From Vreelandella boliviensis LC1 (lineage in GTDB: Bacteria; Pseudomonadota; Gammaproteobacteria; Pseudomonadales; Halomonadaceae): DNA of 64,000 nt. Below, in pieces: positions 1 through 64,000 of this stretch; the stretch's first letter is position 1, and each line of letters starts with the position of its first letter. A model generated the notes under the pieces. The model made no database searches and was not told where the DNA came from. It saw only the letters and a list, made by a program, of their open reading frames with translations. A program made the position numbers and the translations under genes. The DNA is taken from assembly GCF_000236035.1 (NCBI RefSeq), contig NZ_JH393259.1, positions 62,001-126,000 of the forward strand. Direction: 5' to 3'.

Positions 1-733
1 GGTGATGATGGGTGGTTTTTTGGCCGGTCAGCTCGTTGTGCTGGTCCACCCAGGGTCCTGCGGCGTTGATCAACACCTTGGCACGGATATCGAAAGTGCT
101 GCCATCCATTACGTTGCGGGCTTTAGTCACCCATAGGTTGCCCTCGCGCTCGGCGCCGAGTGATTCGACATAATTAGCAGCGATGGCGCCATAGTTAAGC
201 GCATGACGCACAAAGTTAAATACAAAACGGGCGTCATTATCGTGGAGGTAAGCGTCGGAGTACTCGAAGCCGCCAATGGAGTCCTCGATATCAATAATCG
301 GCTCTTGCTGCTTAATGTTGCTAGGCGAGAGCAGGCGCGGCAATTTAGTAAAGCCGTTGCCCATCAGCCAGTAAAGCCAGGTGCCCGCCCACAAGTAGCG
401 TGGTGAATGACGGAAACCTTTTGAAATAGTGGTCAGGAAGCGAATCTCCTGCACTGTAGAAGGGTAACTTTTAATCAAGTGGTTGCGGCTTTTGCACAGC
501 TTGCGAACCAGTGCAAAATCCTTGCTTTCCATATACTTAATGCCTCCCCATACTAAGTTGGAAGAGTGCATGCTGGTACTGCCAGCGAAGTCGCCGCGGT
601 CAATCAGCGCGACTTTAGCGCCTTTGCCAGCCAGCGCTGCCGCCGTGGCTGCGCCATTAATACCGCCCCCGATAATCAGGGCATCAAAGGTCTCGTGAGG
701 TAATTTTTCAATGTTTCGATTTCGCAGTTTCAT
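1..733 (-). CDS. glpD: Glycerol-3-phosphate dehydrogenase, 5' part (gene continues beyond the left edge)
   Basis: The first 244 codons of an FAD-dependent glycerol-3-phosphate dehydrogenase. It oxidises glycerol-3-phosphate to dihydroxyacetone phosphate at the inner membrane and passes electrons to quinone. Visible: an N-terminal dinucleotide-binding motif (DALIIGGGINGAATA, about residues 18-32), the following acidic strand end (ALIDRGDF), the family stretch around SSNLVWGGIKYME, and INAAGPWVD near the truncated end. The ATG at 733 gives a normal short lead before the FAD motif. The gene follows the glycerol importer operon on the same strand, 127 bp after glpV, which supports the substrate assignment. 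The C-terminal half is outside the window, so integrity cannot be judged. Confidence 0.9.
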   Translation of the reverse strand, partial: MKLRNRNIEKLPHETFDALIIGGGINGAATAAALAGKGAKVALIDRGDFAGSTSMHSSNLVWGGIKYMESKDFALVRKLCKSRNHLIKSYPSTVQEIRFLTTISKGFRHSPRYLWAGTWLYWLMGNGFTKLPRLLSPSNIKQQEPIIDIEDSIGGFEYSDAYLHDNDARFVFNFVRHALNYGAIAANYVESLGAEREGNLWVTKARNVMDGSTFDIRAKVLINAAGPWVDQHNELTGQKTTHHH

Positions 734-817
734 AGCGGATCCAATTAACCAATAAATAGCCCGGTTGCTGTGGGTGTTTTCTGTTGTGCTATGGCCTGCC
801 GCCAATGAAACCCTTGA

Positions 818-841
818 CAGGGCGGGCGGTTGCCCGCCCTG
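818..841 (-). terminator. GC-rich stem-loop between glpV and glpD
   Basis: A perfect 10-bp inverted repeat (CAGGGCGGGC at 818-827, GCCCGCCCTG at 832-841) with a GGTT loop lies in the 127-bp glpV-glpD gap. No strong T-tract follows on the minus strand. It may therefore be a partial terminator or an mRNA-stabilising hairpin that sets binding-protein expression above glpD, rather than a full stop. Confidence 0.5.
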
Positions 842-860
842 CAAGCGTTACGCGTGGTGA

Positions 861-2624
861 TTATTGGCGCGTACCGGCTTCCATCCAGGCTTTCATCATT
901 TCATCGTAAGGAACGGTGGTGCCCTGCGGCATTTCATTATCCAGCTTGGCTTTGGGCGAGCCCTCTTGATCCAGCCAATATTGTGGATCCTGTTCCTCGT
1001 TGAGCAATGGCGCATAGCTGTCGAAGACGTTGGCGCGGGCCAGGCGATGCATGGTGCTGTCCATATCCGCCGCCAGTTTATCTAGACCTTCCTGAGGCGT
1101 AACTTCACCACTCATTACCGGCGCCAGGTTTTGCCACCATAGCGGTGCCATGCGTGGGTAGTCAGGTACGTTGGTACCGGTAGGTGTCCAGTTCGACTCG
1201 TTGGGGCTGCGGTAAAACTCAACTAAGCCGCCCAGCTTCGGCGCCATTTCGGTCATCTGCTCGGAGAAGATGTCAGATTCGCGAATCGGCGTTAAACCGT
1301 GCATGAGTTTTTCCAGCGACACCGTTTTAGACACAGTGAATTGACCGAACAGCCATGCTGCGGTGCGACGATCTTCAGGGGTTGAGTCAAAGAACGTCCA
1401 TGCCCCCACGTCCTGATAACCCACTTTCATTCCCTCTTCCCAGTAAGGGCCGGTAGGAGAAGGTGCCATACGCCATAGCGGATTGCCTTCGTCGTCAGTC
1501 ACTGCGACCGCAGGGTCGGTCATGTCCGCAGTGAAGGCGGTGTACCAGAAGATTTGCTGAGCGATATGGCCTTGAGCAGGCACGGGGCCGGCTTCACCAA
1601 AGGTCATGCCTTGTGCTTCAGGCGGGGCAAAGTCACGTAGCCAATCGACGGCTTTTTGCATTGCAAATACCGAAGCGGGCGAGTTAGTGGCACCACCACG
1701 GCTGACGCTTGCGCCTACCGGCTGGCTGTCTTCGTTAACCCGGATACCCCAGTCATCCACCGGGTTACCAGAAGGGACGCCGGGGCTGCCCATACCCGCC
1801 ATAGAAAGCCAGGAGTCGTGGAAGCGCCAGCCCAATGATGGGTCGCGGCGGCCGTAATCCATGTGGCCATAAACGGTAGTGCCATCAATTTCACCGACGT
1901 GCTCGGTGAAGAACTCAGCAATATCCTGGTAGGCTGTCCAGTTGGTGGGTACACCTAAGTCGTAACCGTAAATCTCCCGGAATTGCTCCTGTAAGTCTTC
2001 GCGTTGGAACCAGTCATGGCGGAACCAGTAGAGGTTGGCAAACTGCTGGGTGGGCAGTTGATAGAGACTGCCATCCGGCCCGGTGCCGTACTGCAGGCCA
2101 ATAAAGTCATCTAGATCGAGCGTGGGCAGGGTGTAGTCGGCCCATTCATTCTCCATCGCTTCTGAAAGGTTGATGGTGGTGCCATAGCGAATATGCGTGC
2201 CGATGGCGTCGGTATCGTTGACGAAGCCGTCGTAGATACTGTTACCCGACTGCATCTGGTTCTGCATGGTGTCCACCACATCGCCTTCGCCGATGATGTT
2301 GTGGGTTAGGTTGATACCGGTAAGTTCGCTGAAAGCTTCTGCTAACACTTCACTTTCATAAACGTGCGTAGTGAGGCCCTCTGCCACGGTTTGGATATCC
2401 ATGCCGCGGAAAGGCTCGGCGGCTTTGGCAAACCACATCAGCTCTTCGATCTGCTCTTCACGGCTCAACGTCGAGTTTTGGAAGTGCTCATCGACTAACC
2501 GCTCAGCGATAGCGCGGGTATCCTCTTCCTGCGCTGACAGCGTTCCCGATGCCAGTAGCAAGCCTGCAGCAAGGGTGGTCAGTCTGAATTTAGTGAGTTT
2601 GGATTTATTGTCGTGCTTTTGCAT
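861..2624 (-). CDS. glpV: Glycerol ABC transporter periplasmic substrate-binding protein
   Basis: A 587-aa extracellular solute-binding protein that should capture glycerol in the periplasm and deliver it to the GlpPQ permease. It begins with a basic stretch and a hydrophobic signal peptide (LTTLAAGLLLASGTLSA, cleaved near residue 31). It is longer than typical sugar-binding proteins, as GlpV proteins are. The ATG at 2624 has a GAGG ribosome site 8-9 nt upstream. It is the last importer gene, after glpU, in the order S-T-P-Q-U-V described for the Rhizobium leguminosarum glycerol importer. Glycerol specificity rests on that gene order and on the adjacent glpD, not on binding residues I can verify. 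Confidence 0.85.
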   Translation of the reverse strand: MQKHDNKSKLTKFRLTTLAAGLLLASGTLSAQEEDTRAIAERLVDEHFQNSTLSREEQIEELMWFAKAAEPFRGMDIQTVAEGLTTHVYESEVLAEAFSELTGINLTHNIIGEGDVVDTMQNQMQSGNSIYDGFVNDTDAIGTHIRYGTTINLSEAMENEWADYTLPTLDLDDFIGLQYGTGPDGSLYQLPTQQFANLYWFRHDWFQREDLQEQFREIYGYDLGVPTNWTAYQDIAEFFTEHVGEIDGTTVYGHMDYGRRDPSLGWRFHDSWLSMAGMGSPGVPSGNPVDDWGIRVNEDSQPVGASVSRGGATNSPASVFAMQKAVDWLRDFAPPEAQGMTFGEAGPVPAQGHIAQQIFWYTAFTADMTDPAVAVTDDEGNPLWRMAPSPTGPYWEEGMKVGYQDVGAWTFFDSTPEDRRTAAWLFGQFTVSKTVSLEKLMHGLTPIRESDIFSEQMTEMAPKLGGLVEFYRSPNESNWTPTGTNVPDYPRMAPLWWQNLAPVMSGEVTPQEGLDKLAADMDSTMHRLARANVFDSYAPLLNEEQDPQYWLDQEGSPKAKLDNEMPQGTTVPYDEMMKAWMEAGTRQ

Positions 2625-2692
2625 GTTGACCTCGTTTTGTTGTGTTCTTCCCTAATGGCTAGGCCGTCCCTGATACCGATTAGCGCTGGCGG

Positions 2693-2965
2693 CTAGCCCC
2701 AGCGCATTAAAACAAGCAGCCATACGGCTGATACCGCTAGTGCAATCCAAATGGACAGTGAAGTGAAGCCAATCACGCCCAAGTGGATAAACGCCGCTGA
2801 GAGCAGGCTGATAAACAGCCGATCACCGCGAGTGGTGGCAATGGGTAAGAACCCTTTGCGCTCGATTGTGGGTGACAAAATCTCCCATACCGTCATACCT
2901 GCCAGCATGGCCGCAATTGATGAAAAGAATATGGCGGTGGGCACTGTCCATACCATCCAAGACAT
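2693..2965 (-). CDS. glpU: Small membrane protein of the glycerol importer (DUF2160 type)
   Basis: A 90-aa hydrophobic protein with about three predicted membrane spans (near residues 8-28, 48-68 and 70-87). Its position between glpQ and glpV and its size match GlpU of the glycerol ABC importer, a DUF2160-family protein whose exact role is not established. The start at 2965 has a strong GAGGAG ribosome site, and the gene begins 12 bp after glpQ ends. It probably associates with the permease, but this is an inference from context. Confidence 0.8.
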   Translation of the reverse strand: MSWMVWTVPTAIFFSSIAAMLAGMTVWEILSPTIERKGFLPIATTRGDRLFISLLSAAFIHLGVIGFTSLSIWIALAVSAVWLLVLMRWG

Positions 2966-2977
2966 AGTGGGATCTCC

Positions 2978-3874
2978 TCAGGTACGGCCCAGGGCGAAGC
3001 CCTTGGCGATATGGTTGCGAACGAAGTAGACCACCAGTATGCCGGGAATAATGGTGAGTACCCCCGCAGCGGCCAGGGTGCCCCAGTCAATCCCGGAGGC
3101 TGTGGACGTACGCGTCATGATCATGCCGATTGGCTGGGCATCGGTGGCGGTCAGGGTACGTGCCAGCAGTAGTTCCACCCAGGAGAACATAAACAAGAAG
3201 AACAGCGTGACGCCGATACCGGAACGGATCATGGGGATAAAAATCTTGATGAAAAAGCGCGGGAAGCTATAGCCGTCGATATAGGCGGTTTCGTCGATCT
3301 CTTTAGGTACGCTGCTCATAAAGCCTTCTAAAATCCAGATAGCCAGGGGGATATTGAATAGGCAGTGAGCCAACGCGACGGCAATGTGGGTGTCGAATAG
3401 GCCCACCGAGTAGTAGAGCTGGAAGTAGGGCAGCAGAAATACCGCCGGTGGCGCCATTAGGTTGGTCAGCAGCCAGAAAAACAGATGCTTATCGCCAATA
3501 AAGGTGTAGCGGCTAAAGGCATAGGCCGCCGGTAACGCGACGCAAATGGTGATGAGCATATTCATCGACACGTAGAGCATCGAGTTAACGTAGCCCATGT
3601 ACCAGCTCGAATTGGTAAAGATGCCGATGTAGTTATCAAAGGTCAGGTTCTGGGGCCATAGCGTCATGGAGCCGAGGATTTCGCTATTGGTCTGAAGCGA
3701 CATATTGATCAGCCAGTAAATGGGCAGAATCATCAGCGCCAGATAAAGGCCAAGCAAGATACGCGAGCGCCAGTGCGCACGGGCAGTGCGGTTACGCCGC
3801 TTGGCCGGTGAAACCTTGCTAAAAATCGTGTTGTACTTTTCACCGCGCTGGGTGTTTTCGAGTTGATAGCTCAT
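2978..3874 (-). CDS. glpQ: Glycerol ABC transporter permease (second)
   Basis: A 298-aa inner-membrane permease of the MalG type. It has an N-terminal span (ILLGLYLALMILPIYWLINM), further hydrophobic segments, and the cytoplasmic coupling loop (EEIDETAYIDG-like, here PKEIDETAYIDGYS, about residue 200) that contacts the ATPases. I chose the ATG at 3874, which sits 8 nt after GGAGG and 1 nt after the glpP stop codon. A GTG nine bases earlier is possible but has poorer spacing. It pairs with GlpP to form the translocation pore. Confidence 0.85.
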   Translation of the reverse strand: MSYQLENTQRGEKYNTIFSKVSPAKRRNRTARAHWRSRILLGLYLALMILPIYWLINMSLQTNSEILGSMTLWPQNLTFDNYIGIFTNSSWYMGYVNSMLYVSMNMLITICVALPAAYAFSRYTFIGDKHLFFWLLTNLMAPPAVFLLPYFQLYYSVGLFDTHIAVALAHCLFNIPLAIWILEGFMSSVPKEIDETAYIDGYSFPRFFIKIFIPMIRSGIGVTLFFLFMFSWVELLLARTLTATDAQPIGMIMTRTSTASGIDWGTLAAAGVLTIIPGILVVYFVRNHIAKGFALGRT

Positions 3875-3875
3875 G

Positions 3876-4763
3876 TTAGGCACCTCCGTGCGGCGGTTTG
3901 TCTTTCTGCATATTCATAATGGTGGTGTAGAACACCCAGCTCACCAGCAGAATGACCAGGAAGTAGATAAGCGAGAACGCTGCAGAAGGACCTAAATCTT
4001 GTTGGCCGACCGCCATGGTGGTCAGGGATTGGCTTAAGAAGGTGGTGGCGCTGCCAGGCCCGCCGCCCGTCAGTACAAAAGGCTCGGCATAGATCATGAA
4101 TGAGTGCATAAAGCGCAACAGCACGGCAATGACCAGCACGTTGGTCAGTTTAGGTAGCTGGATATAGCGGAAGATTGCCCATTTTGAAGCACGGTCGATA
4201 CGTGCCGCCTGATAGTAAGCTTCGGGAATTGAGCGCAGGCCGCTGTAGCACAGCATTGCCACCAGCGGGGTCCAGTGCCACACGTCCATCAAAATGATTG
4301 TTGCCCAGGCATCGCCGGCGTTGCGGGTAATATTGTAGTTAATACCTAATTCGCGCAGGCCCCAGCCCATTAGACCGATATCACCTCGGGTAAAGATTTG
4401 CCAGATGCTACCGACCACGTTCCAGGGAATCAGCAGTGGCAGGGTGATTAAGATCAGTACCGCTGAGGCCTGCCAGCCGCGTTTGGGCATAATGAGTGCA
4501 ATGCCAATCCCGAGTGGAATCTGGATGGCGAGGATAATCAGCGAGAACGATATTTGGCGAAGAAACGCCGCCTGCAGTGCATCGTCGTTGAGCATGCTTT
4601 GAAACCACTCAGTACCGGTAAAAAAGCGTGCGTTGGGGCCGAGCACGTCTTGTACCGAGTAGTTGACCACGGTCATTAGCGGAATGATGGCGGAGAATGC
4701 CACCAATACCAGCATGGGAAGCACCAGTAGCCAGGCTCTGTTATTGGGTACTTTGTTATTCAT
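3876..4763 (-). CDS. glpP: Glycerol ABC transporter permease (first)
   Basis: A 295-aa MalF/UgpA-like permease. The N-terminal span (AWLLVLPMLVLVAFSAIIPL) is followed by about five more, and the coupling loop is at IPEAYYQAARIDRASKW. The gene overlaps the end of glpT by 8 bp and precedes glpQ by one base, so translation of the three is probably coupled. It forms the membrane channel together with GlpQ. Confidence 0.85.
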   Translation of the reverse strand: MNNKVPNNRAWLLVLPMLVLVAFSAIIPLMTVVNYSVQDVLGPNARFFTGTEWFQSMLNDDALQAAFLRQISFSLIILAIQIPLGIGIALIMPKRGWQASAVLILITLPLLIPWNVVGSIWQIFTRGDIGLMGWGLRELGINYNITRNAGDAWATIILMDVWHWTPLVAMLCYSGLRSIPEAYYQAARIDRASKWAIFRYIQLPKLTNVLVIAVLLRFMHSFMIYAEPFVLTGGGPGSATTFLSQSLTTMAVGQQDLGPSAAFSLIYFLVILLVSWVFYTTIMNMQKDKPPHGGA

Positions 4764-5871
4764 GGCCAGCCTCCACTAGGTATTCATCGATATACAGCGC
4801 CACATGGGCAGCGTCGAAGTGCGCAAACGCCGTTTCACCTACCGGCGGATGGCCTTCGGGCAGGCGGGCTTTAAAGGTTTGCTCGTTGAGCTTGAAGGTC
4901 AGCAGGGAGTAGGTGCCCAGATCCTGCACGCTGGTCACTAGAATGGGCACGCTATCAGCCATTTCGCTTGAGGCAATGGCGATAAACTCGGGGCGGATAC
5001 CCAGCTTAATGTTGTTAGAGCTAGCATTGGTAGAACTGGCATTGGCGACTGCGTGTTTCATCTGATCGCTAACCGGCAGCGGCTGTGAGCCGAACATCAC
5101 TTGACCGTCGCGGTGGTTCACAGCCATAAAGTTCATGCCGGGGCTGCCAATAAAGTAACCCACAAAGGTATGTGCGGGGCGCTCAAACAGCTCGCGCGGG
5201 GTTCCGAATTGAACCACCTGTCCCTCATACATCACCGCAATTTTATCCGCAAAGGTAGAGGCCTCTAGCTGATCGTGAGTCACGTAGATCATGGTGATGT
5301 TAAAGCGCTCGTGAATCTCTTTGAGCTTGCGGCGTAGTTTCCATTTGAGCTGCGGGTCGATCACGGTCAGCGGTTCATCAAACAGGATGGCCGTGACGTC
5401 GTCGCGCACCAACCCACGACCCATGGAAACTTTCTGTTTCTCATCGGCGGTTAAATTTTTGGCTTTGCGATCGAGCAGCGGGGTTAATTCAAGAATGTCA
5501 GCGACTTCGAGTACCTTGGGTTTCACCCGGTACTCGGGGGTATTCATATTGCGCAGCGGAAAAGCGAGGTTGTCGAACACCGTCATGGTGTCGTAGATCA
5601 CCGGGAACTGAAACACCTGGGCAATATTGCGCTCTTCAGGGGGCAGCTCATTGACCCGCTGGCCGTCAAACAGTACGTCACCCTCTGACGGTTCAAGCAG
5701 GCCCGAGATAATGTTCAGTAGGGTCGATTTACCGCAACCCGAAGGGCCCAATAGCGCATAGGCGCCGCCCTGGTGCCATACGTGATCCATCTGGCGGATG
5801 GCGTAATCCGCCGCGCCTGTCGGCTTTTTTTCATAGGAGTGCGCCAAGCCCTTTAAAGTGATCTCAGCCAT
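4756..5871 (-). CDS. glpT: Glycerol ABC transporter ATPase subunit GlpT
   Basis: A 371-aa ABC ATPase with a canonical Walker A (GPSGCGKST), Walker B (AILFDEPL), switch His (MIYVTHDQ) and a C-terminal TOBE-like regulatory region (IKLGIRPEFIAI). The usual LSGGQ signature is replaced by LTADEKQKVSMGRGL, so its nucleotide-sandwich contribution is degenerate. GlpS carries the canonical signature, suggesting a heterodimer with one fully competent composite ATP site. It overlaps glpS by 8 bp and glpP by 8 bp. Not to be confused with the glycerol-3-phosphate antiporter, which shares the symbol. Confidence 0.85.
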   Translation of the reverse strand: MAEITLKGLAHSYEKKPTGAADYAIRQMDHVWHQGGAYALLGPSGCGKSTLLNIISGLLEPSEGDVLFDGQRVNELPPEERNIAQVFQFPVIYDTMTVFDNLAFPLRNMNTPEYRVKPKVLEVADILELTPLLDRKAKNLTADEKQKVSMGRGLVRDDVTAILFDEPLTVIDPQLKWKLRRKLKEIHERFNITMIYVTHDQLEASTFADKIAVMYEGQVVQFGTPRELFERPAHTFVGYFIGSPGMNFMAVNHRDGQVMFGSQPLPVSDQMKHAVANASSTNASSNNIKLGIRPEFIAIASSEMADSVPILVTSVQDLGTYSLLTFKLNEQTFKARLPEGHPPVGETAFAHFDAAHVALYIDEYLVEAGHE

Positions 5872-6961
5872 GGGCAGCTCCTCCCTGACGTACAGGGATA
5901 TGTACCGTATGGCCCTGCTTGTCGAAGGCGTAAAGTTGATGGGTCGGGAAGTACACTTTCAGTGGTTGATTAATACTAAACTGGTGAATACCCGCTAAGT
6001 GCAGAACGAGAGGAAAGCGTTCGTGATGAACATGCAGGAAGGTTTCTGAACCACTGATTTCTGCCACATCCACATGCACATCCAGCGCTAGGTCATCGGC
6101 CTGCTGGGGTTGCAGTGTAAGGTGCGAAGCCCGCACGCCAAAGTCGTAATCACCCGGTTCAAGGCGCTTTAGCTTGTCGTCACAGGGAAAGTGCAGCGTT
6201 TGATCAAAGGTGATCTCGGTATCGGTCAACTGGCCGGGAACGATATTGATCGGCGGCTCGGAGAACATTTCTGCACTGAAGCGACCGTTGGGTTCGCGAT
6301 AGACCTGCTCGGTAGGGCCATACTGGAGCAGCCTGCCCTCATGGAGTACCGCCGTATTACCGCCCAGCGCCAGTGCTTCATTGGGCTCGGTGGTGGCATA
6401 TACCGCAATGCAGTTACGCGCTTTAAACAATTCGCGAAGCTCATCACGCAGCTCTTCGCGAAGTTTATAGTCCAGGTTGACCAGCGGCTCATCAAACAGA
6501 ATCAAATCGGCGTCTTTAACCAGTGCTCGCCCCATGGCAGTGCGTTGCTGTTGGCCGCCGGAAAGCTCCTGGGGGTAACGATTGAGCAGCTGCTCGATAT
6601 GCAGCATTTCAGCGATTTCGCCAACCCGCTTATCGATTTCGCTTTTAGGCTGTTTGGCCAGTTTGAGTGGCGAGGCAATATTGTCGTAAACGGTAAGACT
6701 GGGATAGTTAATAAACTGCTGGTACACCATGGAGACATTGCGTTTACGCACCGAGACGTTCGTGACGTCTTTGCCATCCATCATCACTTTGCCGCGGGTG
6801 GGTGGCTCAAGCCCCGCCATCAAGCGCATTAAGGTGGTTTTACCGGCCAGCGTTCGACCCAGCAATACGTTAAATGAGCCTGGCTCAAGGGCTAGGTCTA
6901 TTCCGCTGATATGCGGCACACCGTTAACGATGTGATCGATATTTTGCAAATGTAAGGACAT
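5864..6961 (-). CDS. glpS: Glycerol ABC transporter ATPase subunit GlpS
   Basis: A 365-aa ABC ATPase and the first gene of the importer operon. Walker A is unusual (GRTLAGKTT, about residues 35-43) but keeps GxxxxGKT. The signature [15 protein letters not shown] and Walker [13 protein letters not shown] are intact. The switch His is absent: the position reads YATTEPNEA rather than VTHDxxEA. With GlpT lacking LSGGQ and GlpS lacking the His, the pair looks functionally asymmetric. A C-terminal TOBE-like region follows. The ATG at 6961 has only a modest GAGA ribosome site, 13-bp tandem repeats just upstream, and a GlpR-like palindrome about 120 bp upstream. Confidence 0.87.
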
Positions 6962-6982
6962 GCCGATCTCGCTAGCGTCGTT

Positions 6983-7008
6983 GTTATTGGAAAGTGTTAT
7001 TGGAAAGT
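6983..7008. repeat. 13-bp tandem duplication in the glpS leader
   Basis: GTTATTGGAAAGT occurs twice in perfect tandem (6983-6995 and 6996-7008), 22 bp upstream of the glpS start. It lies inside the probable 5' untranslated region. Confidence 0.9.
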
Positions 7009-7080
7009 GTTGTTAGGAATAATTATTAGTGGTTGTCATTGAAGATTATTATAAAAATGCGACTAACTAAGGCTAATCGC

Positions 7081-7116
7081 TTTCGTTTACGAAAGGCTAG
7101 TTGATCGTTTGTGAAC
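7081..7116. promoter_or_regulatory. Putative GlpR operator upstream of the glycerol operon
   Basis: TTTCGTTTACGAAA at 7081-7094 has perfect 6-bp half-sites (TTTCGT/ACGAAA) around a 2-bp centre. It resembles the TTCG/CGAA core of operators bound by DeoR-family GlpR repressors. A degenerate copy (GATCGTTTGTGAAC, 9 of 14 identical) starts exactly 22 bp later. The site is about 120 bp upstream of glpS. Regulator identity is an inference, because glpR is not in the window. Confidence 0.6.
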
Positions 7117-7186
7117 CTGCAACGCATTTTTAGGGCAATGGACTACGCTTTTAGGCGTAGAAAGTGAAAATTTAAATTGTAAACAC

Positions 7187-7220
7187 AAAAAAAACCGACT
7201 CCTGGCGCGCAGGAGTCGGT
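7187..7220 (-). terminator. Rho-independent terminator of fadE
   Basis: An 11-bp perfect stem (ACCGACTCCTG at 7194-7204, CAGGAGTCGGT at 7210-7220) with a 5-nt loop is followed on the minus strand by eight T residues (7187-7194). It lies 33 bp past the fadE stop codon. Confidence 0.92.
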
Positions 7221-7253
7221 TGTCTTTACAGCTAACGCTTTGAAAAGGCGGTA

Positions 7254-9740
7254 TTACTTAACGTTTGTTGCTGCCTGCTTTGGCGCTGGCGCAGGTTTTG
7301 CGTTGTGATCGATCAGTGTGGATTTGTTCTTGGCAAAGGCATCGTAGGCGAAATCGTCCACGGTGAGCATTTCCAGAACTTCAGCCTCAAAGGTGCGCAT
7401 AAACTCGGCATCCTCGGCGCTGATCAAACCTTTTTCTAAGCTGGCCTCAACCCGTGCTTCAGGGTGCAGCGCCGTTTGCGGTAGCTCGCCTTTGGCATAG
7501 GCCTTGTTCACCGTGCGATAGATTTTCTCGGCACGGTCATAATCGACCAGCAGGGCGTTGTAGCGTGCCAGCGGATTGCGCTGTTCACCGTCGTCCGCAT
7601 CCCAAGTGTTTTCCAGCAGCTTGGTACGCAGGGCGCTGTGCGTAGAAACACGCTTAGCGATATCGCGCGCCAGGTCATCGTGGGGTTTATTCCAGCGGCG
7701 ACCGGTGGGCATCACTACGGCGTTGAGCGTTTTGCCCAGGGCGCGGTTGGGTAGGTTATCGAAAATTTCTACAAATGCCTGCTCAGCACGCTGGAGCAAG
7801 TAGCGACAGCTGTAGTGCAGCAGCGCCTCTTCGCCTTCTACCTTGCTGCCTGCTTGCCACTGTTTGAGCACCATCGAAGTGAGGTAGAGGTTAGATAGCA
7901 CATCCCCCAGTCGCGCAGAGATCATTTCACGTTTTTTCAGCGCTGAACCCAAGCTCGCCATAGCGGCGTCGGCACACAGGCCAAAGCCAGCGGAGAGGCG
8001 GGCAATATCCTGGGCATAAACTGCAGCGGGACCATCGAAGGGCACGCTGGCTTTGCCGATGCCAAAGCCCAAAGTAAAGGCCCGCGCCGCGTTGCCAAAG
8101 ATTAAGCCAGCGTGGCCGAAGAACGCTTTATCAAACGCCTGCATATCGTTGGCATCTTTCGCCGCCAGCTCGTCAAGCACGTAAGGGTGGCAACGGATTG
8201 CGCCCTGACCAAAGATCATCAGGTTACGGGTCATGATGTTGGCGCCTTCCACGGTGATCGCCACCGGGTTGGCGCTGTAGCCGATACCCAGGTAGTTACG
8301 TGGGCCAAGGGTCACCGCTTTGCCGCCGTGAACATCCATGGCGTCGCTGAGCAACACGCGTTGGAACTCGGTTAGCTGGCTTTTCAGGATGGCCGAGGGC
8401 ACAGCGGGTTTTTCGCCGTGATCGATCATATTGGCGGTTTGATACACGGTGGCTTGGGAGATATAGGCCAGTGCGGCCATGCGAGCGAGGGGCTCTTGCA
8501 CACCTTCCATCTCGGCCACCGGCACATTGAACTGGCGACGAACGCGGGTGAAACCGCCACTCCAGCCCAACGCGTAGCGTGCAGTACCGGTAGCACCTGA
8601 TGGGAGGGTGATACAGCGGCCAATCGACAGACACTCCACCAGCATCCGCCAGCCCTGGCCGATCATGTCCGGGCCACCAATAATCGTGTCCAGCGGTACA
8701 AAGACATCTTTACCAATGATCGGGCCGTTCATAAAGGGGCTGCCGATGGGGTGGTGACGGCGGCCGATTTCCATGCCATCGGTATCGCGTGGGATCAACG
8801 CCAGGGTAATACCGCGATCTGCTTCGTCGCCCAGCAGCTTTTCCGGGTCAAATAGACGGAATGCCAAGCCCACCACGGTGGCGATTGGGGCCAGGGTGAT
8901 CCAGCGTTTTTCGAAGTTAAGGCGTAGGCCAATCACTTCTTCGCCATTGATAGTCTGTTTGCAGACTACGCCAGTATCTGGCAGCGAGGTAGCGTCAGAG
9001 CCAGCGCGGGGGCCGGTGAGGCCAAAGCAGGGAATCTCACGGCCATCGGATAAGCGCGGCAGGTAGTGATCTTTCTGCTCTTGAGTACCGTATTTAAGCA
9101 GTAGCTCGCCAGGGCCGAGGGAGTTGGGTACGCCCACGGTCACCATCAGGGTTTCATTGGCAGAGAGCTTCTGCAGCACCATGGACTGCGCTTTGGCTGA
9201 GAAGCCCAGGCCGCCATACTCCTTCGGAATAATCATGCCGAAGAAGCCTTCTTTTTTCAGGTAGTCCCAAAGCTGCTGGGGCAGGTCGGCACGCTCTTGG
9301 GCGATATCCCAGGCGTTGCACATGCCAGCGGCTTTAGCACACTGATTGGCTAAGAAGGCTTTTTCATCGTCGCGCAGGCCATCGTCTTTAAAGGCGAGCA
9401 GCTTGTCCCACTGGGGCTTGCCTGAAAATAGCTCTCCGTCCCAAGAGACGCTGCCTGCTTCGAGTGCGGTGCGCTCGGTAGCGGAAACTTTGGGGGCGAC
9501 TTTTTTAAAGGTGGCGAACAGACGGGGTGTTAGCCACTTGCGACGTAGCGCGGGCAGACCGGCTACGGCTACCGCGGCAGCGCCTATCAGCAGCAGTATG
9601 CCAATGACTTCCGCGTCAAACAGTAGGCCAACAAGGCCTAATACGCCAAGTACCGCCAGCGCCGCGGGGGCGCCTGCTTCGCGACGCATGACCACGAGCA
9701 AGCCTGCAATGGCGAGCACGATAAGAAGTAGGGTGAGCAT
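7254..9740 (-). CDS. fadE: Acyl-CoA dehydrogenase (FadE type)
   Basis: An 828-aa FadE-type flavoprotein for the first step of fatty-acid beta-oxidation, making trans-2-enoyl-CoA. Two hydrophobic segments in the first 65 residues suggest membrane anchoring. The acyl-CoA dehydrogenase core follows, with motifs FFGMIIPKEYGGLGFSAKA and CFGLTGPRAGSDATS (flavin/substrate region) and the helical domain with MDVHGGKAV. A FadE-specific C-terminal extension completes the normal length of about 815-830 aa. It is monocistronic with its own terminator. The ATG at 9740 closely follows an AGAGAGAT site. The leader contains two consecutive short tandem duplications. Confidence 0.93.
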   Translation of the reverse strand: MLTLLLIVLAIAGLLVVMRREAGAPAALAVLGVLGLVGLLFDAEVIGILLLIGAAAVAVAGLPALRRKWLTPRLFATFKKVAPKVSATERTALEAGSVSWDGELFSGKPQWDKLLAFKDDGLRDDEKAFLANQCAKAAGMCNAWDIAQERADLPQQLWDYLKKEGFFGMIIPKEYGGLGFSAKAQSMVLQKLSANETLMVTVGVPNSLGPGELLLKYGTQEQKDHYLPRLSDGREIPCFGLTGPRAGSDATSLPDTGVVCKQTINGEEVIGLRLNFEKRWITLAPIATVVGLAFRLFDPEKLLGDEADRGITLALIPRDTDGMEIGRRHHPIGSPFMNGPIIGKDVFVPLDTIIGGPDMIGQGWRMLVECLSIGRCITLPSGATGTARYALGWSGGFTRVRRQFNVPVAEMEGVQEPLARMAALAYISQATVYQTANMIDHGEKPAVPSAILKSQLTEFQRVLLSDAMDVHGGKAVTLGPRNYLGIGYSANPVAITVEGANIMTRNLMIFGQGAIRCHPYVLDELAAKDANDMQAFDKAFFGHAGLIFGNAARAFTLGFGIGKASVPFDGPAAVYAQDIARLSAGFGLCADAAMASLGSALKKREMISARLGDVLSNLYLTSMVLKQWQAGSKVEGEEALLHYSCRYLLQRAEQAFVEIFDNLPNRALGKTLNAVVMPTGRRWNKPHDDLARDIAKRVSTHSALRTKLLENTWDADDGEQRNPLARYNALLVDYDRAEKIYRTVNKAYAKGELPQTALHPEARVEASLEKGLISAEDAEFMRTFEAEVLEMLTVDDFAYDAFAKNKSTLIDHNAKPAPAPKQAATNVK

Positions 9741-9755
9741 AGGTTATCTCTCTTT

Positions 9756-9810
9756 TTGCAGGCCACTGTTGCAGGCCGACTGTTGTTAATAAAACGTGTT
9801 AATAAAACGC
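9756..9810. repeat. Two consecutive tandem duplications in the fadE leader
   Basis: TTGCAGGCC(G)ACTG-type units occupy 9756-9768 and 9769-9782. Immediately after, GTTAATAAAACGY is duplicated at 9785-9797 and 9798-9810 (12 of 13 identical). Both lie 16-70 bp upstream of the fadE start, in the likely promoter/leader. Confidence 0.85.
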
Positions 9811-9926
9811 GAGTAACATCGTTGTTGAGATATTGAGTCGAACACTTGTTTGAATATTGGCAGATGGGGGCCACCACACGCAAGTTTTTAGGCACGTTTG
9901 GGTTAGCTTGTGCTTTTAACGTAGCC

Positions 9927-9961
9927 AAAAAAAACGCCATGGCGACAAGCCATAGCGTTTT
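9927..9961 (-). terminator. Rho-independent terminator of the betIBA operon
   Basis: A 13-bp stem with one G-U wobble (9931-9943 with 9949-9961) and a GACAA loop. On the minus strand the run of T at 9927-9934 closes it, 22 bp beyond the betA stop codon. Confidence 0.88.
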
Positions 9962-9983
9962 GAGTGATAAACAGACTAAATGT

Positions 9984-11657
9984 TCAGGCGCGTTTGGCCG
10001 GTGCTCCGTTAGCTAAATAGTAGTCAACGCTGGCACGAGGGAGCGGCTGGTGACCTTTAATACGGTCGGCGATTTTTTCGGCCAGCATAATGGTGGGCGC
10101 GTTCAAATTGCCGGTGGGAATCACCGGGAAGAGTGAGGCATCGACCACACGCAGGCCTTCAATCCCATGGACGCGGCCCTGACCATCGGTGACCGCCATT
10201 TCGTCGTTGCCCATCCGGCAGCTACCACAGGGGTGGTAGGCGGTTTCGGCGTGCTGTTTGACGAAGGCATCGAGCTCTGCATCTGTTTGGACGCTTGGGC
10301 CGGGGGCTATTTCACGGCCTCGGTATTTATCAAACGCTGGCTGGGAGATGATATCGCGGGTGAGGCGAATGGCGTCGCGGAACTCTTGCCAATCTTTCTC
10401 TTTGGCCATGTAGTTGAACAGAATGCTGGGCGCGGCGTGAGGGTCTTTCGAGTTGAGTCGAATACGCCCGCGGCTTTCTGAACGCATGGAGCCAACGTGG
10501 GCCTGGAAGCCGTGGGCTTGCACCGCGCTTTTGCCGTTGTAGCTAATCGCAATAGGGAGGAAGTGGTACTGCAAGTTAGGCCACTCCTCTTCGTCGCGGC
10601 TACGAATAAAGCCACAGGATTCAAACTGGTTGCTGGCGCCCACGCCGGTGCCATTGAAAAGCCACTCGGCGCCAATTTTGGGCTGGTTGTACCATTTTAG
10701 CGCGGGGTAGAGCGAAATCGGCTCTTTGCACTCGTACTGAATGTACATTTCCAGGTGATCCTGGAGGTTTTCACCCACGCCGGGCAGGGCGTGAACCGTC
10801 TCGATATCGAGTTCTTTGAGTAGTTCTGGGTTGCCGATACCGGAGCGCTGTAGAATCTGCGGAGAGGCGATGGCGCCACCGCACAGCAGCACTTCACGAC
10901 GGGCATAGGTCTGCTGTTTTTCGCCTTTCTGTTCATAGCGAACACCCACCGCACGCTTGCCTTCAAACTCAATAACGTCGGTGACGGCATGTGTTTCGAT
11001 GGTGAGGTTATGGCGCTGTTTGGCGGTATCCAGGTAGCCCCGAGCTGTGGATGCGCGGCGGCCTTTGGGCGTGACGAAGCGGTCCATGGGGCCGAAGCCT
11101 TCTTGCTGGTAGCCGTTAACGTCGTCGGTTTCCGGGTAGCCCGCCTGTTTGCCCGCCTCAATAAAGATGCGATAAAGCGGGTTATTAGTGTCTTTAGGTG
11201 TGGTCACGCTGACTGGGCCGTCGCCACCGTGGTAGCTGTTGGCACCGATGTCGCGGGTTTCGCACTTCTTGAAGTAGGGCAGGCAGCTTAGGTAGTCCCA
11301 ATCTTCAAGGCCGGGCTGCTTAGCCCAGTTGTCGTAATCAAGGGCGTTGCCGCGGATATAGCACATACCGTTAATCAGCGATGAGCCGCCAAGACCTTTG
11401 CCGCGGCCACACTCCATACGGCGGCCGTCCATATGCGGTTCAGGGTCGGTTTCAAATGCCCAGTTGTAGCGCTTACCCTGTAGCGGAAACGCCAGAGCGG
11501 CGGGCATTTGGGTGCGGAAATCGAAGCGATAATCCGGCCCACCCGCTTCTAGCAGCAGTACGCTGACACTGCTGTCTTCGGTAAGGCGGGTAGCGAGCAC
11601 ATTGCCCGCCGAGCCTGCGCCGATAATGATGTAATCAAATTCGCGTGGTTGAGACAT
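9984..11657 (-). CDS. betA: Choline dehydrogenase
   Basis: A 557-aa GMC-family flavoprotein oxidising choline to betaine aldehyde (and often on to betaine), membrane-associated. The N-terminal FAD motif is [21 protein letters not shown] signatures appear at [20 protein letters not shown] and near [16 protein letters not shown]. The C-terminal active-site region is [11 protein letters not shown]. Length is as usual for BetA (about 555-560). The start has a strong AAGGAG site and lies 9 bp after betB, the final gene of betIBA. It supplies the compatible solute betaine under salt stress. Confidence 0.96.
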
Positions 11658-11666
11658 ATAAACTCC

Positions 11667-13136
11667 TTAAAACACTGACTCAAAAGGCCCCATTTCAATC
11701 TGTACGGACTTGGTTTGGGTATAGTGATTAAGCGTCTCGATACCGTTTTCACGACCAATGCCAGACTCTTTGTAGCCGCCTACCGGCATCTCAGAGGGTG
11801 ACTCGCCCCAGGTGTTGATCCAGCAAATACCCGCTTCCAGCTGGTGAATCACGCGGTGGGCGCGGTTCAAGCTTTCACTGAAGACACCCGCGGCCAGGCC
11901 GTAGGTGGTGTCATTGGCGCGGCGAATCACCTCTTCTTCATCATCAAAGGCGAGTACCGACATCACTGGGCCAAAGATCTCTTCACGCACGATACGCATA
12001 TCGTCGGTGCAGTCGGTGAACACCGTGGGCGCGGCCCAGGCGCCATCTGCAAAGTTGCCACCGTTCCAGTCTTCGCCACCGACTAACAAGCGAGCACCTT
12101 GCTCTTTACCCAGAGCAATATAAGAGAGCACTTTTTCCTGGTGTTCAAAGCTGACCAGCGGGCCAAAGTTAACGCTTGGATCCATCGGATCGCCTGCTTT
12201 GATGCGCTTAACGCGCTCCACCAACTTGGCTTCAAAGGCATCTTTAACACTGCGTTCAACAAATACCCGCGTGCCGTTGGTGCAGATTTGGCCGCTGGAG
12301 TAGAAGTTGGCCATCATGGCGGCGTCGGCAGCGCGATTGAGATCGGCATCGGCGAATACCAGCAGCGGTGATTTGCCGCCCAATTCCATGGTGACGTCTT
12401 TTAATGTCGAGCTAGCGGCGGCGGCCATGACTTTCTTGCCCGTGCCCGCTTCGCCGGTGAATGACACCTTAGCGATGCCGGGGTGCTCGGTGAGCATTGC
12501 GCCCACGCGGCCATCGCCCTGAACCACGTTAAAGACGCCGTTGGGCAGGCCTGCCTCGGTGAAGATCTCCGCCAGTTTCATCACGGTGAGCGGGGTGACT
12601 TCGCTAGGTTTGAAAACAATGGCGTTACCCGCAGCCAGCGCCGGGGCAGCTTTCCAACAGGCAATTTGAATCGGGTAGTTCCAAGCACCAATCGCGCCGA
12701 TAACACCCAGAGGCTCACGGCGGGTGTACACAAACGAGCTATCGCGCAACGGAATCTGACTGCCTTCAATAGCGGGTGCTAAACCTGCGTAGTACTCCAA
12801 CGCATCCGCGCCGGTGACGATATCGACACTAGCGGTTTCGCTGATCGGTTTGCCGGTGTTGCGGGTTTCCAGTTCGGCGAGTTCGTCATTGCGCTCTCTT
12901 AATAGCGCAACGGCGCGCAGCATGATACGTGAACGCTGCATACCGGTCATCGCAGCCCACTCGCGCTGGCCACGTTGGGCCGCTGCGACGGCTGAATCGA
13001 CATCGGCTTTGGTTGCTTGGCCGATAGTGGCCAGCAGGCTGCCATCAAACGGGTTGGTAACGGTAAACGTTTCGCTTGAAGTGGCGTCTACCTGGCGACC
13101 ATCAATATAAAGTGGCTGTACGTCTTGAGCGGCCAT
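11667..13136 (-). CDS. betB: Betaine aldehyde dehydrogenase
   Basis: A 489-aa NAD(P)-dependent aldehyde dehydrogenase converting betaine aldehyde to glycine betaine in the cytosol. Motifs: cofactor-binding [30 protein letters not shown], catalytic Glu in MELGGKSPL, and catalytic Cys in [12 protein letters not shown]. The length matches BetB. The ATG has TAAGGAGACCTAC upstream. It sits between betI and betA with short gaps, so it is co-transcribed. Confidence 0.96.
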
Positions 13137-13163
13137 GTAGGTCTCCTTAAATAAGATAAAAAA

Positions 13164-13784
13164 TTAGCTGAAAGTATTGGATGCGGGTTGTTGGCATCCA
13201 TAGTGAGCAAAAAGCTGGTCGAGATGGGTGTGGGCAAGAAAGCGCGCTTCTTCAGCATCAAGGCCTTCTGGCGTTAGTGCGCCACGCAGCCACAGCCCAT
13301 CAATCATGGCGGCCAAACCTCGGGCGGCGTTACGGGCCTCTAAGCGGGGCATCACACGCCGGAACTGGTGGCATAAATTGCTATAAAGACGGCGGTCGTT
13401 GACGTTTTGCAACCGCTGCAGCATCGGTTTGTGCATGCTGCTGGCCCAGAACGCTAACCAAGTCTTGGCGGCGGGGCCGGTGACCTGCGTGCGATCAAAG
13501 TTGCCTTCAATAATGGCACCGATATGGGCGCGGGGAGAGTTGTCTTCTAATGCATGGCGGCGTACCGCAACAGCCGTGGTTAGGTCGGTCAGGATTTGCC
13601 GCATGGTCGCTTCCAACAGGCCATCTTTACCGCCAAAGTAGTGGCTGATAATGCCTGCTGAAACGCCTGCATGACGCGCAATGCGCATCACAGTGGTTTC
13701 GGCTAGGCCGACTTCATCAATGGCTGCCATGGTCGCGTTAATTAGCTGCTGACGGCGTATCGGTTCCATTCCCACCTTTGGCAC
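13164..13784 (-). CDS. betI: Choline-responsive TetR-family repressor
   Basis: A 206-aa TetR-family regulator beginning MPKVGMEPIRR, a characteristic BetI start. A helix-turn-helix occupies about residues 28-52 (TTVMRIARHAGVSAGIISHYFG), and a variable ligand-binding region follows. It is the first gene of betIBA and would repress the operon, and probably the divergent binding-protein gene, until choline is present. A BetI-like palindrome lies in the divergent intergenic region. Confidence 0.95.
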   Translation of the reverse strand: MPKVGMEPIRRQQLINATMAAIDEVGLAETTVMRIARHAGVSAGIISHYFGGKDGLLEATMRQILTDLTTAVAVRRHALEDNSPRAHIGAIIEGNFDRTQVTGPAAKTWLAFWASSMHKPMLQRLQNVNDRRLYSNLCHQFRRVMPRLEARNAARGLAAMIDGLWLRGALTPEGLDAEEARFLAHTHLDQLFAHYGCQQPASNTFS

Positions 13785-13889
13785 GACGTTCTCCTAAAGA
13801 GATTCTCCTAATTCGTTGAATGCCTAACAGAGGTCGATGCTTGAAACCCCGGCGTAGACATGATTACCTAACCATGATGGCATTTTTTT

Positions 13890-13903
13890 ATTGAACGTTC
13901 AAT
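13890..13903. promoter_or_regulatory. Putative BetI operator
   Basis: A perfect 14-bp palindrome, ATTGAACGTTCAAT, lies in the 163-bp region between divergent betI and the choline-binding protein gene. It resembles the TTGAACGTTCAA core of known BetI operators. One site is well placed to control both directions. Confidence 0.75.
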
Positions 13904-13947
13904 CAATAAAAAGACGCCGATGTTTGTAATAGATTTATAGGGGGACA

Positions 13948-14889
13948 ATGATGATGAGCAAAATTTCTTCACGCTACGCAGGTGCTTTATTGCTGGCAGC
14001 GGGCTTGCCAACGGTGGCTTATGCCGATGAGTGCAGCAGCGTGCGCTTTGCTGAAGTCGGTTGGACCGATATCACCGCGACCACTGCTTTAGCCAGTGAA
14101 GTGCTTGAGGGTCTTGGCTACGAGCCAAGAGTTGACACAGTTTCCGTGCCGATTGCCTATGCCGGTATGCGCAACAATGATTTCGATGTCTTCCTGGGTA
14201 ACTGGATGCCCTCGATGGCCTCTATTAGTGATCCCTATATTGAGCGCGGTGAAGTAGAGCGCTTGGCGACCAACTTGGAAGGGGCCAAGTATACCCTGGC
14301 GGTTCCCCAATACGTTTATGACGCGGGCGTGACGTCGGTTAATGACTTGGCGGAGCATGCCGACCAGTTTGATAGCAGTGTGCACGGCATCGAAGCGGGT
14401 AACGACGGTAATGAACTTATCGAGCAGATGATTGATGACGATGCCTACGGGTTAGGCGATTGGCAAGTGGTCGATTCCAGTGAGGCGGGGATGTTGGCAG
14501 AGCTACGTGCTCGGGTGCCCAACGAGCAGTGGATGGTGTTTTTAGGCTGGGAGCCGCACCCCATGAACTCTAACTTCGATATGGCCTATCTTTCTGATGC
14601 CGATGACTATTTCGGCCCAGATTTAGGTGGCGCTACCGTGCACACCAATACCCGGGCAGGGTTTGTGGATGAATGCCCGAATGTAGGTACTTTGCTGCGC
14701 AATATGACCTTTACGTTGGAGATGGAAAATCAACTAATGAGCGCGATCATGGATGATGGTGAAGATCCTCGTGATGCTGCGCGTGACTACTTGAAGGCCA
14801 ATGACAGTGTGCTGGAAGAGTGGTTAGACGGTGTTACAACACGCGACGGCGAGCCTGGTTTAGAGGCCGTACGCGCCGCTATTCTGTAA
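13948..14889 (+). CDS. Choline/betaine ABC transporter substrate-binding protein (ChoX type)
   Basis: A 313-aa periplasmic binding protein of the OpuAC/ChoX family, with a signal peptide (YAGALLLAAGLPTVAYA, cleavage near residue 26). The cage-type aromatic and acidic residues typical of quaternary-amine pockets appear plausible (EVGWTDITATT, FDVFLGNWMPSM, FLGWEPHPMN). Three ATG codons lie in tandem at the start; I use the first. It is divergent from betIBA across the BetI operator, so choline induction is likely. No permease or ATPase gene follows: a terminator and tRNA come next. It must therefore share components encoded elsewhere. Choline rather than betaine specificity is an inference. 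Confidence 0.85.
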   Translation: MMMSKISSRYAGALLLAAGLPTVAYADECSSVRFAEVGWTDITATTALASEVLEGLGYEPRVDTVSVPIAYAGMRNNDFDVFLGNWMPSMASISDPYIERGEVERLATNLEGAKYTLAVPQYVYDAGVTSVNDLAEHADQFDSSVHGIEAGNDGNELIEQMIDDDAYGLGDWQVVDSSEAGMLAELRARVPNEQWMVFLGWEPHPMNSNFDMAYLSDADDYFGPDLGGATVHTNTRAGFVDECPNVGTLLRNMTFTLEMENQLMSAIMDDGEDPRDAARDYLKANDSVLEEWLDGVTTRDGEPGLEAVRAAIL

Positions 14890-14916
14890 GGCGATTTCGA
14901 TACGCTTTGTTGACTG

Positions 14917-14947
14917 GAAAGGCAAGCCGGAATCCGGCTTGCCTTTC
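14917..14947 (+). terminator. Terminator after the choline-binding protein gene
   Basis: A 14-bp perfect stem (GAAAGGCAAGCCGG at 14917-14930 with its complement at 14934-14947) and a 3-nt AAT loop, 28 bp past the stop codon. No long T-tract follows beyond the TTTC in the stem. Confidence 0.8.
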
Positions 14948-14989
14948 GTCATTAAGGTAGGCATAATCTGCGCCCGTTGATGAGGAAAA

Positions 14990-15066
14990 GGCTACGTAGC
15001 TCAGCTGGTTAGAGCACATCACTCATAATGATGGGGTCCCCTGTTCAAATCAGGGCGTAGCCACCA
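14990..15066 (+). tRNA. tRNA-Met (CAT), elongator type
   Basis: A 77-nt cloverleaf: 7-bp acceptor stem GGCTACG/CGTAGCC, D arm AGCTCAGCTGGTTAGAGC, anticodon stem-loop with CAT, T arm with GTTCAAATC, discriminator A and encoded CCA at 15064-15066. The fully paired first base pair (G-C) argues for the elongator rather than the initiator tRNA. Confidence 0.95.
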
Positions 15067-15131
15067 CATCAGCCTCAGCACACTTACTACTGTCTGTAAG
15101 AAGTAAAATACATAAAAAAGTGTGCCGTTAT

Positions 15132-15244
15132 GGTGGCCCCTTAGGTCCTCCCGCAACGCTAAACTGCGAACCCCGCCAGGCCCGGAAGGGAGCAACGGTA
15201 GTGGTGGCTGCGTGTGCCGGGATGTGGCTTTTGGGGCCGCCTCC
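15132..15244 (+). ncRNA. ffs: 4.5S signal recognition particle RNA
   Basis: About 113 nt matching bacterial 4.5S RNA. The conserved apical part is present: CCAGGCCCGGAAGGGAGCA with its GGAA tetraloop, then GTGTGCCGGGATGT. The outer helix forms from GGTGGCCCC and GGGGCCGCC. It binds Ffh for membrane-protein targeting. It lies 65 bp after tRNA-Met, and a short T-rich stretch follows. Confidence 0.95.
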
Positions 15245-15267
15245 ATTTTGATTCCTCCCTGCCTTAA

Positions 15268-15288
15268 TTAGACTTAAAATTTAGTCTA
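15268..15288. repeat. Short inverted repeat downstream of ffs
   Basis: TAGACT at 15269-15274 and AGTCTA at 15283-15288 are separated by 8 AT-rich bases. This is where conserved RNA genes give way to accessory genes. It could be a weak hairpin or a boundary scar; no integrase or second copy was seen. Confidence 0.35.
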
Positions 15289-15381
15289 CGTGACATCATC
15301 TATCTTTGTAATAATCTCCCGGAAAGGTTAGCCCTACTTACTGTCCCAAGTAGCTTCTCTATCGTGTTAAGAATGAAAATT

Positions 15382-15900
15382 CTACTTTTTATCTATTCCT
15401 GTTACGTGAACGTCAAACACCCCGGATAGCGCTAAAAGGTCGCTCCGAATAGCCTCACTGTCGACCCCATCGGGGGCGTCATCGAACAGCAGGTGTAGCG
15501 AGCGGTGGAACAGCGATCAGGTACCTACTACGATCCCCAGAGCGATCAGCAGGCTCACCACCGGATCGATCCAGGTTCAGCCCTGGCAGAGATAGAGCCC
15601 TCCAGCCACTACCACCCCCAACGAGACAACGGCATCGGCGGCCATATGCAGAAAGGCGCCACGAATATTTAAGTCATGCTTACTCCCGGCAAGAAAGAGC
15701 CAAGCGGTCACGGCGTTGATGACAATGCCGATGCCTGCTACCACCATCACCGTGTCGGCTTCTATTGATGTGGGTGTCTGCAGACGTTGGATGGCCTCCC
15801 AGGCCAGTATGCCCATAGCCACCAACAGCAGAATGGCATTGGTGAAGCTGGCCAAGATCGACCCACGCCGCCAGCCATAAGTGTGTCGAGGGGGTCGGTT
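15382..15900 (-). pseudogene. Cation diffusion facilitator (CDF) transporter, decayed
   Basis: A reading frame from 15900 to 15382 encodes the C-terminal two thirds of a CzcD-like metal/proton antiporter: TYGWRRGSILASFTNA, then SKHDLNIRGAFLHMAADA (the His/Asp metal site of TM5), then TWIDPVVSLLIALGIVVGT and SLFHRSLHLLFDDAPDG. Two in-frame TGA codons interrupt it, at 15577-15579 and 15517-15519. The second falls where the family has Trp and the first lies in a position often Trp. An in-frame TAA at 15901-15903 and a frameshift cut off the missing N-terminal spans, and the cytoplasmic domain ends early. It is not expected to be functional. Confidence 0.85.
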
Positions 15901-15950
15901 TTAAGCGGGCAGCGGCAGGCACAAGGCCAACTGACCCTTGCTCTTGTATG

Positions 15951-16187
15951 TCAGGCCGTCAACAGCGATTCTATTTTGTGCCGATCGGGCACGCCGCCGC
16001 TATGCACAAGCTTGCCATCAATAGCGATACCCGGCGTTGCCATGACCTTATAACCCATGATGGCCGCCGGGTCGGTGACCTTCTCGACGGCAACTTCAAT
16101 ACCTAGTTCGCCGGCCACGGCCTCTAGTTGCTCGGCGGTGGTCACGCACTTTTTGCAGCCGGTACCCAACACTTCGACCTTTTTCAT
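15951..16187 (-). CDS. Small thioredoxin-fold redox protein (TIGR00412 type)
   Basis: A 78-aa protein with a CxxC motif at Cys11-Cys14 (GTGCKKC), a cis-Pro segment (VMATPGIAIDG) and the full beta-alpha-beta thioredoxin fold length. It belongs to the group called redox-active disulfide protein 2. Genes of this type commonly sit beside ArsP/YraQ-like permeases, as here, 12 bp downstream of the permease gene. Its substrate is unknown; reduction of, or metal/thiol hand-off to, the permease is an inference. The ribosome site is AAGGAGATTCACC. Confidence 0.85.
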   Translation of the reverse strand: MKKVEVLGTGCKKCVTTAEQLEAVAGELGIEVAVEKVTDPAAIMGYKVMATPGIAIDGKLVHSGGVPDRHKIESLLTA

Positions 16188-16199
16188 GGTGAATCTCCT

Positions 16200-17213
16200 T
16201 TATCTTGCGAATCCACTGAACAGCCAGGGGCTCAGCAGGTTAATCAGCCAGCCTACGATCATGAAATTGGTCAGCAGGATGACGAAAATTGTGCCCAGCA
16301 GCCGCCACTGCATGACCTGCTTGAGCATAATGAATTCAGGAAAACTGGCCGCAACGGTGCTCATACAGAAAGCTAGTGTGGTGCCTACTGGTAGCCCTTT
16401 GAGGATTAGGCTTTCCATGATGGGGATCACCCCAGTGGCATTGGAGTAGAGCGGCAGCCCGGCGAACACGGCAACGGGTACATTCCACCATTGGCCGCTG
16501 CCGAGGTTGTCGGCGAACCAGCCATCGGGGACAAAACCATGCAGTGCAGCACCCAGGCCCACGCCGATGATTATCCATTTCCAGATTCGCGCAACGATCT
16601 CCTTGAGTTCGTTACGGGCAAATACATGGCGTTCCTTCATGGAGAGGGAAGGCGCCTTGGGGGCTGGCACGTCGCTTTGCGGCGTATTGCTGGCCTGCTG
16701 GTAGGCTTTAGCCGTAAAGTCCTTGAGCCAACGTTCGCCCTTGAGCGCATCGAGTATCATGCCGCCGCCGATACCTACCGCCATGCCGATGACCACGTAA
16801 ACCAGGGTGAATTCCCAACCCAACAGGCTCCACAGCATGATTACCGCGACTTCATTGATAATTGGCGAGGTGAACAGGAAAGCCATCGTGATGCCTAGCG
16901 GGATGCCCGCGCTAGTGAAGCCGAGAAACAACGGGATACTGGAGCAAGAACAAAACGGGGTGATGGCGCCGAAGCTTGCGCCAAGCCCGTAGCCACAGAA
17001 GCGATTCTTGTTCTGGATATAATCACGCACACGCTCAAGGTCGAGATAGGCGCGTGCAAGGGCGATCACGAAGATCATTACCACCAGTAGCGCAAAGATC
17101 TTGGTAGTGTCTTCAATGAAAAAATGCAGGGATGAGTCCCATTTACTGGCCGGATCCAGGCCTGCTAAGCCATAGATGAGCCAGTCGGCTAACCTTGTAA
17201 AGATATCCAACAT
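16200..17213 (-). CDS. ArsP/YraQ-family permease (DUF318)
   Basis: A 337-aa inner-membrane permease with eight or more predicted spans in two repeated halves. The family cysteine motif is present (ITPFCSCSSIPLFLG, about residues 84-98), with a second-half counterpart (LPLYSNATGVIPIMESLILKG). A long cytoplasmic loop (about residues 165-200) separates the halves. Relatives include organoarsenical efflux permeases and permeases of unknown substrate. The operon with a CxxC protein and a decayed CDF gene suggests metal or metalloid handling, but no ArsR-type regulator is adjacent. Confidence 0.8.
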   Translation of the reverse strand: MLDIFTRLADWLIYGLAGLDPASKWDSSLHFFIEDTTKIFALLVVMIFVIALARAYLDLERVRDYIQNKNRFCGYGLGASFGAITPFCSCSSIPLFLGFTSAGIPLGITMAFLFTSPIINEVAVIMLWSLLGWEFTLVYVVIGMAVGIGGGMILDALKGERWLKDFTAKAYQQASNTPQSDVPAPKAPSLSMKERHVFARNELKEIVARIWKWIIIGVGLGAALHGFVPDGWFADNLGSGQWWNVPVAVFAGLPLYSNATGVIPIMESLILKGLPVGTTLAFCMSTVAASFPEFIMLKQVMQWRLLGTIFVILLTNFMIVGWLINLLSPWLFSGFAR

Positions 17214-17338
17214 GCAAGTAGCGCCTTTTGTCGTGTGCGTTGCTTGCTAGGAAGACGTATCACCCAGCAAAAGGATGCAGGGATAAGCATGTTTTTTTAG
17301 CTTTTCCTAAACTACTCTGATTAAAAAAAACAGTACTA

Positions 17339-18553
17339 TTACTGAACTTGAGACCGGCAACGCTTTACCTGCTGAGTTGTTACCCTGTGTGTGGCGCATG
17401 CAATAGTCATCTCCTCATTGGTGGGAATAACCATGACATCTACCGTCGATGTTGTTGAGCTAATCTGGTGTTCATTACGCTCGTTCGCATGACCATCCAA
17501 GGCTACTCCCATCCAGGCTAGATGATCACAGATAAGACGACGGACGAGCGCAGAGTTTTCTCCGATTCCAGCCGTGAAAACAATAGCGTCGAGACCGCCT
17601 ATTGTTGTGCAAAGAGCTGCAAGTTCACACGCTGCGCGGTAACAAAAAAGCTCAATGGCTTCCAGAGCTTCGGGAGCAGGGCTTGACTGCAGTATTGCCA
17701 TATCATTACTAATGCCCGACACGCCCAAAAGCCCTGACTCTTCGTAGAGTAAGTGCTTAAGCTCCTGTGTTGTCATATCCAAACCATCGAGAAGATATAG
17801 CAGCACGCCGGGGTCTATCGAGCCGCAGCGTTGCCCCATCATCAGGCCATCAAGCGCCGTGAATCCCATGCTGGTCGCTACACTCTGCCGGGCCTTCATG
17901 GCGCACATACTGGCGCCATTGCCCAGGTGAGCCATGACAACGCGGGCATCCGCCTTAGCGCCAAGGTAATGCGGTAATCTGCTAGCGATGTAGTCGTAAG
18001 AGAGACCGTGAAAACCATAACGAATAATACCCGCATCCGTCAGGGTGCGAGGAAGCGCAAATAGCTGGGCAAGCCGGTCTTGGGTTCGGTGAAAACTGGT
18101 ATCGAAGCAGGCGACTTGAGGCAGGGTAGGGAGAAAAGAGCAAACTGCACGTATCGCCTGCAAATTGTGCGGTTGATGAAGGGGAGCTAGCGGAACGAGT
18201 GTCGCTAGCTCGTCAAGCAGTGCTTCAGTCACCTTTGCAGGGCCGGTATGGTTACGCCCGCCATGCACCACTCGGTGACCCGCTGCGATGATATTAACAC
18301 CACCCCGGTGGCGTTTTAGCCAATCAAGGAGCGCGGGAATAATGTCGTCAAGCGTGCTTCCAGTGGTTAAACGCATCCCTTCGGTTTGCTGCAGGGCAAG
18401 ATTGTGATCATCACGTGCTGAAAAAATGGGATGGCTGCCAATGCCCGCAATTTTACCCCGCAATAGGGCTACTGAAGGGGTTGCTTCATCCGCATAGAGG
18501 GCAAACTTAAGGCTCGATGAACCTACGTTTAAGACCAAGATTGCATCTGTCAT
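17339..18553 (-). CDS. ackA: Acetate/propionate kinase
   Basis: A 404-aa ASKHA-fold kinase interconverting acyl-phosphate + ADP and carboxylate + ATP. Motifs: ILVLNVGSSSLKFALY at the N-terminus, AGHRVVHGG, FDTSFHRT, YGFHGLSYDYI, MAHLGNGASMCA and FTAGIGENS. The start overlaps the previous gene by 4 bp (ATGA), indicating translational coupling to the acyltransferase that makes its substrate. It is the last gene of the phaC-acyltransferase-ackA operon. Whether acetate, propionate or butyrate is preferred cannot be told from sequence. Confidence 0.93.
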   Translation of the reverse strand: MTDAILVLNVGSSSLKFALYADEATPSVALLRGKIAGIGSHPIFSARDDHNLALQQTEGMRLTTGSTLDDIIPALLDWLKRHRGGVNIIAAGHRVVHGGRNHTGPAKVTEALLDELATLVPLAPLHQPHNLQAIRAVCSFLPTLPQVACFDTSFHRTQDRLAQLFALPRTLTDAGIIRYGFHGLSYDYIASRLPHYLGAKADARVVMAHLGNGASMCAMKARQSVATSMGFTALDGLMMGQRCGSIDPGVLLYLLDGLDMTTQELKHLLYEESGLLGVSGISNDMAILQSSPAPEALEAIELFCYRAACELAALCTTIGGLDAIVFTAGIGENSALVRRLICDHLAWMGVALDGHANERNEHQISSTTSTVDVMVIPTNEEMTIACATHRVTTQQVKRCRSQVQ

Positions 18554-19980
18554 AGTGCTTTATTCGCTCTGTTGCTAATAAAGCATTGGGCCAATGCACA
18601 TGAGGCCAGGCGAGCCATCGGGCTATCCGCTCGGCTGGTCAGAATAATCGGCACGCGCGCACCCAACACAATGCCCGCCGCGTCGGCACCGGCCAGATAG
18701 ATGAGCTGTTTGGCCATCATATTAGCGGCTTCGAGGTCGGGAGCAACCAATATGTCGGCGTCGCCAGCAACGTTAGAAACGATGCCCTTTGTCTTTGCAG
18801 CCGCGGCAGAAATGGCATTGTCGAAGGCCAACGGCCCATCAATCAAGCCGCCGGTGATCTGGCCCCGTTCAGCCATTTTACACAGTGCTGCGGCATCAAG
18901 CGTCGAGATCATATGCGGGTTGACGGTCTCTACTGCTGATAATATCGCTACCTTTGGCTGATGGATGCCCAGTGAGTGAGCAAGATCGATTGCGTTTTGG
19001 ACGATGTCGCGTTTGGTGGCGAGGTCGGGATCGATATTGATAGCGGCATCGGTGATGAAAAGTGGCTTGGGGTAGGGTGGCACATCAAGCACGTAAACGT
19101 GGCTCATTCGACGTTCGGTGCGCAGGCCCGTGTCCGAGTTCACTACAGCGTTCATTAATTCGTCGGTATGCAGTGACCCTTTCATAAGCGCTTCCACACG
19201 AGCGGAACGCACCAGTGCCACGGCTGCATCCGCCGCGGCATGGCTATGCGGCGCATCGACAATTTCGATGCCATCGAGGCTTTGCCCAGCGGCCTTGGCA
19301 ACTGCCTGGATCTTGGCCGTTGGCCCCACCAGAATTGGGACGATCATACCCTGTCGCGCGGCATCAAGGGCGCCAATGATGGAAAGCTCATCGCAGGGGT
19401 GAACGACAGCGGTGCGGATAGCCGCGAGGTTGTGCGTCGCGGCGATTAACTTGGCGTATTGAGCACCTTGAACGTGTAAGTGAACGTCGGGTAAGACGAC
19501 TCTTGGGCGCCGCACTTTTTCGTGCGGAGCGATCACCTCTGCGTTGCCACTGATCACCAATATGTTGCGCTCATTGAAGCACGTGCAGGCGAGAGTTAAA
19601 CGGCCCTTTGCGTGTTTTTCGGTAACTTCAACTCTCACAATAACCGTATCGCCAAGTCCGACAGGGGCCATAAACTTAAGACTCTGGGAGAGGAAGACGG
19701 TGCCGGGGCCAGGTAATTGAGTGCCAAGTACCGCCGAGATCAGTGCACCGCCCCACATGCCATGGGCAATGACGCCATGAAACATATCGGTTTTCGCGTA
19801 TTCAGTATCAACATGTGCAGGATTAACGTCGCCTGACATAACGGCGAATAGCTCGATGTCCTGCGTTCTCAATGTACGGGTCAGTTCAGCGCTATCCCCG
19901 ATGGCAATCTCGTCGTAGGTTTTGTTCTCTATATAGGCAATAGTCGACGCTGCCTCTACCACGTGCTCAAGCTCGGACAT
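18550..19980 (-). CDS. Bifunctional MaoC-type enoyl-CoA hydratase / phosphate acyltransferase
   Basis: A 476-aa fusion. The N-terminal part (residues about 15-150) is a MaoC hot-dog hydratase with the D/H motif (MSGDVNPAHVD, FHGVIAHGMW). The C-terminal part is a phosphate acetyl/butyryltransferase (IGALDAARQGMIVPILVGP, EALMKGSLHTDELMN, GPLAFDNAIS). It would turn acyl-CoA into acyl-phosphate for the following kinase, and interconvert enoyl- and (R)-3-hydroxyacyl-CoA. I chose the ATG at 19980 because GGAGG lies 5 nt upstream; an ATG at 19998 is weaker. It sits between phaC and ackA, linking PHA metabolism and substrate-level phosphorylation. Confidence 0.9.
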   Translation of the reverse strand: MSELEHVVEAASTIAYIENKTYDEIAIGDSAELTRTLRTQDIELFAVMSGDVNPAHVDTEYAKTDMFHGVIAHGMWGGALISAVLGTQLPGPGTVFLSQSLKFMAPVGLGDTVIVRVEVTEKHAKGRLTLACTCFNERNILVISGNAEVIAPHEKVRRPRVVLPDVHLHVQGAQYAKLIAATHNLAAIRTAVVHPCDELSIIGALDAARQGMIVPILVGPTAKIQAVAKAAGQSLDGIEIVDAPHSHAAADAAVALVRSARVEALMKGSLHTDELMNAVVNSDTGLRTERRMSHVYVLDVPPYPKPLFITDAAINIDPDLATKRDIVQNAIDLAHSLGIHQPKVAILSAVETVNPHMISTLDAAALCKMAERGQITGGLIDGPLAFDNAISAAAAKTKGIVSNVAGDADILVAPDLEAANMMAKQLIYLAGADAAGIVLGARVPIILTSRADSPMARLASCALAQCFISNRANKAL

Positions 19981-20010
19981 GGTAGCCTCCATCCACATAG
20001 GCGAGAGTGC

Positions 20011-21795
20011 TCATGTTTGCTTCACATAGGTGCCAGGCGCATCGCACAGCACGGCATATTGGCCAGAGCGGGTGCCCATGTGGGGAGGCGTGGTGGGATC
20101 GCTTGAATGTTGTGCCAGCCAATTTGTGAACCCAGGCCACCAAGATCCTTCTTGCGAGGTAGTCTCGGCACACCAGTCCGCAGGTGAGCGGTAATACGCG
20201 TCAGCAGGAGTGTTGGCAATGCGAAAATGTCGGTGTTGGTGACCAGGTTCCGACACAATTCCTGCATTGTGTCCGCCACTGGTCAGAACGAAGGTCACAT
20301 CCACATCAACGAACAGGTGCAATTTGTAGACCGATCGCCAGGGGGCGACATGATCATCCTCAGTGCCAACGGCGAAGATAGGGGCACGAATGTCGGTGAC
20401 CGCAATAGCTTTGTTACCCACCTGATAGCGCCCATCGGCCAAGTCATTATTCAGAAAAAGCCTGCGTAAATATTCTGAGTGCATTCGGTAAGGCATTCGT
20501 GTCGCGTCAGCATTCCATGTCATCAGGTCGAAGGAGTGGCCCTGCACGCCCAGCAAATAACGGTCAATGGCAGGCGCCCAGATCAGGTCTTTAGCACGTA
20601 ATAAGGCAAAAGCACCGGCCATTTGATCCGATGACAAATACCCCGTCTGCGACATCATGTCTTCAATCATCGTGACCTGGGAGTCGTTGATGAACAAGCG
20701 TAACGGCCCCGCCTCGGTGAAATCAATTTGAGCGGCGAGCAAGGAGACCGTTGCGCAACGATCATCGCCGTCGCGTGCCATGGCCGCCGCGGCAATGGCA
20801 AGCAGTGTCCCACCCAGGCAGTAACCCACTGCATGAAGTTTGGGCGCTTGGGTAATCGCCTGGATAGCATCAATAGCCTCCATTACGCCGAGCTGTCGAT
20901 ACTCCTCCATGCCTAGGTCGCGATCCTCAACGCTAGGATTCTTCCAAGACACGATAAACACGGTAAAGCCCTGGCCCACCAGAAACTGAACGAGTGAGTT
21001 TGTAGGTGATAAATCAAGAATGTAGTACTTCATGATCCAGGCAGGCACGATGAGAATGGGTTCGGGGCGGACACGTTCAGTGCTGGGCGTATATTGTATT
21101 AATTCAATCAAATGGTTCCGAAAAACCACCTTGCCCGGCGTTATGGCCAGATTTTGCCCAACCTTAAAGAGCTGAGGGCTCGCAGGTTCTGATGGGCTGG
21201 CTTTTTGGTGGAGATCGTTGGCAAGGTTCTTGGCACCCCGAACAAAATTCTGGCCCTGCTCTGCTTGCATTGCGGCGATAACGTCGGGGTTGGTGAAGGG
21301 GAAATTAGAGGGCGCCGATGTATCAACCAAAAGGCCAGCCACAAATGCCATGAGATCTTCATGCGACGGGGCAACGCCATGAACGCCGGTCATGGCTTCT
21401 TGCCACCATTGCCAGTGCTGACAATGTGCCTGCGACCAGAGATTAAACGGATACTGCTGCCAGCCGTGACTGGCAAAGCGCTTGTCTTCCGGCTTATTGT
21501 TAGCGCATGTTGCTTCATTGCCAGGGATCGACTGTAACCAAAGCGCCTGTGCATTGCGCATTGCCGATTCCATTAGTTGCCATTGTTTACCCGGCGAAGC
21601 AGCCATATGCACGGCCCAGTCCAACCAGGCTTCTCCAAGCACGGAGGGAGCAAGGCCCCCCGTCGTTTTCGCAACGGCGCTGTGGGTAAATTGATCTATG
21701 GTTTTATACAAAGAAGGTGGGCTGGCTTTCGCACCAGAACGGTTGGTATCTGCAGCTACTTCATCGGTACAGGTGGTTGCCGGACGCTTTAACAT
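20011..21795 (-). CDS. phaC: Class I-like polyhydroxyalkanoate synthase
   Basis: A 594-aa PHA synthase that polymerises (R)-3-hydroxyacyl-CoA. Visible: the PhaC N-terminal domain (about residues 60-240), the lipase-like box GYCLGGT with nucleophile Cys326, then GTEDDHVAPW with the probable catalytic Asp481, and SGGHNAGIV with His509, giving an intact triad. I start at 21795, where AAAGGGGGAACA precedes the ATG; an upstream ATG at 21828 would add 11 unneeded residues. No phasin, phaA or phaB is adjacent. The neighbours are the MaoC-acyltransferase fusion and ackA, so this may be a second, stress-linked synthase. Confidence 0.92.
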   Translation of the reverse strand: MLKRPATTCTDEVAADTNRSGAKASPPSLYKTIDQFTHSAVAKTTGGLAPSVLGEAWLDWAVHMAASPGKQWQLMESAMRNAQALWLQSIPGNEATCANNKPEDKRFASHGWQQYPFNLWSQAHCQHWQWWQEAMTGVHGVAPSHEDLMAFVAGLLVDTSAPSNFPFTNPDVIAAMQAEQGQNFVRGAKNLANDLHQKASPSEPASPQLFKVGQNLAITPGKVVFRNHLIELIQYTPSTERVRPEPILIVPAWIMKYYILDLSPTNSLVQFLVGQGFTVFIVSWKNPSVEDRDLGMEEYRQLGVMEAIDAIQAITQAPKLHAVGYCLGGTLLAIAAAAMARDGDDRCATVSLLAAQIDFTEAGPLRLFINDSQVTMIEDMMSQTGYLSSDQMAGAFALLRAKDLIWAPAIDRYLLGVQGHSFDLMTWNADATRMPYRMHSEYLRRLFLNNDLADGRYQVGNKAIAVTDIRAPIFAVGTEDDHVAPWRSVYKLHLFVDVDVTFVLTSGGHNAGIVSEPGHQHRHFRIANTPADAYYRSPADWCAETTSQEGSWWPGFTNWLAQHSSDPTTPPHMGTRSGQYAVLCDAPGTYVKQT

Positions 21796-21920
21796 TGTTC
21801 CCCCTTTAGGATGGCGTGAATATTCCATCCATTTCCTGCCGAGAGTTTAATGCCCACATGGATGTCCGGTGCTGATCAAAGTTAGTGGTGCCTTTAAAAT
21901 AGCTTCTTACACTGCGCCCC

Positions 21921-22157
21921 TTATGGTCGTCGAACCGAGTTACCGCCACTGATGATGCCATTAATCAAGGCTGCTACCGCCAAGTGCGCACTAGGGTCGC
22001 AATCGAGACTCGCCGCATGCTCATGTGCGCTGGCAGCGTCTTGTAGAATGCCGATAATGGCGCTCTCCGATAAAAGCTTTTGGTCATTTATGGCAAGCAG
22101 CATTGACTCGCAAATGGATAATGCGGCCATTCCTTGGTATTCATTTTGTTTTGGCAT
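21921..22157 (-). CDS. Small hypothetical protein
   Basis: A 78-aa, probably soluble and mostly alpha-helical protein (MPKQNEYQGMAALSICESM...). It has one HEHAASLDC-like His/Cys-containing stretch around residues 44-53 and a glycine-rich tail. I do not recognise a family. It lies between the phaC operon and the divergent Crp/Fnr gene, on the phaC strand, and could be the first gene of that operon (125 bp before phaC). Its upstream site is weak. It may be real because it fills the gap with sensible codon use. Confidence 0.5.
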   Translation of the reverse strand: MPKQNEYQGMAALSICESMLLAINDQKLLSESAIIGILQDAASAHEHAASLDCDPSAHLAVAALINGIISGGNSVRRP

Positions 22158-22306
22158 GTTGGCTGCTCTTTGGAGAGAAATGAGAAACGATGATGGGTCA
22201 CCGTCTTGTTCGCGAATGTCAGCAGAGTTACATAAAGCCCGCTATGCTGGGCTAACACAAAGCAGCCTGTAATGAGGTTTTATTCATAACTAAATGGGAA
22301 GAAAAT

Positions 22307-23041
22307 TTGACGGTGATTGAAGATACGCCTTTGGCAAAAAAACTGGGGGCATTCGTGGCGTTATCGACGTCAGATCTGTCGCTTCTATCGGGGTTGCACA
22401 GGCGTCGCAAGGCGTTAGTGGCGGGTAGAGATCTGGTGCATCAGGGGCAATCAGACCAGATAGCCTACATTCTGGCGGCGGGCTGGGTCTGCTCCTATAA
22501 AATACTGCCTGATGGGTCACGCCAAATTGTCGATTTCCAAATTCCTGGGGATTTTCTGGGTCTTCGCAGTGCATTACTGCATACGTCTGATCGCAGCATT
22601 GAATCAGTTACTGATATTGAAGTGTCTGAAGTGCTGGTGAGAGATTTACTGAATGTGTTTGCGCAGAACCTGCGTTTGGCGACGGCTGTCTTATGGGCGG
22701 CGTCTCGTGACGAGGCTATGGTGGTGGAGCACTTGGTTAATATCGGGAGACGCAGCGCGGTAGAGCGCATGGCGCATTTTCTGCTGGAGTTAGGCTCACG
22801 GCTAACGCTGGTGGGTATGGGAGATAAAAGTGGGTACACCTGCCCGTTAACGCAATACCACTTGGCCGATGCGTTAGGCCTGACAGCGGTGCATGTGAAC
22901 CGAGTGCTTAGGCAGCTGCGAGAAAATGGGCTGCTTACATTTCGTAATGGCGTGGTGACCTTCGATAATTATCAAGGTCTTGCCACACTGGTCGACTTTG
23001 ATCCAACCTATCTGGATCAAACGGGGCCGCTGCTTAAGTAA
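22307..23041 (+). CDS. Crp/Fnr-family transcriptional regulator
   Basis: A 244-aa regulator with an N-terminal cyclic-nucleotide-binding-like domain (about residues 20-130, including IVDFQIPGDFLGLRSAL) and a C-terminal winged helix (about 150-225; PLTQYHLADALGLTAVHVNRVLRQL). The Fnr-type N-terminal cysteine cluster is absent, so it is not an obvious oxygen-sensing Fe-S protein. I use the TTG at 22307 with GGGAAGA just upstream; a GTG at 22313 is an alternative. It sits between the phaC operon and the N-ATPase operon and is a candidate regulator of both. Confidence 0.88.
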   Translation: MTVIEDTPLAKKLGAFVALSTSDLSLLSGLHRRRKALVAGRDLVHQGQSDQIAYILAAGWVCSYKILPDGSRQIVDFQIPGDFLGLRSALLHTSDRSIESVTDIEVSEVLVRDLLNVFAQNLRLATAVLWAASRDEAMVVEHLVNIGRRSAVERMAHFLLELGSRLTLVGMGDKSGYTCPLTQYHLADALGLTAVHVNRVLRQLRENGLLTFRNGVVTFDNYQGLATLVDFDPTYLDQTGPLLK

Positions 23042-23086
23042 TTAACCAAGCGCCACGTCGACACGTTTATGGCTGCGTAGTGGCTG

Positions 23087-23932
23087 TCAATGGCCATTAA
23101 CAGTGGCGAATCCGGTTCCCAGTTCAATGATTTCTGCGGTAATGGTTTCCTGCCTAACGCGGCGTAATGTGGCTTGAAACGCCTCTAGCTCTTGCTCAAT
23201 CTGACTTCCCGCTGCTGACATGGCGGCCATGCGTGCTTCATTTTCTGCGCTAAAGGCATGAAGCGCCGCCTTACACACTATGGCATGGAAATAATCCGTG
23301 CTCAGATCGCTGATCAACGTGTCGATGGGGATTTGTATTAGGAAGCGGTGATCAGTTTCCGGTGGGAAAGCTGTGGGGTCAATGGGAAGAATAGCCTGTT
23401 GAATGACCGCGCTGCGTCCAGCCGTCCAGGTAGTAAAGAGAACATCCAAGCCATCAATATTGCCCAGAGCCATTTCATGATAGATCGCTTTGGTGATGTC
23501 ATCTGCCAGCTTGGGTATGCCCAGTGTCCGCGCAGGCATCGCATGGCTCCAGCGTGCCACTAACCCACGGGCCGCTGCAATTGAGCATCCGCGTGTGCCG
23601 ATAATAAATAAAGGCTGGGTGGTGTCTGTTGTCACAATACTATCCAGCACCCGTTCACTGAACGCGCCAGCGAACCCCTGTTCAGCACAAAACACCAACA
23701 AACCTCGTTCGCAGTGAGAGTTTTTTGTGGTTTTTTTGACGGAAGTAGAGGTGGTGCCAATGGCGCTGGAGATCGCTGTGGCAATGGTGGCGGCATAGCT
23801 ATCGACGGCCTGCATTTGTGTCCGTGCAACTTGGGCACGTGAGGCCGCGATGCCTTTCATCGCATTCATTACGGCCCCTAGTTGGCGGATGCCTTCTATC
23901 CTGGCACTAATATCTGCTAGTCGTTCTGTCAT
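23087..23932 (-). CDS. atpG: N-ATPase gamma subunit
   Basis: A 281-aa central-shaft subunit. The N-terminal helix (SARIEGIRQLGAVMNAMKGIAASR) and the C-terminal helix (EARMAAMSAAGSQIEQELEAFQATLRR) form the coiled coil that turns inside alpha3beta3. The middle part is more diverged than in standard F-ATPases, as in N-ATPases. It is the last gene of the atpDCQRBEFAG operon, 16 bp after atpA. Confidence 0.9.
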   Translation of the reverse strand: MTERLADISARIEGIRQLGAVMNAMKGIAASRAQVARTQMQAVDSYAATIATAISSAIGTTSTSVKKTTKNSHCERGLLVFCAEQGFAGAFSERVLDSIVTTDTTQPLFIIGTRGCSIAAARGLVARWSHAMPARTLGIPKLADDITKAIYHEMALGNIDGLDVLFTTWTAGRSAVIQQAILPIDPTAFPPETDHRFLIQIPIDTLISDLSTDYFHAIVCKAALHAFSAENEARMAAMSAAGSQIEQELEAFQATLRRVRQETITAEIIELGTGFATVNGH

Positions 23933-23948
23933 CGCGTCTTAGCACCTT

Positions 23949-25466
23949 TTATGCAGGATTTTTTATTAACGATTCAGCAAAGCGAGTTATCGCTGCAATT
24001 AGCGTGTCGCGTGCAGCACTATCCACGTCGCCCGTGTCAGTAATAAGGCGTAAAACCTCTGGGGCATCCTGATCTAGTACGCCTGCCAGGCCCGCGCAAA
24101 AGGTCGCTATAGCGTCTAACGGTAATGGGTCTAAAAGCCCGGATTGCACTGCTAGCATGAGTGCAATCTCATCAACTAAACGATACGGTACATGCTGCGG
24201 TTGGCGGAGAATGGCTCTAATCCGTGCTCCACGGGTTAATTGTTCGCGCACTCGGCCATCGGGCATCCCTCCAAAACGGGTGAAAACCTCCAGTTCTAAA
24301 AATTGCGCATAGTCGAGACGCAAAGTACTGGCTGCCTCGCGCAGTGGTTTAGCTTGCGTTTTTCCACCCACACGGCTGACGCTGAGTCCCGCATCCACCG
24401 CCGGTTTTTGGCCCTGATGGAACATGTCTGCGCTGAGTACAATCTGTCCATCGGTGATGGAAATCAGATTGGTCGGTATGAAGGCCGAAAGATTGCCTGC
24501 ATCCGTCTCGGCAATCGGTAGTGCGGTCAACGAGCCGCCTCCGCGAGCTTTCGACAGCTTAGCGGCCCGTTCCAATAACCTTGCATGTATATAAAAAACA
24601 TCGCCCGGATACGCTTCGCGCCCAGGCGCCTGTCGCGTTAGCAGGGCGATTTCGCGGTGGGTGGCCGCATGTTTAGAAAGATCGTCAATGACGATTAGCG
24701 CATGCTGCCCCTTATCACGAAAATACTCTGCCACCGTGACCCCGGCATAGGGCGCGATCCATTGCAGTCCTGGAGAGCTGGCCGATCCTGCCACTAGGAC
24801 GATGCAGCGCGTGAAGTCTCCCTGAGTTTGCAGTGCATCAATCACCCGGCGAACGCTGGAGGTCTTTTGTCCTACCGCGACATACACGCAAATCAAATCG
24901 CTCGACTTCTGAGCAATCAGGGCGTCGGTGGCCAGCGTGGTTTTGCCGGTAGCGTGGTCCCCCACAATTAACTCACGTTGGCCTCGGCCTAGGGCGAATA
25001 GCGTGTCTACGACCAAAATGCCGGTTTGAACGGGTTCGGTGACTAGATCGCGCTCAATAATCGACGGTGCCGGGCGTTCAATGGGCAGGTAAGTCGTTGC
25101 CTCTATCGGCCCCTTGCCATCTAAAGGGCGGCCCAGCGGATCAATCACTCTACCCAACAGCGCTTCGCCCACGGGTACACTGATAACGTCTCCCGTGCTG
25201 AATACGGCATCTCCTGAGTTAACATCGGTGGCTGAATCTAACAAAACGCAGCCTATCAAGTCAGGGTCAAGAACCCGAGCAAACCCGAGTTGACCCCCTT
25301 CGAACCTGAGTACCTCATCAAGGCGAACATCGCGCAACCCAGAAATCATCGCCACGCCGTCGCTGATTTCCTCAACACGCCCCGTACGCGCAGTTTGCGG
25401 GCCGATGGATGTGGAGCTAACTACGCTTTGCGAGGCTTGAAGCCAATCCAGCGGGCTATTCGGCAT
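23949..25466 (-). CDS. atpA: N-ATPase alpha subunit
   Basis: A 505-aa catalytic-head subunit with a beta-barrel N-domain, Walker A GDHATGKT (about residues 169-176, instead of the usual GDRQTGKT) and the alpha signature region [18 protein letters not shown] place the start at 25466 ([10 protein letters not shown]), overlapping atpF by 11 bp. A longer reading frame to 25553 only adds shadow sequence. The C-terminal helical domain is present and the length is normal. It forms the nucleotide-binding hexamer with AtpD. Confidence 0.93.
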
Positions 25467-26193
25467 GGTTAAGTGCCTTGGCGATCGTCGTGAGATCCGA
25501 CTGCCAGCTGTTGTGAAGCGCGAAGTGCGGGGTTTTAATCTCAAGGCCCGCAATCAGTTCGGAGTCAGAAACAAAGGTCAGCGCTGGCAAACTGCCAAGT
25601 GCTTGACCGAGCGCTTGTGTCAGCGTTGCCTTGTCCTGTTCGTTAATGTCTAGTGTGCTGACCATTTCTATGCCTTGGTCTGCCGCCCGTAATGACTGTC
25701 GATCATCTGCGGAAAGCGCTCCTATCGCTTCAACCAGCAAGCCCACAAACGCACTTTGAACAACAGCGGTGTCCAGGCGGCTGAGTAATTTCTGCGCAAT
25801 GTTAACGGCGAGCTGAGTAGCCTGTGCCGTGAGTTCGGCGCGCAGCGCGTCGGCCTCCCGAACGCTTTCAAGCTGGGCGGTATCAATGAGTGTCTGCGCT
25901 TGTTTTTGAGCATTCGTCAGCGTTAGGTTGGCGGCAATTTCCGCCGTTTTCGCGGCCTCGGTCAGCATAGTCTCGCGCTCTGCTGCGATGCCTTCACGGG
26001 CAGTCGTCACTTCCGCAAGGAGGGTGTCGGCGTTGGTCTTAGCTGTTTGAGCGTCGCTTAGCAGAGTGCCCACCGCGTCCTGACGTTTGCTAATCGCGGC
26101 GGCGACCGGCCGCCAAAAAAACCGTGACAGCAGCCAGATCAGAATGATGACGTTAACGGCCTGTAACCCCAGGCTCCAGAAATCAATGCTCAT
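25456..26193 (-). CDS. atpF: N-ATPase stator subunit b with delta-like C-terminus
   Basis: A 245-aa stator subunit. The N-terminal membrane span ([21 protein letters not shown]) leads into a long charged coiled coil (residues about 30-150). The C-terminal 90 residues resemble the delta/OSCP end ([20 protein letters not shown]). The operon has no separate atpH, so this gene probably supplies both peripheral-stalk functions. The start ATG at 26193 lies 4 bp after atpE. An upstream frame extension to 26268 is overlap with atpE and is not used. Confidence 0.9.
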
Positions 26194-26197
26194 GCTA

Positions 26198-26443
26198 TTA
26201 CCCAAGTAACGGGTTGGCGAACAGCAGTAGCAGCGAGATGACCAGACAGTAAATGGCTGTCGTTTCAATCATCGCCAAACCGACGAACAGTGTCCGTGAG
26301 ATGGTATTAGCGGCTTCAGGCTGGCGCGCGATAGCATCCATAGCGGCTGCGACGGCGCGCCCTTCTGCAAGTGCAGGTCCGATGGCGCCAAACGCCACGG
26401 CGAAAGCAGCACCGAAAATACTGATCATGCTGAGATAGTCCAT
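26198..26443 (-). CDS. atpE: N-ATPase c subunit (rotor ring)
   Basis: An 81-aa two-helix proteolipid with the polar loop ARQPEA (about residues 39-44). The ion-binding carboxylate is Glu60 in MIETTAIY. A second carboxylate, Glu27, sits in helix 1 (GPALAEGRAV). The position matching Gln32 of the Na+ ring of Ilyobacter is Pro23. An extra Glu in helix 1 is typical of N-ATPases. I use the ATG at 26443, overlapping the atpB stop by one base (TGATG); TTG at 26446 is an alternative. Ion specificity is not settled by these residues. Confidence 0.92.
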   Translation of the reverse strand: MDYLSMISIFGAAFAVAFGAIGPALAEGRAVAAAMDAIARQPEAANTISRTLFVGLAMIETTAIYCLVISLLLLFANPLLG

Positions 26444-27156
26444 CAAGATTCCCTCTCTAAAAGTGGCGATACGGGTGTTGAGTCTTTCACTGTGGGTTGG
26501 CTTTCTTCGACTGTCGCTGTGATGAACACCATCGCCAGCACGGCAAAGATGTAGGCTTGTACCAGTCCGGTCAGCAGATCGAGCGCCATTAATGGAATAG
26601 GCACCAGTAGGCCGGCTAATGAGGCAACGATGCCGATCACAAAAACACCGCTCATCACGTTGCCAAACAAACGCACAAACATTGAAAAGATCCGGGTGAC
26701 GCTTTCCAGAATATTCAGCGGAATCATAATGAGGTTGGGTGCGGCGAAAGATTTAAAATAACCCCGCACGCCACCTTTGCTGATGCCGAACCAGATGATC
26801 GATAAAAAAACCAGTAGCGCCAACGCCGCATCGGTTTCGAGCTGGGCGGTTGGTGGGGTTAGCCCCGGTATAAGTGACGACCAGTTGGCGACTAGGATGA
26901 ACAGGAAAAGGGTACCGATGAATCCTCGGTAGGACGCTGGCGCGGCGCCCGTGGTCTCGCGTATTTGGGTATCTAAAGTGACGACGATAAGCTCAAGCAT
27001 GGCTTGGCGTTTACCGGGTCGCGTAGCGAGGTGCCGGGTGAGCAACAACGACCCAAGGATGAGGACCACCATAATTGCCCACGTTGTGATGACGGCTTCG
27101 GTGATGGGAACTGGCCCGAGTTGAAACAGAACATTGGCTTGAAGAGGGGATTTCAT
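26443..27156 (-). CDS. atpB: N-ATPase a subunit
   Basis: A 237-aa membrane stator subunit with five or six spans. The essential stator Arg lies in MFVRLFGNVMSG (about residue 158), facing the c-ring Glu. The C-terminal helix AYIFAVLAMVFITATVEE is typical. It overlaps atpR by 4 bp at its start and atpE by one base at its end. It is about 30 residues shorter than E. coli AtpB, as in N-ATPases. Confidence 0.93.
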   Translation of the reverse strand: MKSPLQANVLFQLGPVPITEAVITTWAIMVVLILGSLLLTRHLATRPGKRQAMLELIVVTLDTQIRETTGAAPASYRGFIGTLFLFILVANWSSLIPGLTPPTAQLETDAALALLVFLSIIWFGISKGGVRGYFKSFAAPNLIMIPLNILESVTRIFSMFVRLFGNVMSGVFVIGIVASLAGLLVPIPLMALDLLTGLVQAYIFAVLAMVFITATVEESQPTVKDSTPVSPLLERES

Positions 27157-27479
27157 GGGCTGGCGTGCCTTATTTTGCGAAACATGAGCGCCTTGGCTGA
27201 CACAATGCCTGCCAGCATGGCTAACAGCGTTAAGCCGCCCATCAGCACGGCAAAGTAAAGGCCTAGGGCAAGTAGCGTTAAGCGCCCCAGCGTTAGCGCC
27301 ATGCCCATGAAAGGAGGCCCCTGGCTAACGCTCACAAAAAGGTCAATCGTCTTCTGCAGAGCGCGAAAGTAGACATAGCCAAGCGCCAGTCCGCCCAGAA
27401 AACACAACGGGATAGTGAGTGGTAAAAAGAGTGGCAACGAGTGTGGCAAAGGGGTCGGCAAAGAAAGCGCGTTGATCAT
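27153..27479 (-). CDS. atpR: N-ATPase accessory membrane protein AtpR
   Basis: A 108-aa protein with about three membrane spans (LPLFLPLTIPLCFLGGLALGYV; LTLGRLTLLALGLYFAVLMG; LTLLAMLAGIVSAKA). Its place between atpQ and atpB matches AtpR, found only in N-ATPase operons; its role (possibly c-ring assembly) is not established. The ATG at 27479 overlaps atpQ's stop (ATGA). Confidence 0.85.
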   Translation of the reverse strand: MINALSLPTPLPHSLPLFLPLTIPLCFLGGLALGYVYFRALQKTIDLFVSVSQGPPFMGMALTLGRLTLLALGLYFAVLMGGLTLLAMLAGIVSAKALMFRKIRHASP

Positions 27480-27780
27480 CGTGCATTCATCCATTTCCAG
27501 GCTGTCCAGGCGCCAAGGCATATGCCCAGCAGCATCAGCGGTGTGGTCCAGAAGATGCCGGTGGTCAGTTGGGTATCCAGCCAACGGCCAAAAAATAGGC
27601 CAGCCAGGGTAGGCACGATAAATATCCAGCCGAGCACCCCGATTTGAGCAAGACGACGGCCAACGGACATGTCGCCTTCGCGCAGCCAACGTTCATGACG
27701 TTGGTGCCGGCGCCGGGCTTCACTGACCAAGGGATCATCGTTTGGCGAAACATCGTTAGGGTTTCTAGAATGATTGGCGC

Positions 27781-27784
<4 letters not shown>
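27476..27784 (-). CDS. atpQ: N-ATPase accessory membrane protein AtpQ (AtpI/AtpZ-like)
   Basis: A 102-aa protein with a hydrophilic, charged N-terminal third and two membrane helices (IGVLGWIFIVPTLAGLFFG; FWTTPLMLLGICLGAWTAW). The Gly-rich AGLFFGRWLD turn resembles AtpZ/AtpI assembly factors, some of which carry Mg2+ or aid c-ring assembly. It overlaps atpC and atpR by 4 bp each. Confidence 0.85.
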
Positions 27785-29687
<1,903 letters not shown>

Positions 29688-29794
29688 TTAGAGACAGTTT
29701 TATAGCTCTGTTGAATGCTAAGGCTGTTTGGAAAACACCGCCCTGATCTGTGTTAGCGTTATGCATAACCAACCAATGCGATTTATAAAAGAAC

Positions 29795-30228
29795 GCGACG
29801 TCACCCCCTGATTGAGTAGCGCTACACTTTAGAGTCCGATCCTATGGGTAAGGAGATTGGACATGAAGAAGCGTTTCAGTGAAGAACAGATCATCGGTTT
29901 CCTGCGTGAAGCCGAAGCGGGGCTCCCCATCAAGGAACTCTGCCGTCGGCATGGTTTTTCGGAAGCCAGCTATTACCTTTGGCGTAGCAAGTTCGGCGGC
30001 ATGAGCGTACCGGATGCCAAGCGACTTAAAGAACTCGAGACTGAAAATACACGATTAAAGAAGCTGCTCGCCGGATCGTTACTGGAGATGGAGGTCACTC
30101 GCGAGGCGCTGAGAAAAAAAGTGGTGAGCGCCCCTGCACGCCGATTATGCCAAGCAACTGGCTGTCAAAAACGATAAAGTAACTTCTGACTCTAAACCCG
30201 GTTGCTACTGAAAAAGGGGTGACGTCGC
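29795..30228 (+). mobile_element. Internally deleted IS3-family insertion sequence with both ends
   Basis: Imperfect terminal inverted repeats of about 41-42 bp flank 434 bp. Both ends begin GCGACGTCACCCC (29795-29807 and complement of 30216-30228), share AGTAGC, and finish TTTAGAGTC. Inside are a complete orfA-type gene and, after the A-rich frameshift site, a short tail that in another frame reads ADYAKQLAVKNDK and ends at a TGA (30209). This looks like the last codons of orfB. The catalytic DDE part of orfB is missing, so the element cannot transpose alone. I see no clear target duplication. Confidence 0.75.
29863..30177 (+). CDS. IS3-family transposase OrfA (helix-turn-helix subunit)
   Basis: A 104-aa protein beginning MKKRFSEEQIIGFLREAEAG with a helix-turn-helix (LPIKELCRRHGFSEASYYLW) and a leucine-zipper-like stretch (LKELETENTRLKKLLAGSLL). 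These are the DNA-binding and dimerisation parts of IS3-family OrfA. AAGGAG at 29850-29855 precedes the ATG. The A7 run at 30114-30120 is the normal place for programmed -1 frameshifting into orfB, but orfB is deleted. The C-terminal 15 residues after that run are junction sequence. Confidence 0.88.
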   Translation: MKKRFSEEQIIGFLREAEAGLPIKELCRRHGFSEASYYLWRSKFGGMSVPDAKRLKELETENTRLKKLLAGSLLEMEVTREALRKKVVSAPARRLCQATGCQKR

Positions 30229-30282
30229 AGGGGCGATATCTTGAAGACATTTACTAGATGCACCATGAGTTAAGGGTAGGTA

Positions 30283-30627
30283 TTAAGCCAGAAGAAACAA
30301 AACAACCACAGTCCCAACGCCTGCCATACCTATCGCGTCCAGCGTATCTAAAACCTCATTCGCTAAAGGATGAAGAAGGCTACCCATAGTTGTGCTTGCA
30401 CTGCTTAACCTCAATAGCTGAGAGGTACTGCTGACCCCGATGCTAAAAATAGCGATAATGATTTCAATGGACTCTACCCCAAATAGCACCAGGAGAACGG
30501 TTAACAAGATAGTTAAAAATACGTATAGCCGAAAATAAAACCATTGCCCGTCAATGAGAACAGTATCATCACTAGCTATCCAATCATCAGGCGCTGCCTT
30601 TTTGATTGATAAGAGCGATATGAACAT
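30283..30627 (-). CDS. Hypothetical small membrane protein
   Basis: A 114-aa protein with an amphipathic, charged N-terminal 30 residues and three hydrophobic segments (FYFRLYVFLTILLTVLLVLF; IEIIIAIFSIGVSS; AGVGTVVVLFLLA). I do not recognise a family. It lies 70 bp downstream of eptA on the same strand, so it may be the last gene of the lipid A operon or an orphan next to the IS remnant. The ribosome site is weak (GGGTG). Confidence 0.5.
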   Translation of the reverse strand: MFISLLSIKKAAPDDWIASDDTVLIDGQWFYFRLYVFLTILLTVLLVLFGVESIEIIIAIFSIGVSSTSQLLRLSSASTTMGSLLHPLANEVLDTLDAIGMAGVGTVVVLFLLA

Positions 30628-30697
30628 TTCGATGCACCCGAATCGTTATGAGGTTTAACCTATCTTGCCACCGAATACTTAACAATCACTTACGCGT

Positions 30698-32368
30698 TTA
30701 ACTGCTGGAGGGTTGTCGGCACGCTTGGCTAATATCTTCTGCCTGCTGGTAAACATCCGTTGCTACGCCAAGCAAGCCCAACACGCTGTGAAATAAGTTA
30801 TCGTGCGAGGCGGCTTGATCAGAGATTTGGCGTAAGCAGGCCGTATCGAGCCCTTGCTGCTGTGAAAATGCGTTGGATAGCCACCACACCATAGGCACAT
30901 GCGTCTGTTCGTCGGGGGCAATAGCATAGGGAATGCCGTGCAGATAAAGCCCTTTTTCGCCCAGCGATTCACCATGATCCGAGAGATAGATCATCGCGGT
31001 TACGTATTCATCCTGGCGCTTTAGCGTCTCAATCACCTGATTCAATACGGTGTCGGTATATAGAATGGCATTGTCGTAGCTGTTGGTGATGGCCTCTCTT
31101 GAACACTTGGCTAAATCAGCGGTGGTGCAGGCGGGCACAAACCGTTCGTAGGCGGCAGGGTAACGTTGGTAATAGCTGGGCCCGTGGTTGCCTAGCTGAT
31201 GCAGCACGACCACCTGATCAGTTGAGGTACTGCTAATTTGCGTGGTTAAGGCTTGAGCCAGTGCTTCGTCCATGCATCGTCCATCTGGGCACAAAGGCGC
31301 ATAGTCTTTTGGCGAGAGCACTTTTGTAGTCACTCCCTCGCAGACGCCTTTACACCCTGACTGGTTATCAAGCCAGGTGACCTCTAACCCTGCGTGGGCT
31401 AATACGTTCAGCAAGGACTCATGTTGCTGAGCATAGGATTTAGCGTAATCGGCACGCCCTGGTAATGAAAACATGCAGGGTAATGAGACCGCCGTGCTTG
31501 TACCGCATGAAGAGACGTCCGAAAAATTGATAACGTCAGGCTGCTGGGCAAGTTTGGGCGTGGTTTGGCGCTCATAACCATTTAATCCCCAATTCGCCGC
31601 CCGCACCGTTTCGCCCACCACGATGACGAGCAGTGTGGGTTTGTCACCCTCTTGTGAACTGGTGTAGGCATCCTCTCCTACTGGGGATCGCGCCGTATTC
31701 TCGTTAGCGTGTTGGCTGGAAAGCGCCTGCGCCATCGAAACAATATAATTACCGGGGGTCACCAAGTAGCGAAGCTGTTTATTGTTGCGCATCAGTGACG
31801 ACACTTCTTGATAAGATAAGAAGATCGCTAACAGCAATATAGCTGTACCGGCGAGGCAATAAGCCGAGCGACGCAGTATTGCCTTCTTCCATGTTGAAGG
31901 CGTGATTTTAACTCGCCAAATCATGAGGGTAGGCAAGCCGAAAAAGATGGCCAAATGAATCAGTAAACTAGCGGTGAGAAGTTCCTGTGCTTCGTTAGTG
32001 TCCGTTTGAAGCACATTTTCTAACATGGAAGTGTCAAAATAAGTGCCGTAATAACTGGTAAAGTAGCTGACAAAGGCGGCAATCAGAAACAGTAAGGTTA
32101 ATAAGGGCTTTACCAGCGGTCGAAAAGCAAGGCTAACGAAGACCAAAAAGTTAAGACTGATCATTACCAACAACATATTGGCAAAGGTCAGCCACGTCTT
32201 GACGGCAAAAAGGTCATAGCCAGCAAGGGCTTGCTGCCAAAAAGGTAGATTGTAAAAAACACTGAATATGACCACGACCCATAAGACAAGCTGCTCCGTG
32301 CTTAATGTGGGGCGATAGTGCCAAGCGGTGTCAACAATTTTTGAAGGCAAGGACAGCAAAGGAGTCAT
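30698..32368 (-). CDS. eptA: Lipid A phosphoethanolamine transferase
   Basis: A 556-aa EptA/MCR-type enzyme. Five N-terminal membrane helices (to about residue 185) anchor a periplasmic sulfatase-fold domain. The catalytic Thr254 lies in VVGETVRAANWGLNGYER; further family motifs are SSCGTSTAVSLPCMFS and the zinc-binding YLSDHGESLGEKGLYLHG. It transfers phosphoethanolamine from phosphatidylethanolamine to lipid A phosphates, lowering negative charge. I start at 32368 (GAGAG 8 nt upstream); a start at 32431 would overlap the PAP2 gene by 41 bp. It lies downstream of dgkA and a PAP2 gene in a PmrA-box-linked operon. Confidence 0.93.
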   Translation of the reverse strand: MTPLLSLPSKIVDTAWHYRPTLSTEQLVLWVVVIFSVFYNLPFWQQALAGYDLFAVKTWLTFANMLLVMISLNFLVFVSLAFRPLVKPLLTLLFLIAAFVSYFTSYYGTYFDTSMLENVLQTDTNEAQELLTASLLIHLAIFFGLPTLMIWRVKITPSTWKKAILRRSAYCLAGTAILLLAIFLSYQEVSSLMRNNKQLRYLVTPGNYIVSMAQALSSQHANENTARSPVGEDAYTSSQEGDKPTLLVIVVGETVRAANWGLNGYERQTTPKLAQQPDVINFSDVSSCGTSTAVSLPCMFSLPGRADYAKSYAQQHESLLNVLAHAGLEVTWLDNQSGCKGVCEGVTTKVLSPKDYAPLCPDGRCMDEALAQALTTQISSTSTDQVVVLHQLGNHGPSYYQRYPAAYERFVPACTTADLAKCSREAITNSYDNAILYTDTVLNQVIETLKRQDEYVTAMIYLSDHGESLGEKGLYLHGIPYAIAPDEQTHVPMVWWLSNAFSQQQGLDTACLRQISDQAASHDNLFHSVLGLLGVATDVYQQAEDISQACRQPSSS

Positions 32369-32390
32369 CGAAAGGCTCTCTGTGAATTGA

Positions 32391-33083
32391 TTAATGAACG
32401 CGGGGGTGTAATAAGTATCTTGAAAGGACAAAGCTAACGGTCCAGCAAATCATCACGGTCCAGAGGTCGTGAGTCAGAAAGTGCGCCCCGCGCAACTGTT
32501 GAGTGAACCCAAACGTAACGCCAAGCCCTAAACCCAGCACAAGCCCTGCCGATCGCCAATGGGGCCGTGTTGCGGCAAAAAAGAAGTAAAGGGCTATCCA
32601 CGTATATCCTGCGCTGGCATGCCCGGCTGGAAAGCAAGCGGACGCTGGCATTGAGGAAGGGCGTATGTCGAGCAGGCCAATAAAGCCTCGATCTCCTCCA
32701 TAGCGAATTAAATCCCAAGGGCATTCCATGCTCACCAGGTGTTTAATAGTTGCTACAAGTAACGCCGAAAGTAGTGTTGCGGAAAAAAGATATAAAAGCG
32801 GTGTGCGATAATCTTTAAGACGAGTCACTATGATGCTAATTATCAATAGGAAGAGAGTGCCTAACCCCATAGCCAGGCTTAGCCATTTACCGCCTTTGTG
32901 AATAATATCCTGAGTAATAAAGGTCTCTTCCCATGCCCAGGTATTACCCTGAAGGCGATATAAAAAGTCGGCTAACGTAAAATCAATATTTAAAATACTG
33001 AAAACTGACATGGCGATCAGAAATAAAAGCCAAGCGGATACCAAGGGTTTGAGAACATTTAGCCGAGCAGTACGCATAACCAC
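32391..33083 (-). CDS. PAP2-family membrane phosphatase
   Basis: A 230-aa integral membrane phosphatase with about six spans. The three PAP2 signature motifs are visible: KHLVSMECPWDLIRYGG (variant of KxxxxxxRP), CFPAGHAS (PSGH variant) and LRGAHFLTHDLWT (SRxxxxxHxxxD variant). Likely substrates are lipid phosphates such as undecaprenyl pyrophosphate, phosphatidate or lipid A 1-phosphate. The operon with eptA, where a PAP2 enzyme can alter lipid A phosphates or return lipid intermediates, favours an envelope-lipid role. It overlaps dgkA by 25 bp. Confidence 0.85.
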   Translation of the reverse strand: MVMRTARLNVLKPLVSAWLLFLIAMSVFSILNIDFTLADFLYRLQGNTWAWEETFITQDIIHKGGKWLSLAMGLGTLFLLIISIIVTRLKDYRTPLLYLFSATLLSALLVATIKHLVSMECPWDLIRYGGDRGFIGLLDIRPSSMPASACFPAGHASAGYTWIALYFFFAATRPHWRSAGLVLGLGLGVTFGFTQQLRGAHFLTHDLWTVMICWTVSFVLSRYLLHPRVH

Positions 33084-33436
33084 ACACCCATCATCATAAA
33101 AATGGTCATCATGACGGCGGCAGCTCCCATGTCTTTCGCACGCCCGCTAAGTTCGTTATGTTCTAGTCCGATACGGTCAATGGTGTTTTCGATAGCGGAG
33201 TTGATGAGTTCCACTATCACTACAAGGGTGAGTGAAGAAAACAGCAACGCTTTTTCTACGGAAGTGACATTAACAAAAAATAAAAATGGGTAGAGGATAA
33301 GACAGAGCATCACCTCTTGTCTAAAGGCTGATTCATTTATCCAGCAGGCTTTTAAACCCGATACTGCATTTATAGAAGCGCGGAAGATGCGTTTAACACC
33401 CGTACCATTAGGTTTTGACGTATTTGAGATAGACAA
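33059..33436 (-). CDS. dgkA: Diacylglycerol kinase
   Basis: A 125-aa trimeric membrane kinase phosphorylating diacylglycerol to phosphatidic acid. DgkA motifs are seen: ESAFRQEVML, the core VVIVELINSAIENTIDRI and GRAKDMGAAAVMM. It has three membrane helices. Being in the same operon as eptA makes sense because EptA releases diacylglycerol from phosphatidylethanolamine, and DgkA recycles it. It follows the GT9 gene by about 75 bp. Confidence 0.93.
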   Translation of the reverse strand: MSISNTSKPNGTGVKRIFRASINAVSGLKACWINESAFRQEVMLCLILYPFLFFVNVTSVEKALLFSSLTLVVIVELINSAIENTIDRIGLEHNELSGRAKDMGAAAVMMTIFMMMGVWLCVLLG

Positions 33437-33510
33437 GTCGGTACACTCGATAACGTAATAGTAGGGTCACTATAAAGTGCAAAACTTAACGAAAAATTAT
33501 GCGCTTTAAT

Positions 33511-34701
33511 TCAGTAACTAGAATATAAATGGTCAGCATTCGGTGGTGTCACCCACTGTGTTGGTTGGTTTGTTACCGAAGCCGGTTGAACGGGAGTTGT
33601 TGGGTTTTGTCCGTCAAGATTAGCGCGTATGGCTTCTATTACCGTGCTGACCTCCGGGCGCCACAGAATGGTGTCATTGGCCTCTCGTGGTACGAAGGCG
33701 AGTGATTTTTTCTGGCGTACCAGGGAAATGGTGGCGACATCGAGTGCTGCCGCTAAGTGCATAGGCCCTGAATCGGGTGTCACGAGTAACCGCGCCCGCT
33801 CGAGAACAGCGGCAAAGTGACGGATGGGAAGCGGTGGGCATAAGCTGCCATATAGTGATGACATCAAACGCTGCTCAATCGGTGCTAGAAGCCTAAACTC
33901 CTCCGGTCCAAGAAATACGACATAGCGTATTTTGCGGGCTTCCATGGCATCAATGAGCATTAGCCAAAATGCCAACGGCCAACGTTTGTCTTGATGCCCA
34001 CCTACAAAGATCGCAATAAAGCCAGGATCTGATGAGAGATCGCTATGAAGGCTGACTAGCTGCTGGATCTTCGTCATTGCCTGATAGCGTTCCTGCTCCG
34101 TTAGCTGGAGCAATGGCCGATTACGGCAGGCCACTCCGAGCGGACGTGTCAAATTAACAATGGCATCGTAGGCATGTGATGACTTACCTTCCGCCTCAAT
34201 GCTGTACCAGCGCTGGTGACCTTTACGTGAACCCATGCTATACCGCGCCCCTATTAACCGGGTCACTATATAGCCGCTCGTTGATCCTCCGCTCACTTGT
34301 ACCGCTAGGTCATAACGTTGAGCCCGTAGGCGTCGACATAATGTCACACACTGCCAAGGACGAAGGATCGCGGCTCTCGACAATAGATAGAAATGATCAA
34401 CAGGCCGTTGCTGCAACAGTGGCCATGTTTTATCGGTCGCTAAATAGTCTATGCGCGCGGAAGGAAAACGTTCACGAAAAGCATCGATGACAGGGGTACT
34501 TATTAGCGCGTTGCCCAGACGAAAATTAGGACGAATAATTAGAATTTTTTCTATGCCCACAAGGCTGTCAGTGGTTTCTGGTGCAGGCGCTTTTAGGATA
34601 TATCGTATGCCTCCCAGTAAATACCGCTTCATTCTTTTTTCTAAAAAACGGGCCATTATTTTTAAATATGTGTTTGTTCTAATAAGCGTTAGTAAGTGCA
34701 T
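33511..34701 (-). CDS. Glycosyltransferase family 9 (heptosyltransferase-like)
   Basis: A 396-aa GT9 protein of the ADP-heptose:LPS heptosyltransferase type. The N-terminal domain has ILIIRPNFRLGNALISTPVI and RIDYLATD. The C-terminal domain has FVGGHQDKRWPLAFW and the nucleotide-binding ARLLVTPDSGPMHLAAALDV. A hydrophobic or basic N-terminal extension of about 50 residues precedes the fold. I use 34701 (GGAG 9 nt upstream); internal Met codons lack a site. It should add a sugar to the LPS core, but donor and acceptor are unknown. It is the first gene of the minus-strand operon with dgkA, PAP2 and eptA. Confidence 0.82.
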   Translation of the reverse strand: MHLLTLIRTNTYLKIMARFLEKRMKRYLLGGIRYILKAPAPETTDSLVGIEKILIIRPNFRLGNALISTPVIDAFRERFPSARIDYLATDKTWPLLQQRPVDHFYLLSRAAILRPWQCVTLCRRLRAQRYDLAVQVSGGSTSGYIVTRLIGARYSMGSRKGHQRWYSIEAEGKSSHAYDAIVNLTRPLGVACRNRPLLQLTEQERYQAMTKIQQLVSLHSDLSSDPGFIAIFVGGHQDKRWPLAFWLMLIDAMEARKIRYVVFLGPEEFRLLAPIEQRLMSSLYGSLCPPLPIRHFAAVLERARLLVTPDSGPMHLAAALDVATISLVRQKKSLAFVPREANDTILWRPEVSTVIEAIRANLDGQNPTTPVQPASVTNQPTQWVTPPNADHLYSSY

Positions 34702-34831
34702 GCTCTGGCGCTCCGTTCAGTTAATAGACAATAATCTGCCCATCGCAGCGACAGGGCAGTTTCAAATGATCGCCTTGAAAGCGCTGCTTTGGCTTTTTCC
34801 ATGGCGAAAGAGGCAGCTTGAGCCTAAATAA

Positions 34832-34848
34832 CTTAAAGAAGAGTTAAA
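34832..34848 (-). promoter_or_regulatory. PmrA-box-like site facing the GT9-dgkA-PAP2-eptA operon
   Basis: On the minus strand the bases read TTTAAC-N5-TTTAAG, one mismatch from the PmrA consensus YTTAAK-N5-YTTAAK with the correct 11-bp period. It lies about 130 bp upstream of the GT9 start. Confidence 0.55.
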
Positions 34849-34933
34849 CTGCGTAAGAGGTTTGCAAAAATAGGGTGGCTGGCTTACTGGTTGAATTCAG
34901 ATGCGTATGCTTTGTGGGGTATAAGTTGCCGTA

Positions 34934-34950
34934 TTTAAGAAAAGCTTAAG
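34934..34950 (+). promoter_or_regulatory. PmrA box upstream of pmrA
   Basis: TTTAAG-AAAAG-CTTAAG is an exact match to the PmrA direct-repeat consensus YTTAAK-N5-YTTAAK. It lies 43 bp upstream of the response-regulator start, consistent with autoregulation. Confidence 0.75.
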
Positions 34951-34992
34951 TTTTGGTAGCGAAGATAGCGGTTTGTTGATGGAGGGAGCAGC

Positions 34993-35655
34993 ATGCGTGC
35001 ACTGCTGATAGAAGATGACCCCTTGCTGGGGGATGGCATTAAGACGGCGCTGGAACGCGAGGGGTACACGGTCGACTGGTTTATGTTGGGTCGTGAAGCA
35101 ATCACCGCTGTCAGTAGCGAAACGTTCAGTGTGATTATTTTGGATCTTGGACTGCCCGATATGGACGGTATGCAGGTACTGCATTTACTGCGTCAGCAAT
35201 CCGCTCTGCCTATTCTGATTTTGACGGCCCGCGATGCGATGGAAGACCGTATTGGCGGTTTAGATGCGGGGGCAGATGACTATGTACTCAAGCCTTTTAA
35301 TTTGCAGGAGCTACTCGCCCGTTTGCGTGTGGTAATGCGACGCGCTGAGGGGCGCGCCTCGAAGATATTGACGCTGGGAGCGCTGAGTATTGATGAGGCT
35401 CGTCATACGGTGAGTTGGCGGGGCAAAGACGTAAAGTTGGGCCGACGGGAGTATGCCTTATTGTTAGAACTAGCTAGGCATCCCGACAGGGTGCTATCTC
35501 GCCCTCGTTTAGAAAATTTGCTTTATGGCTGGGGCGACGAGGTAGAGTCCAATGCGGTGGAAGTTCACATTCATCATTTGCGTAAAAAGCTTGAAAAGCA
35601 TCTGATCATTAATGTGCGCGGGATTGGCTACCGGCTGGATAGCCAAGCGCAATGA
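34993..35655 (+). CDS. pmrA: OmpR-family response regulator (PmrA/BasR-like)
   Basis: A 220-aa two-component regulator. The receiver domain carries acidic Glu7/Asp8/Asp9, phospho-acceptor Asp51 (VIILDLGLPDMDG), Thr in ILTARD and Lys in DYVLKPF. A C-terminal winged helix (about residues 125-218) has VEVHIHHLRKKL and VRGIGYRL. The ribosome site GGAGGGAGCAGC precedes the ATG. It overlaps pmrB by 4 bp and has a PmrA box in its promoter. The assignment to PmrA rests on that box and the divergent eptA operon; QseB-like regulators are an alternative. Confidence 0.88.
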   Translation: MRALLIEDDPLLGDGIKTALEREGYTVDWFMLGREAITAVSSETFSVIILDLGLPDMDGMQVLHLLRQQSALPILILTARDAMEDRIGGLDAGADDYVLKPFNLQELLARLRVVMRRAEGRASKILTLGALSIDEARHTVSWRGKDVKLGRREYALLLELARHPDRVLSRPRLENLLYGWGDEVESNAVEVHIHHLRKKLEKHLIINVRGIGYRLDSQAQ

Positions 35656-37064
35656 GATCGATACGGCATTATCTGCTTCGCACGCTAGCCATAAGCATGG
35701 TGGTTGCCGGGGGCGTTGCGGTTACCGCGGCTTACTTAATTACCGATCACGAGCTAGAAGAAATTCTCGATACTCAGCTCAGTCTGCATAGCCGGATTGT
35801 GGCTGGCCAACTCGACCCCAACGCGACCATGGACGACTATGCTCGCCTGGCTTCGCGCATGGGCCTTCCAGACCATCCGGCACAGCTATATCGCCACGGT
35901 AACGCAGTGCCCGTGAATAGCGCTGAATCAGGTCCCAAGCTTTACCACGAAGAAGAGCTTAAATTAGTACTGGGTTTTTGGAATGCAGATGGCTCCCCCA
36001 GGCTATTAGGCGGCAAATGGAGTGAGTCCGGACCTTTTCCCGCACCTTTTGAAGAGGGTTTTCGCTGGGAGCGATACGATGGTCATCGTTGGCGGGTGTT
36101 CAGCATGTTCGACATTGCCAGCGATACCTGGATCCGCATGGGGCTGCGAGGTTCGTTTCATGATAAAGTGGTGGAGCGCATCACCTGGAACAATTTATTG
36201 CCGATGCTCTTTTTGTTGCCACTCCTCCTTTGGCTGATGAGCCGTATTATCCGGCGGGGTATTGCGCCCATCCAAGCGCTTTCCAGCCAGGTACAAGGGC
36301 GCTCCGCCCACGATCTGCGTAAAATCGATAATCCGGTTCCTCAAGAGCTTAATGGATTACGCCAATCGCTAAACGACTTCATCGCCCGGTTGAAAGAAAC
36401 CTTAGAGCGCGAGAGGCGCTTCACTGCAGATGCGGCCCATGAATTACGCACGCCCTTGGCAGCGCTGAGAATCCACTTAGATAATGCGCAGGCAGGGGGC
36501 GAGCAATCATTACAAAAAGCCTATGTCGGGGTCGAGCGGCTTCAGCGGGTGGTAGAACAGCTGCTTATTTTGGCGCGTTTGGATCAAGTCACCACAACCT
36601 CACCGGCCACTATCGACCTCTATCCGATTATTGCTGAATTGGTAGCCGAGCTATGGCCACTCGCTGAAGCGCGAGATCAGCACTTAAGGCTAACGGGATT
36701 AACCCGGCTGGAGGTTCGTGCCGACGAAGTCGAGGTGGGTATTCTCTTTCGTAACCTACTGGATAACGCCTTGCGCTATACGCCAGAAGGGGGGCAAGTG
36801 GAGGTAGAGTTGGTGCTTTGGGAGGGTTTGCCTCAACTAACCGTGAGAGACACTGGCCCCGGGCTCCCCGAGGCACTTTTGGATAAAGTTACTGAGCGCT
36901 TTAGACGCGCGTCAGGCCAGGGTACCACCGGCAGCGGGCTGGGGTTATCGATTGTCTCGGAGTTGGCTCAGCGCCAAAATGCACGCCTTACGCTTAATAA
37001 TCGTGCGCCCCATGGGCTAGTGGCCAGCGTGACGTGGGGGCAAAAACAGCAGCAAGATTGTTAA
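35652..37064 (+). CDS. pmrB: Sensor histidine kinase (PmrB/BasS-like)
   Basis: A 470-aa membrane sensor kinase. An N-terminal helix (LAISMVVAGGVAVTAAYLI) and a second span (LLPMLFLLPLLLWLMSRII, about residues 182-200) bracket a periplasmic domain of about 150 residues. A HAMP-like linker follows. Phospho-acceptor His263 is in FTADAAHELRTPLAAL. The ATP-binding domain has RNLLDNALRYTP, DTGPGLP and TGSGLGLSIV. The periplasmic domain does not show the short ExxE iron motif of enterobacterial PmrB, so its signal is uncertain. Confidence 0.87.
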   Translation: MRSIRHYLLRTLAISMVVAGGVAVTAAYLITDHELEEILDTQLSLHSRIVAGQLDPNATMDDYARLASRMGLPDHPAQLYRHGNAVPVNSAESGPKLYHEEELKLVLGFWNADGSPRLLGGKWSESGPFPAPFEEGFRWERYDGHRWRVFSMFDIASDTWIRMGLRGSFHDKVVERITWNNLLPMLFLLPLLLWLMSRIIRRGIAPIQALSSQVQGRSAHDLRKIDNPVPQELNGLRQSLNDFIARLKETLERERRFTADAAHELRTPLAALRIHLDNAQAGGEQSLQKAYVGVERLQRVVEQLLILARLDQVTTTSPATIDLYPIIAELVAELWPLAEARDQHLRLTGLTRLEVRADEVEVGILFRNLLDNALRYTPEGGQVEVELVLWEGLPQLTVRDTGPGLPEALLDKVTERFRRASGQGTTGSGLGLSIVSELAQRQNARLTLNNRAPHGLVASVTWGQKQQQDC

Positions 37065-37117
37065 TTATTGGTGTAGCGACGAAACGCGTCGTTCGCATTG
37101 CCTCCCTCTCACCCTCT

Positions 37118-37140
37118 CACCCTGGCATCTTGCCAGGGTG
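37118..37140 (+). terminator. Stem-loop after pmrB
   Basis: A perfect 10-bp stem (CACCCTGGCA/TGCCAGGGTG) with a TCT loop, 54 bp after the pmrB stop codon. It is followed by TGGGGTTGTTCT, a poor T-tract, so it may act with the next hairpin. Confidence 0.6.
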
Positions 37141-37170
37141 TGGGGTTGTTCTAATGGTTTTGTTCTGGCC

Positions 37171-37200
37171 AGTGCATGCAATCGAGCTGCATGCACTTTT
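37171..37200 (+). terminator. Rho-independent terminator of pmrAB
   Basis: A 10-bp perfect stem (AGTGCATGCA at 37171-37180, TGCATGCACT at 37188-37197) with a 7-nt loop, followed by TTT. It lies between the convergent pmrB and epimerase genes. Confidence 0.75.
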
Positions 37201-37224
37201 AAACGGCTTAACGCGAGCCGCGAC

Positions 37225-38157
37225 TCAGGTGAGTATGTTGTAGACCGCTGGGCCGATTTGCGGAAAGCGAAAGTGAAATCCTTCTGCGAGCAACCGGTCG
37301 GGATACACCCTCTGACCGTCGAGAATGATTGTTGCACCGTCGCCGAGAAGTTGCCGAATCACCATAGAGGGAACCGGCACGCGAAAGAAACTATGCGAGG
37401 CGCGGGCAAAAGCGTCAGTTACTTGAGACATTCGCATGGGGTAGGGGGACGTAGCGTTGTAGGCTCCCCGCATCTCGGGCGTATCAAGCGCACGCAAAAG
37501 TATGGCAACGGCATCTTCGCGATGAATCCAACTGACCCATTGTTGTCCTGAACCGATACGCCCACCCAGAAACGGATGCAGTTGTTTGAGGACAGCGCGT
37601 CCGTTTTCAGTCACCGCTAGCGTGATGCCAAAACGCAAAATGACCACCCGGACATCGTGTTCTGATGCGCGCTGAGCCTGGCCTTCCCACAGGTGTGTGG
37701 TGTCAGTTAGAAAGTCGCCCGATGGCCCAGGAGGGCTTTCTTCGGCAAAGCGTGCGCTGGCGCTCACCCCATAATAGCGGCAGGCAGAGGCCGAGATTAA
37801 CGTAGCTGGCCGATCACTCATCCCAGCGATTGCCGTGACAAGCGCACGAGTGCCTACTTCGCGGCTGTTGCGGATAGCTGTACGCACCTCTGGTGTCCAG
37901 CGAGCTGCGATAGGCTCCCCCGCCAAATGCACGACAGCTGAAGCGTCGAAGAGCGCCGGGGTGATAGTTTTCGGATCAAAAGGGTCATAACCTACCACCG
38001 AGACAAATGGAAACCGCGCGGTAGGGAAGCAGGTACTGGCAGCCCTTGGGTGTCGGCTTAGTACTGTAACGGGGGTGCCACGTTCTGTAAGCTTTTCCAC
38101 GAGGCGACTGCCAATTAACCCCGTCGCTCCGGTAATGACTACCTTATTTTGGTTCAT
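37225..38157 (-). CDS. TIGR01777/YfcH-family NAD(P)-binding epimerase-like protein
   Basis: A 310-aa extended short-chain dehydrogenase-like protein. The N-terminal VVITGATGLIGSRLVEKL is the dinucleotide-binding motif. VVHLAGEPIAARWTPEVRTAIRNSR and SASACRYYG match the YfcH/SulA-like group. The C-terminal domain is DUF1731-like (VPSMVIRQLLGDGATIILDGQRV). The physiological substrate of this family is not established. It is monocistronic and convergent with pmrAB. Confidence 0.88.
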   Translation of the reverse strand: MNQNKVVITGATGLIGSRLVEKLTERGTPVTVLSRHPRAASTCFPTARFPFVSVVGYDPFDPKTITPALFDASAVVHLAGEPIAARWTPEVRTAIRNSREVGTRALVTAIAGMSDRPATLISASACRYYGVSASARFAEESPPGPSGDFLTDTTHLWEGQAQRASEHDVRVVILRFGITLAVTENGRAVLKQLHPFLGGRIGSGQQWVSWIHREDAVAILLRALDTPEMRGAYNATSPYPMRMSQVTDAFARASHSFFRVPVPSMVIRQLLGDGATIILDGQRVYPDRLLAEGFHFRFPQIGPAVYNILT

Positions 38158-38175
38158 ATGCCATTAATCTTGTGC

Positions 38176-38385
38176 CTTTGAGTGAGCGTATAGAGTGATC
38201 TGGCCTAGATCAATTCAGGCCAGCAGCGTCAGTACCAATATTTGTAGGCTTGTGGCGATCACGAGACGACGAGTATGGCGACAAGTTTAGACAAGGTCTA
38301 TTTTGGTCAGATTGAGGCCCATTGTCATCATCACACCGGCCAATACTCAAGGAAGCAGAGCTTGTGATAGCCAATCGGTAGACAT
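38176..38385 (-). pseudogene. Remnant of a membrane transporter, probably bile-acid:sodium symporter type
   Basis: Within a 400-bp gap, the minus strand from an ATG at 38385 reads MSTDWLSQALLP, then VLAGVMMTMGLNLTKIDLV, then RRLVIATSLQILVLTLLA. These three segments are separated by in-frame TGA (38347-38349), TAA (38287-38289) and TGA (38215-38217). The MGLNLTKIDL pattern and spacing resemble the first helices of BASS-family symporters. The rest of the gene is absent. The family assignment is by eye and tentative. The remainder of the gap (38386-38557) shows only weak promoter-like sequence. Confidence 0.4.
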
Positions 38386-38557
38386 TCTAATTCCTTGAAA
38401 AACAGCTTGAATATGGTGATCATCGGACGGTTCTGCGCGGTATGGGGCTTCCGCTACAGCCAATTCTCCAAAAGCCGTGGGTAACACTAGAATGCGGCCA
38501 ATGACCAAGTAAGTTGTCGCGGTACTAAGTAGATAATTTTCAGTTACGGATAAAGCG

Positions 38558-39316
38558 ATGAAAACGTTACTGCGTTGGCTGCTCAGTCTTGTGGCACTTT
38601 TAGCGCTGCTGTTGGCCGGGCCTGTTTGGATATTGGCGAGTAATCAGGTGGTGACTGACGGCCATTGGTCATCGCTAGATCGGTCTTCAGCGGGTATAGC
38701 ACCTGATCCTGCGGTGAGTATTGAAGCCGTGGTTCAGGTCTATTCCGCGCGTGCTTATAACTGGCGCGGGGCGTTTGGCGAACATATCTGGATTGCGACC
38801 AAGGCGGAAAACGCCGATAGCTACCGGCTCCATCAAGTATTGAGCTGGCGACGTCCCACAGTGGTGTCTTCAATAGATACGCCTGATCGAGCCTGGTTTG
38901 GTAACTCGCCTACGCTGCTGGCGGATTACCGAGGCGATGCCGCTGCGCAGTTGATACCGCAGATTGAGACCGCAGCCGCTGACTACCCCCAAGCCGAGCT
39001 ATATCGTGTATGGCCTGGGCCGAACAGTAATAGTTTTATCGCTTGGGTCATACGCGAAGTACCAGATTTTGAAGTGACACTCCCGGTCACTGCTATTGGC
39101 AAGGACTATATTTTCAATGGTGTTTTTGCGGCTGCGCCCAGCGGTACCGGTTATCAACTGTCATTGGGTGGGGTGGTGGGCTTAATGGTGGCGCTGGAGG
39201 AGGGTATTGAATTCAATCTTCTTGGGTTGAGCTTTGGTATCGACGTTATACGACCCGCTTTGAAACTGCCGGGCATAGGGCGGTTGGGTATGCCCGCAAA
39301 AGTATTGGGAGGTTGA
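38558..39316 (+). CDS. DUF3750-type hypothetical envelope protein
   Basis: A 252-aa protein with an N-terminal signal anchor (LLSLVALLALLLAGPVWILA). A mostly soluble domain follows, with AYNWRGAFGEHIWIATKAENADSY, RVWPGPNSNSFIAWVIREV and a C-terminal glycine-rich segment (LSLGGVVGLMVALEEGIEFNLLGLSFGIDV). This resembles DUF3750 proteins of unknown function. It is monocistronic. No catalytic residues can be assigned. Confidence 0.75.
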   Translation: MKTLLRWLLSLVALLALLLAGPVWILASNQVVTDGHWSSLDRSSAGIAPDPAVSIEAVVQVYSARAYNWRGAFGEHIWIATKAENADSYRLHQVLSWRRPTVVSSIDTPDRAWFGNSPTLLADYRGDAAAQLIPQIETAAADYPQAELYRVWPGPNSNSFIAWVIREVPDFEVTLPVTAIGKDYIFNGVFAAAPSGTGYQLSLGGVVGLMVALEEGIEFNLLGLSFGIDVIRPALKLPGIGRLGMPAKVLGG

Positions 39317-39348
39317 TCATAAGAGTAAAAGCTGTGTCAATGTATTTG

Positions 39349-39377
39349 CAGATACTTTTTTATTCAACTAGTATCTG
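39349..39377. promoter_or_regulatory. Inverted repeat upstream of the Xre-RES pair (candidate operator)
   Basis: CAGATACT at 39349-39356 and AGTATCTG at 39370-39377 form an 8-bp inverted repeat with a 13-bp AT-rich spacer, 45 bp upstream of the antitoxin start. Autoregulation through such repeats is usual for Xre antitoxins; the assignment is inferred. Confidence 0.5.
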
Positions 39378-39422
39378 GAGATGGCGTGTTTGAAATGTCA
39401 GATGAAGGCTAAGAGGGTGGCT

Positions 39423-39821
39423 ATGCAAACGGCACACGACATTTCCCAAAGCAGGGCGGCGGCGGCGGCAGGCTTGAAAGCGGCTGTGCGCATTCTGGAT
39501 AAGTGGCGGGCTTCTGGCGAGCAGGGTGAAGCGATTCTGCGCGTTTCGCATAGCACTTACGCGCGTGCCCGGCGGGAGGATCTTGTCGAGATCAAATTAG
39601 ATAGCGACCAGCTGACTCGGATCAGCTACTTACTCAACATCCACGCTGCATTGCGGATGATATTTGATAACCCTGAGAATCTTTATGGGTTCGTCAATTT
39701 AGTGAATCACAATCCCTACTTTAATGGCCGCACGCCGCTTGAAATTATCGGCTCCGGTGATTTTGCAGCGCTCTATGAAACCTTTAAGCGTATCGATAGC
39801 CTGCGGGGAAGCCAGTGGTAA
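39423..39821 (+). CDS. Xre/MbcA/ParS-type antitoxin (DUF2384)
   Basis: A 132-aa antitoxin of the Xre-RES class. An N-terminal helix-turn-helix region (about residues 15-70; LKAAVRILDKWRASGEQGEAILRV) is followed by the ParS/MbcA toxin-binding domain (about 75-130; HAALRMIFDNPENLYGFVNL, NPYFNGRTPLEII). I use the ATG at 39423 with AGAGGG upstream; ATG codons at 39381 and 39402 lack a site. It overlaps the toxin gene by 7 bp. Confidence 0.87.
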   Translation: MQTAHDISQSRAAAAAGLKAAVRILDKWRASGEQGEAILRVSHSTYARARREDLVEIKLDSDQLTRISYLLNIHAALRMIFDNPENLYGFVNLVNHNPYFNGRTPLEIIGSGDFAALYETFKRIDSLRGSQW

Positions 39822-40510
39822 AGGCCGCTGATTTGCAGATACTGCCCTCTGAAAACGTCACCGGTTATCGCTTAGTCAATAGTAAGTTTCCGCCGATTGA
39901 CCTATTCGATGATGTGGCAAGCGCTGAAGAGTTTGCCGCTCTCCACGCACTTCAGGCACTAACCAATCCGCGTTTACAAAATGAAGTGGGAAATTTAGCG
40001 CTTCTACCACACGAACAGATTCCTTTTGGAATTCGTGGCTGCTCTTATGCCGTAGCGCCTTTTACCCATGTGAATCCGCAGGGTTCACGCTTTAGCGATG
40101 GCAGTTTTGGCGTGCTCTATTTTGCCGATACGCTTGAAACGGCGATTGCCGAAGTAAGGCATCACCAGCAGGTGTATTGGCAAAATGTGCCAGGATTGCA
40201 CTATGAGCGGTTTGTCTTTCGTGGTTTAAAAGCCATTTTCGATCAGGGCGGCTTTTACGATGCGCTCGTTTTACCCATTGCGCACGCTATTTACACGCCC
40301 GATGATTACTCGGCCTCGCAGCCGTTTGGTGCCGACATACGCCGGTGTAGGGGTGGGCTTCGCTACCACTCTGTTCGCAAGTTTAATGCAAAGTGTTGGG
40401 CGCTGATGACACCCAGCTGTGTGGCTGACATTATCCAAACCACTCATCTGGAAATGATCTGGAACGGCACCATTACCCAGGTGAATCATCTGCGTTTTTC
40501 CCACCGATGA
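39815..40510 (+). CDS. RES-domain toxin (NAD+ phosphorylase)
   Basis: A 231-aa RES toxin. Members degrade NAD+ by phosphorolysis and stop growth until neutralised by the Xre antitoxin. The RES core is visible: IRGCSYAVAPFTHVNPQGSRFSDGSFGVLYFADTLETAIAEV in pieces, with Arg, Tyr/Phe and Glu positions expected at the NAD site. The GTG start at 39815 overlaps the antitoxin stop region and has GGGGAAG upstream. The pair looks intact. Confidence 0.88.
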   Translation: MVKAADLQILPSENVTGYRLVNSKFPPIDLFDDVASAEEFAALHALQALTNPRLQNEVGNLALLPHEQIPFGIRGCSYAVAPFTHVNPQGSRFSDGSFGVLYFADTLETAIAEVRHHQQVYWQNVPGLHYERFVFRGLKAIFDQGGFYDALVLPIAHAIYTPDDYSASQPFGADIRRCRGGLRYHSVRKFNAKCWALMTPSCVADIIQTTHLEMIWNGTITQVNHLRFSHR

Positions 40511-40627
40511 CGAGCAGGAGGTTAGTTAGTCGTCGTTCATTTGGAATAACCAAACATCTCTCCTCCTGCCTTGCCGCGAATAAAAACGGGCTCCAGCGCG
40601 GCCTGAGTGAAACGTCAACAGGCCCTA

Positions 40628-41104
40628 TTAGTTTTGCCGCTGCTCAGTAAAGCGCTGCATGATGGCGAGGGTTTCGTCGCTCACATGGTGCTCCATGCCT
40701 TCAGCGTCAATACGCGCAGTAGCATCTCTCACCCCAAGGGCGCGTAAAAAGTGCAGCACGATATCGTGGCGGGCGCGTGACGTTTCCGCCATTTTTTGGC
40801 CCGCTTCGGTTAGAAACAGCGAGCGATAGGGCTTGCTAGTGACCAACTCCAGCTCATTTAAACGCCGAATCATTTTTGAAACCGTTGCCTGGCTGACCGC
40901 CATACGGTTGGCAATGTCTGCCGCGCGCGCTTCGCCGCGGTGTGCCAATAGGTCGCCAATTAGCTCCACGTAGTCTTCAATCAGTTCGGTTTCGTGGGCA
41001 TTGCGCACCGTTGCATACTGCTGCGCATGCTGCTCGACGGGCGGCAAAGCATCACCAGGAATGCTTGGGGCGGTCAATGAGGCGTTCGGATTAGAATCAG
41101 TCAT
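40628..41104 (-). CDS. mntR: Manganese-responsive regulator of the DtxR/MntR family
   Basis: A 158-aa DtxR-family repressor. A 30-residue N-terminal extension precedes a winged helix (about residues 40-95; RAADIANRMAVSQATVSKMIRRL). The dimerisation/metal domain has HDIVLHFLRALGV and EGMEHHVSDETL, with Glu/His ligands, as in proteobacterial MntR. I use the ATG at 41104. A TATAAT hexamer lies only 6 bp upstream (41111-41116), so the transcript may start at or next to the ATG and be leaderless. It is divergent from the metal importer it probably represses. Confidence 0.88.
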   Translation of the reverse strand: MTDSNPNASLTAPSIPGDALPPVEQHAQQYATVRNAHETELIEDYVELIGDLLAHRGEARAADIANRMAVSQATVSKMIRRLNELELVTSKPYRSLFLTEAGQKMAETSRARHDIVLHFLRALGVRDATARIDAEGMEHHVSDETLAIMQRFTEQRQN

Positions 41105-41153
41105 TGGCAAATTATATCGGAAGCAGTGGGAACAATCATTGGATAGTCATTGG
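41101..41153. repeat. TCATTGG direct repeats at the mntR promoter
   Basis: TCATTGG occurs at 41101-41107, 41136-41142 and 41147-41153. The last two are within the 11-bp spaced pair TCATTGGATAG/TCATTGGGATAG. They flank the mntR -10 element. A binding protein is not known. Confidence 0.6.
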
Positions 41154-41181
41154 GATAGTAGCGTATTTTTAAACAATATTG

Positions 41182-41195
41182 TTAGCCAAGGCTAA
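41182..41195. promoter_or_regulatory. Putative MntR operator
   Basis: TTAGCCAAGGCTAA is a perfect 6-bp half-site palindrome around AA. Its core TAGC-N4-GCTA matches the core of the E. coli MntR box as I recall it. It lies 69 bp upstream of the importer operon and 78 bp upstream of mntR. Confidence 0.65.
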
Positions 41196-41264
41196 ACTGT
41201 TTGCACAATGCTTTTTTATTGAGCTACAGTCTACTTATCGGTTATGCACAATAAAGGAGAGACA

Positions 41265-42185
41265 ATGAGTAAGCGCAACCTGGGTATGGCTTTGAGCCTA
41301 CCGCTATTGTTGAGCGCTGCACTGGCCAGTGCAGAGGCGCAAGAGAGTGCGACGTCTCCCCTAAATGTGGCAGTCACTTTTTCCGTGCTTGGCGATATTG
41401 TTACCAGCGTGGTAGGTGAGGATGCCAACGTCTCGGTATTAACGCCGATTGGCGCTGAGGTGCACGAATGGGAATTAACCCCCAGTAATTTCGCTGCGTT
41501 AGAAACAGCAGACGTAGTGTTTTACAACGGTTACCAGTTAGAGCAGTGGATGCCCCAGGTTGAGGCAACGGTTGTCGACGGCACGCCGCTGGTGGCGGTC
41601 GCTGAAGCCTCTGAATACCCCACTCAAAACATCATTACCGGTGATATGGAAGGTGATATTGACCCCCATCTATGGATGGATCCACGTGCAGTGTCAGCCT
41701 ATGTTCAGGTCGTTGCTAATGAGCTAGAGCACTTACTTCCCCAGCGGGCTGAAGAGTTCCAGCAGCGTGCAGAGGCGGTGAAAGAAGAACTGCATGCGTT
41801 GCATGTTGAACTCCAGGAGCGCTTAGAAGTAATACCTGATGAGCACCGTGTTCTACTTAGCAGCGAAGCCGCCTTTTTATATTTCTCAGACGCATATAAC
41901 TTTGAGCACGATGGTATCTGGGGTAACAATGCCGAAACCGAGGGCTCGCCCCGTCAGCTCATGCGCGTGGTGGATATGATTAATGAACTCCAGCCAGCGG
42001 CGCTGTTTTGGGAAAGTACTATTTCTGACCGCCACGTTACCAGTCTGGCGCGGGATACGGGCGTTAAAGTAGCGGGGCCGCTATATGTGGACTCGCTCAG
42101 TGAACCCAGTGGTGATGCAGGTGATTATTTCACTATGATGCGCCACAACGTTGAGTTATTGCGCCAAACATTGGCAATTGAGTAA
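41265..42185 (+). CDS. Manganese/zinc ABC transporter substrate-binding protein
   Basis: A 306-aa cluster A-I (ZnuA/MntC-like) binding protein with a signal peptide (LGMALSLPLLLSAALASAEA). Probable metal ligands: His in GAEVHEWELTPSN, His in DPHLWMDPRAV, Glu in LLSSEAAFLYFSDAY and the C-terminal Asp/Glu region. There is no His-rich loop, which is common in zinc ZnuA. That, with the divergent mntR and operator, favours manganese. The start at 41265 has AAAGGAGAGACA. Confidence 0.88.
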   Translation: MSKRNLGMALSLPLLLSAALASAEAQESATSPLNVAVTFSVLGDIVTSVVGEDANVSVLTPIGAEVHEWELTPSNFAALETADVVFYNGYQLEQWMPQVEATVVDGTPLVAVAEASEYPTQNIITGDMEGDIDPHLWMDPRAVSAYVQVVANELEHLLPQRAEEFQQRAEAVKEELHALHVELQERLEVIPDEHRVLLSSEAAFLYFSDAYNFEHDGIWGNNAETEGSPRQLMRVVDMINELQPAALFWESTISDRHVTSLARDTGVKVAGPLYVDSLSEPSGDAGDYFTMMRHNVELLRQTLAIE

Positions 42186-42191
42186 ACGATC

Positions 42192-43019
42192 ATGGCAACA
42201 ACTCTTGGCGACGTCCCCGTAGCGATTAATATACAAGGCCTCTACGCAGCCTATCAGCGCCAGCCCGTCTTGGAAGACATTAACCTGCAGTTTCCAGCAG
42301 GGAAGTGGACTGCCATTGTGGGGCCGAATGGAGCAGGAAAATCCACGCTTTTTCATGTACTAACCGGCAGTATGAAAGAGCTGCGTGGGAGTGTTCAGGC
42401 ATTTGATGAGCCGATTGCGACGCACCGTAAAGCGGGGCATATCGCCTATATGGCCCAGCGCGAAGCCATTGAATGGGATTTTCCTGTTTCCGTGTGGGAG
42501 ACCGTAATGGGGGGCCGCTACGGGCATATGCGCAATGATCCGTTATGGCGGCGTTTGTTGCCTTCCCGCTGGTACCATCCCCGCCACGGCGAGGCTGTGC
42601 GTGAGGCGCTGCTGGCAGTCGATATGCTATCACTGGCGGAGCGACCGATTGGCGCGCTCTCCGGCGGGCAGAAAAAGCGTGTATTACTGGCCCGTACGCT
42701 CGCCCAGCAGGCCAATATTTTACTCCTTGATGAGCCATTGGCGGGGGTGGATCCGCCCAGTGAACGATTGATTTTAGACGTACTTGCTCGGGAGCGAGAG
42801 GCAGGGCGAACGGTTATTATGGTGACTCACGATATGCCCGGTGCTCGTCGTCATGTTGACCATGTGGTGCTGATTAACCGCTTTATCCGTGGTGTAGGGT
42901 CGCCTGATGAAATGCTTAGTGATGCTAAATTGGCTGAGCTGGCAGTGAGTTCTATCGAACAGGCGGCGAGCGATGTGCGAGCCGCTGAAGCATCTTCCTT
43001 TATGGCAGCTCGGGGGTAA
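42192..43019 (+). CDS. Manganese/zinc ABC transporter ATP-binding protein
   Basis: A 275-aa ABC ATPase: Walker A GPNGAGKST, signature LSGGQKKRVLLARTL, Walker B ILLLDEPLAGVD and switch His MVTHDMPG. It lies 6 bp after the binding-protein gene. It provides energy for metal import; family members pair with nine-helix permeases such as the next gene. Confidence 0.92.
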   Translation: MATTLGDVPVAINIQGLYAAYQRQPVLEDINLQFPAGKWTAIVGPNGAGKSTLFHVLTGSMKELRGSVQAFDEPIATHRKAGHIAYMAQREAIEWDFPVSVWETVMGGRYGHMRNDPLWRRLLPSRWYHPRHGEAVREALLAVDMLSLAERPIGALSGGQKKRVLLARTLAQQANILLLDEPLAGVDPPSERLILDVLAREREAGRTVIMVTHDMPGARRHVDHVVLINRFIRGVGSPDEMLSDAKLAELAVSSIEQAASDVRAAEASSFMAARG

Positions 43020-43024
43020 GCAAA

Positions 43025-43960
43025 GTGGCAGAACTAATGACGGCACTGAGCCTGTTTGGCGATACCTTGGTGAGTTGGCTCATCGCTGCATTGATGGTCA
43101 TTGTCAATCTATTACCCGGTAGCATTTCAGATGCCTTCCAGTACGCTTTTATGCAGCGCGCCTTGTTAACCTCGGTGCTGGTGGGGGCTATTTGCGGCAT
43201 TTTATCCTGCTACGTGGTGCTTAAGCGCTGGTCACTGCTGGGGGATGCGATTTCCCATGCGGTACTGCCGGGGGTGGCAATTGCCTACCTGCTTGGTTGG
43301 CCATTCTTTATTGGTGCTTTTATTACCGGTGCATTGACCTCAGTGGGTATTGGCGCTATTGAGCGCCACACGCGGATTAAATCCGATGCGGCCATGGGTT
43401 TGATGTTTACCGGCGCTTTTGCATTGGGCATTGTGATTATCAGCAAGATCGCCTCAAGCACACATCTAATGCATATTCTGTTTGGCAACGTGCTGGGTGT
43501 TCAGCAATCGGCGCTTCTGTTGACGTTGGTAGCCAGCGTGATTGCCCTGTTAGTCGTGTGGCTCGCTTATCGGCCACTGCTGCTATACGCTTTTGACCCC
43601 CAGCAGGCTCAGGCGCTGGGTTTTAATTCCAGCGTTATTCATTACGGTTTGATCTTGCTGCTAACCCTGACCATCGTGGCGAGTTTAGAAACGGTGGGTA
43701 TCATTTTAGTGGTGGCGATGCTGATCACCCCAGGTGCTACGGCACACCTGCTGACCGACCGTTTTAAAACCATGATGCTGATTTCCGTGGGTGTTGGGGT
43801 TAGCTCTGCGATCATCGGACTATGGCTATCGGTGTTGCTGGACGTTGCCTCTGGCGGCACCATTGTGTTGGTTGCCACCAGCTGGTTCTTTATCGCACTG
43901 CTGTTTTCACCCAAGCATGGTCTGTTACTGCGCCAGTGGCGTCGCTGGCGCATGGGTTAG
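43025..43960 (+). CDS. Manganese/zinc ABC transporter permease
   Basis: A 311-aa permease with about eight or nine spans of the ZnuB/MntB type (YVVLKRWSLLGDAISHAVLPGVAIAYLLG; coupling-loop region YALDPQQAQALGFN-like, here YAFDPQQAQALGFN). The GTG at 43025 follows GGGGGTAAG; an ATG at 43037 is possible. It is the last gene of the importer operon. Confidence 0.9.
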   Translation: MAELMTALSLFGDTLVSWLIAALMVIVNLLPGSISDAFQYAFMQRALLTSVLVGAICGILSCYVVLKRWSLLGDAISHAVLPGVAIAYLLGWPFFIGAFITGALTSVGIGAIERHTRIKSDAAMGLMFTGAFALGIVIISKIASSTHLMHILFGNVLGVQQSALLLTLVASVIALLVVWLAYRPLLLYAFDPQQAQALGFNSSVIHYGLILLLTLTIVASLETVGIILVVAMLITPGATAHLLTDRFKTMMLISVGVGVSSAIIGLWLSVLLDVASGGTIVLVATSWFFIALLFSPKHGLLLRQWRRWRMG

Positions 43961-43991
43961 CGCTAAACGCTTAATTGACCTAGCGTGAGGA

Positions 43992-44333
43992 TTAATCCGA
44001 TGATTCGGAAAGCGATTTAATCTGACTCTTAACTCCCACGGCATCTTCGACATCCAACTGAAAGGCAATGCCTGTGCCGGGGGTTTCATCAAATTCGCCT
44101 ACCTGGGCAATCGCCTCGAGAATATGGCGGCTGCGGTGCTCCTCTGCCAGGAAAAGCAGCATATCCCGCTGTGCGGTAATCTCCATGCCAAAAATGCCGT
44201 GCGCTTTCTTAAGCCCTTCGCCGCGGGCATTATTGATCACCGTGGCGCCGGTAGAACCCGCATGGCGAGCTGCTTCAAGAATAGCATCGGTTAATTCGTC
44301 TTCCACCATGGCAACAATCAGTTTAAAGCGCAT
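43992..44333 (-). CDS. PII-like signalling protein
   Basis: A 113-aa protein with the ferredoxin-like PII fold: FKLIVAMVEDELTDAILEAARHAG (beta1-alpha1), GATVINNARGEGL (beta2), a T-loop-like KKAHGIFGMEITAQRDML stretch, and LLFLAEEHRSRHILEAIAQVG (beta3-alpha2). The uridylylation Tyr of GlnB is absent. It is the last gene, 28 bp after two DUF1538 membrane genes, so it probably gates or senses for that membrane pair, as GlnK does for AmtB. Ligand and signal are unknown. Confidence 0.82.
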   Translation of the reverse strand: MRFKLIVAMVEDELTDAILEAARHAGSTGATVINNARGEGLKKAHGIFGMEITAQRDMLLFLAEEHRSRHILEAIAQVGEFDETPGTGIAFQLDVEDAVGVKSQIKSLSESSD

Positions 44334-44361
44334 CGTGATTTCCTTTTCCTAACTACTTGTT

Positions 44362-45138
44362 TTACATGGGTGTTAAGTCATTAGCGGAGCGCGTCCGGGT
44401 GGCTCGCCATTGAGCAATTTGGGCATAACCCATCACGGTAATAATGGGGAATAAACAGGCAAGTGCGATCATGCCGAATCCATCCATTACCGGGCTGCGC
44501 CCAGGGATTTCTGTTGCAAGGCCTAACCCCAGCGCGGCAATAATCGGTACGGTAATGGTCGACGTAGTGACGCCACCCGAGTCGAATGCCAGCGGAATGA
44601 TGGAGCGTGGCGAACGCAGGGTTTGCACAATGACCAGCAAGTAAGCGGCGAATACGAACCACTGTAACGGCCAGCCCATCACAATACGCCAAGTGCCCAG
44701 CGTAATTCCAAAGGCCATACCAAGTGCAACCGCAACGCGCAGCATCAATGGATCAATCGTGCCACCGGAAATCTCACCTGCCTTCAATGACACCGCAATG
44801 AGCGATGGCTCGGCAATAGTAGTGCTGGCACCAATAGCAAAGGCGAAAATATATACCCAGTAATAGTCGCTCCAATGGCGCTGGGCACCCTCGGCTAAGA
44901 TTGGCAAAAACTCATGGTTGGTGAGTTGGGTCGCCATTAATTCACCCATTGGAAACAGTGCTTGTTCCAGGCCGACTAAAAAAAATGATAGCCCCACCCA
45001 AACCATGAAAAAACCCATCAAGACCTGCGGAAGACGCTTTACGGGCTTACGAATGACCAAGTATTGGAAGCCGAAAACGATGGCAGCAATAGGCAGGATA
45101 TCCAGCAGAGTCCCCCAAAAAGTGGCGATAAGCGTCAT
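44362..45138 (-). CDS. DUF1538 integral membrane protein (second copy)
   Basis: A 258-aa protein with about seven spans. Family landmarks are [18 protein letters not shown] and [13 protein letters not shown], both in polar breaks within helices that suggest a transport path. It is paralogous to the preceding gene (shared [20 protein letters not shown] and [12 protein letters not shown]). Its start overlaps that gene by 4 bp, suggesting a stoichiometric pair. Function is undescribed to my knowledge. Confidence 0.82.
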
Positions 45139-45902
45139 GGAACGACTCCTGGTATCAGGTGGATACCAATAATGCCAAATAACAGCACAAAAATAATCGG
45201 CATCACAGATGCCAATGCAATCAGTCCAAAACCGTCGAGCATCGGGCTGCGGCCTTTTATAGAAGACGCCAGACCTACGCCCAATGCCGTCACCAGCGGC
45301 ACCGTGATGGTAGAGGTTGTGACACCGCCAGAGTCATAAGCGATGCCTATCATCTCGGCGGGGGCAAACAGTGTTAACAACAGCACCAGCATGTAACCGG
45401 CAATAATCATTAAATGCAGCGGCCAGCCCTTAAAAATACGTACTACTCCTAACACTACCGCTACGCCGACAGAAGCAGCTACCACCATGCGCAGCGCAAA
45501 AGCAAAGCTATTTTGTGCGCGAACGCTGTTATCGATTAGACCGCCTAGGGCAACAACTTCAGCCGCTCGGGCAGCGATGGCGATCAAGGCAGGCTCGGCG
45601 ACGGTAGAGCCAAGCCCCAGTGCAAAAGCAAACATCAGTAGCCATGATACCGAGCCTTTTTTTACAAATGCTCGCGCTAGGTTCTCGCCCAATGGGAATA
45701 GTCCCAGCTCAAGTCCTTTAATAAAGAGTGTCAGGCCCACGAGAACAAACACCAAGCCAAAAGCCAGATCGATCAAGGCGAGGGAGTCGGGTAGTGGCTG
45801 ACGAATAACCACTAACTGGAAAAACGCCATCACCAATACCACTGGCGCAAGGTCGCGCAGGCTATCTTTAAATTGGTGGGCAAGCGATACCACAAGATCC
45901 AT
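45135..45902 (-). CDS. DUF1538 integral membrane protein (first copy)
   Basis: A 255-aa membrane protein homologous to the next gene, with [17 protein letters not shown] and [20 protein letters not shown]. About seven hydrophobic segments are visible. It is the first gene of a three-gene operon with a second DUF1538 gene and a PII-like gene. Two non-identical copies point to a heterodimeric transporter or channel; the substrate is unknown. Confidence 0.82.
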
Positions 45903-46106
45903 TGAATCTTCCGCGAGTCAGAGGGGATTAACAGTAGCGCTGAAGCACTATCTCATTAATGCCAGAGTGTAGAGTGAAAGAGTACCTAAAAAGTTGATCC
46001 TGCGCATGGAGATGAGTTAACAAAGCCGACTACCTAATAGCAGCAGCGAATAGCGACGAAATTGGCAGACTGTCAGTTGGCTCACTATCGCATGCGTTGT
46101 GCGATT

Positions 46107-47507
46107 TTAGAAGCTGCCAAACAGTGTTCCTAAGGTAATGACGCTGAGTAGCGCGATGACCGGCAATGCAATGGTTACCATGGCAACGTTGCCATAAGAT
46201 TGGCGATGGGTAAGGCCGCAGATAGCGAGCAGAGTGATCACAGCACCAGAGTGGGGGAGTGTATCCATGCCACCCGCCGCCAGCGTTGCCACACGGTGCA
46301 TTAATTCAGGGTTAATGCCTGCTTCTTGCGCCATGGCTAGGTATTCGCTGCCTAGGGTCTCTAGCGCAATGGAGAGTCCGCCGGAAGAGGAGCCAGTGAT
46401 CCCAGCCAGCACGCTCATCGCCATAGCTTCTGAAATCAGAGGATTGCCGGGGGATGCCGTAAGCACTGCATCGCGGATAATCGCAAAACCTGCCAAACTG
46501 GCAATGACGGCACCGTAGCCTACCTCTGAAGCAGTGTTGAAAATCGGAAGTAGTGAGCCCAAGCAGCCTTTATTGATGCTCTCTTTAAGATCCATCCAAT
46601 GCTTCCAGCGGGTAATAATCAGCCATGCAGATGCGCTGAGTAGGGCGATCAGAATGGCCCAGAGCCCGCTCTGACCCGATGGGGATACATTTTCAAACTC
46701 GTCGCTGATAAAGGTTAAATCAAGGGCGGGAAATACGCCGTAGGTAAACAGTGCATTCAAACCAATCACCATTATGATTGGTATCAGTGCCAGCCACAAA
46801 GGAAGGCTTGCGGTGGGTGCTTGTTCTTGTTCTTCATTGGCAGCTGCTTCGCGCTCAGTATGTTGGCCGTATCCTTCACCATTAGATGCCGCTTTTTTTA
46901 CCCGTGACTGAAGATAGAAAGTCCCCAGCCCAAGCATAATCAGCCCGGCGATCATACCGAGACCAGGTGCTGCAAAGCTATTGGTTTCATAATAAGGAAT
47001 GGGAATCGCGTTCTGTATCGAAGGTGTTCCCGGTAGGGCTGTCATGGTGAAGGTGAAAGAGCCAAGCGCAATGGAAGCAGGAATTAGCCGTTTGGGCAAA
47101 TTGGCGCTACGAAACAGTTCGCGGCTGATCGGATAAATGGCAAAAGCAACGACAAACAGCGATACGCCGCCATAGGTGAGCACCGCGCAGGCCATGACGA
47201 CGGTAAGCACGACATGATGGGTGCCCAGCTTTTTGACAATCCCGTTGGCAATCGATTGGGCAGCACCGGAATCGGCCATTAACTGCCCAAACAAAGCACC
47301 CAATAGAAACAGCGGGAAGAACTGGATCACGTAGTTGCCCAGCGCGCTCATAAAGGTATCTGTGTAGATCGGCAATAAAAATGCGGCATCGCCAGAGAGC
47401 AGCACCGCTAAACATGCCATAAGAGGAGCCAGCAGCAGTACCGAAATGCCGCGATAAGCGAGGAACATTAATAAAAGCAGTGAAATGACAATCGCGAGTA
47501 TGCTCAT
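46107..47507 (-). CDS. GntP-family organic-acid permease
   Basis: A 466-aa permease with about 11-12 spans, typical of GntP-type gluconate/hydroxybutyrate/citrate proton symporters. Visible: NYVIQFFPLFLLGALFGQLMADSG, GGVSLFVVAFAIYPI, LPGTPSIQNAIPIPYYETNSF, TGSSSGGLSIALETLG and HSGAVITLLAICG. A charged loop (about residues 225-250) divides the halves. The ATG at 47507 has TAGGAG upstream. It is monocistronic. Substrate cannot be named; D-beta-hydroxybutyrate or gluconate are possible. Confidence 0.82.
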   Translation of the reverse strand: MSILAIVISLLLLMFLAYRGISVLLLAPLMACLAVLLSGDAAFLLPIYTDTFMSALGNYVIQFFPLFLLGALFGQLMADSGAAQSIANGIVKKLGTHHVVLTVVMACAVLTYGGVSLFVVAFAIYPISRELFRSANLPKRLIPASIALGSFTFTMTALPGTPSIQNAIPIPYYETNSFAAPGLGMIAGLIMLGLGTFYLQSRVKKAASNGEGYGQHTEREAAANEEQEQAPTASLPLWLALIPIIMVIGLNALFTYGVFPALDLTFISDEFENVSPSGQSGLWAILIALLSASAWLIITRWKHWMDLKESINKGCLGSLLPIFNTASEVGYGAVIASLAGFAIIRDAVLTASPGNPLISEAMAMSVLAGITGSSSGGLSIALETLGSEYLAMAQEAGINPELMHRVATLAAGGMDTLPHSGAVITLLAICGLTHRQSYGNVAMVTIALPVIALLSVITLGTLFGSF

Positions 47508-47713
47508 ACGAGCTCCTAAGCAAACAGTAAAGTAGCCGACGCTGAAATTCAGTGAAAGAGCGATGGTAGGTAGTATGGTGCGATGCAGCAATGGTGTCGC
47601 GACTAAAGTAGCAATGCGTTAAGCATGAACCGTGGCCTTAGGTTTACCTATTTAATCTGCTAAAATCCGCCCCCTTCGCCGTTAATGACCTTTCAATTGC
47701 TCTAGGAAACTTC

Positions 47714-49063
47714 ATGAATGCAGTAATTCTTGCGGTGCTGGTGATGGTGGCGCTATCGCTGGCGCGTGTCTCTGTGGTATTTGCTTTAGTGGTGGGTGCT
47801 TTGGTCGGCGGTTTAGTGGGCGGGTTGTCACTAGAACAAACGCTGGATGCCTTTAATACAGGCGTGGGCGGCGGTGCCCAGGTGGCACTGGCCTACGCCA
47901 CTCTGGGGGCCTTCGCGGTGGCGATTTCCCGCTCTGGGTTACCGGATATGCTGGCTAATCGTTTGATTACGCTGTTGGGTAAAGAAGAGGCCACTGTCGC
48001 ACATCAGGCGCGGGTCAAAATGCTGTTGCTAACAGCTGTATTGTTGGTGGCTATCTCTTCTCAGAATGCTATCCCGGTACATATTGCCTTCATACCGGTG
48101 CTGATTCCGCCGTTGTTGACCGTGATGAACCGTTTGAAGCTGGACCGTCGGGCGGTGGCATGTGCGCTCACCTTTGGTTTAACAGCGCCTTATATGTTGC
48201 TGCCAGTAGGGTTTGGGGCAATCTTTCTAAACGATATTCTCCTGGCCAACTTAAATAGCGCTGGTGAACCACTAGGTTTAGAGATTACCCGTGGCATGGT
48301 GCCAATGGCCATGGCAATACCGGTAGGTGGCATGGCGCTAGGACTAATCGTTGCGCTGCTATGGAGTTACCGCCGCCCGCGTGAATACCAAGCCGAAGAT
48401 ATCGCTAACGCCAACGTTAATGAAGGCCATACGCCCGCCAAACCGCATATGCTTGGGCTTGTGATGTCAGGGGTAGCTATTGTGGCAGCGCTCGGGCTGC
48501 AGCTTTATAGCGGCTCAATGATACTGGGTGGCTTGGTAGGGATTGGTTTGCTTTCAATGGGCGGAATATTCAAGTGGCGTGAAGCAGACGATCTATTTAC
48601 CAGCGGTATGCGCATGATGGCGCTGATCGGTTTTATCATGATTTCAGCAGCGGGCTTTGCTGAAGTAATGAAAACCACTGGTGAAATTGATGCACTGGTA
48701 TCGGGAGCCTTTGCGCTATTTGGCGATAATCGCGGCTTAGCAGCGCTGGTAATGCTGCTGGTAGGGCTATTTATTACCCTGGGTATCGGCTCGTCGTTCT
48801 CAACGATTCCGATTATTGCCGCCATCTTTGTGCCTTTGGCGGTACAGTTTGGCTTTTCGCCTATGGCCACCGTTGTATTGGTGGGCACGGCGGCAGCACT
48901 GGGCGATGCGGGTTCGCCAGCATCTGATTCAACCTTGGGGCCCACTTCAGGCCTTAACGTTGACCGTCAGCACGACCATATGTGGGATAGCGTCGTGCCG
49001 ACGTTTTTGCACTACAACATTCCGTTAGTGGGCTTTGGCTGGCTAGCGGCGATGATGCTCTAA
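47714..49063 (+). CDS. Na+/H+ antiporter of the NhaC superfamily
   Basis: A 449-aa membrane protein with about 11-12 spans: [20 protein letters not shown]-like N-terminus, [67 protein letters not shown] and [21 protein letters not shown]. These fit the antiporter family that includes YuiF-like proteins; some members carry amino acids, so Na+/H+ exchange is likely but not proven. Divergent from the GntP-type gene and followed by a shared terminator with trmJ. Confidence 0.78.
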
Positions 49064-49097
49064 GGGCGCTGTACGGAAACTACTGCTTTAAAAATAA

Positions 49098-49127
49098 AAA
49101 GGGACAACTTCGGTGGGTTGTCCCTTT
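49098..49127. terminator. Bidirectional terminator between the antiporter gene and trmJ
   Basis: An 11-bp perfect stem (AAAGGGACAAC/GTTGTCCCTTT) with an 8-nt loop. A-rich sequence precedes and T-rich sequence follows, so it can serve both convergent genes. Confidence 0.88.
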
Positions 49128-49144
49128 CCTCGTTTTAATGATCA

Positions 49145-49876
49145 CTATTTAGGCAGATGGCTTTCAAGTGCGCTTAATAGCCCCCGCAAAAGCGAAAGTT
49201 CTTTGCGGCTGGGTTGTGCGCGGGCGAAGAGGGCTTGAAGTTGCTCTTCAGTGCGGGCGTGGGGCTGGGTTAAAAAGCCGCTCTCCTGCATTAAACGGCC
49301 CAGGTGTGCTTGAAAGTGTAAAAACTGTTCGCGGCTGGGCGGCGTTGCCTCCAGCGGGCGTTGATAAGCAAAGCCGCTATCCTCACCTTTGCGCCAAGCG
49401 CGGTGCACTTCATAAGCCAGGATCTGTACAGCCTGGGATAAATTCAGGATGCCGTAATCAGGATTAGCCGGAATACTCACCTGATGCGTGCAGCAGCGAA
49501 TTTCATCGTTAGTGAGTCCGGAGCGCTCGCGCCCGAACACTAGCGCCACCGGCGCCGTTTGCGCGTTCTGGATGACGTCTGCCGCCATCTCATCGGGTTC
49601 GTCAAAGTGGGGCAAGGGCAGGCTGCGTAAGCGCGCACTGGCACCGACGACCTGGACGCAATCGTTAACGGCTTCCTCCAGCGAGTTAACCACACGCGCA
49701 CTCTCCAGCACATCGGTGGCGCCCGCTGCTAGCCGAGTCGCTTCTTCATCGGGGAATAGACGCGGATTAACCAGCACCAGCTCGGTTAGGCCCATGGTCT
49801 TCATGGCCCGTGCCGCAGCGCCGATGTTGCCGGGGTGGAAGGTCTGAACGAGTACGATACGGATATGCTGCAACAT
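49145..49876 (-). CDS. trmJ: tRNA (cytidine/uridine-2'-O-)-methyltransferase
   Basis: A 243-aa SPOUT methyltransferase that methylates the 2'-O of position 32 in tRNAs. Motifs: IRIVLVQTFHPGNIGAAARAMKTMGL (motif 1), PVALVFGRERSGLTNDE (motif 2) and NPDYGILNLSQAVQILAYE (motif 3). I use the ATG at 49876, whose N-terminus matches family starts; upstream codons add a spurious extension. It is monocistronic. Confidence 0.92.
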   Translation of the reverse strand: MLQHIRIVLVQTFHPGNIGAAARAMKTMGLTELVLVNPRLFPDEEATRLAAGATDVLESARVVNSLEEAVNDCVQVVGASARLRSLPLPHFDEPDEMAADVIQNAQTAPVALVFGRERSGLTNDEIRCCTHQVSIPANPDYGILNLSQAVQILAYEVHRAWRKGEDSGFAYQRPLEATPPSREQFLHFQAHLGRLMQESGFLTQPHARTEEQLQALFARAQPSRKELSLLRGLLSALESHLPK

Positions 49877-49971
49877 GCGCTGGTGCCCAGTAGTTAAAAA
49901 ATATAGCGTAAAAAATCGCGCAGATAGTAGCACGTTCGGCCTCGGGAATGGCTGACAAGTGTTGTGGCATC

Positions 49972-50007
49972 AGTTTCAACATCAGCTTCAAAAACAGTTT
50001 CAAAAAC
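49972..50007. repeat. 12-bp repeat, three units, upstream of trmJ
   Basis: Read on the minus strand: GTTTTTGAAACT, GTTTTTGAAGCT, GATGTTGAAACT, in phase, about 95 bp upstream of trmJ. The GTTTTTGA core is the same as in the folE leader repeat. Confidence 0.85.
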
Positions 50008-50046
50008 GGTATCGACAACCCCACGGCTGTACACGCCTCAAAACGC

Positions 50047-50098
50047 AAGAACCCCGCACAAGGCGGGGTTCTTGGTGACAGCTAATCACTAGCTGTCA
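50047..50098 (-). terminator. Tandem terminator hairpins after groEL
   Basis: Two stems: TGACAGCTA/TAGCTGTCA (50076-50098) nearer groEL, then AAGAACCCCGC/GCGGGGTTCTT (50047-50073, 11 bp, 5-nt loop) which is followed on the minus strand by GCGTTTTG. Together they close the groESL operon. Confidence 0.85.
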
Positions 50099-50123
50099 AA
50101 AGAGCAAAGGGCTCAGGGGCGCA

Positions 50124-51779
<1,656 letters not shown>

Positions 51780-51852
51780 CTAATATTGAATGCAAAAACG
51801 TGAAAGTAAATAGTCGAAGTGCTGGTTAAATAAGTACCAGCTGCAACGATGC

Positions 51853-52146
51853 TTAGCCTTCAACAACGGCAAGAATATCGGCTTCGCTCATGATCAAGAC
51901 TTCTTCGCCGTCGATTTTTTGCTTTTCGACGCCATAGCCATCTTTAAAGATCACGTTATCGCCAACCTTAACGTCTAGCGGACGGACATCGCCATTTTCC
52001 AGAATGCGACCATTACCGACGGCGAGTACTTCACCGCGTGTCGGCTTTTCTTGTGCATTGCCCGGAAGCACGATGCCGCCTGCGGTTTTCTGCTCTTCTT
52101 CAACGCGACGGACGATGACACGATCATGCAAAGGACGGATATTCAT
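51853..52146 (-). CDS. groES: Co-chaperonin GroES (10 kDa)
   Basis: A 97-aa lid of the chaperonin. [28 protein letters not shown] holds the conserved N-terminus and mobile loop; [13 protein letters not shown] follows. It is the first gene of groESL with a GGAGAACGTGA site and a sigma-32-like promoter about 155 bp upstream. Confidence 0.97.
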
Positions 52147-52300
52147 TCACGTTCTCCTGAGTATGGTTGAAGCCCTGATGAGGGCGGTTAGTTTAAAAGT
52201 GTTCTCGAGGGAGTGATCCGCGAGAAGTGAAGACCTCACGGTCTTCATTGTTAATGGCAGCAACCGTTTAGATCACTGCCGAATTTGTATGCTGAATGAA

Positions 52301-52328
52301 AAGTGGGGGCTGCGGATGACCTTTCAAG
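52301..52328 (-). promoter_or_regulatory. Sigma-32 (heat shock) promoter of groESL
   Basis: On the minus strand: CTTGAAA (52322-52328), 13 bp, CCCCACTT (52301-52308). This matches the sigma-32 pattern CTTGAAA-N(13-15)-CCCCATNT with one or two changes. The rest of the 374-bp groES-fxsA gap shows no gene. Confidence 0.75.
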
Positions 52329-52520
52329 GGGGCGGGTAATAAAAAATTGCATTTCCGCTGCTTTTCTTCCAAGTAGAGCCTTAGGTTTGTACGAAAAGTC
52401 GGCGAGTGAAGGCTAGAAAAGGCAAAACAATGAAAAAGCGGAGTTTACGGGGTGTAAATGAGCATTTTGAGATGTTTTTTAACGCCGTATGGCCGAGCAC
52501 CGGCAGTTTTCGTGCAAAAC

Positions 52521-53006
52521 CTAGCGACGGCGCGGGGGCTCATCTCTACTAATAAAATCCCCCTCTATCGGGCCATCCTGTTGTGACGACTGACTGTTTT
52601 GATATTCATTAGATTCGTCTGCTGAAGTGCTTGGGCCTTGCTGCTGCCCGACCACCGTTTTAAGCCCCAGCCAGGTCAGGGCCTTGAACATCAGCTGGCG
52701 TGCGCTGGGAATCAAACACGCTAGGCCGAGAGCGTCAGATAAAAAGCCTGGGGCCATTAATAAGGCGCCGCCGAAGATAAGTGCAGCACCGGTTAATAGC
52801 TCTCTTGAGGGGATTTCTCCGGCCTCCATGCGCTGGCGTGCCCGTGCAAATGTGGATACACCCTCTTTGCGAATCAGGTGTAGCCCTACAACACCTGTAC
52901 CGAGCACTAAGAGTAGGGTCGTGAGTAGGCCAATCTGGCTGCCAATCGAAAACAGAACCACAAAATCAAGTAAAGTGAAGAGTGATATAAAAATAAGTAT
53001 AGGCAT
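52521..53006 (-). CDS. fxsA: FxsA-family membrane protein
   Basis: A 161-aa inner-membrane protein with three or four spans and the family core (LVLGTGVVGLHLIRKEGVSTFARARQRMEAGEIPSREL; GAALIFGGALLMAPGFLSDALGL; in parts). The C-terminal tail is charged. FxsA overexpression relieves phage exclusion in E. coli; its normal role is unclear. I start at 53006 with GGAG 8 nt upstream. It lies upstream of groES on the same strand, as in many gammaproteobacteria. Confidence 0.87.
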   Translation of the reverse strand: MPILIFISLFTLLDFVVLFSIGSQIGLLTTLLLVLGTGVVGLHLIRKEGVSTFARARQRMEAGEIPSRELLTGAALIFGGALLMAPGFLSDALGLACLIPSARQLMFKALTWLGLKTVVGQQQGPSTSADESNEYQNSQSSQQDGPIEGDFISRDEPPRRR

Positions 53007-53187
53007 GGATAACTCCAGAAAAAGCAGCTCGATAACAGTCTTAATTGCGTAATATGGTGACATAAATATAAATAGCAAGCAGCCATCATTGCGCTCTCCA
53101 GCGGTGATGTGGCTCGATTTATGTCAATAAATCTTTTATGCTGCAATGCACAATGAGGCTGGTTTAATCTATCGTAAGGAGTTACCA

Positions 53188-53949
53188 ATGGAACTTACCA
53201 ATAAAGTAATTGCAGTCACGGGTGGGGCGCGTGGGTTGGGCTATGCCATGGCGCTACGATTGGGTAAGCAGGGCGCGCATATAGCACTGCTGGACATGAA
53301 CCCTGAAGCGCTTGATCAGGCGGTATCGCAACTTTCTGCCGAAGGTATCGACGCTCAGGCGTTTGTGGTGAACGTTGCAGAGGAAGCTTCCGTGACTCAG
53401 GCGTTTGCCGATATCGCGCAACGCATGGGGCCTATCAGTGGCTGTGTCAATAATGCGGGTATTACCCAGGATGCGCTGCTGGTAAAGGCCAAAGAAGGAC
53501 AGGTGGAAAAACGCATGTCCTTAGAAGCTTGGCAAAACGTTATTAATGTCAATTTAACCGGTGTTTTCGTGTGTGGACGTGAAGCCGCCACCCAGATGAT
53601 AGAAGCAGGTCATGAAGGTGTGATCGTCAATATCTCCAGCATTTCCCGTGCGGGTAATATGGGGCAGAGTAACTACGCTGCCGCAAAAGCAGGCGTGCAC
53701 GCGTTGACGGTTACCTGGAGCCAAGAGTTGGCACGCTATGGCATTCGTACCGGCACCGTAGCGCCTGGATTTGTTGCTACCGAGATGACTGCTGCGATGC
53801 GCCCCGATATGTTGGAGCGTATCTCGTCAAGCGTGCCGTTAAAGCGTTTGGGTGAGCCCGATAATATTGCCCAAAGCGTGGCTTTTATTCTTGAAAACGA
53901 CTACTTCACTGGGCGCGTAATTGAGTGCGATGGTGGTTTGCGGCTGTAG
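53188..53949 (+). CDS. Short-chain dehydrogenase/reductase, FabG-like
   Basis: A 253-aa classical SDR. NAD(P) motif [19 protein letters not shown], catalytic Ser in [10 protein letters not shown], and YAAAK with Tyr/Lys. The C-terminus ends [11 protein letters not shown]. It resembles 3-oxoacyl-ACP reductases but stands alone, so it may act on acetoacetyl-CoA or another ketone. The ATG at 53188 has TAAGGAG. Confidence 0.85.
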
Positions 53950-53987
53950 CTTATTGCCGTTGTATTACATGGGTTTGCTATAAAGAT

Positions 53988-54009
53988 GGGCGGCCCTTTA
54001 AGGCCGCCC
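53988..54009. terminator. GC-rich hairpin between the SDR gene and the downstream envelope-protein gene
   Basis: GGGCGGCC/GGCCGCCC (8 bp) with a CTTTAA loop between convergent genes. T-tracts are weak in both directions. Confidence 0.5.
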
Positions 54010-54052
54010 GCGGTGCGTGTTGAGATTGACTCTTGAATTCTGTACTTAAAGC

Positions 54053-55039
54053 TTAAAAGTAATCGCGGCTAATCGTCCGCTGAAAGTACATCTCCAGGCG
54101 CAGCGTCATCGCCCAGCGTGGGTCATAGCTAACGTCGCGCTGGAAGTGTAGTTCTGGAATCACATCGGCGAATAAAATACCTTTATGAATATCGCGGCGG
54201 TAGCGCGTTTGCAGATAGTAATTGGTCATACGGGGATTGGAGGCGCTTTCACCGATGGCTATCGCCGAGTAGCGCAGTGCGCTGCGCCGGTTAATGCGGT
54301 GATTGATTTCAGCAATTTCACTGAATTCAAGTTTATCTTCTTCCTCGCGCCACTGAACATTAGTGATAAAGCGTAAGTGACGACGTTCACTTAACGGCCG
54401 GCCGACATCCCAGCGTGTACGCGCTGAGTAGCCTTCATTGTTGAACCATGAAACACGGTTATGCGACTCAAGCTGCCACGGCCCTTCGCCCAGTTGCCAT
54501 AGGCGCTCGCTGGTGAAACGCACGTAGGGGTCAAGGGGGAGGCGGAGACGAACACCGGCACCCACTCGATTACTCCAGTTTTCGCGTTTATCGCGGCTCT
54601 CTAACCAAGCCAGGCCTAGCGTAGAGGTGCGCCGGTCACGCTGGTCATTGGCAAGCCGCCCAGAACCTTGCTCTTCTAGAGTGCCTTGTGACTCTTCCGG
54701 GTCACTCTCGATTATCAACCTCAGGCGGTCTTCCGAAGTGGGTAGATCGATCCGGTAGCGAAGAGAAGTATCGCTACGGGTGCCGTCACCCTCCATCCAA
54801 TCGATTTCTTGGCCTAAACGTAGATAGGACTCGTTGTTGACCTGCATGTGGTCTTCAGTGCCAAAGAATCCATCGATACTGCGCGACGTACTATCTACCC
54901 AGTTACCTACACTTTCACGAAACGGCTCTATGCGTTCTTCCGCCCACTCGGGTAAGTCACTATCTTCCTCTTCGGCATACACATTAGTCGATACCGTAGT
55001 AAGTAGGCTAAGCCAGCAGAGGGTTACAAGTTTATGCAT
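54053..55039 (-). CDS. Putative outer-membrane protein
   Basis: A 328-aa exported protein with a signal peptide (MHKLVTLCWLSLLTTVSTNVYA). An acidic helical segment (residues 23-60) is followed by many alternating polar/hydrophobic strands rich in Arg, Trp and Tyr (YLRLGQEIDWMEGDG; VGAGVRLRLPLDPYVRFTS; LRFITNVQWREEEDKL), ending in an aromatic residue (ISRDYF, terminal Phe). This fits an outer-membrane beta-barrel. I do not recognise a named family. The start at 55039 begins the signal peptide. Confidence 0.7.
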   Translation of the reverse strand: MHKLVTLCWLSLLTTVSTNVYAEEEDSDLPEWAEERIEPFRESVGNWVDSTSRSIDGFFGTEDHMQVNNESYLRLGQEIDWMEGDGTRSDTSLRYRIDLPTSEDRLRLIIESDPEESQGTLEEQGSGRLANDQRDRRTSTLGLAWLESRDKRENWSNRVGAGVRLRLPLDPYVRFTSERLWQLGEGPWQLESHNRVSWFNNEGYSARTRWDVGRPLSERRHLRFITNVQWREEEDKLEFSEIAEINHRINRRSALRYSAIAIGESASNPRMTNYYLQTRYRRDIHKGILFADVIPELHFQRDVSYDPRWAMTLRLEMYFQRTISRDYF

Positions 55040-55094
55040 CGTAGGTAGTCTCGGTAATGGGGCGCGTCGCCGCTTAGCCAGTAATAGAGTTAAT

Positions 55095-55739
55095 TCAGCG
55101 TGCTTTATGGGTCTCGATCTCTTTCGCCCATTCCAGAACACGCTTACGTTGGCCGCGGCTATTGAGTCGATCCGTATCGACGCTCGCGGGGATAAGCTGG
55201 TGATCGGGTGAAGCGCTTAGATCGAGGTTAAAGGTTCGCGATGCCCCAGTCGGCATATCCTCGGATCCATAAATGGCGATGACGCGAATTTCAAGTTGTA
55301 TATTCTGCTCTTGCATCAGATTATCATCAATTTCCCAATACTCTTTAACTTGATTCACAATGTCCCCAAACGATTGAATGTTGAGGTAATCCCCAGAGGC
55401 TAGCGGACCTTGATGGGTGCGATAGCCAGCTTCTTGTGGCTCGTTTTTATGTTGCTCACACCTGCGCTGCTGATACTCCACTACGTCTAGGGAGTAACTG
55501 CGATGCTGGGCATGCAGCGCCGCTACTAGATGCTGAATATAGATTGCTTCACTGCTCATATTGCTGATTAAGCAAATAGCATCCACACCAATACCCCTGC
55601 CGCGATTAATAATCACACGAGGACGACGCTGCCGCACATAGCCGTTATAGAGTAACTGGGCATAAAATACCCATACAAAGAGCGTGCAAATGCTTGCTAC
55701 AGCCGATATTGCTTGAGCGTTAGCGTTAAGCCATTCCAT
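55095..55739 (-). CDS. Hypothetical membrane-anchored protein
   Basis: A 214-aa protein with one N-terminal membrane helix (AISAVASICTLFVWVFYAQLLYNGY) and a cytoplasmic domain of about 175 residues with mixed beta-strand character (RPRVIINRGRGIGVDAICLISNMSSEAIYI). The C-terminus is helical and basic. It is not a family I recognise. It is upstream of the outer-membrane gene on the same strand, with 55 bp between, so they may be co-transcribed. Confidence 0.65.
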   Translation of the reverse strand: MEWLNANAQAISAVASICTLFVWVFYAQLLYNGYVRQRRPRVIINRGRGIGVDAICLISNMSSEAIYIQHLVAALHAQHRSYSLDVVEYQQRRCEQHKNEPQEAGYRTHQGPLASGDYLNIQSFGDIVNQVKEYWEIDDNLMQEQNIQLEIRVIAIYGSEDMPTGASRTFNLDLSASPDHQLIPASVDTDRLNSRGQRKRVLEWAKEIETHKAR

Positions 55740-55913
55740 TATGTGAGATCCTTCTCATCCTTATTGGCGATACTCTTCCTGAATACATCGTTGGGTGATA
55801 GCCATTGAGGAAAATTTCGTAGAGTTATTTAATATAGAGACTAGCGGAAAAGCAGGGGCAAGTCAGCCAAATTGGCTACTGATAAAAGTCATTGTAGTAA
55901 ATGTCAGGCATGC

Positions 55914-55935
55914 AAAAAAATGGCATTAAGCCATT
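55914..55935 (-). terminator. Terminator downstream of tRNA-Leu
   Basis: On the minus strand AATGGC-TTAAT-GCCATT is followed by seven T residues. It lies about 140 bp after tRNA-Leu. The rest of the 337-bp gap between 55740 and 56076 shows nothing else I can support. Confidence 0.75.
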
Positions 55936-56076
55936 CATGTTTTTCAAAGTAAGAGTAATCGTTTTGCGATAAACGTTGATCAAAAAAAGCTATCCATTTA
56001 GTACCTAGTATGAACTAGATGGAAACTATTTGAAACAGGAGGGGTAACGCTAACTTCTTGAAAACTAACAAGTAAT

Positions 56077-56161
56077 TGGTGCGGATGGGGAGACTCGAAC
56101 TCCCACACCTTACGGCACTAGAACCTAAATCTAGCGTGTCTACCAATTCCACCACATCCGC
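56077..56161 (-). tRNA. tRNA-Leu (TAG)
   Basis: An 85-nt type II tRNA: acceptor GCGGATG/CATCCGC, anticodon loop ATTTAGG (TAG), a long variable arm (TGCCGTAAGGTGT region), T arm with GTTCGAGTC, discriminator A and encoded CCA. Confidence 0.95.
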
Positions 56162-56244
56162 TAAGACGAGGCGTATATTATCAACTTTGTGGTAGAAGTC
56201 AATCAATGATTTGATGTTTATGCACATAGCCGTTAGGAGAGGGC

Positions 56245-56949
56245 ATGGGTTTAAAGCAGTGGCTACAGCGGGGAGGACATTGGATCAAGCAGGCTATGCC
56301 TGGCTATTGCGCATTTTGCCTGGCGCCGGCATTAGCGGGGCGCGGGTGGTGCACAACCTGTTTAGGCGAGCTACCGTGGAACCTACATGCTTGCCGCCAA
56401 TGCGGTGATCCTGTCTCCCATGGAGCGAGCTTGTGTGGGCACTGCTTAATTGACCCACCGGCATTTTCGACCACCCAGGCGGGGTTGCTGTATCAAGGGC
56501 CAATTAAACAGTTGGTTCATGATTTCAAATTCCATGCTTCTCCGCGGGCGGGCACGCTATTAGCTGAATTAATGCTGCTAACCCCGCCGATGACACAGGG
56601 TGATGCACTGTTGTCGGTGCCTATGACAGCTACACATGCTCGTAAACGTGGGTTTAACCAATCGCGTTGGCTGGCTGAAAGACTTAGCCGCGAACTTAAT
56701 GTGCCAATAGTGTTTGCCAAACGAGTAAAGGATTCCCCCTCCCAGCGCACGTTGAATCGCCGCCAACGGGCTGCCAACCTAGCGAGCGCCTTTGAATTCG
56801 AATCACCGCCCCCGGCGCATTTGTTAATAATTGATGATGTGGTCACCACCGGCTCTACTGGCCACGCATTGGCGCGTGCCGCGCTGGATGCAGGCGCCAA
56901 GCGTGTTGATATTTGGGCGGTAGCGCGGACGCCGTTAGGTAAGGATTGA
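56245..56949 (+). CDS. comF: ComF-family phosphoribosyltransferase-like protein
   Basis: A 234-aa ComF/GntX protein. The N-terminal half has four CxxC pairs of a double zinc finger (CAFC, CTTC, CRQC, CGHC). The C-terminal half is a phosphoribosyltransferase fold with the PRPP loop LLIIDDVVTTGSTG. Family members act in DNA uptake or use of external DNA; a biochemical reaction is not established. The start has GGAGAGGGC. Confidence 0.9.
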   Translation: MGLKQWLQRGGHWIKQAMPGYCAFCLAPALAGRGWCTTCLGELPWNLHACRQCGDPVSHGASLCGHCLIDPPAFSTTQAGLLYQGPIKQLVHDFKFHASPRAGTLLAELMLLTPPMTQGDALLSVPMTATHARKRGFNQSRWLAERLSRELNVPIVFAKRVKDSPSQRTLNRRQRAANLASAFEFESPPPAHLLIIDDVVTTGSTGHALARAALDAGAKRVDIWAVARTPLGKD

Positions 56950-56992
56950 TAGACTAGGCACTAATAAACAATCGCCAACCCAGGAGTGGCCT

Positions 56993-57967
56993 ATGTCACA
57001 CCCGTTTAGCTCTCTTTCACCCGATTTAGTGATGTCTGCAGTGGAGTCGCTGGATATTTGGCCTGAAGGCGAGCCGTTTGCGCTGAATAGCTATGAAAAC
57101 CGTGTGCTGATGTTTCGCGATGACAACGGCAAAAACTGGATTGTTAAGTTTTATCGACCTGACCGTTGGTCTGATAGGGCGATCCAGGAAGAGCACGATT
57201 TTTTGCAGGAGCTGGCTGATCAACAGGTGCCGGTAGTTGCCCCTTGGCGTGATAAGGCGGGAGTGTCGTTACACTATTTTAAGGCCTTTCGGTTTACGCT
57301 GTTTCCTCATTGTCCCGGCCAGGCGCCAGAGCTTGATAACCCCTCACATCTTTTTGCCATGGGGCAGTTGTTGGGTCGGTTACACCAGGTGTCGGCTAAA
57401 AAAGTCTTTCAGCACCGTCCGCGTTTAGAGATGGCGAGCGGTATTCTTGATGCCCAGCAGCGCGTGCTGGCCAGCAATTGGATGAGTCGTCATCAGCGCC
57501 GGGCCTATGACCGTGTGATCGATAAGGTGCATCAGCAGCTTGTTAAACATAATGTGCCCACTAGCAGTATGATTCGCTGCCACGGCGACTGCCATTTGGG
57601 TAATGTGCTGGGACGTGACGAGCAGTTTACCCTGGTTGATTTTGACGACTGCACCATGGCACCCGCCATGCAGGATATCTGGATGCTACTGCCTACCGAT
57701 GACCCGCAGGGGTGGCGCTCCCACTTAAATGAAATTACCGAAGGGTATGAGGAGACATGCCCATTTCCTACGGAGCAGATGGCACTTATTGAGCCGCTTA
57801 GAGGTTATCGGCTGATCAGGCACTCAGCGTGGCTGGTATCGCGTTGGGACGATCCCGCTTTTCCTCGGGCGTTTCCCTGGCTGGCGGATAGCGGTTATTG
57901 GGATCAGCATATCCGCCAATTAGAGCAGCAGTGCCTTCAGTTAAAGGACCCACGCTGGCTGGCGTAG
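56993..57967 (+). CDS. srkA: Stress response serine/threonine kinase SrkA (YihE/RdoA)
   Basis: A 324-aa aminoglycoside-kinase-fold protein kinase. ATP-binding Lys in WIVKFYRPDRW, catalytic loop RCHGDCHLGNVL and metal-binding LVDFDDCTMAP. E. coli SrkA opposes MazEF-mediated stress death. It is downstream of comF by about 45 bp and could share its transcript. Confidence 0.92.
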   Translation: MSHPFSSLSPDLVMSAVESLDIWPEGEPFALNSYENRVLMFRDDNGKNWIVKFYRPDRWSDRAIQEEHDFLQELADQQVPVVAPWRDKAGVSLHYFKAFRFTLFPHCPGQAPELDNPSHLFAMGQLLGRLHQVSAKKVFQHRPRLEMASGILDAQQRVLASNWMSRHQRRAYDRVIDKVHQQLVKHNVPTSSMIRCHGDCHLGNVLGRDEQFTLVDFDDCTMAPAMQDIWMLLPTDDPQGWRSHLNEITEGYEETCPFPTEQMALIEPLRGYRLIRHSAWLVSRWDDPAFPRAFPWLADSGYWDQHIRQLEQQCLQLKDPRWLA

Positions 57968-57995
57968 TGCTTGCTACAAGGATTCAATCATTTTA

Positions 57996-58562
57996 TTACT
58001 CGACTTCAGGATCAGCGGCTTCACGCGGTATAGGATTAGCGATGCCTTCTCCATTTGCCTGCTGACGTTGCTGATTAAGCTCCCTGGAGGGGTTGTCCAG
58101 TTCTTCAATCTCAACGGGTTGATCCAGCGTAAGAAGGAACGTCTGGCCTGGGGGGAGTGTGCACGGGCTGCCTTCGCAAGCGATACCGTATTGGCCATCT
58201 TCGCCATAAGCGCTGGCACTAAATTCGCCACTGAAAATATCGCTGTCAGCGCCGTGCGTTTCAATGCAGGTGGCCTCTTGGGTGGTCACGCGAATGCGCT
58301 CGTCAACCAGTTGCGCACTGCCTATGATAACGCAGTAATTCGGTAAAGAGTGCGAGGCGCTTGCTGCTTGAGTAGGGTGCAGCAAAATATCGTTAAGGCG
58401 TGTTTGGTTTGACTCAAACGTAAGCTCTTCAACAACCTCGACGCCGACGGTTGCTTCATTGGGCAGCGAAAACGTGGCTTCTGCAGCGGTAGCCAATATC
58501 GGGGTAGCAAAGAAGGGGGCCGCGAGGGCGGTTAACCAAAAAGGCGTTGGCTTAAATGACAT
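57996..58562 (-). CDS. Hypothetical exported protein
   Basis: A 188-aa protein with a signal peptide (FWLTALAAPFFATPILATAAEA). The mature part is acidic, beta-rich and has four cysteines (YCVI, ATCIE, IACEGSPC) that could form two disulfides. It has a Gln/Arg-rich helical tail. No family recognised. It is monocistronic. Confidence 0.65.
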   Translation of the reverse strand: MSFKPTPFWLTALAAPFFATPILATAAEATFSLPNEATVGVEVVEELTFESNQTRLNDILLHPTQAASASHSLPNYCVIIGSAQLVDERIRVTTQEATCIETHGADSDIFSGEFSASAYGEDGQYGIACEGSPCTLPPGQTFLLTLDQPVEIEELDNPSRELNQQRQQANGEGIANPIPREAADPEVE

Positions 58563-58841
58563 GGCGAGCTCTCAATGTTGGCGCCTGCAATATAGGCAGT
58601 AAAATTAAAACGGTTAATCATATCACAGGCCCCTAGGTTGCAAAGTTAACGACGCGGCGCTCTGACGCAGGTAAGGGAGTCACAGGCAACCTAGATGCGG
58701 TAAAATGCTCTTTTTGCTCAATACTCGTTGTGCAGGCATTTTTAAAAGTATACCTTTTGTACAACGTTTGTGGAGGAGAGGCGCTGATTAACGTCGCTCT
58801 AATAATGATTTACTTTTCATGCGCAAAAAGGGTATAGACCC

Positions 58842-58925
58842 ATGATGACCGCCTGGACGCGATTGCGCATGGTTTTTGAGCTGGTTTTTGAGATGGTTTT
58901 TGATGAGGTTAAATATGTCCGATGA
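58842..58925 (+). CDS. Possible 27-aa leader peptide overlapping the folE start
   Basis: ATG ATG at 58842 opens a 27-codon frame ([18 protein letters not shown]..., then VFDEVKYVR) ending at TGA 58923-58925, 11 bp inside folE in another frame. Its repetitive part comes from the 12-bp tandem repeat. Termination next to the folE start could couple translation. Its ribosome site (AGGGTATAGACCC) is poorly spaced. Low confidence that it is translated. Confidence 0.3.
58870..58905. repeat. 12-bp repeat, three units, in the folE leader
   Basis: TGGTTTTTGAGC, TGGTTTTTGAGA, TGGTTTTTGATG in perfect 12-bp phase, 9 bp upstream of the folE ATG. The third unit abuts the GAGG ribosome site. Confidence 0.92.
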
Positions 58926-59466
58926 TATCGCCGAGCACTACCGCCAGATAATCTCAGCACTTGGCGAAGACCCTGACCGAGAAGGGTTACGAGATACGCC
59001 TAAACGTGCGGCCAAGGCCATGCAGTTTCTCAATGCGGGCTACACTCAGTCATTGGACAGCATTATTAATGGTGCGGTGTTTGAGGCGCAAACGGATGAG
59101 ATGGTGCTGGTAAAAGACATTGAGCTCTACTCAATGTGTGAGCATCATCTGCTGCCGTTTATCGGCAAATGCCATATTGCCTATTTGCCCAATGGCAAAG
59201 TGTTAGGACTGTCCAAGTTTGCCCGGATTGTCGACATGTTTGCCCGTCGAATGCAGATTCAGGAAAACCTAACCCGCCAGATTGCAGAGGCAGTGCAGGA
59301 CGTTACCCAGGCAAAGGGTGTTGCTGTGGTAATTGAAGCGCGACACCTCTGCATGATGATGCGCGGCGTGGAGAAACAAAACTCCAGCATGACATCGTCG
59401 GTAATGCTAGGTGGATTTCGCAAGAATCAAGCGACTCGGCAAGAGTTTTTAATGCTCATTAGCTGA
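58915..59466 (+). CDS. folE: GTP cyclohydrolase I
   Basis: A 183-aa FolE. Makes 7,8-dihydroneopterin triphosphate from GTP, the first step to folate and queuosine precursors. Zinc ligands: Cys and His in [12 protein letters not shown] and the later Cys in [11 protein letters not shown]. The active-site His in [16 protein letters not shown] is also present. I start at 58915 (GAGG upstream, [10 protein letters not shown]). An earlier in-frame ATG at 58876 is inside the tandem repeat. Confidence 0.95.
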
Positions 59467-59586
59467 ATTTATCGGTGGTCATTAGTCGATAAAGCACGCC
59501 GCAAATTTGGTTTAAAGGGGTGTTTCGTCTTAGCATGAAGACGTTAATGAGCCTACAAGGCCATCATTTTTGGTCAGGAGCCTGTC

Positions 59587-61044
59587 ATGGAAGCGCTTAA
59601 AGAAACACAGCTGTATTGCCCTTTTGCCTATATTGATGGCAGTTGGGTCGCGGCAGATAGCGGCGAGCAGATTACGGTCTTAAACCCGGCAACCGGCGAA
59701 GCGATTGGCGATATTCCTCGCTTGGGCAAAGCCGAGACCGAGCGGGCCATTGATGCCGCGGATGCTGCGCTACCGGCCTGGCGGGCGCTGACTGCCCAAG
59801 AGCGCGCTGACTTGCTGCTGAAGTGGCACGATCTAATGCTTGAGCATCAGCAAGATTTGGCCATGCTAATGACCTACGAGCAGGGCAAACCACTAAAAGA
59901 GGCCGCGGGTGAAATTGCTTACGCGGCCAGTTTTTTGCGCTGGTTTGCCGAAGAGGCGCGGCGCGTTTACGGTGAAACGATTCCTGCGGCTAACGCCAAT
60001 CAACGCATCGTCGTTACCAAGCAACCCGTAGGTGTGGTGGGTGCGATTACCCCCTGGAATTTCCCTGCGGCAATGATTACCCGTAAGGCCGGGGCGGCAT
60101 TGGCCGCTGGCTGCACGATAGTGGTTAAACCAGCAAGCCAAACACCCTTTTCCGCTACGGCCCTGGCCCTTTTGGCTGAGCGGGCAGGTATCCCACGCGG
60201 TGTCTTTAACGTAGTGCCAGGTAGCGCTAGCGATATTGCCCAAGCGATGACCCAATCGCCCAAAGTGCGCAAGATTACCTTCACCGGTTCCACTGAAGTA
60301 GGGCGCAAGCTGATGGCCCAAGCGGCGGAACATATCCAGAAAATCTCGCTAGAGCTAGGCGGCAATGCGCCCTTTATTGTATTTGAGGATGCCGATTTAG
60401 ACGCCGCCGTGGAAGGCGCTATGGCCGCTAAATTCCGCAACGCAGGGCAAACCTGTGTCTGCACTAATCGCTTTCTTGTCCAATCCAGCGTGATTAACGC
60501 CTTTTGTGAAAAATTAGCGGTCGCCATGAATAGCGAACTGCATGTAGGTGATGGCACCAAACCCAACATCAATATCGGTCCGTTAATCGATGATAACGCC
60601 GTTAAAAAAGTCAGCGAGCATGTGCAGGACGCCATCGATAATGGCGCTGAGCTGCTGCTAGGGGGGCATCCGCATCCGCTGGGCGGCAATTTCTTCACGC
60701 CGACGTTGATCAGTTTTGCGACTGACAAGATGAAAGTAGCCCACGAAGAGACTTTTGGCCCATTAGCCGCTGTCTTCCCGTTTGATGATGAAGAGACCGC
60801 TATTGAGATGGCCAATGATACCCAGTATGGCTTGGCTTCCTATTTCTACTCCCGTGACCTTGCACGCGTATGGCGCGTAGCCGAGGCGCTGGAGTACGGT
60901 ATGGTGGGTATTAATACCGGCGCCATTTCCAACGCTGCCGCGCCTTTTGGAGGTGTAAAAGCCTCTGGCCTAGGCCGCGAAGGTGGTCATCAGGGCTTGG
61001 AAGAATACTTGGAAACCAAGTATCTGTGTATTGATCTTGGCTAG
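59587..61044 (+). CDS. gabD: NAD(P)-dependent succinate-semialdehyde dehydrogenase
   Basis: A 485-aa aldehyde dehydrogenase that fits GabD: VGVVGAITPWNFPAAMITRK, KISLELGGNAPFIVF (catalytic Glu), FRNAGQTCVCTNRF (catalytic Cys with the second Cys two residues later, as in GabD) and a C-terminal GREGGHQGLEEYLETKYLC. Oxidises succinate semialdehyde to succinate, usually after GABA transamination. No gabT is adjacent. The ATG has CAGGAGCCTGTC. Confidence 0.9.
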   Translation: MEALKETQLYCPFAYIDGSWVAADSGEQITVLNPATGEAIGDIPRLGKAETERAIDAADAALPAWRALTAQERADLLLKWHDLMLEHQQDLAMLMTYEQGKPLKEAAGEIAYAASFLRWFAEEARRVYGETIPAANANQRIVVTKQPVGVVGAITPWNFPAAMITRKAGAALAAGCTIVVKPASQTPFSATALALLAERAGIPRGVFNVVPGSASDIAQAMTQSPKVRKITFTGSTEVGRKLMAQAAEHIQKISLELGGNAPFIVFEDADLDAAVEGAMAAKFRNAGQTCVCTNRFLVQSSVINAFCEKLAVAMNSELHVGDGTKPNINIGPLIDDNAVKKVSEHVQDAIDNGAELLLGGHPHPLGGNFFTPTLISFATDKMKVAHEETFGPLAAVFPFDDEETAIEMANDTQYGLASYFYSRDLARVWRVAEALEYGMVGINTGAISNAAAPFGGVKASGLGREGGHQGLEEYLETKYLCIDLG

Positions 61045-61116
61045 AACTTGATACGGGCCAGAAACTGGATATTGGTTAGCAATACATTGGTTATTAGTAT
61101 TGATTGCTAATATTCA

Positions 61117-61163
61117 AAAGCCCCTTAGGCATGCTCCTGTCAAAAGAGCGCCTAAGGGGCTTT
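61117..61163. terminator. Bidirectional terminator between gabD and purH
   Basis: A 14-bp perfect stem (AAAGCCCCTTAGGC/GCCTAAGGGGCTTT) with a further internal GCTC/GAGC pair. T-rich runs flank both ends, serving both convergent genes. Confidence 0.9.
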
Positions 61164-61189
61164 ATATTTCTAATGGGGTTATTGAGGGC

Positions 61190-62806
61190 TTAGTGGCGGA
61201 AGTGGCGCATACCGGTGAACACCATGGCAATGCCTGCTTCATTAGCGGCGTCGATCACTTCCTGATCACGCATGGAGCCACCGGGCTGAATAACCGCGGT
61301 AATACCTGCCGCCGCGGCTGCATCAATGCCATCGCGGAACGGGAAGAAGGCATCAGACGCCATCACTGAGCCGGGAACTGAGAGTCCTTCGTCTGCGGCT
61401 TTAATACCGGCGATCTTTGCGGAGTAAACCCGGCTCATTTGTCCCGCGCCAACGCCCACTGTTTGGCCCTCTTTGGCGTACACAATGGCATTGGACTTAA
61501 CGAACTTGGCTACCCGCCAGGCAAAAGCAAGGTCACGCAGCTCCTGCTCGCTGGGCGCGCGCTGGCTGACTACGGTCAAGTCGTCGCGGGTGACCATTCC
61601 GTCATCGCGCTCTTGCACCAGCAAACCGCCGTTGATGCGCTTAAAGTCCAGTGCAGGCTGTTGTTCGCCGGGCCAGTGAGCGCTGACGTCCAGCAAGCGT
61701 ACGTTTTGCTTATTGGCCACGATGGCGGCGGCTTCATCGGTGACGCCCGGGGCAATAATCACCTCGACAAACTGGCGGTCAATAATTGCCTGGGCGGTTT
61801 CCGCATCCAGTGGCGTATTGAAGGCGATAATGCCGCCAAACGCGCTGGTGGGGTCGGTAGCAAAGGCTTTGTCGTAAGCTGCTAGGGCGGTGGCGCCAAT
61901 GGCGACGCCGCAGGGATTGGCGTGCTTAACGATGACACAGGCCGTCTCGTTAAAGGCCTTAACGCACTCAAAGGCGGCGTCGGTGTCGGCCACATTGTTG
62001 TACGAGAGGGGTTTGCCTTGGAGCATTTTTGCCGTGGCAACGCTGGGTTCGCTTGCCTGGGAGTCAACGTAGAAGGCTGCCTTCTGGTGCGGGTTTTCGC
62101 CATACCGCATATCCTGCTTTTTATCCAGCTGCAGATTAAAGGTGCGTGGGAACGCTTCATCAGCGGCATTGACCTTCCGACCTAGGTAGTCAGCAATCGC
62201 ACCGTCGTAGCCAGCAGTGTGCTCAAACGCTTTAACCGCTAAATCAAAGCGTGTGGCGCTACTGACTTGGCCATCTTGGGCAGCCAACTCGCCCAGCACC
62301 CGTGCGTAGTCACTGCTATTGACTACGATAGTAGTGTAAGCATGGTTTTTGGCGCAGGCACGAACCATGGTGGGGCCGCCGATATCGATATTCTCGATGG
62401 CATCTTCTAACGTGCAGTCGGGCTTGGCGACAGTGGCGGCGAAGGGGTAGAGATTGACCACCACCATGTCGATCGGCGTAATGTCATTTTCAGCCATGAC
62501 CGCATCATCCTGGCCGCGACGGGCCAAGATGCCACCGTGAATTTTCGGGTGTAGCGTTTTAACGCGGCCATCCATAATTTCGGGGAAGCCGGTGTGCTCA
62601 GACACTTCTTTCACGGCAATGGCATTTTCTTGCAGCAGGCGGAAGGTGCCACCAGTAGAGAGGAGTTCAACGCCGTGTTCAGTTAGGCCGCGGGCAAATT
62701 CCACAATACCAGTTTTATCAGAAACGCTCAGAAGGGCGCGGCGGACGGGGGTAGCGTTGCTGTCAGTCAGGGAAGGATTATCAGCCATGAGAGAGTTATC
62801 AGCCAT
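61190..62806 (-). CDS. purH: Bifunctional AICAR transformylase / IMP cyclohydrolase
   Basis: A 538-aa enzyme for the last two steps of purine synthesis. The N-terminal IMP cyclohydrolase (about residues 22-220) begins [20 protein letters not shown] with [10 protein letters not shown] and [12 protein letters not shown]. The C-terminal AICAR transformylase has [25 protein letters not shown] and [12 protein letters not shown]. The first about 20 residues ([13 protein letters not shown]) are an unstructured lead; a start at the second Met is possible. Confidence 0.96.
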
Positions 62807-62854
62807 TAGAGTGCTCGTGTGCAGAGACGAGAATTAAAAACAACAACGCCCAGG

Positions 62855-63193
62855 TTATGGGGCGTCACCTTCGATAAGTCCGTATAACTTGAGTTTTTTG
62901 CGCAGGGTGCCACGGTTTAACCCTAGCGCATCAGCGGCCCGGGTCTGATTGCCGTCGGTGTGTTCCAAGACGCAGGCAAGTAAAGGCGCTTCTACTTCGG
63001 CCATCACCATGGCGTAAAGATCGGTAGCCTGGCTGCCGTCTAAATGCTCAAAGTAGCGACGCATGGCCGTTTCCACTGCCTCCCGAAGCGGCTGTGGCGG
63101 TGAGTTAGCCGCAGGATCAGCCAGCGTGCCCGCTAAGTGGGAGTAGCCCTCGCTGGAGTAGCTGTCGCTAGAGAGAAGATCGCGTTCGGTCAT
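62855..63193 (-). CDS. fis: DNA-binding protein Fis
   Basis: A 112-aa nucleoid protein with a variable acidic/Ser-rich N-terminal part and the C-terminal helix-turn-helix ([26 protein letters not shown]). It controls rRNA, DNA topology and many growth-phase genes. The ATG at 63193 overlaps the dusB stop (ATGA), the dusB-fis arrangement seen in gammaproteobacteria. It is slightly longer than E. coli Fis (98 aa). Confidence 0.95.
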
Positions 63194-64000
63194 GCAGCAT
63201 AGCTTCCTTTGGCTAGCAAACGCGTGGCGGCGCCGGGGGCCATCGCGTTGTTGATCCAATCAAATTGCGTTTCAGGTGACACTAACGCATTGAACTGCTG
63301 CTTAAGCGCACGCTGTTGAGGCGGCGTAAAGCGTTGGTCATCGCTTAGGTACCAGCCAACATGTTTGCGTGCGATACGAACGCCCATGGTGGTGCCATAA
63401 AACTCATGCAACGCTTCTACGTGTCCGTGAAGCACTTGGTGACGCTCCGTAAGGCTTGGCAACGCCATCCGTTCTCCATGTTGGAGGTAGTAGCTGATCT
63501 GTTGAAAGATCCAAGGGTTGCCTTGAGCGCCACGGCCAACCATCACTGCATCAGCGCCAGTGTAAGCGAGTACCTCGGCAGCTTTTTCCGGGCTTGTTAT
63601 GTCGCCGTTGGCAATCACCGGGATCGAAAGGTGAGATTTGATCTCAGCAATTGTGTCGTACTCTGCCTGTCCAGTATAGCGCTGCTGGCGATGACGGCCA
63701 TGCACGGCGAGTGCTTGAATGCCTGCTGACTCGGCAAGCCGGGCTATGCGCAGGGCATTGTTTGATTCGGCGCACCATCCCGTGCGGATTTTCAGCGTCA
63801 CGGGTATATCAACCGCTGCTACCACCGCATCGAGAATCTCGGCCACCAAGGCTTCATCACGAAGGAGCGCCGACCCTGCCGCTTTGTTACATACTTTTTT
63901 AGCCGGGCAACCCATGTTGATATCAATAATCTGCGCGCCCAGTTCGGCATTTAAGCGCGCAGCCTGGGCGAGCATATCAGCGTCGCCCCCGGCGATTTGC
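63190..64000 (-). CDS. dusB: tRNA-dihydrouridine synthase B, 3' part (gene continues beyond the right edge)
   Basis: About 269 C-terminal codons of an FMN-dependent enzyme that reduces uridines in the tRNA D-loop. Visible: [21 protein letters not shown] with the catalytic Cys, VTLKIRTGW, the FMN-phosphate site VIANGDITS and [17 protein letters not shown]. The frame stays open to the window edge ([12 protein letters not shown]...), so the start lies outside. It is co-transcribed with fis. Confidence 0.95.

Follow-up and report, generated by a model that had tools for sequence, protein, structure and literature searches.

A PII-like gene is a conserved, type-matched partner of the UmpAB (DUF1538) antiporter genes

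The locus considered here raises the question of why a gene for a PII-like protein lies directly behind two genes for paralogous membrane proteins, and of what the three products do together. The window, a 64,000-nucleotide stretch of the Vreelandella boliviensis LC1 genome (contig NZ_JH393259.1, positions 62,001 to 126,000), carries on its minus strand a homologue of umpA (45135-45902; 255 aa), a homologue of umpB (44362-45138; 258 aa) and the PII-like gene (43992-44333; 113 aa). The first two overlap by 4 bp (45135-45138), and the PII-like gene starts 28 nt past umpB. Both membrane proteins match the Pfam family DUF1538 (PF07556; E 1.8e-63 for the umpA product and 4.8e-65 for the umpB product), their scores of 214 and 219 bits exceeding the gathering score of 22.6. 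They are 41% identical to one another across ~255 aa and constitute the only DUF1538 locus of the genome. The third protein matches P-II (PF00543) with an E value of 4.2e-12 and 46.7 bits against a cut-off of 25. The gene coordinates, motifs, 4-bp overlap, PII family membership and missing tyrosine given in an earlier reading of the DNA alone (hereafter the original prediction) all agree with this analysis. Spacing and conservation suggest that the three genes form one operon. A scan of the locus for promoter-like sites returned 2 where 2.5 were expected, and one for terminator-like sites returned 6 where 3.0 were expected, none of them in the gap behind the PII gene; neither scan supports a claim about transcription signals. 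Just past umpA lie a GntP-family permease gene (46107-47591, minus strand) and a Na+/H+ antiporter family gene (PF03553; 47714-49063, plus strand); two Paraclostridium plasmids likewise have a GntP permease next to their DUF1538-PII locus. On the other side, a metal ABC importer cluster (ZnuA-like protein, ATPase and ABC-3 permease; 40628-43960) is convergent with the PII gene, and a regulator of the iron-dependent-repressor type is encoded on the minus strand within that region.

The membrane pair has a close published relative. UmpA and UmpB of the window are each 83% identical to their counterparts in the genome of V. zhaodongensis NEAU-ST10-25, with which the locus shares the gene pair, the gene order and the overlapping junction, and UmpB is 97% identical to that of V. 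titanicae BH1. The NCBIfam model for UmpB (NF041628) is passed with 514.9 bits against a cut-off of 500. The model for UmpA (NF041627) is the best match of the other subunit (7.6e-129), but the score of 428.1 bits lies under the cut-off of 490 in spite of the 83% identity, and the protein is therefore termed a close UmpA homologue and not an NCBI-grade equivalog. The umpAB genes were cloned from Halomonas zhaodongensis by Meng et al. 2017 (PMC5484666), via selection in an antiporter-stripped E. coli strain. According to the accessible text of that report, the two subunits form a heterodimer as judged by co-immunoprecipitation, and vesicles with both carry out Na+(Li+,K+)/H+ antiport that depends on pH, peaks at pH 9 and has K0.5 values of 0.26-0.46 mM. 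The vesicle assays employed a umpA-umpB subclone, and growth was also rescued by a vector for co-expression of umpA and umpB. Seven segments are predicted there for the published homologue, matching the seven-span architecture of the original prediction; a Kyte-Doolittle scan of the window pair yields overlapping windows from which no single span count emerges. The earlier statement that no substrate had been assigned is not upheld, the pair being closely related to UmpAB, a heterodimer with published Na+(Li+,K+)/H+ antiport. Its description of the system as a candidate undescribed one does not extend to the transporter, which was already known, and applies to what is new here, the PII gene and the CBS-domain gene that often follows it.

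The two subunits also share two sequence motifs. AEP(A/S)LIA is common to both, its AEP located at 45591-45599 in UmpA and at 44806-44814 in UmpB, and a 13-residue motif of the DSGGVTT type is identical in the two proteins, at residue 190 of UmpA (45297-45335) and residue 186 of UmpB (44545-44583), all on the minus strand. The shared 12-residue stretch and EP(S/A)LIA of the original prediction are therefore found in both paralogues. An AlphaFold2 model of a naturally fused DUF1538 relative (pLDDT 85, pTM 0.86) places the motifs at or beside breaks between helices 79-95/98-110 and 165-177/183-197 in the first half and between helices 331-347/350-362 and 417-429/435-449 in the second, much as had been surmised from apparent helix breaks in the sequence. 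The acidic residues equivalent to those of the AEP motifs (E97 for UmpA, E349 for UmpB) and of the DSGGVTT-type motifs (D173 and D425, respectively) are invariant in both halves among 20 fused relatives, and we propose, from this conservation and from their position in the model, that they are ion-binding residues. Comparison of the fused model with the PDB by Foldseek gave MATE1 as the best match (E 0.0097, TM 0.17), a result that shows neither a new nor a known fold, and VIA-align gave a best Z of 7.9, with respiratory oxidases in the top rows and no usable relative. DUF1538 sequence profiles are without a match in the PDB.

The lack of a clear relative of the fold model among solved structures has a bearing on the natural substrate, as do the origin of the published activity in an antiporter-stripped host (PMC5484666) and the presence of DUF1538 on plasmids carried by Clostridia of gut, soil, mud and sludge origin. 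All three are compatible with a transporter whose main substrate is not Na+/H+, in which case the E. coli phenotype would be incidental, with the PII and CBS proteins controlling a different flux, such as that of K+, bicarbonate or an organic ion. We regard this as unlikely, given that the vesicle assays cited above recorded pH-dependent exchange of Na+, Li+ and K+ for H+, with the optimum and K0.5 already stated, and that DUF1538 is among the key genes of a genome-to-growth-pH model (PMC13255231, in its accessible text). As a heterodimeric Na+(Li+,K+)/H+ antiporter, by extension from its close homologue, the window pair would export alkali cations and would steady internal pH in saline or alkaline surroundings.

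Whether the PII gene belongs to this antiporter was addressed by a survey of gene neighborhoods, the check that the original prediction had itself put forward. Linkage was defined as a PII gene on the same strand no more than 300 nt downstream of a DUF1538 gene, and the profile used for counting PII genes was grown from the same loci. Among 79 named loci, which are relatives of the window's UmpB chosen by their likeness to it, linkage is found in 79 and a PII gene stands by the UmpB pair itself in 78; in the exception (L068), two PII genes of an adjacent fused system lie directly upstream of the UmpB pair. In an evenly drawn sample of 249 genomes from the window's phylum (grouping as supplied by the tool, one DUF1538 locus per genome), DUF1538 occurs in 105 genomes and in 35 of 131 genera, and 95 of the 105 show the linkage, with a median gap of 35 nt and a maximum of 236. 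A single family, f30, contributes 59 of the 105 genomes, which are hence non-independent; linkage is seen in 55 of these 59 and in 40 of the 46 outside. The ten unlinked genomes comprise four in which the locus is at a contig end (G248, G120, G236 and G218, all f30), one with a partial gene (G156) and five true misses of an adjacent PII gene at the examined locus (G121, G245, G093, G084 and G116), although in G121 a second DUF1538 locus does have an adjoining PII gene. Beyond this phylum, in that of a planctomycete (Planctomycetaceae MAG), DUF1538 is present in 7 of 199 genomes with PII beside it in all 7, and nine plasmid records match DUF1538, from Alphaproteobacteria and Clostridia, with PII in 8/8 of the loci examined. 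PII genes of any kind number just 0 to 8 per genome in the 249-genome sample (at least one in 244), so that this linkage is far beyond chance. A PII gene as a chance neighbor, in a 4.2-Mb genome with three such genes, is thereby rejected.

Conserved linkage of this kind is a trait of PII-gated transporters such as GlnK-AmtB and SbtB-SbtA. The original prediction, which would have fallen had PII and DUF1538 genes failed to co-occur elsewhere, survives this check, and its picture of a transporter of two subunits that has a PII-family protein of its own is supported by the linkage together with the UmpAB homology. Three loci depart from the usual arrangement in other ways. In Halomonas sulfidaeris (L077), umpA, umpB and the PII gene are each broken across frames, by decay or by sequencing errors; at another locus, a short PII-like remnant follows the system but is encoded on the other strand (L046:7538-7759, minus strand); and a Chelativorans plasmid typed as conjugative (L117) carries DUF1538-DUF1538-PII with a shortened first DUF1538 gene.

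The association extends to the type of PII gene. The transporter occurs as separate umpA and umpB genes with one PII gene, as a fused protein of ~500 aa with one PII gene (a second PII gene being found farther on in 3/8 such named loci), as a fused protein of ~570-600 aa with two PII genes, and as a fused protein of ~500 aa with a double PII. Pairs with one PII number 71 in the 105-genome sample, fused systems with two 17, and fused systems with one 7, of which two (L129 and L146) lie on stretches too short to exclude a second PII gene. The plasmids of Clostridia encode one 500-aa protein with both DUF1538 domains, followed by a gene with two PII domains. Such double-PII genes after fused DUF1538-DUF1538 occur at L118, L120-L124, L175 and L176, drawn from the Clostridia plasmids and the planctomycete-phylum sample. 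The nearest relative of a PII domain at below 90% identity shares its transporter architecture in 218 of 220 cases, a count that left out seven PII domains not assignable to an architecture. In the seven genomes, of related genera, that contain both systems, the two PII proteins are only 22-28% identical to each other in 7/7, and each shares 62% identity or more with its counterparts in the remaining genomes of the set. This agreement between PII type and transporter architecture implies that transporter and PII evolved as units. On the Pfam P-II check at E<=0.001, 62/62 representatives from the pair type match, as do 33/44 from fused systems, so that some of the second-PII calls in fused systems rest on the grown profile alone. 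A DUF1538-PII fusion, sought as proof of contact, was rejected, with no such ORF in 228 loci, which counts against the regulatory reading given below. By comparative genomics, the PII-like gene is a conserved, type-matched partner of UmpAB.

The partnership is strong and not exclusive. A search with alignment A1 at E<=1e-20 finds the PII subtype in 85 of the 249 genomes; 80 of these are among the 105 DUF1538-bearing genomes and 5 among the 144 that lack DUF1538 (Fisher p 3e-36, relatedness ignored). Among the 101 hits listed, 78 are on a DUF1538-bearing stretch and 23 elsewhere; 18 of these 23 were inspected, and DUF1538 appears in none of the stretches taken. The PII can thus serve other partners in some lineages. 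Four of the genomes without linkage at the examined locus (G084, G116, G156 and G093) encode the subtype elsewhere in the genome. In the three loci from family f50 (L243, L244 and L245, from G084, G116 and G156), PII is followed by a CBS gene apart from DUF1538, and a malic enzyme-phosphotransacetylase gene adjoins the two in 2/3 genomes, the third locus being at a contig end. In families f38, f51 and f60, a second PII of the subtype occurs near an amino-acid-kinase gene that is argB-like by reading (L241, L246, L248, L249 and L253) or near a bacterial SH3-domain gene (L242, L246 and L248).

The malic enzyme-phosphotransacetylase and argB-like neighborhoods lend themselves to a different account, in which the PII-like protein is merely co-transcribed with umpAB and acts on, for example, an enzyme of carbon or nitrogen metabolism, connecting salt or pH stress to metabolism and leaving the transporter untouched. 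Within a single genome, however, the PII subtype tracks the transporter subtype, and the gene remains beside DUF1538 in Alphaproteobacteria, Clostridia and the planctomycete's phylum, so that we consider this account very improbable. A dedicated regulatory subunit of the antiporter is the reading preferred here.

The PII-like protein itself has the fold of its family without the hallmarks of the nitrogen regulators. An AlphaFold2 model built from a 60-sequence alignment (pLDDT 86, pTM 0.78) adopts the PII fold, with GlnZ as its best match in the PDB by VIA-align (Z 14.0, rmsd 2.5, 99 aligned). A uridylylatable Tyr51 in a long T-loop is a trait of canonical GlnB and GlnK. The window protein contains no tyrosine at all, and in alignment its T-loop region is ~5 residues shorter than that of canonical PII proteins; among 153 homologues of the pair type, A, T and S account for 131 at the Tyr51 column, counting the four commonest residues listed. 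K90 and R101 (E. coli GlnB numbering), which we take to be the phosphate (ATP) contacts of canonical PII proteins, occur in 0/153 of these homologues at either position, whereas G37, G87 and G89, the glycines of the T-loop base and the B-loop, are retained in at least 151/153. The genome encodes three PII genes, and the two canonical ones, on another contig, both possess Tyr51, K90 and R101. The window protein thus has neither K90 and R101 nor Tyr51 in a long T-loop, the traits of canonical nitrogen-type PII proteins, and the possibility that it is one of the nitrogen PII genes of the genome is rejected. The label of a nucleotide-sensing PII is accordingly upheld as to family and not supported as worded as to nucleotide sensing, since the canonical ATP contacts are gone. 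A nucleotide ligand is possible; judged from the aligned residues, it would not be held by the residues that GlnB and GlnK use.

Genomic context offers a further clue to the ligand. A small CBS-domain gene lies downstream of PII in 110 of 161 loci, at a gap of no more than 51 nt in 109 of the 110; the 161 were selected for a PII scoring over 60 bits together with either a CBS gene or no less than 700 nt of sequence, a selection that removed 23 of the 184 loci. All 39 aligned representatives match Pfam CBS. V. zhaodongensis has such a gene (L021:7176-7583), unlike the window, in which it is missing from the locus, as it is in the nine closest named relatives (L006-L014); elsewhere in the genome, CBS matches are weak, the best at 37 bits. 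Where present, as in most of the relatives counted, the CBS-domain protein probably adds an adenine-nucleotide input. This proposal is relevant to an alternative in which the PII-like protein would be a CutA1-like ion or metal sensor, with UmpAB activity set by Na+, K+, a divalent ion or pH in the cytoplasm. Such a sensor would account for the loss of K90 and R101 in all 153 pair-type proteins, an ion or pH is the natural signal for an antiporter, and the PII-NG protein encoded next to CzcABC, a proton/cation antiporter, has been considered as a metal sensor with reference to CutA1 (PMC7726332, in its accessible text). The retained glycines, the frequent CBS neighbor with its suggestion of adenine nucleotides, and the PII-like proteins SbtB and CPII, solved with adenine nucleotides according to PDB titles, argue in the other direction, and on balance we hold the ion-sensor alternative to be unlikely.

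If the PII gene is so regularly present, its omission from the original description of UmpAB calls for explanation, and a probable one is offered by the cloning itself. The V. zhaodongensis NEAU-ST10-25 genome has a PII-like gene right after umpB (locus L021, ATG at 6806), whose product is 85% identical to that of the window. The published clone is a 4.2-kb partial Sau3AI fragment that begins inside ORF1, the cloned portion of which matches residues 142-464 of its relative, or 323 residues (PMC5484666, in its accessible text). In the genome sequence, cutting at the GATC of position 2729 leaves 323 codons of ORF1, and the GATC 4.17 kb onward, at 6901, lies within codon 32 of the PII gene; the next, at 7117, is still inside the PII gene and would make a clone of ~4.4 kb. 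Judged from these genomic sites, the clone, deposited as KY241440, probably ended inside the PII gene at codon 32, which would explain why the gene was overlooked. The main text of PMC5484666 contains no occurrence of PII, P-II or GlnB. No link between UmpAB and PII was found in the literature on UmpAB and antiporters, within a coverage in which subscription papers, preprints and supplements are thinly represented; a match to the text string 'pii' in the accessible part of PMC7221264 was rejected as not referring to a PII protein. By this reading, the known growth and vesicle experiments described in the accessible text on UmpAB used either umpA and umpB or a clone with only a PII fragment. 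Because umpA and umpB alone gave antiport there, the PII-like protein is not required for transport.

Taken together, these observations suggest that UmpAB is regulated by a partner overlooked at its first cloning, and we think it likely that the three genes are an operon for a UmpAB antiporter with the PII-like protein as its dedicated regulatory subunit. That protein is most likely a PII-type trimer at the cytoplasmic face, where it would damp or gate antiport according to its bound ligand; it should be dispensable for catalysis, as umpA and umpB of the homologue work in E. coli. Transport systems for ammonium, nitrate, urea and bicarbonate have been described as being under PII-type control, which seems to be restricted to transporters that work as trimers (PMC10710835, in its accessible text). 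Inhibition would be likelier than activation, because UmpAB works without PII and the PII-transporter pairs of that review are inhibitory. Known PII-controlled transporters are said to be trimeric and UmpAB is reported as a heterodimer, so three UmpAB heterodimers may assemble together, or PII may bind in another way. The fused UmpA-UmpB proteins, with one PII gene, two PII genes or a double-PII gene, hint that transporter and PII combine in a fixed ratio; a PII trimer sitting on three assembled UmpAB units would be one example. A fuller proposal, that of a PII-gated cation/proton antiporter with UmpA-UmpB as its catalytic part, a PII-like protein for a non-canonical ligand and, in most lineages counted, a CBS protein, is advanced more tentatively, as one with close to even prospects. 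A PII-like protein, often with CBS, is in any case tied to a pH/salt antiporter family present in 105 of 249 genomes of the phylum. How UmpAB is regulated, and by which signal, becomes testable with three or four small genes, and the system offers a way towards identifying the ligand of a so far unassigned PII subfamily.

The UmpAB-PII system bears some resemblance to three others in which a PII-family protein accompanies a transporter. In GlnK-AmtB, a PII gene is likewise paired with a membrane transporter gene, and GlnK of the AmtB complex (2ns1) has the same fold as the window PII (Z 13.0, rmsd 2.6, 105 aligned), but the transporter is of another family and the window protein has a T-loop ~5 residues shorter and is without Tyr51, K90 and R101. 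The PII-NG gene next to CzcABC likewise shares its operon with the genes of a proton/cation antiporter (PMC7726332, in its accessible text); CzcABC, however, is a metal pump, unlike UmpAB, and no RND/Czc gene was found by Pfam in the ten ORFs scanned between 39.8 and 49.1 kb of the window (three of the operon and seven neighbors). In SbtB-SbtA, a PII-like protein is again dedicated to one cation-linked secondary transporter, and the SbtB structures 6mm2 and 5o3q appear in the Foldseek list of the window PII. SbtA is a bicarbonate transporter trimer, as far as the accessible sources describe it, in contrast with the DUF1538 heterodimer of UmpAB.
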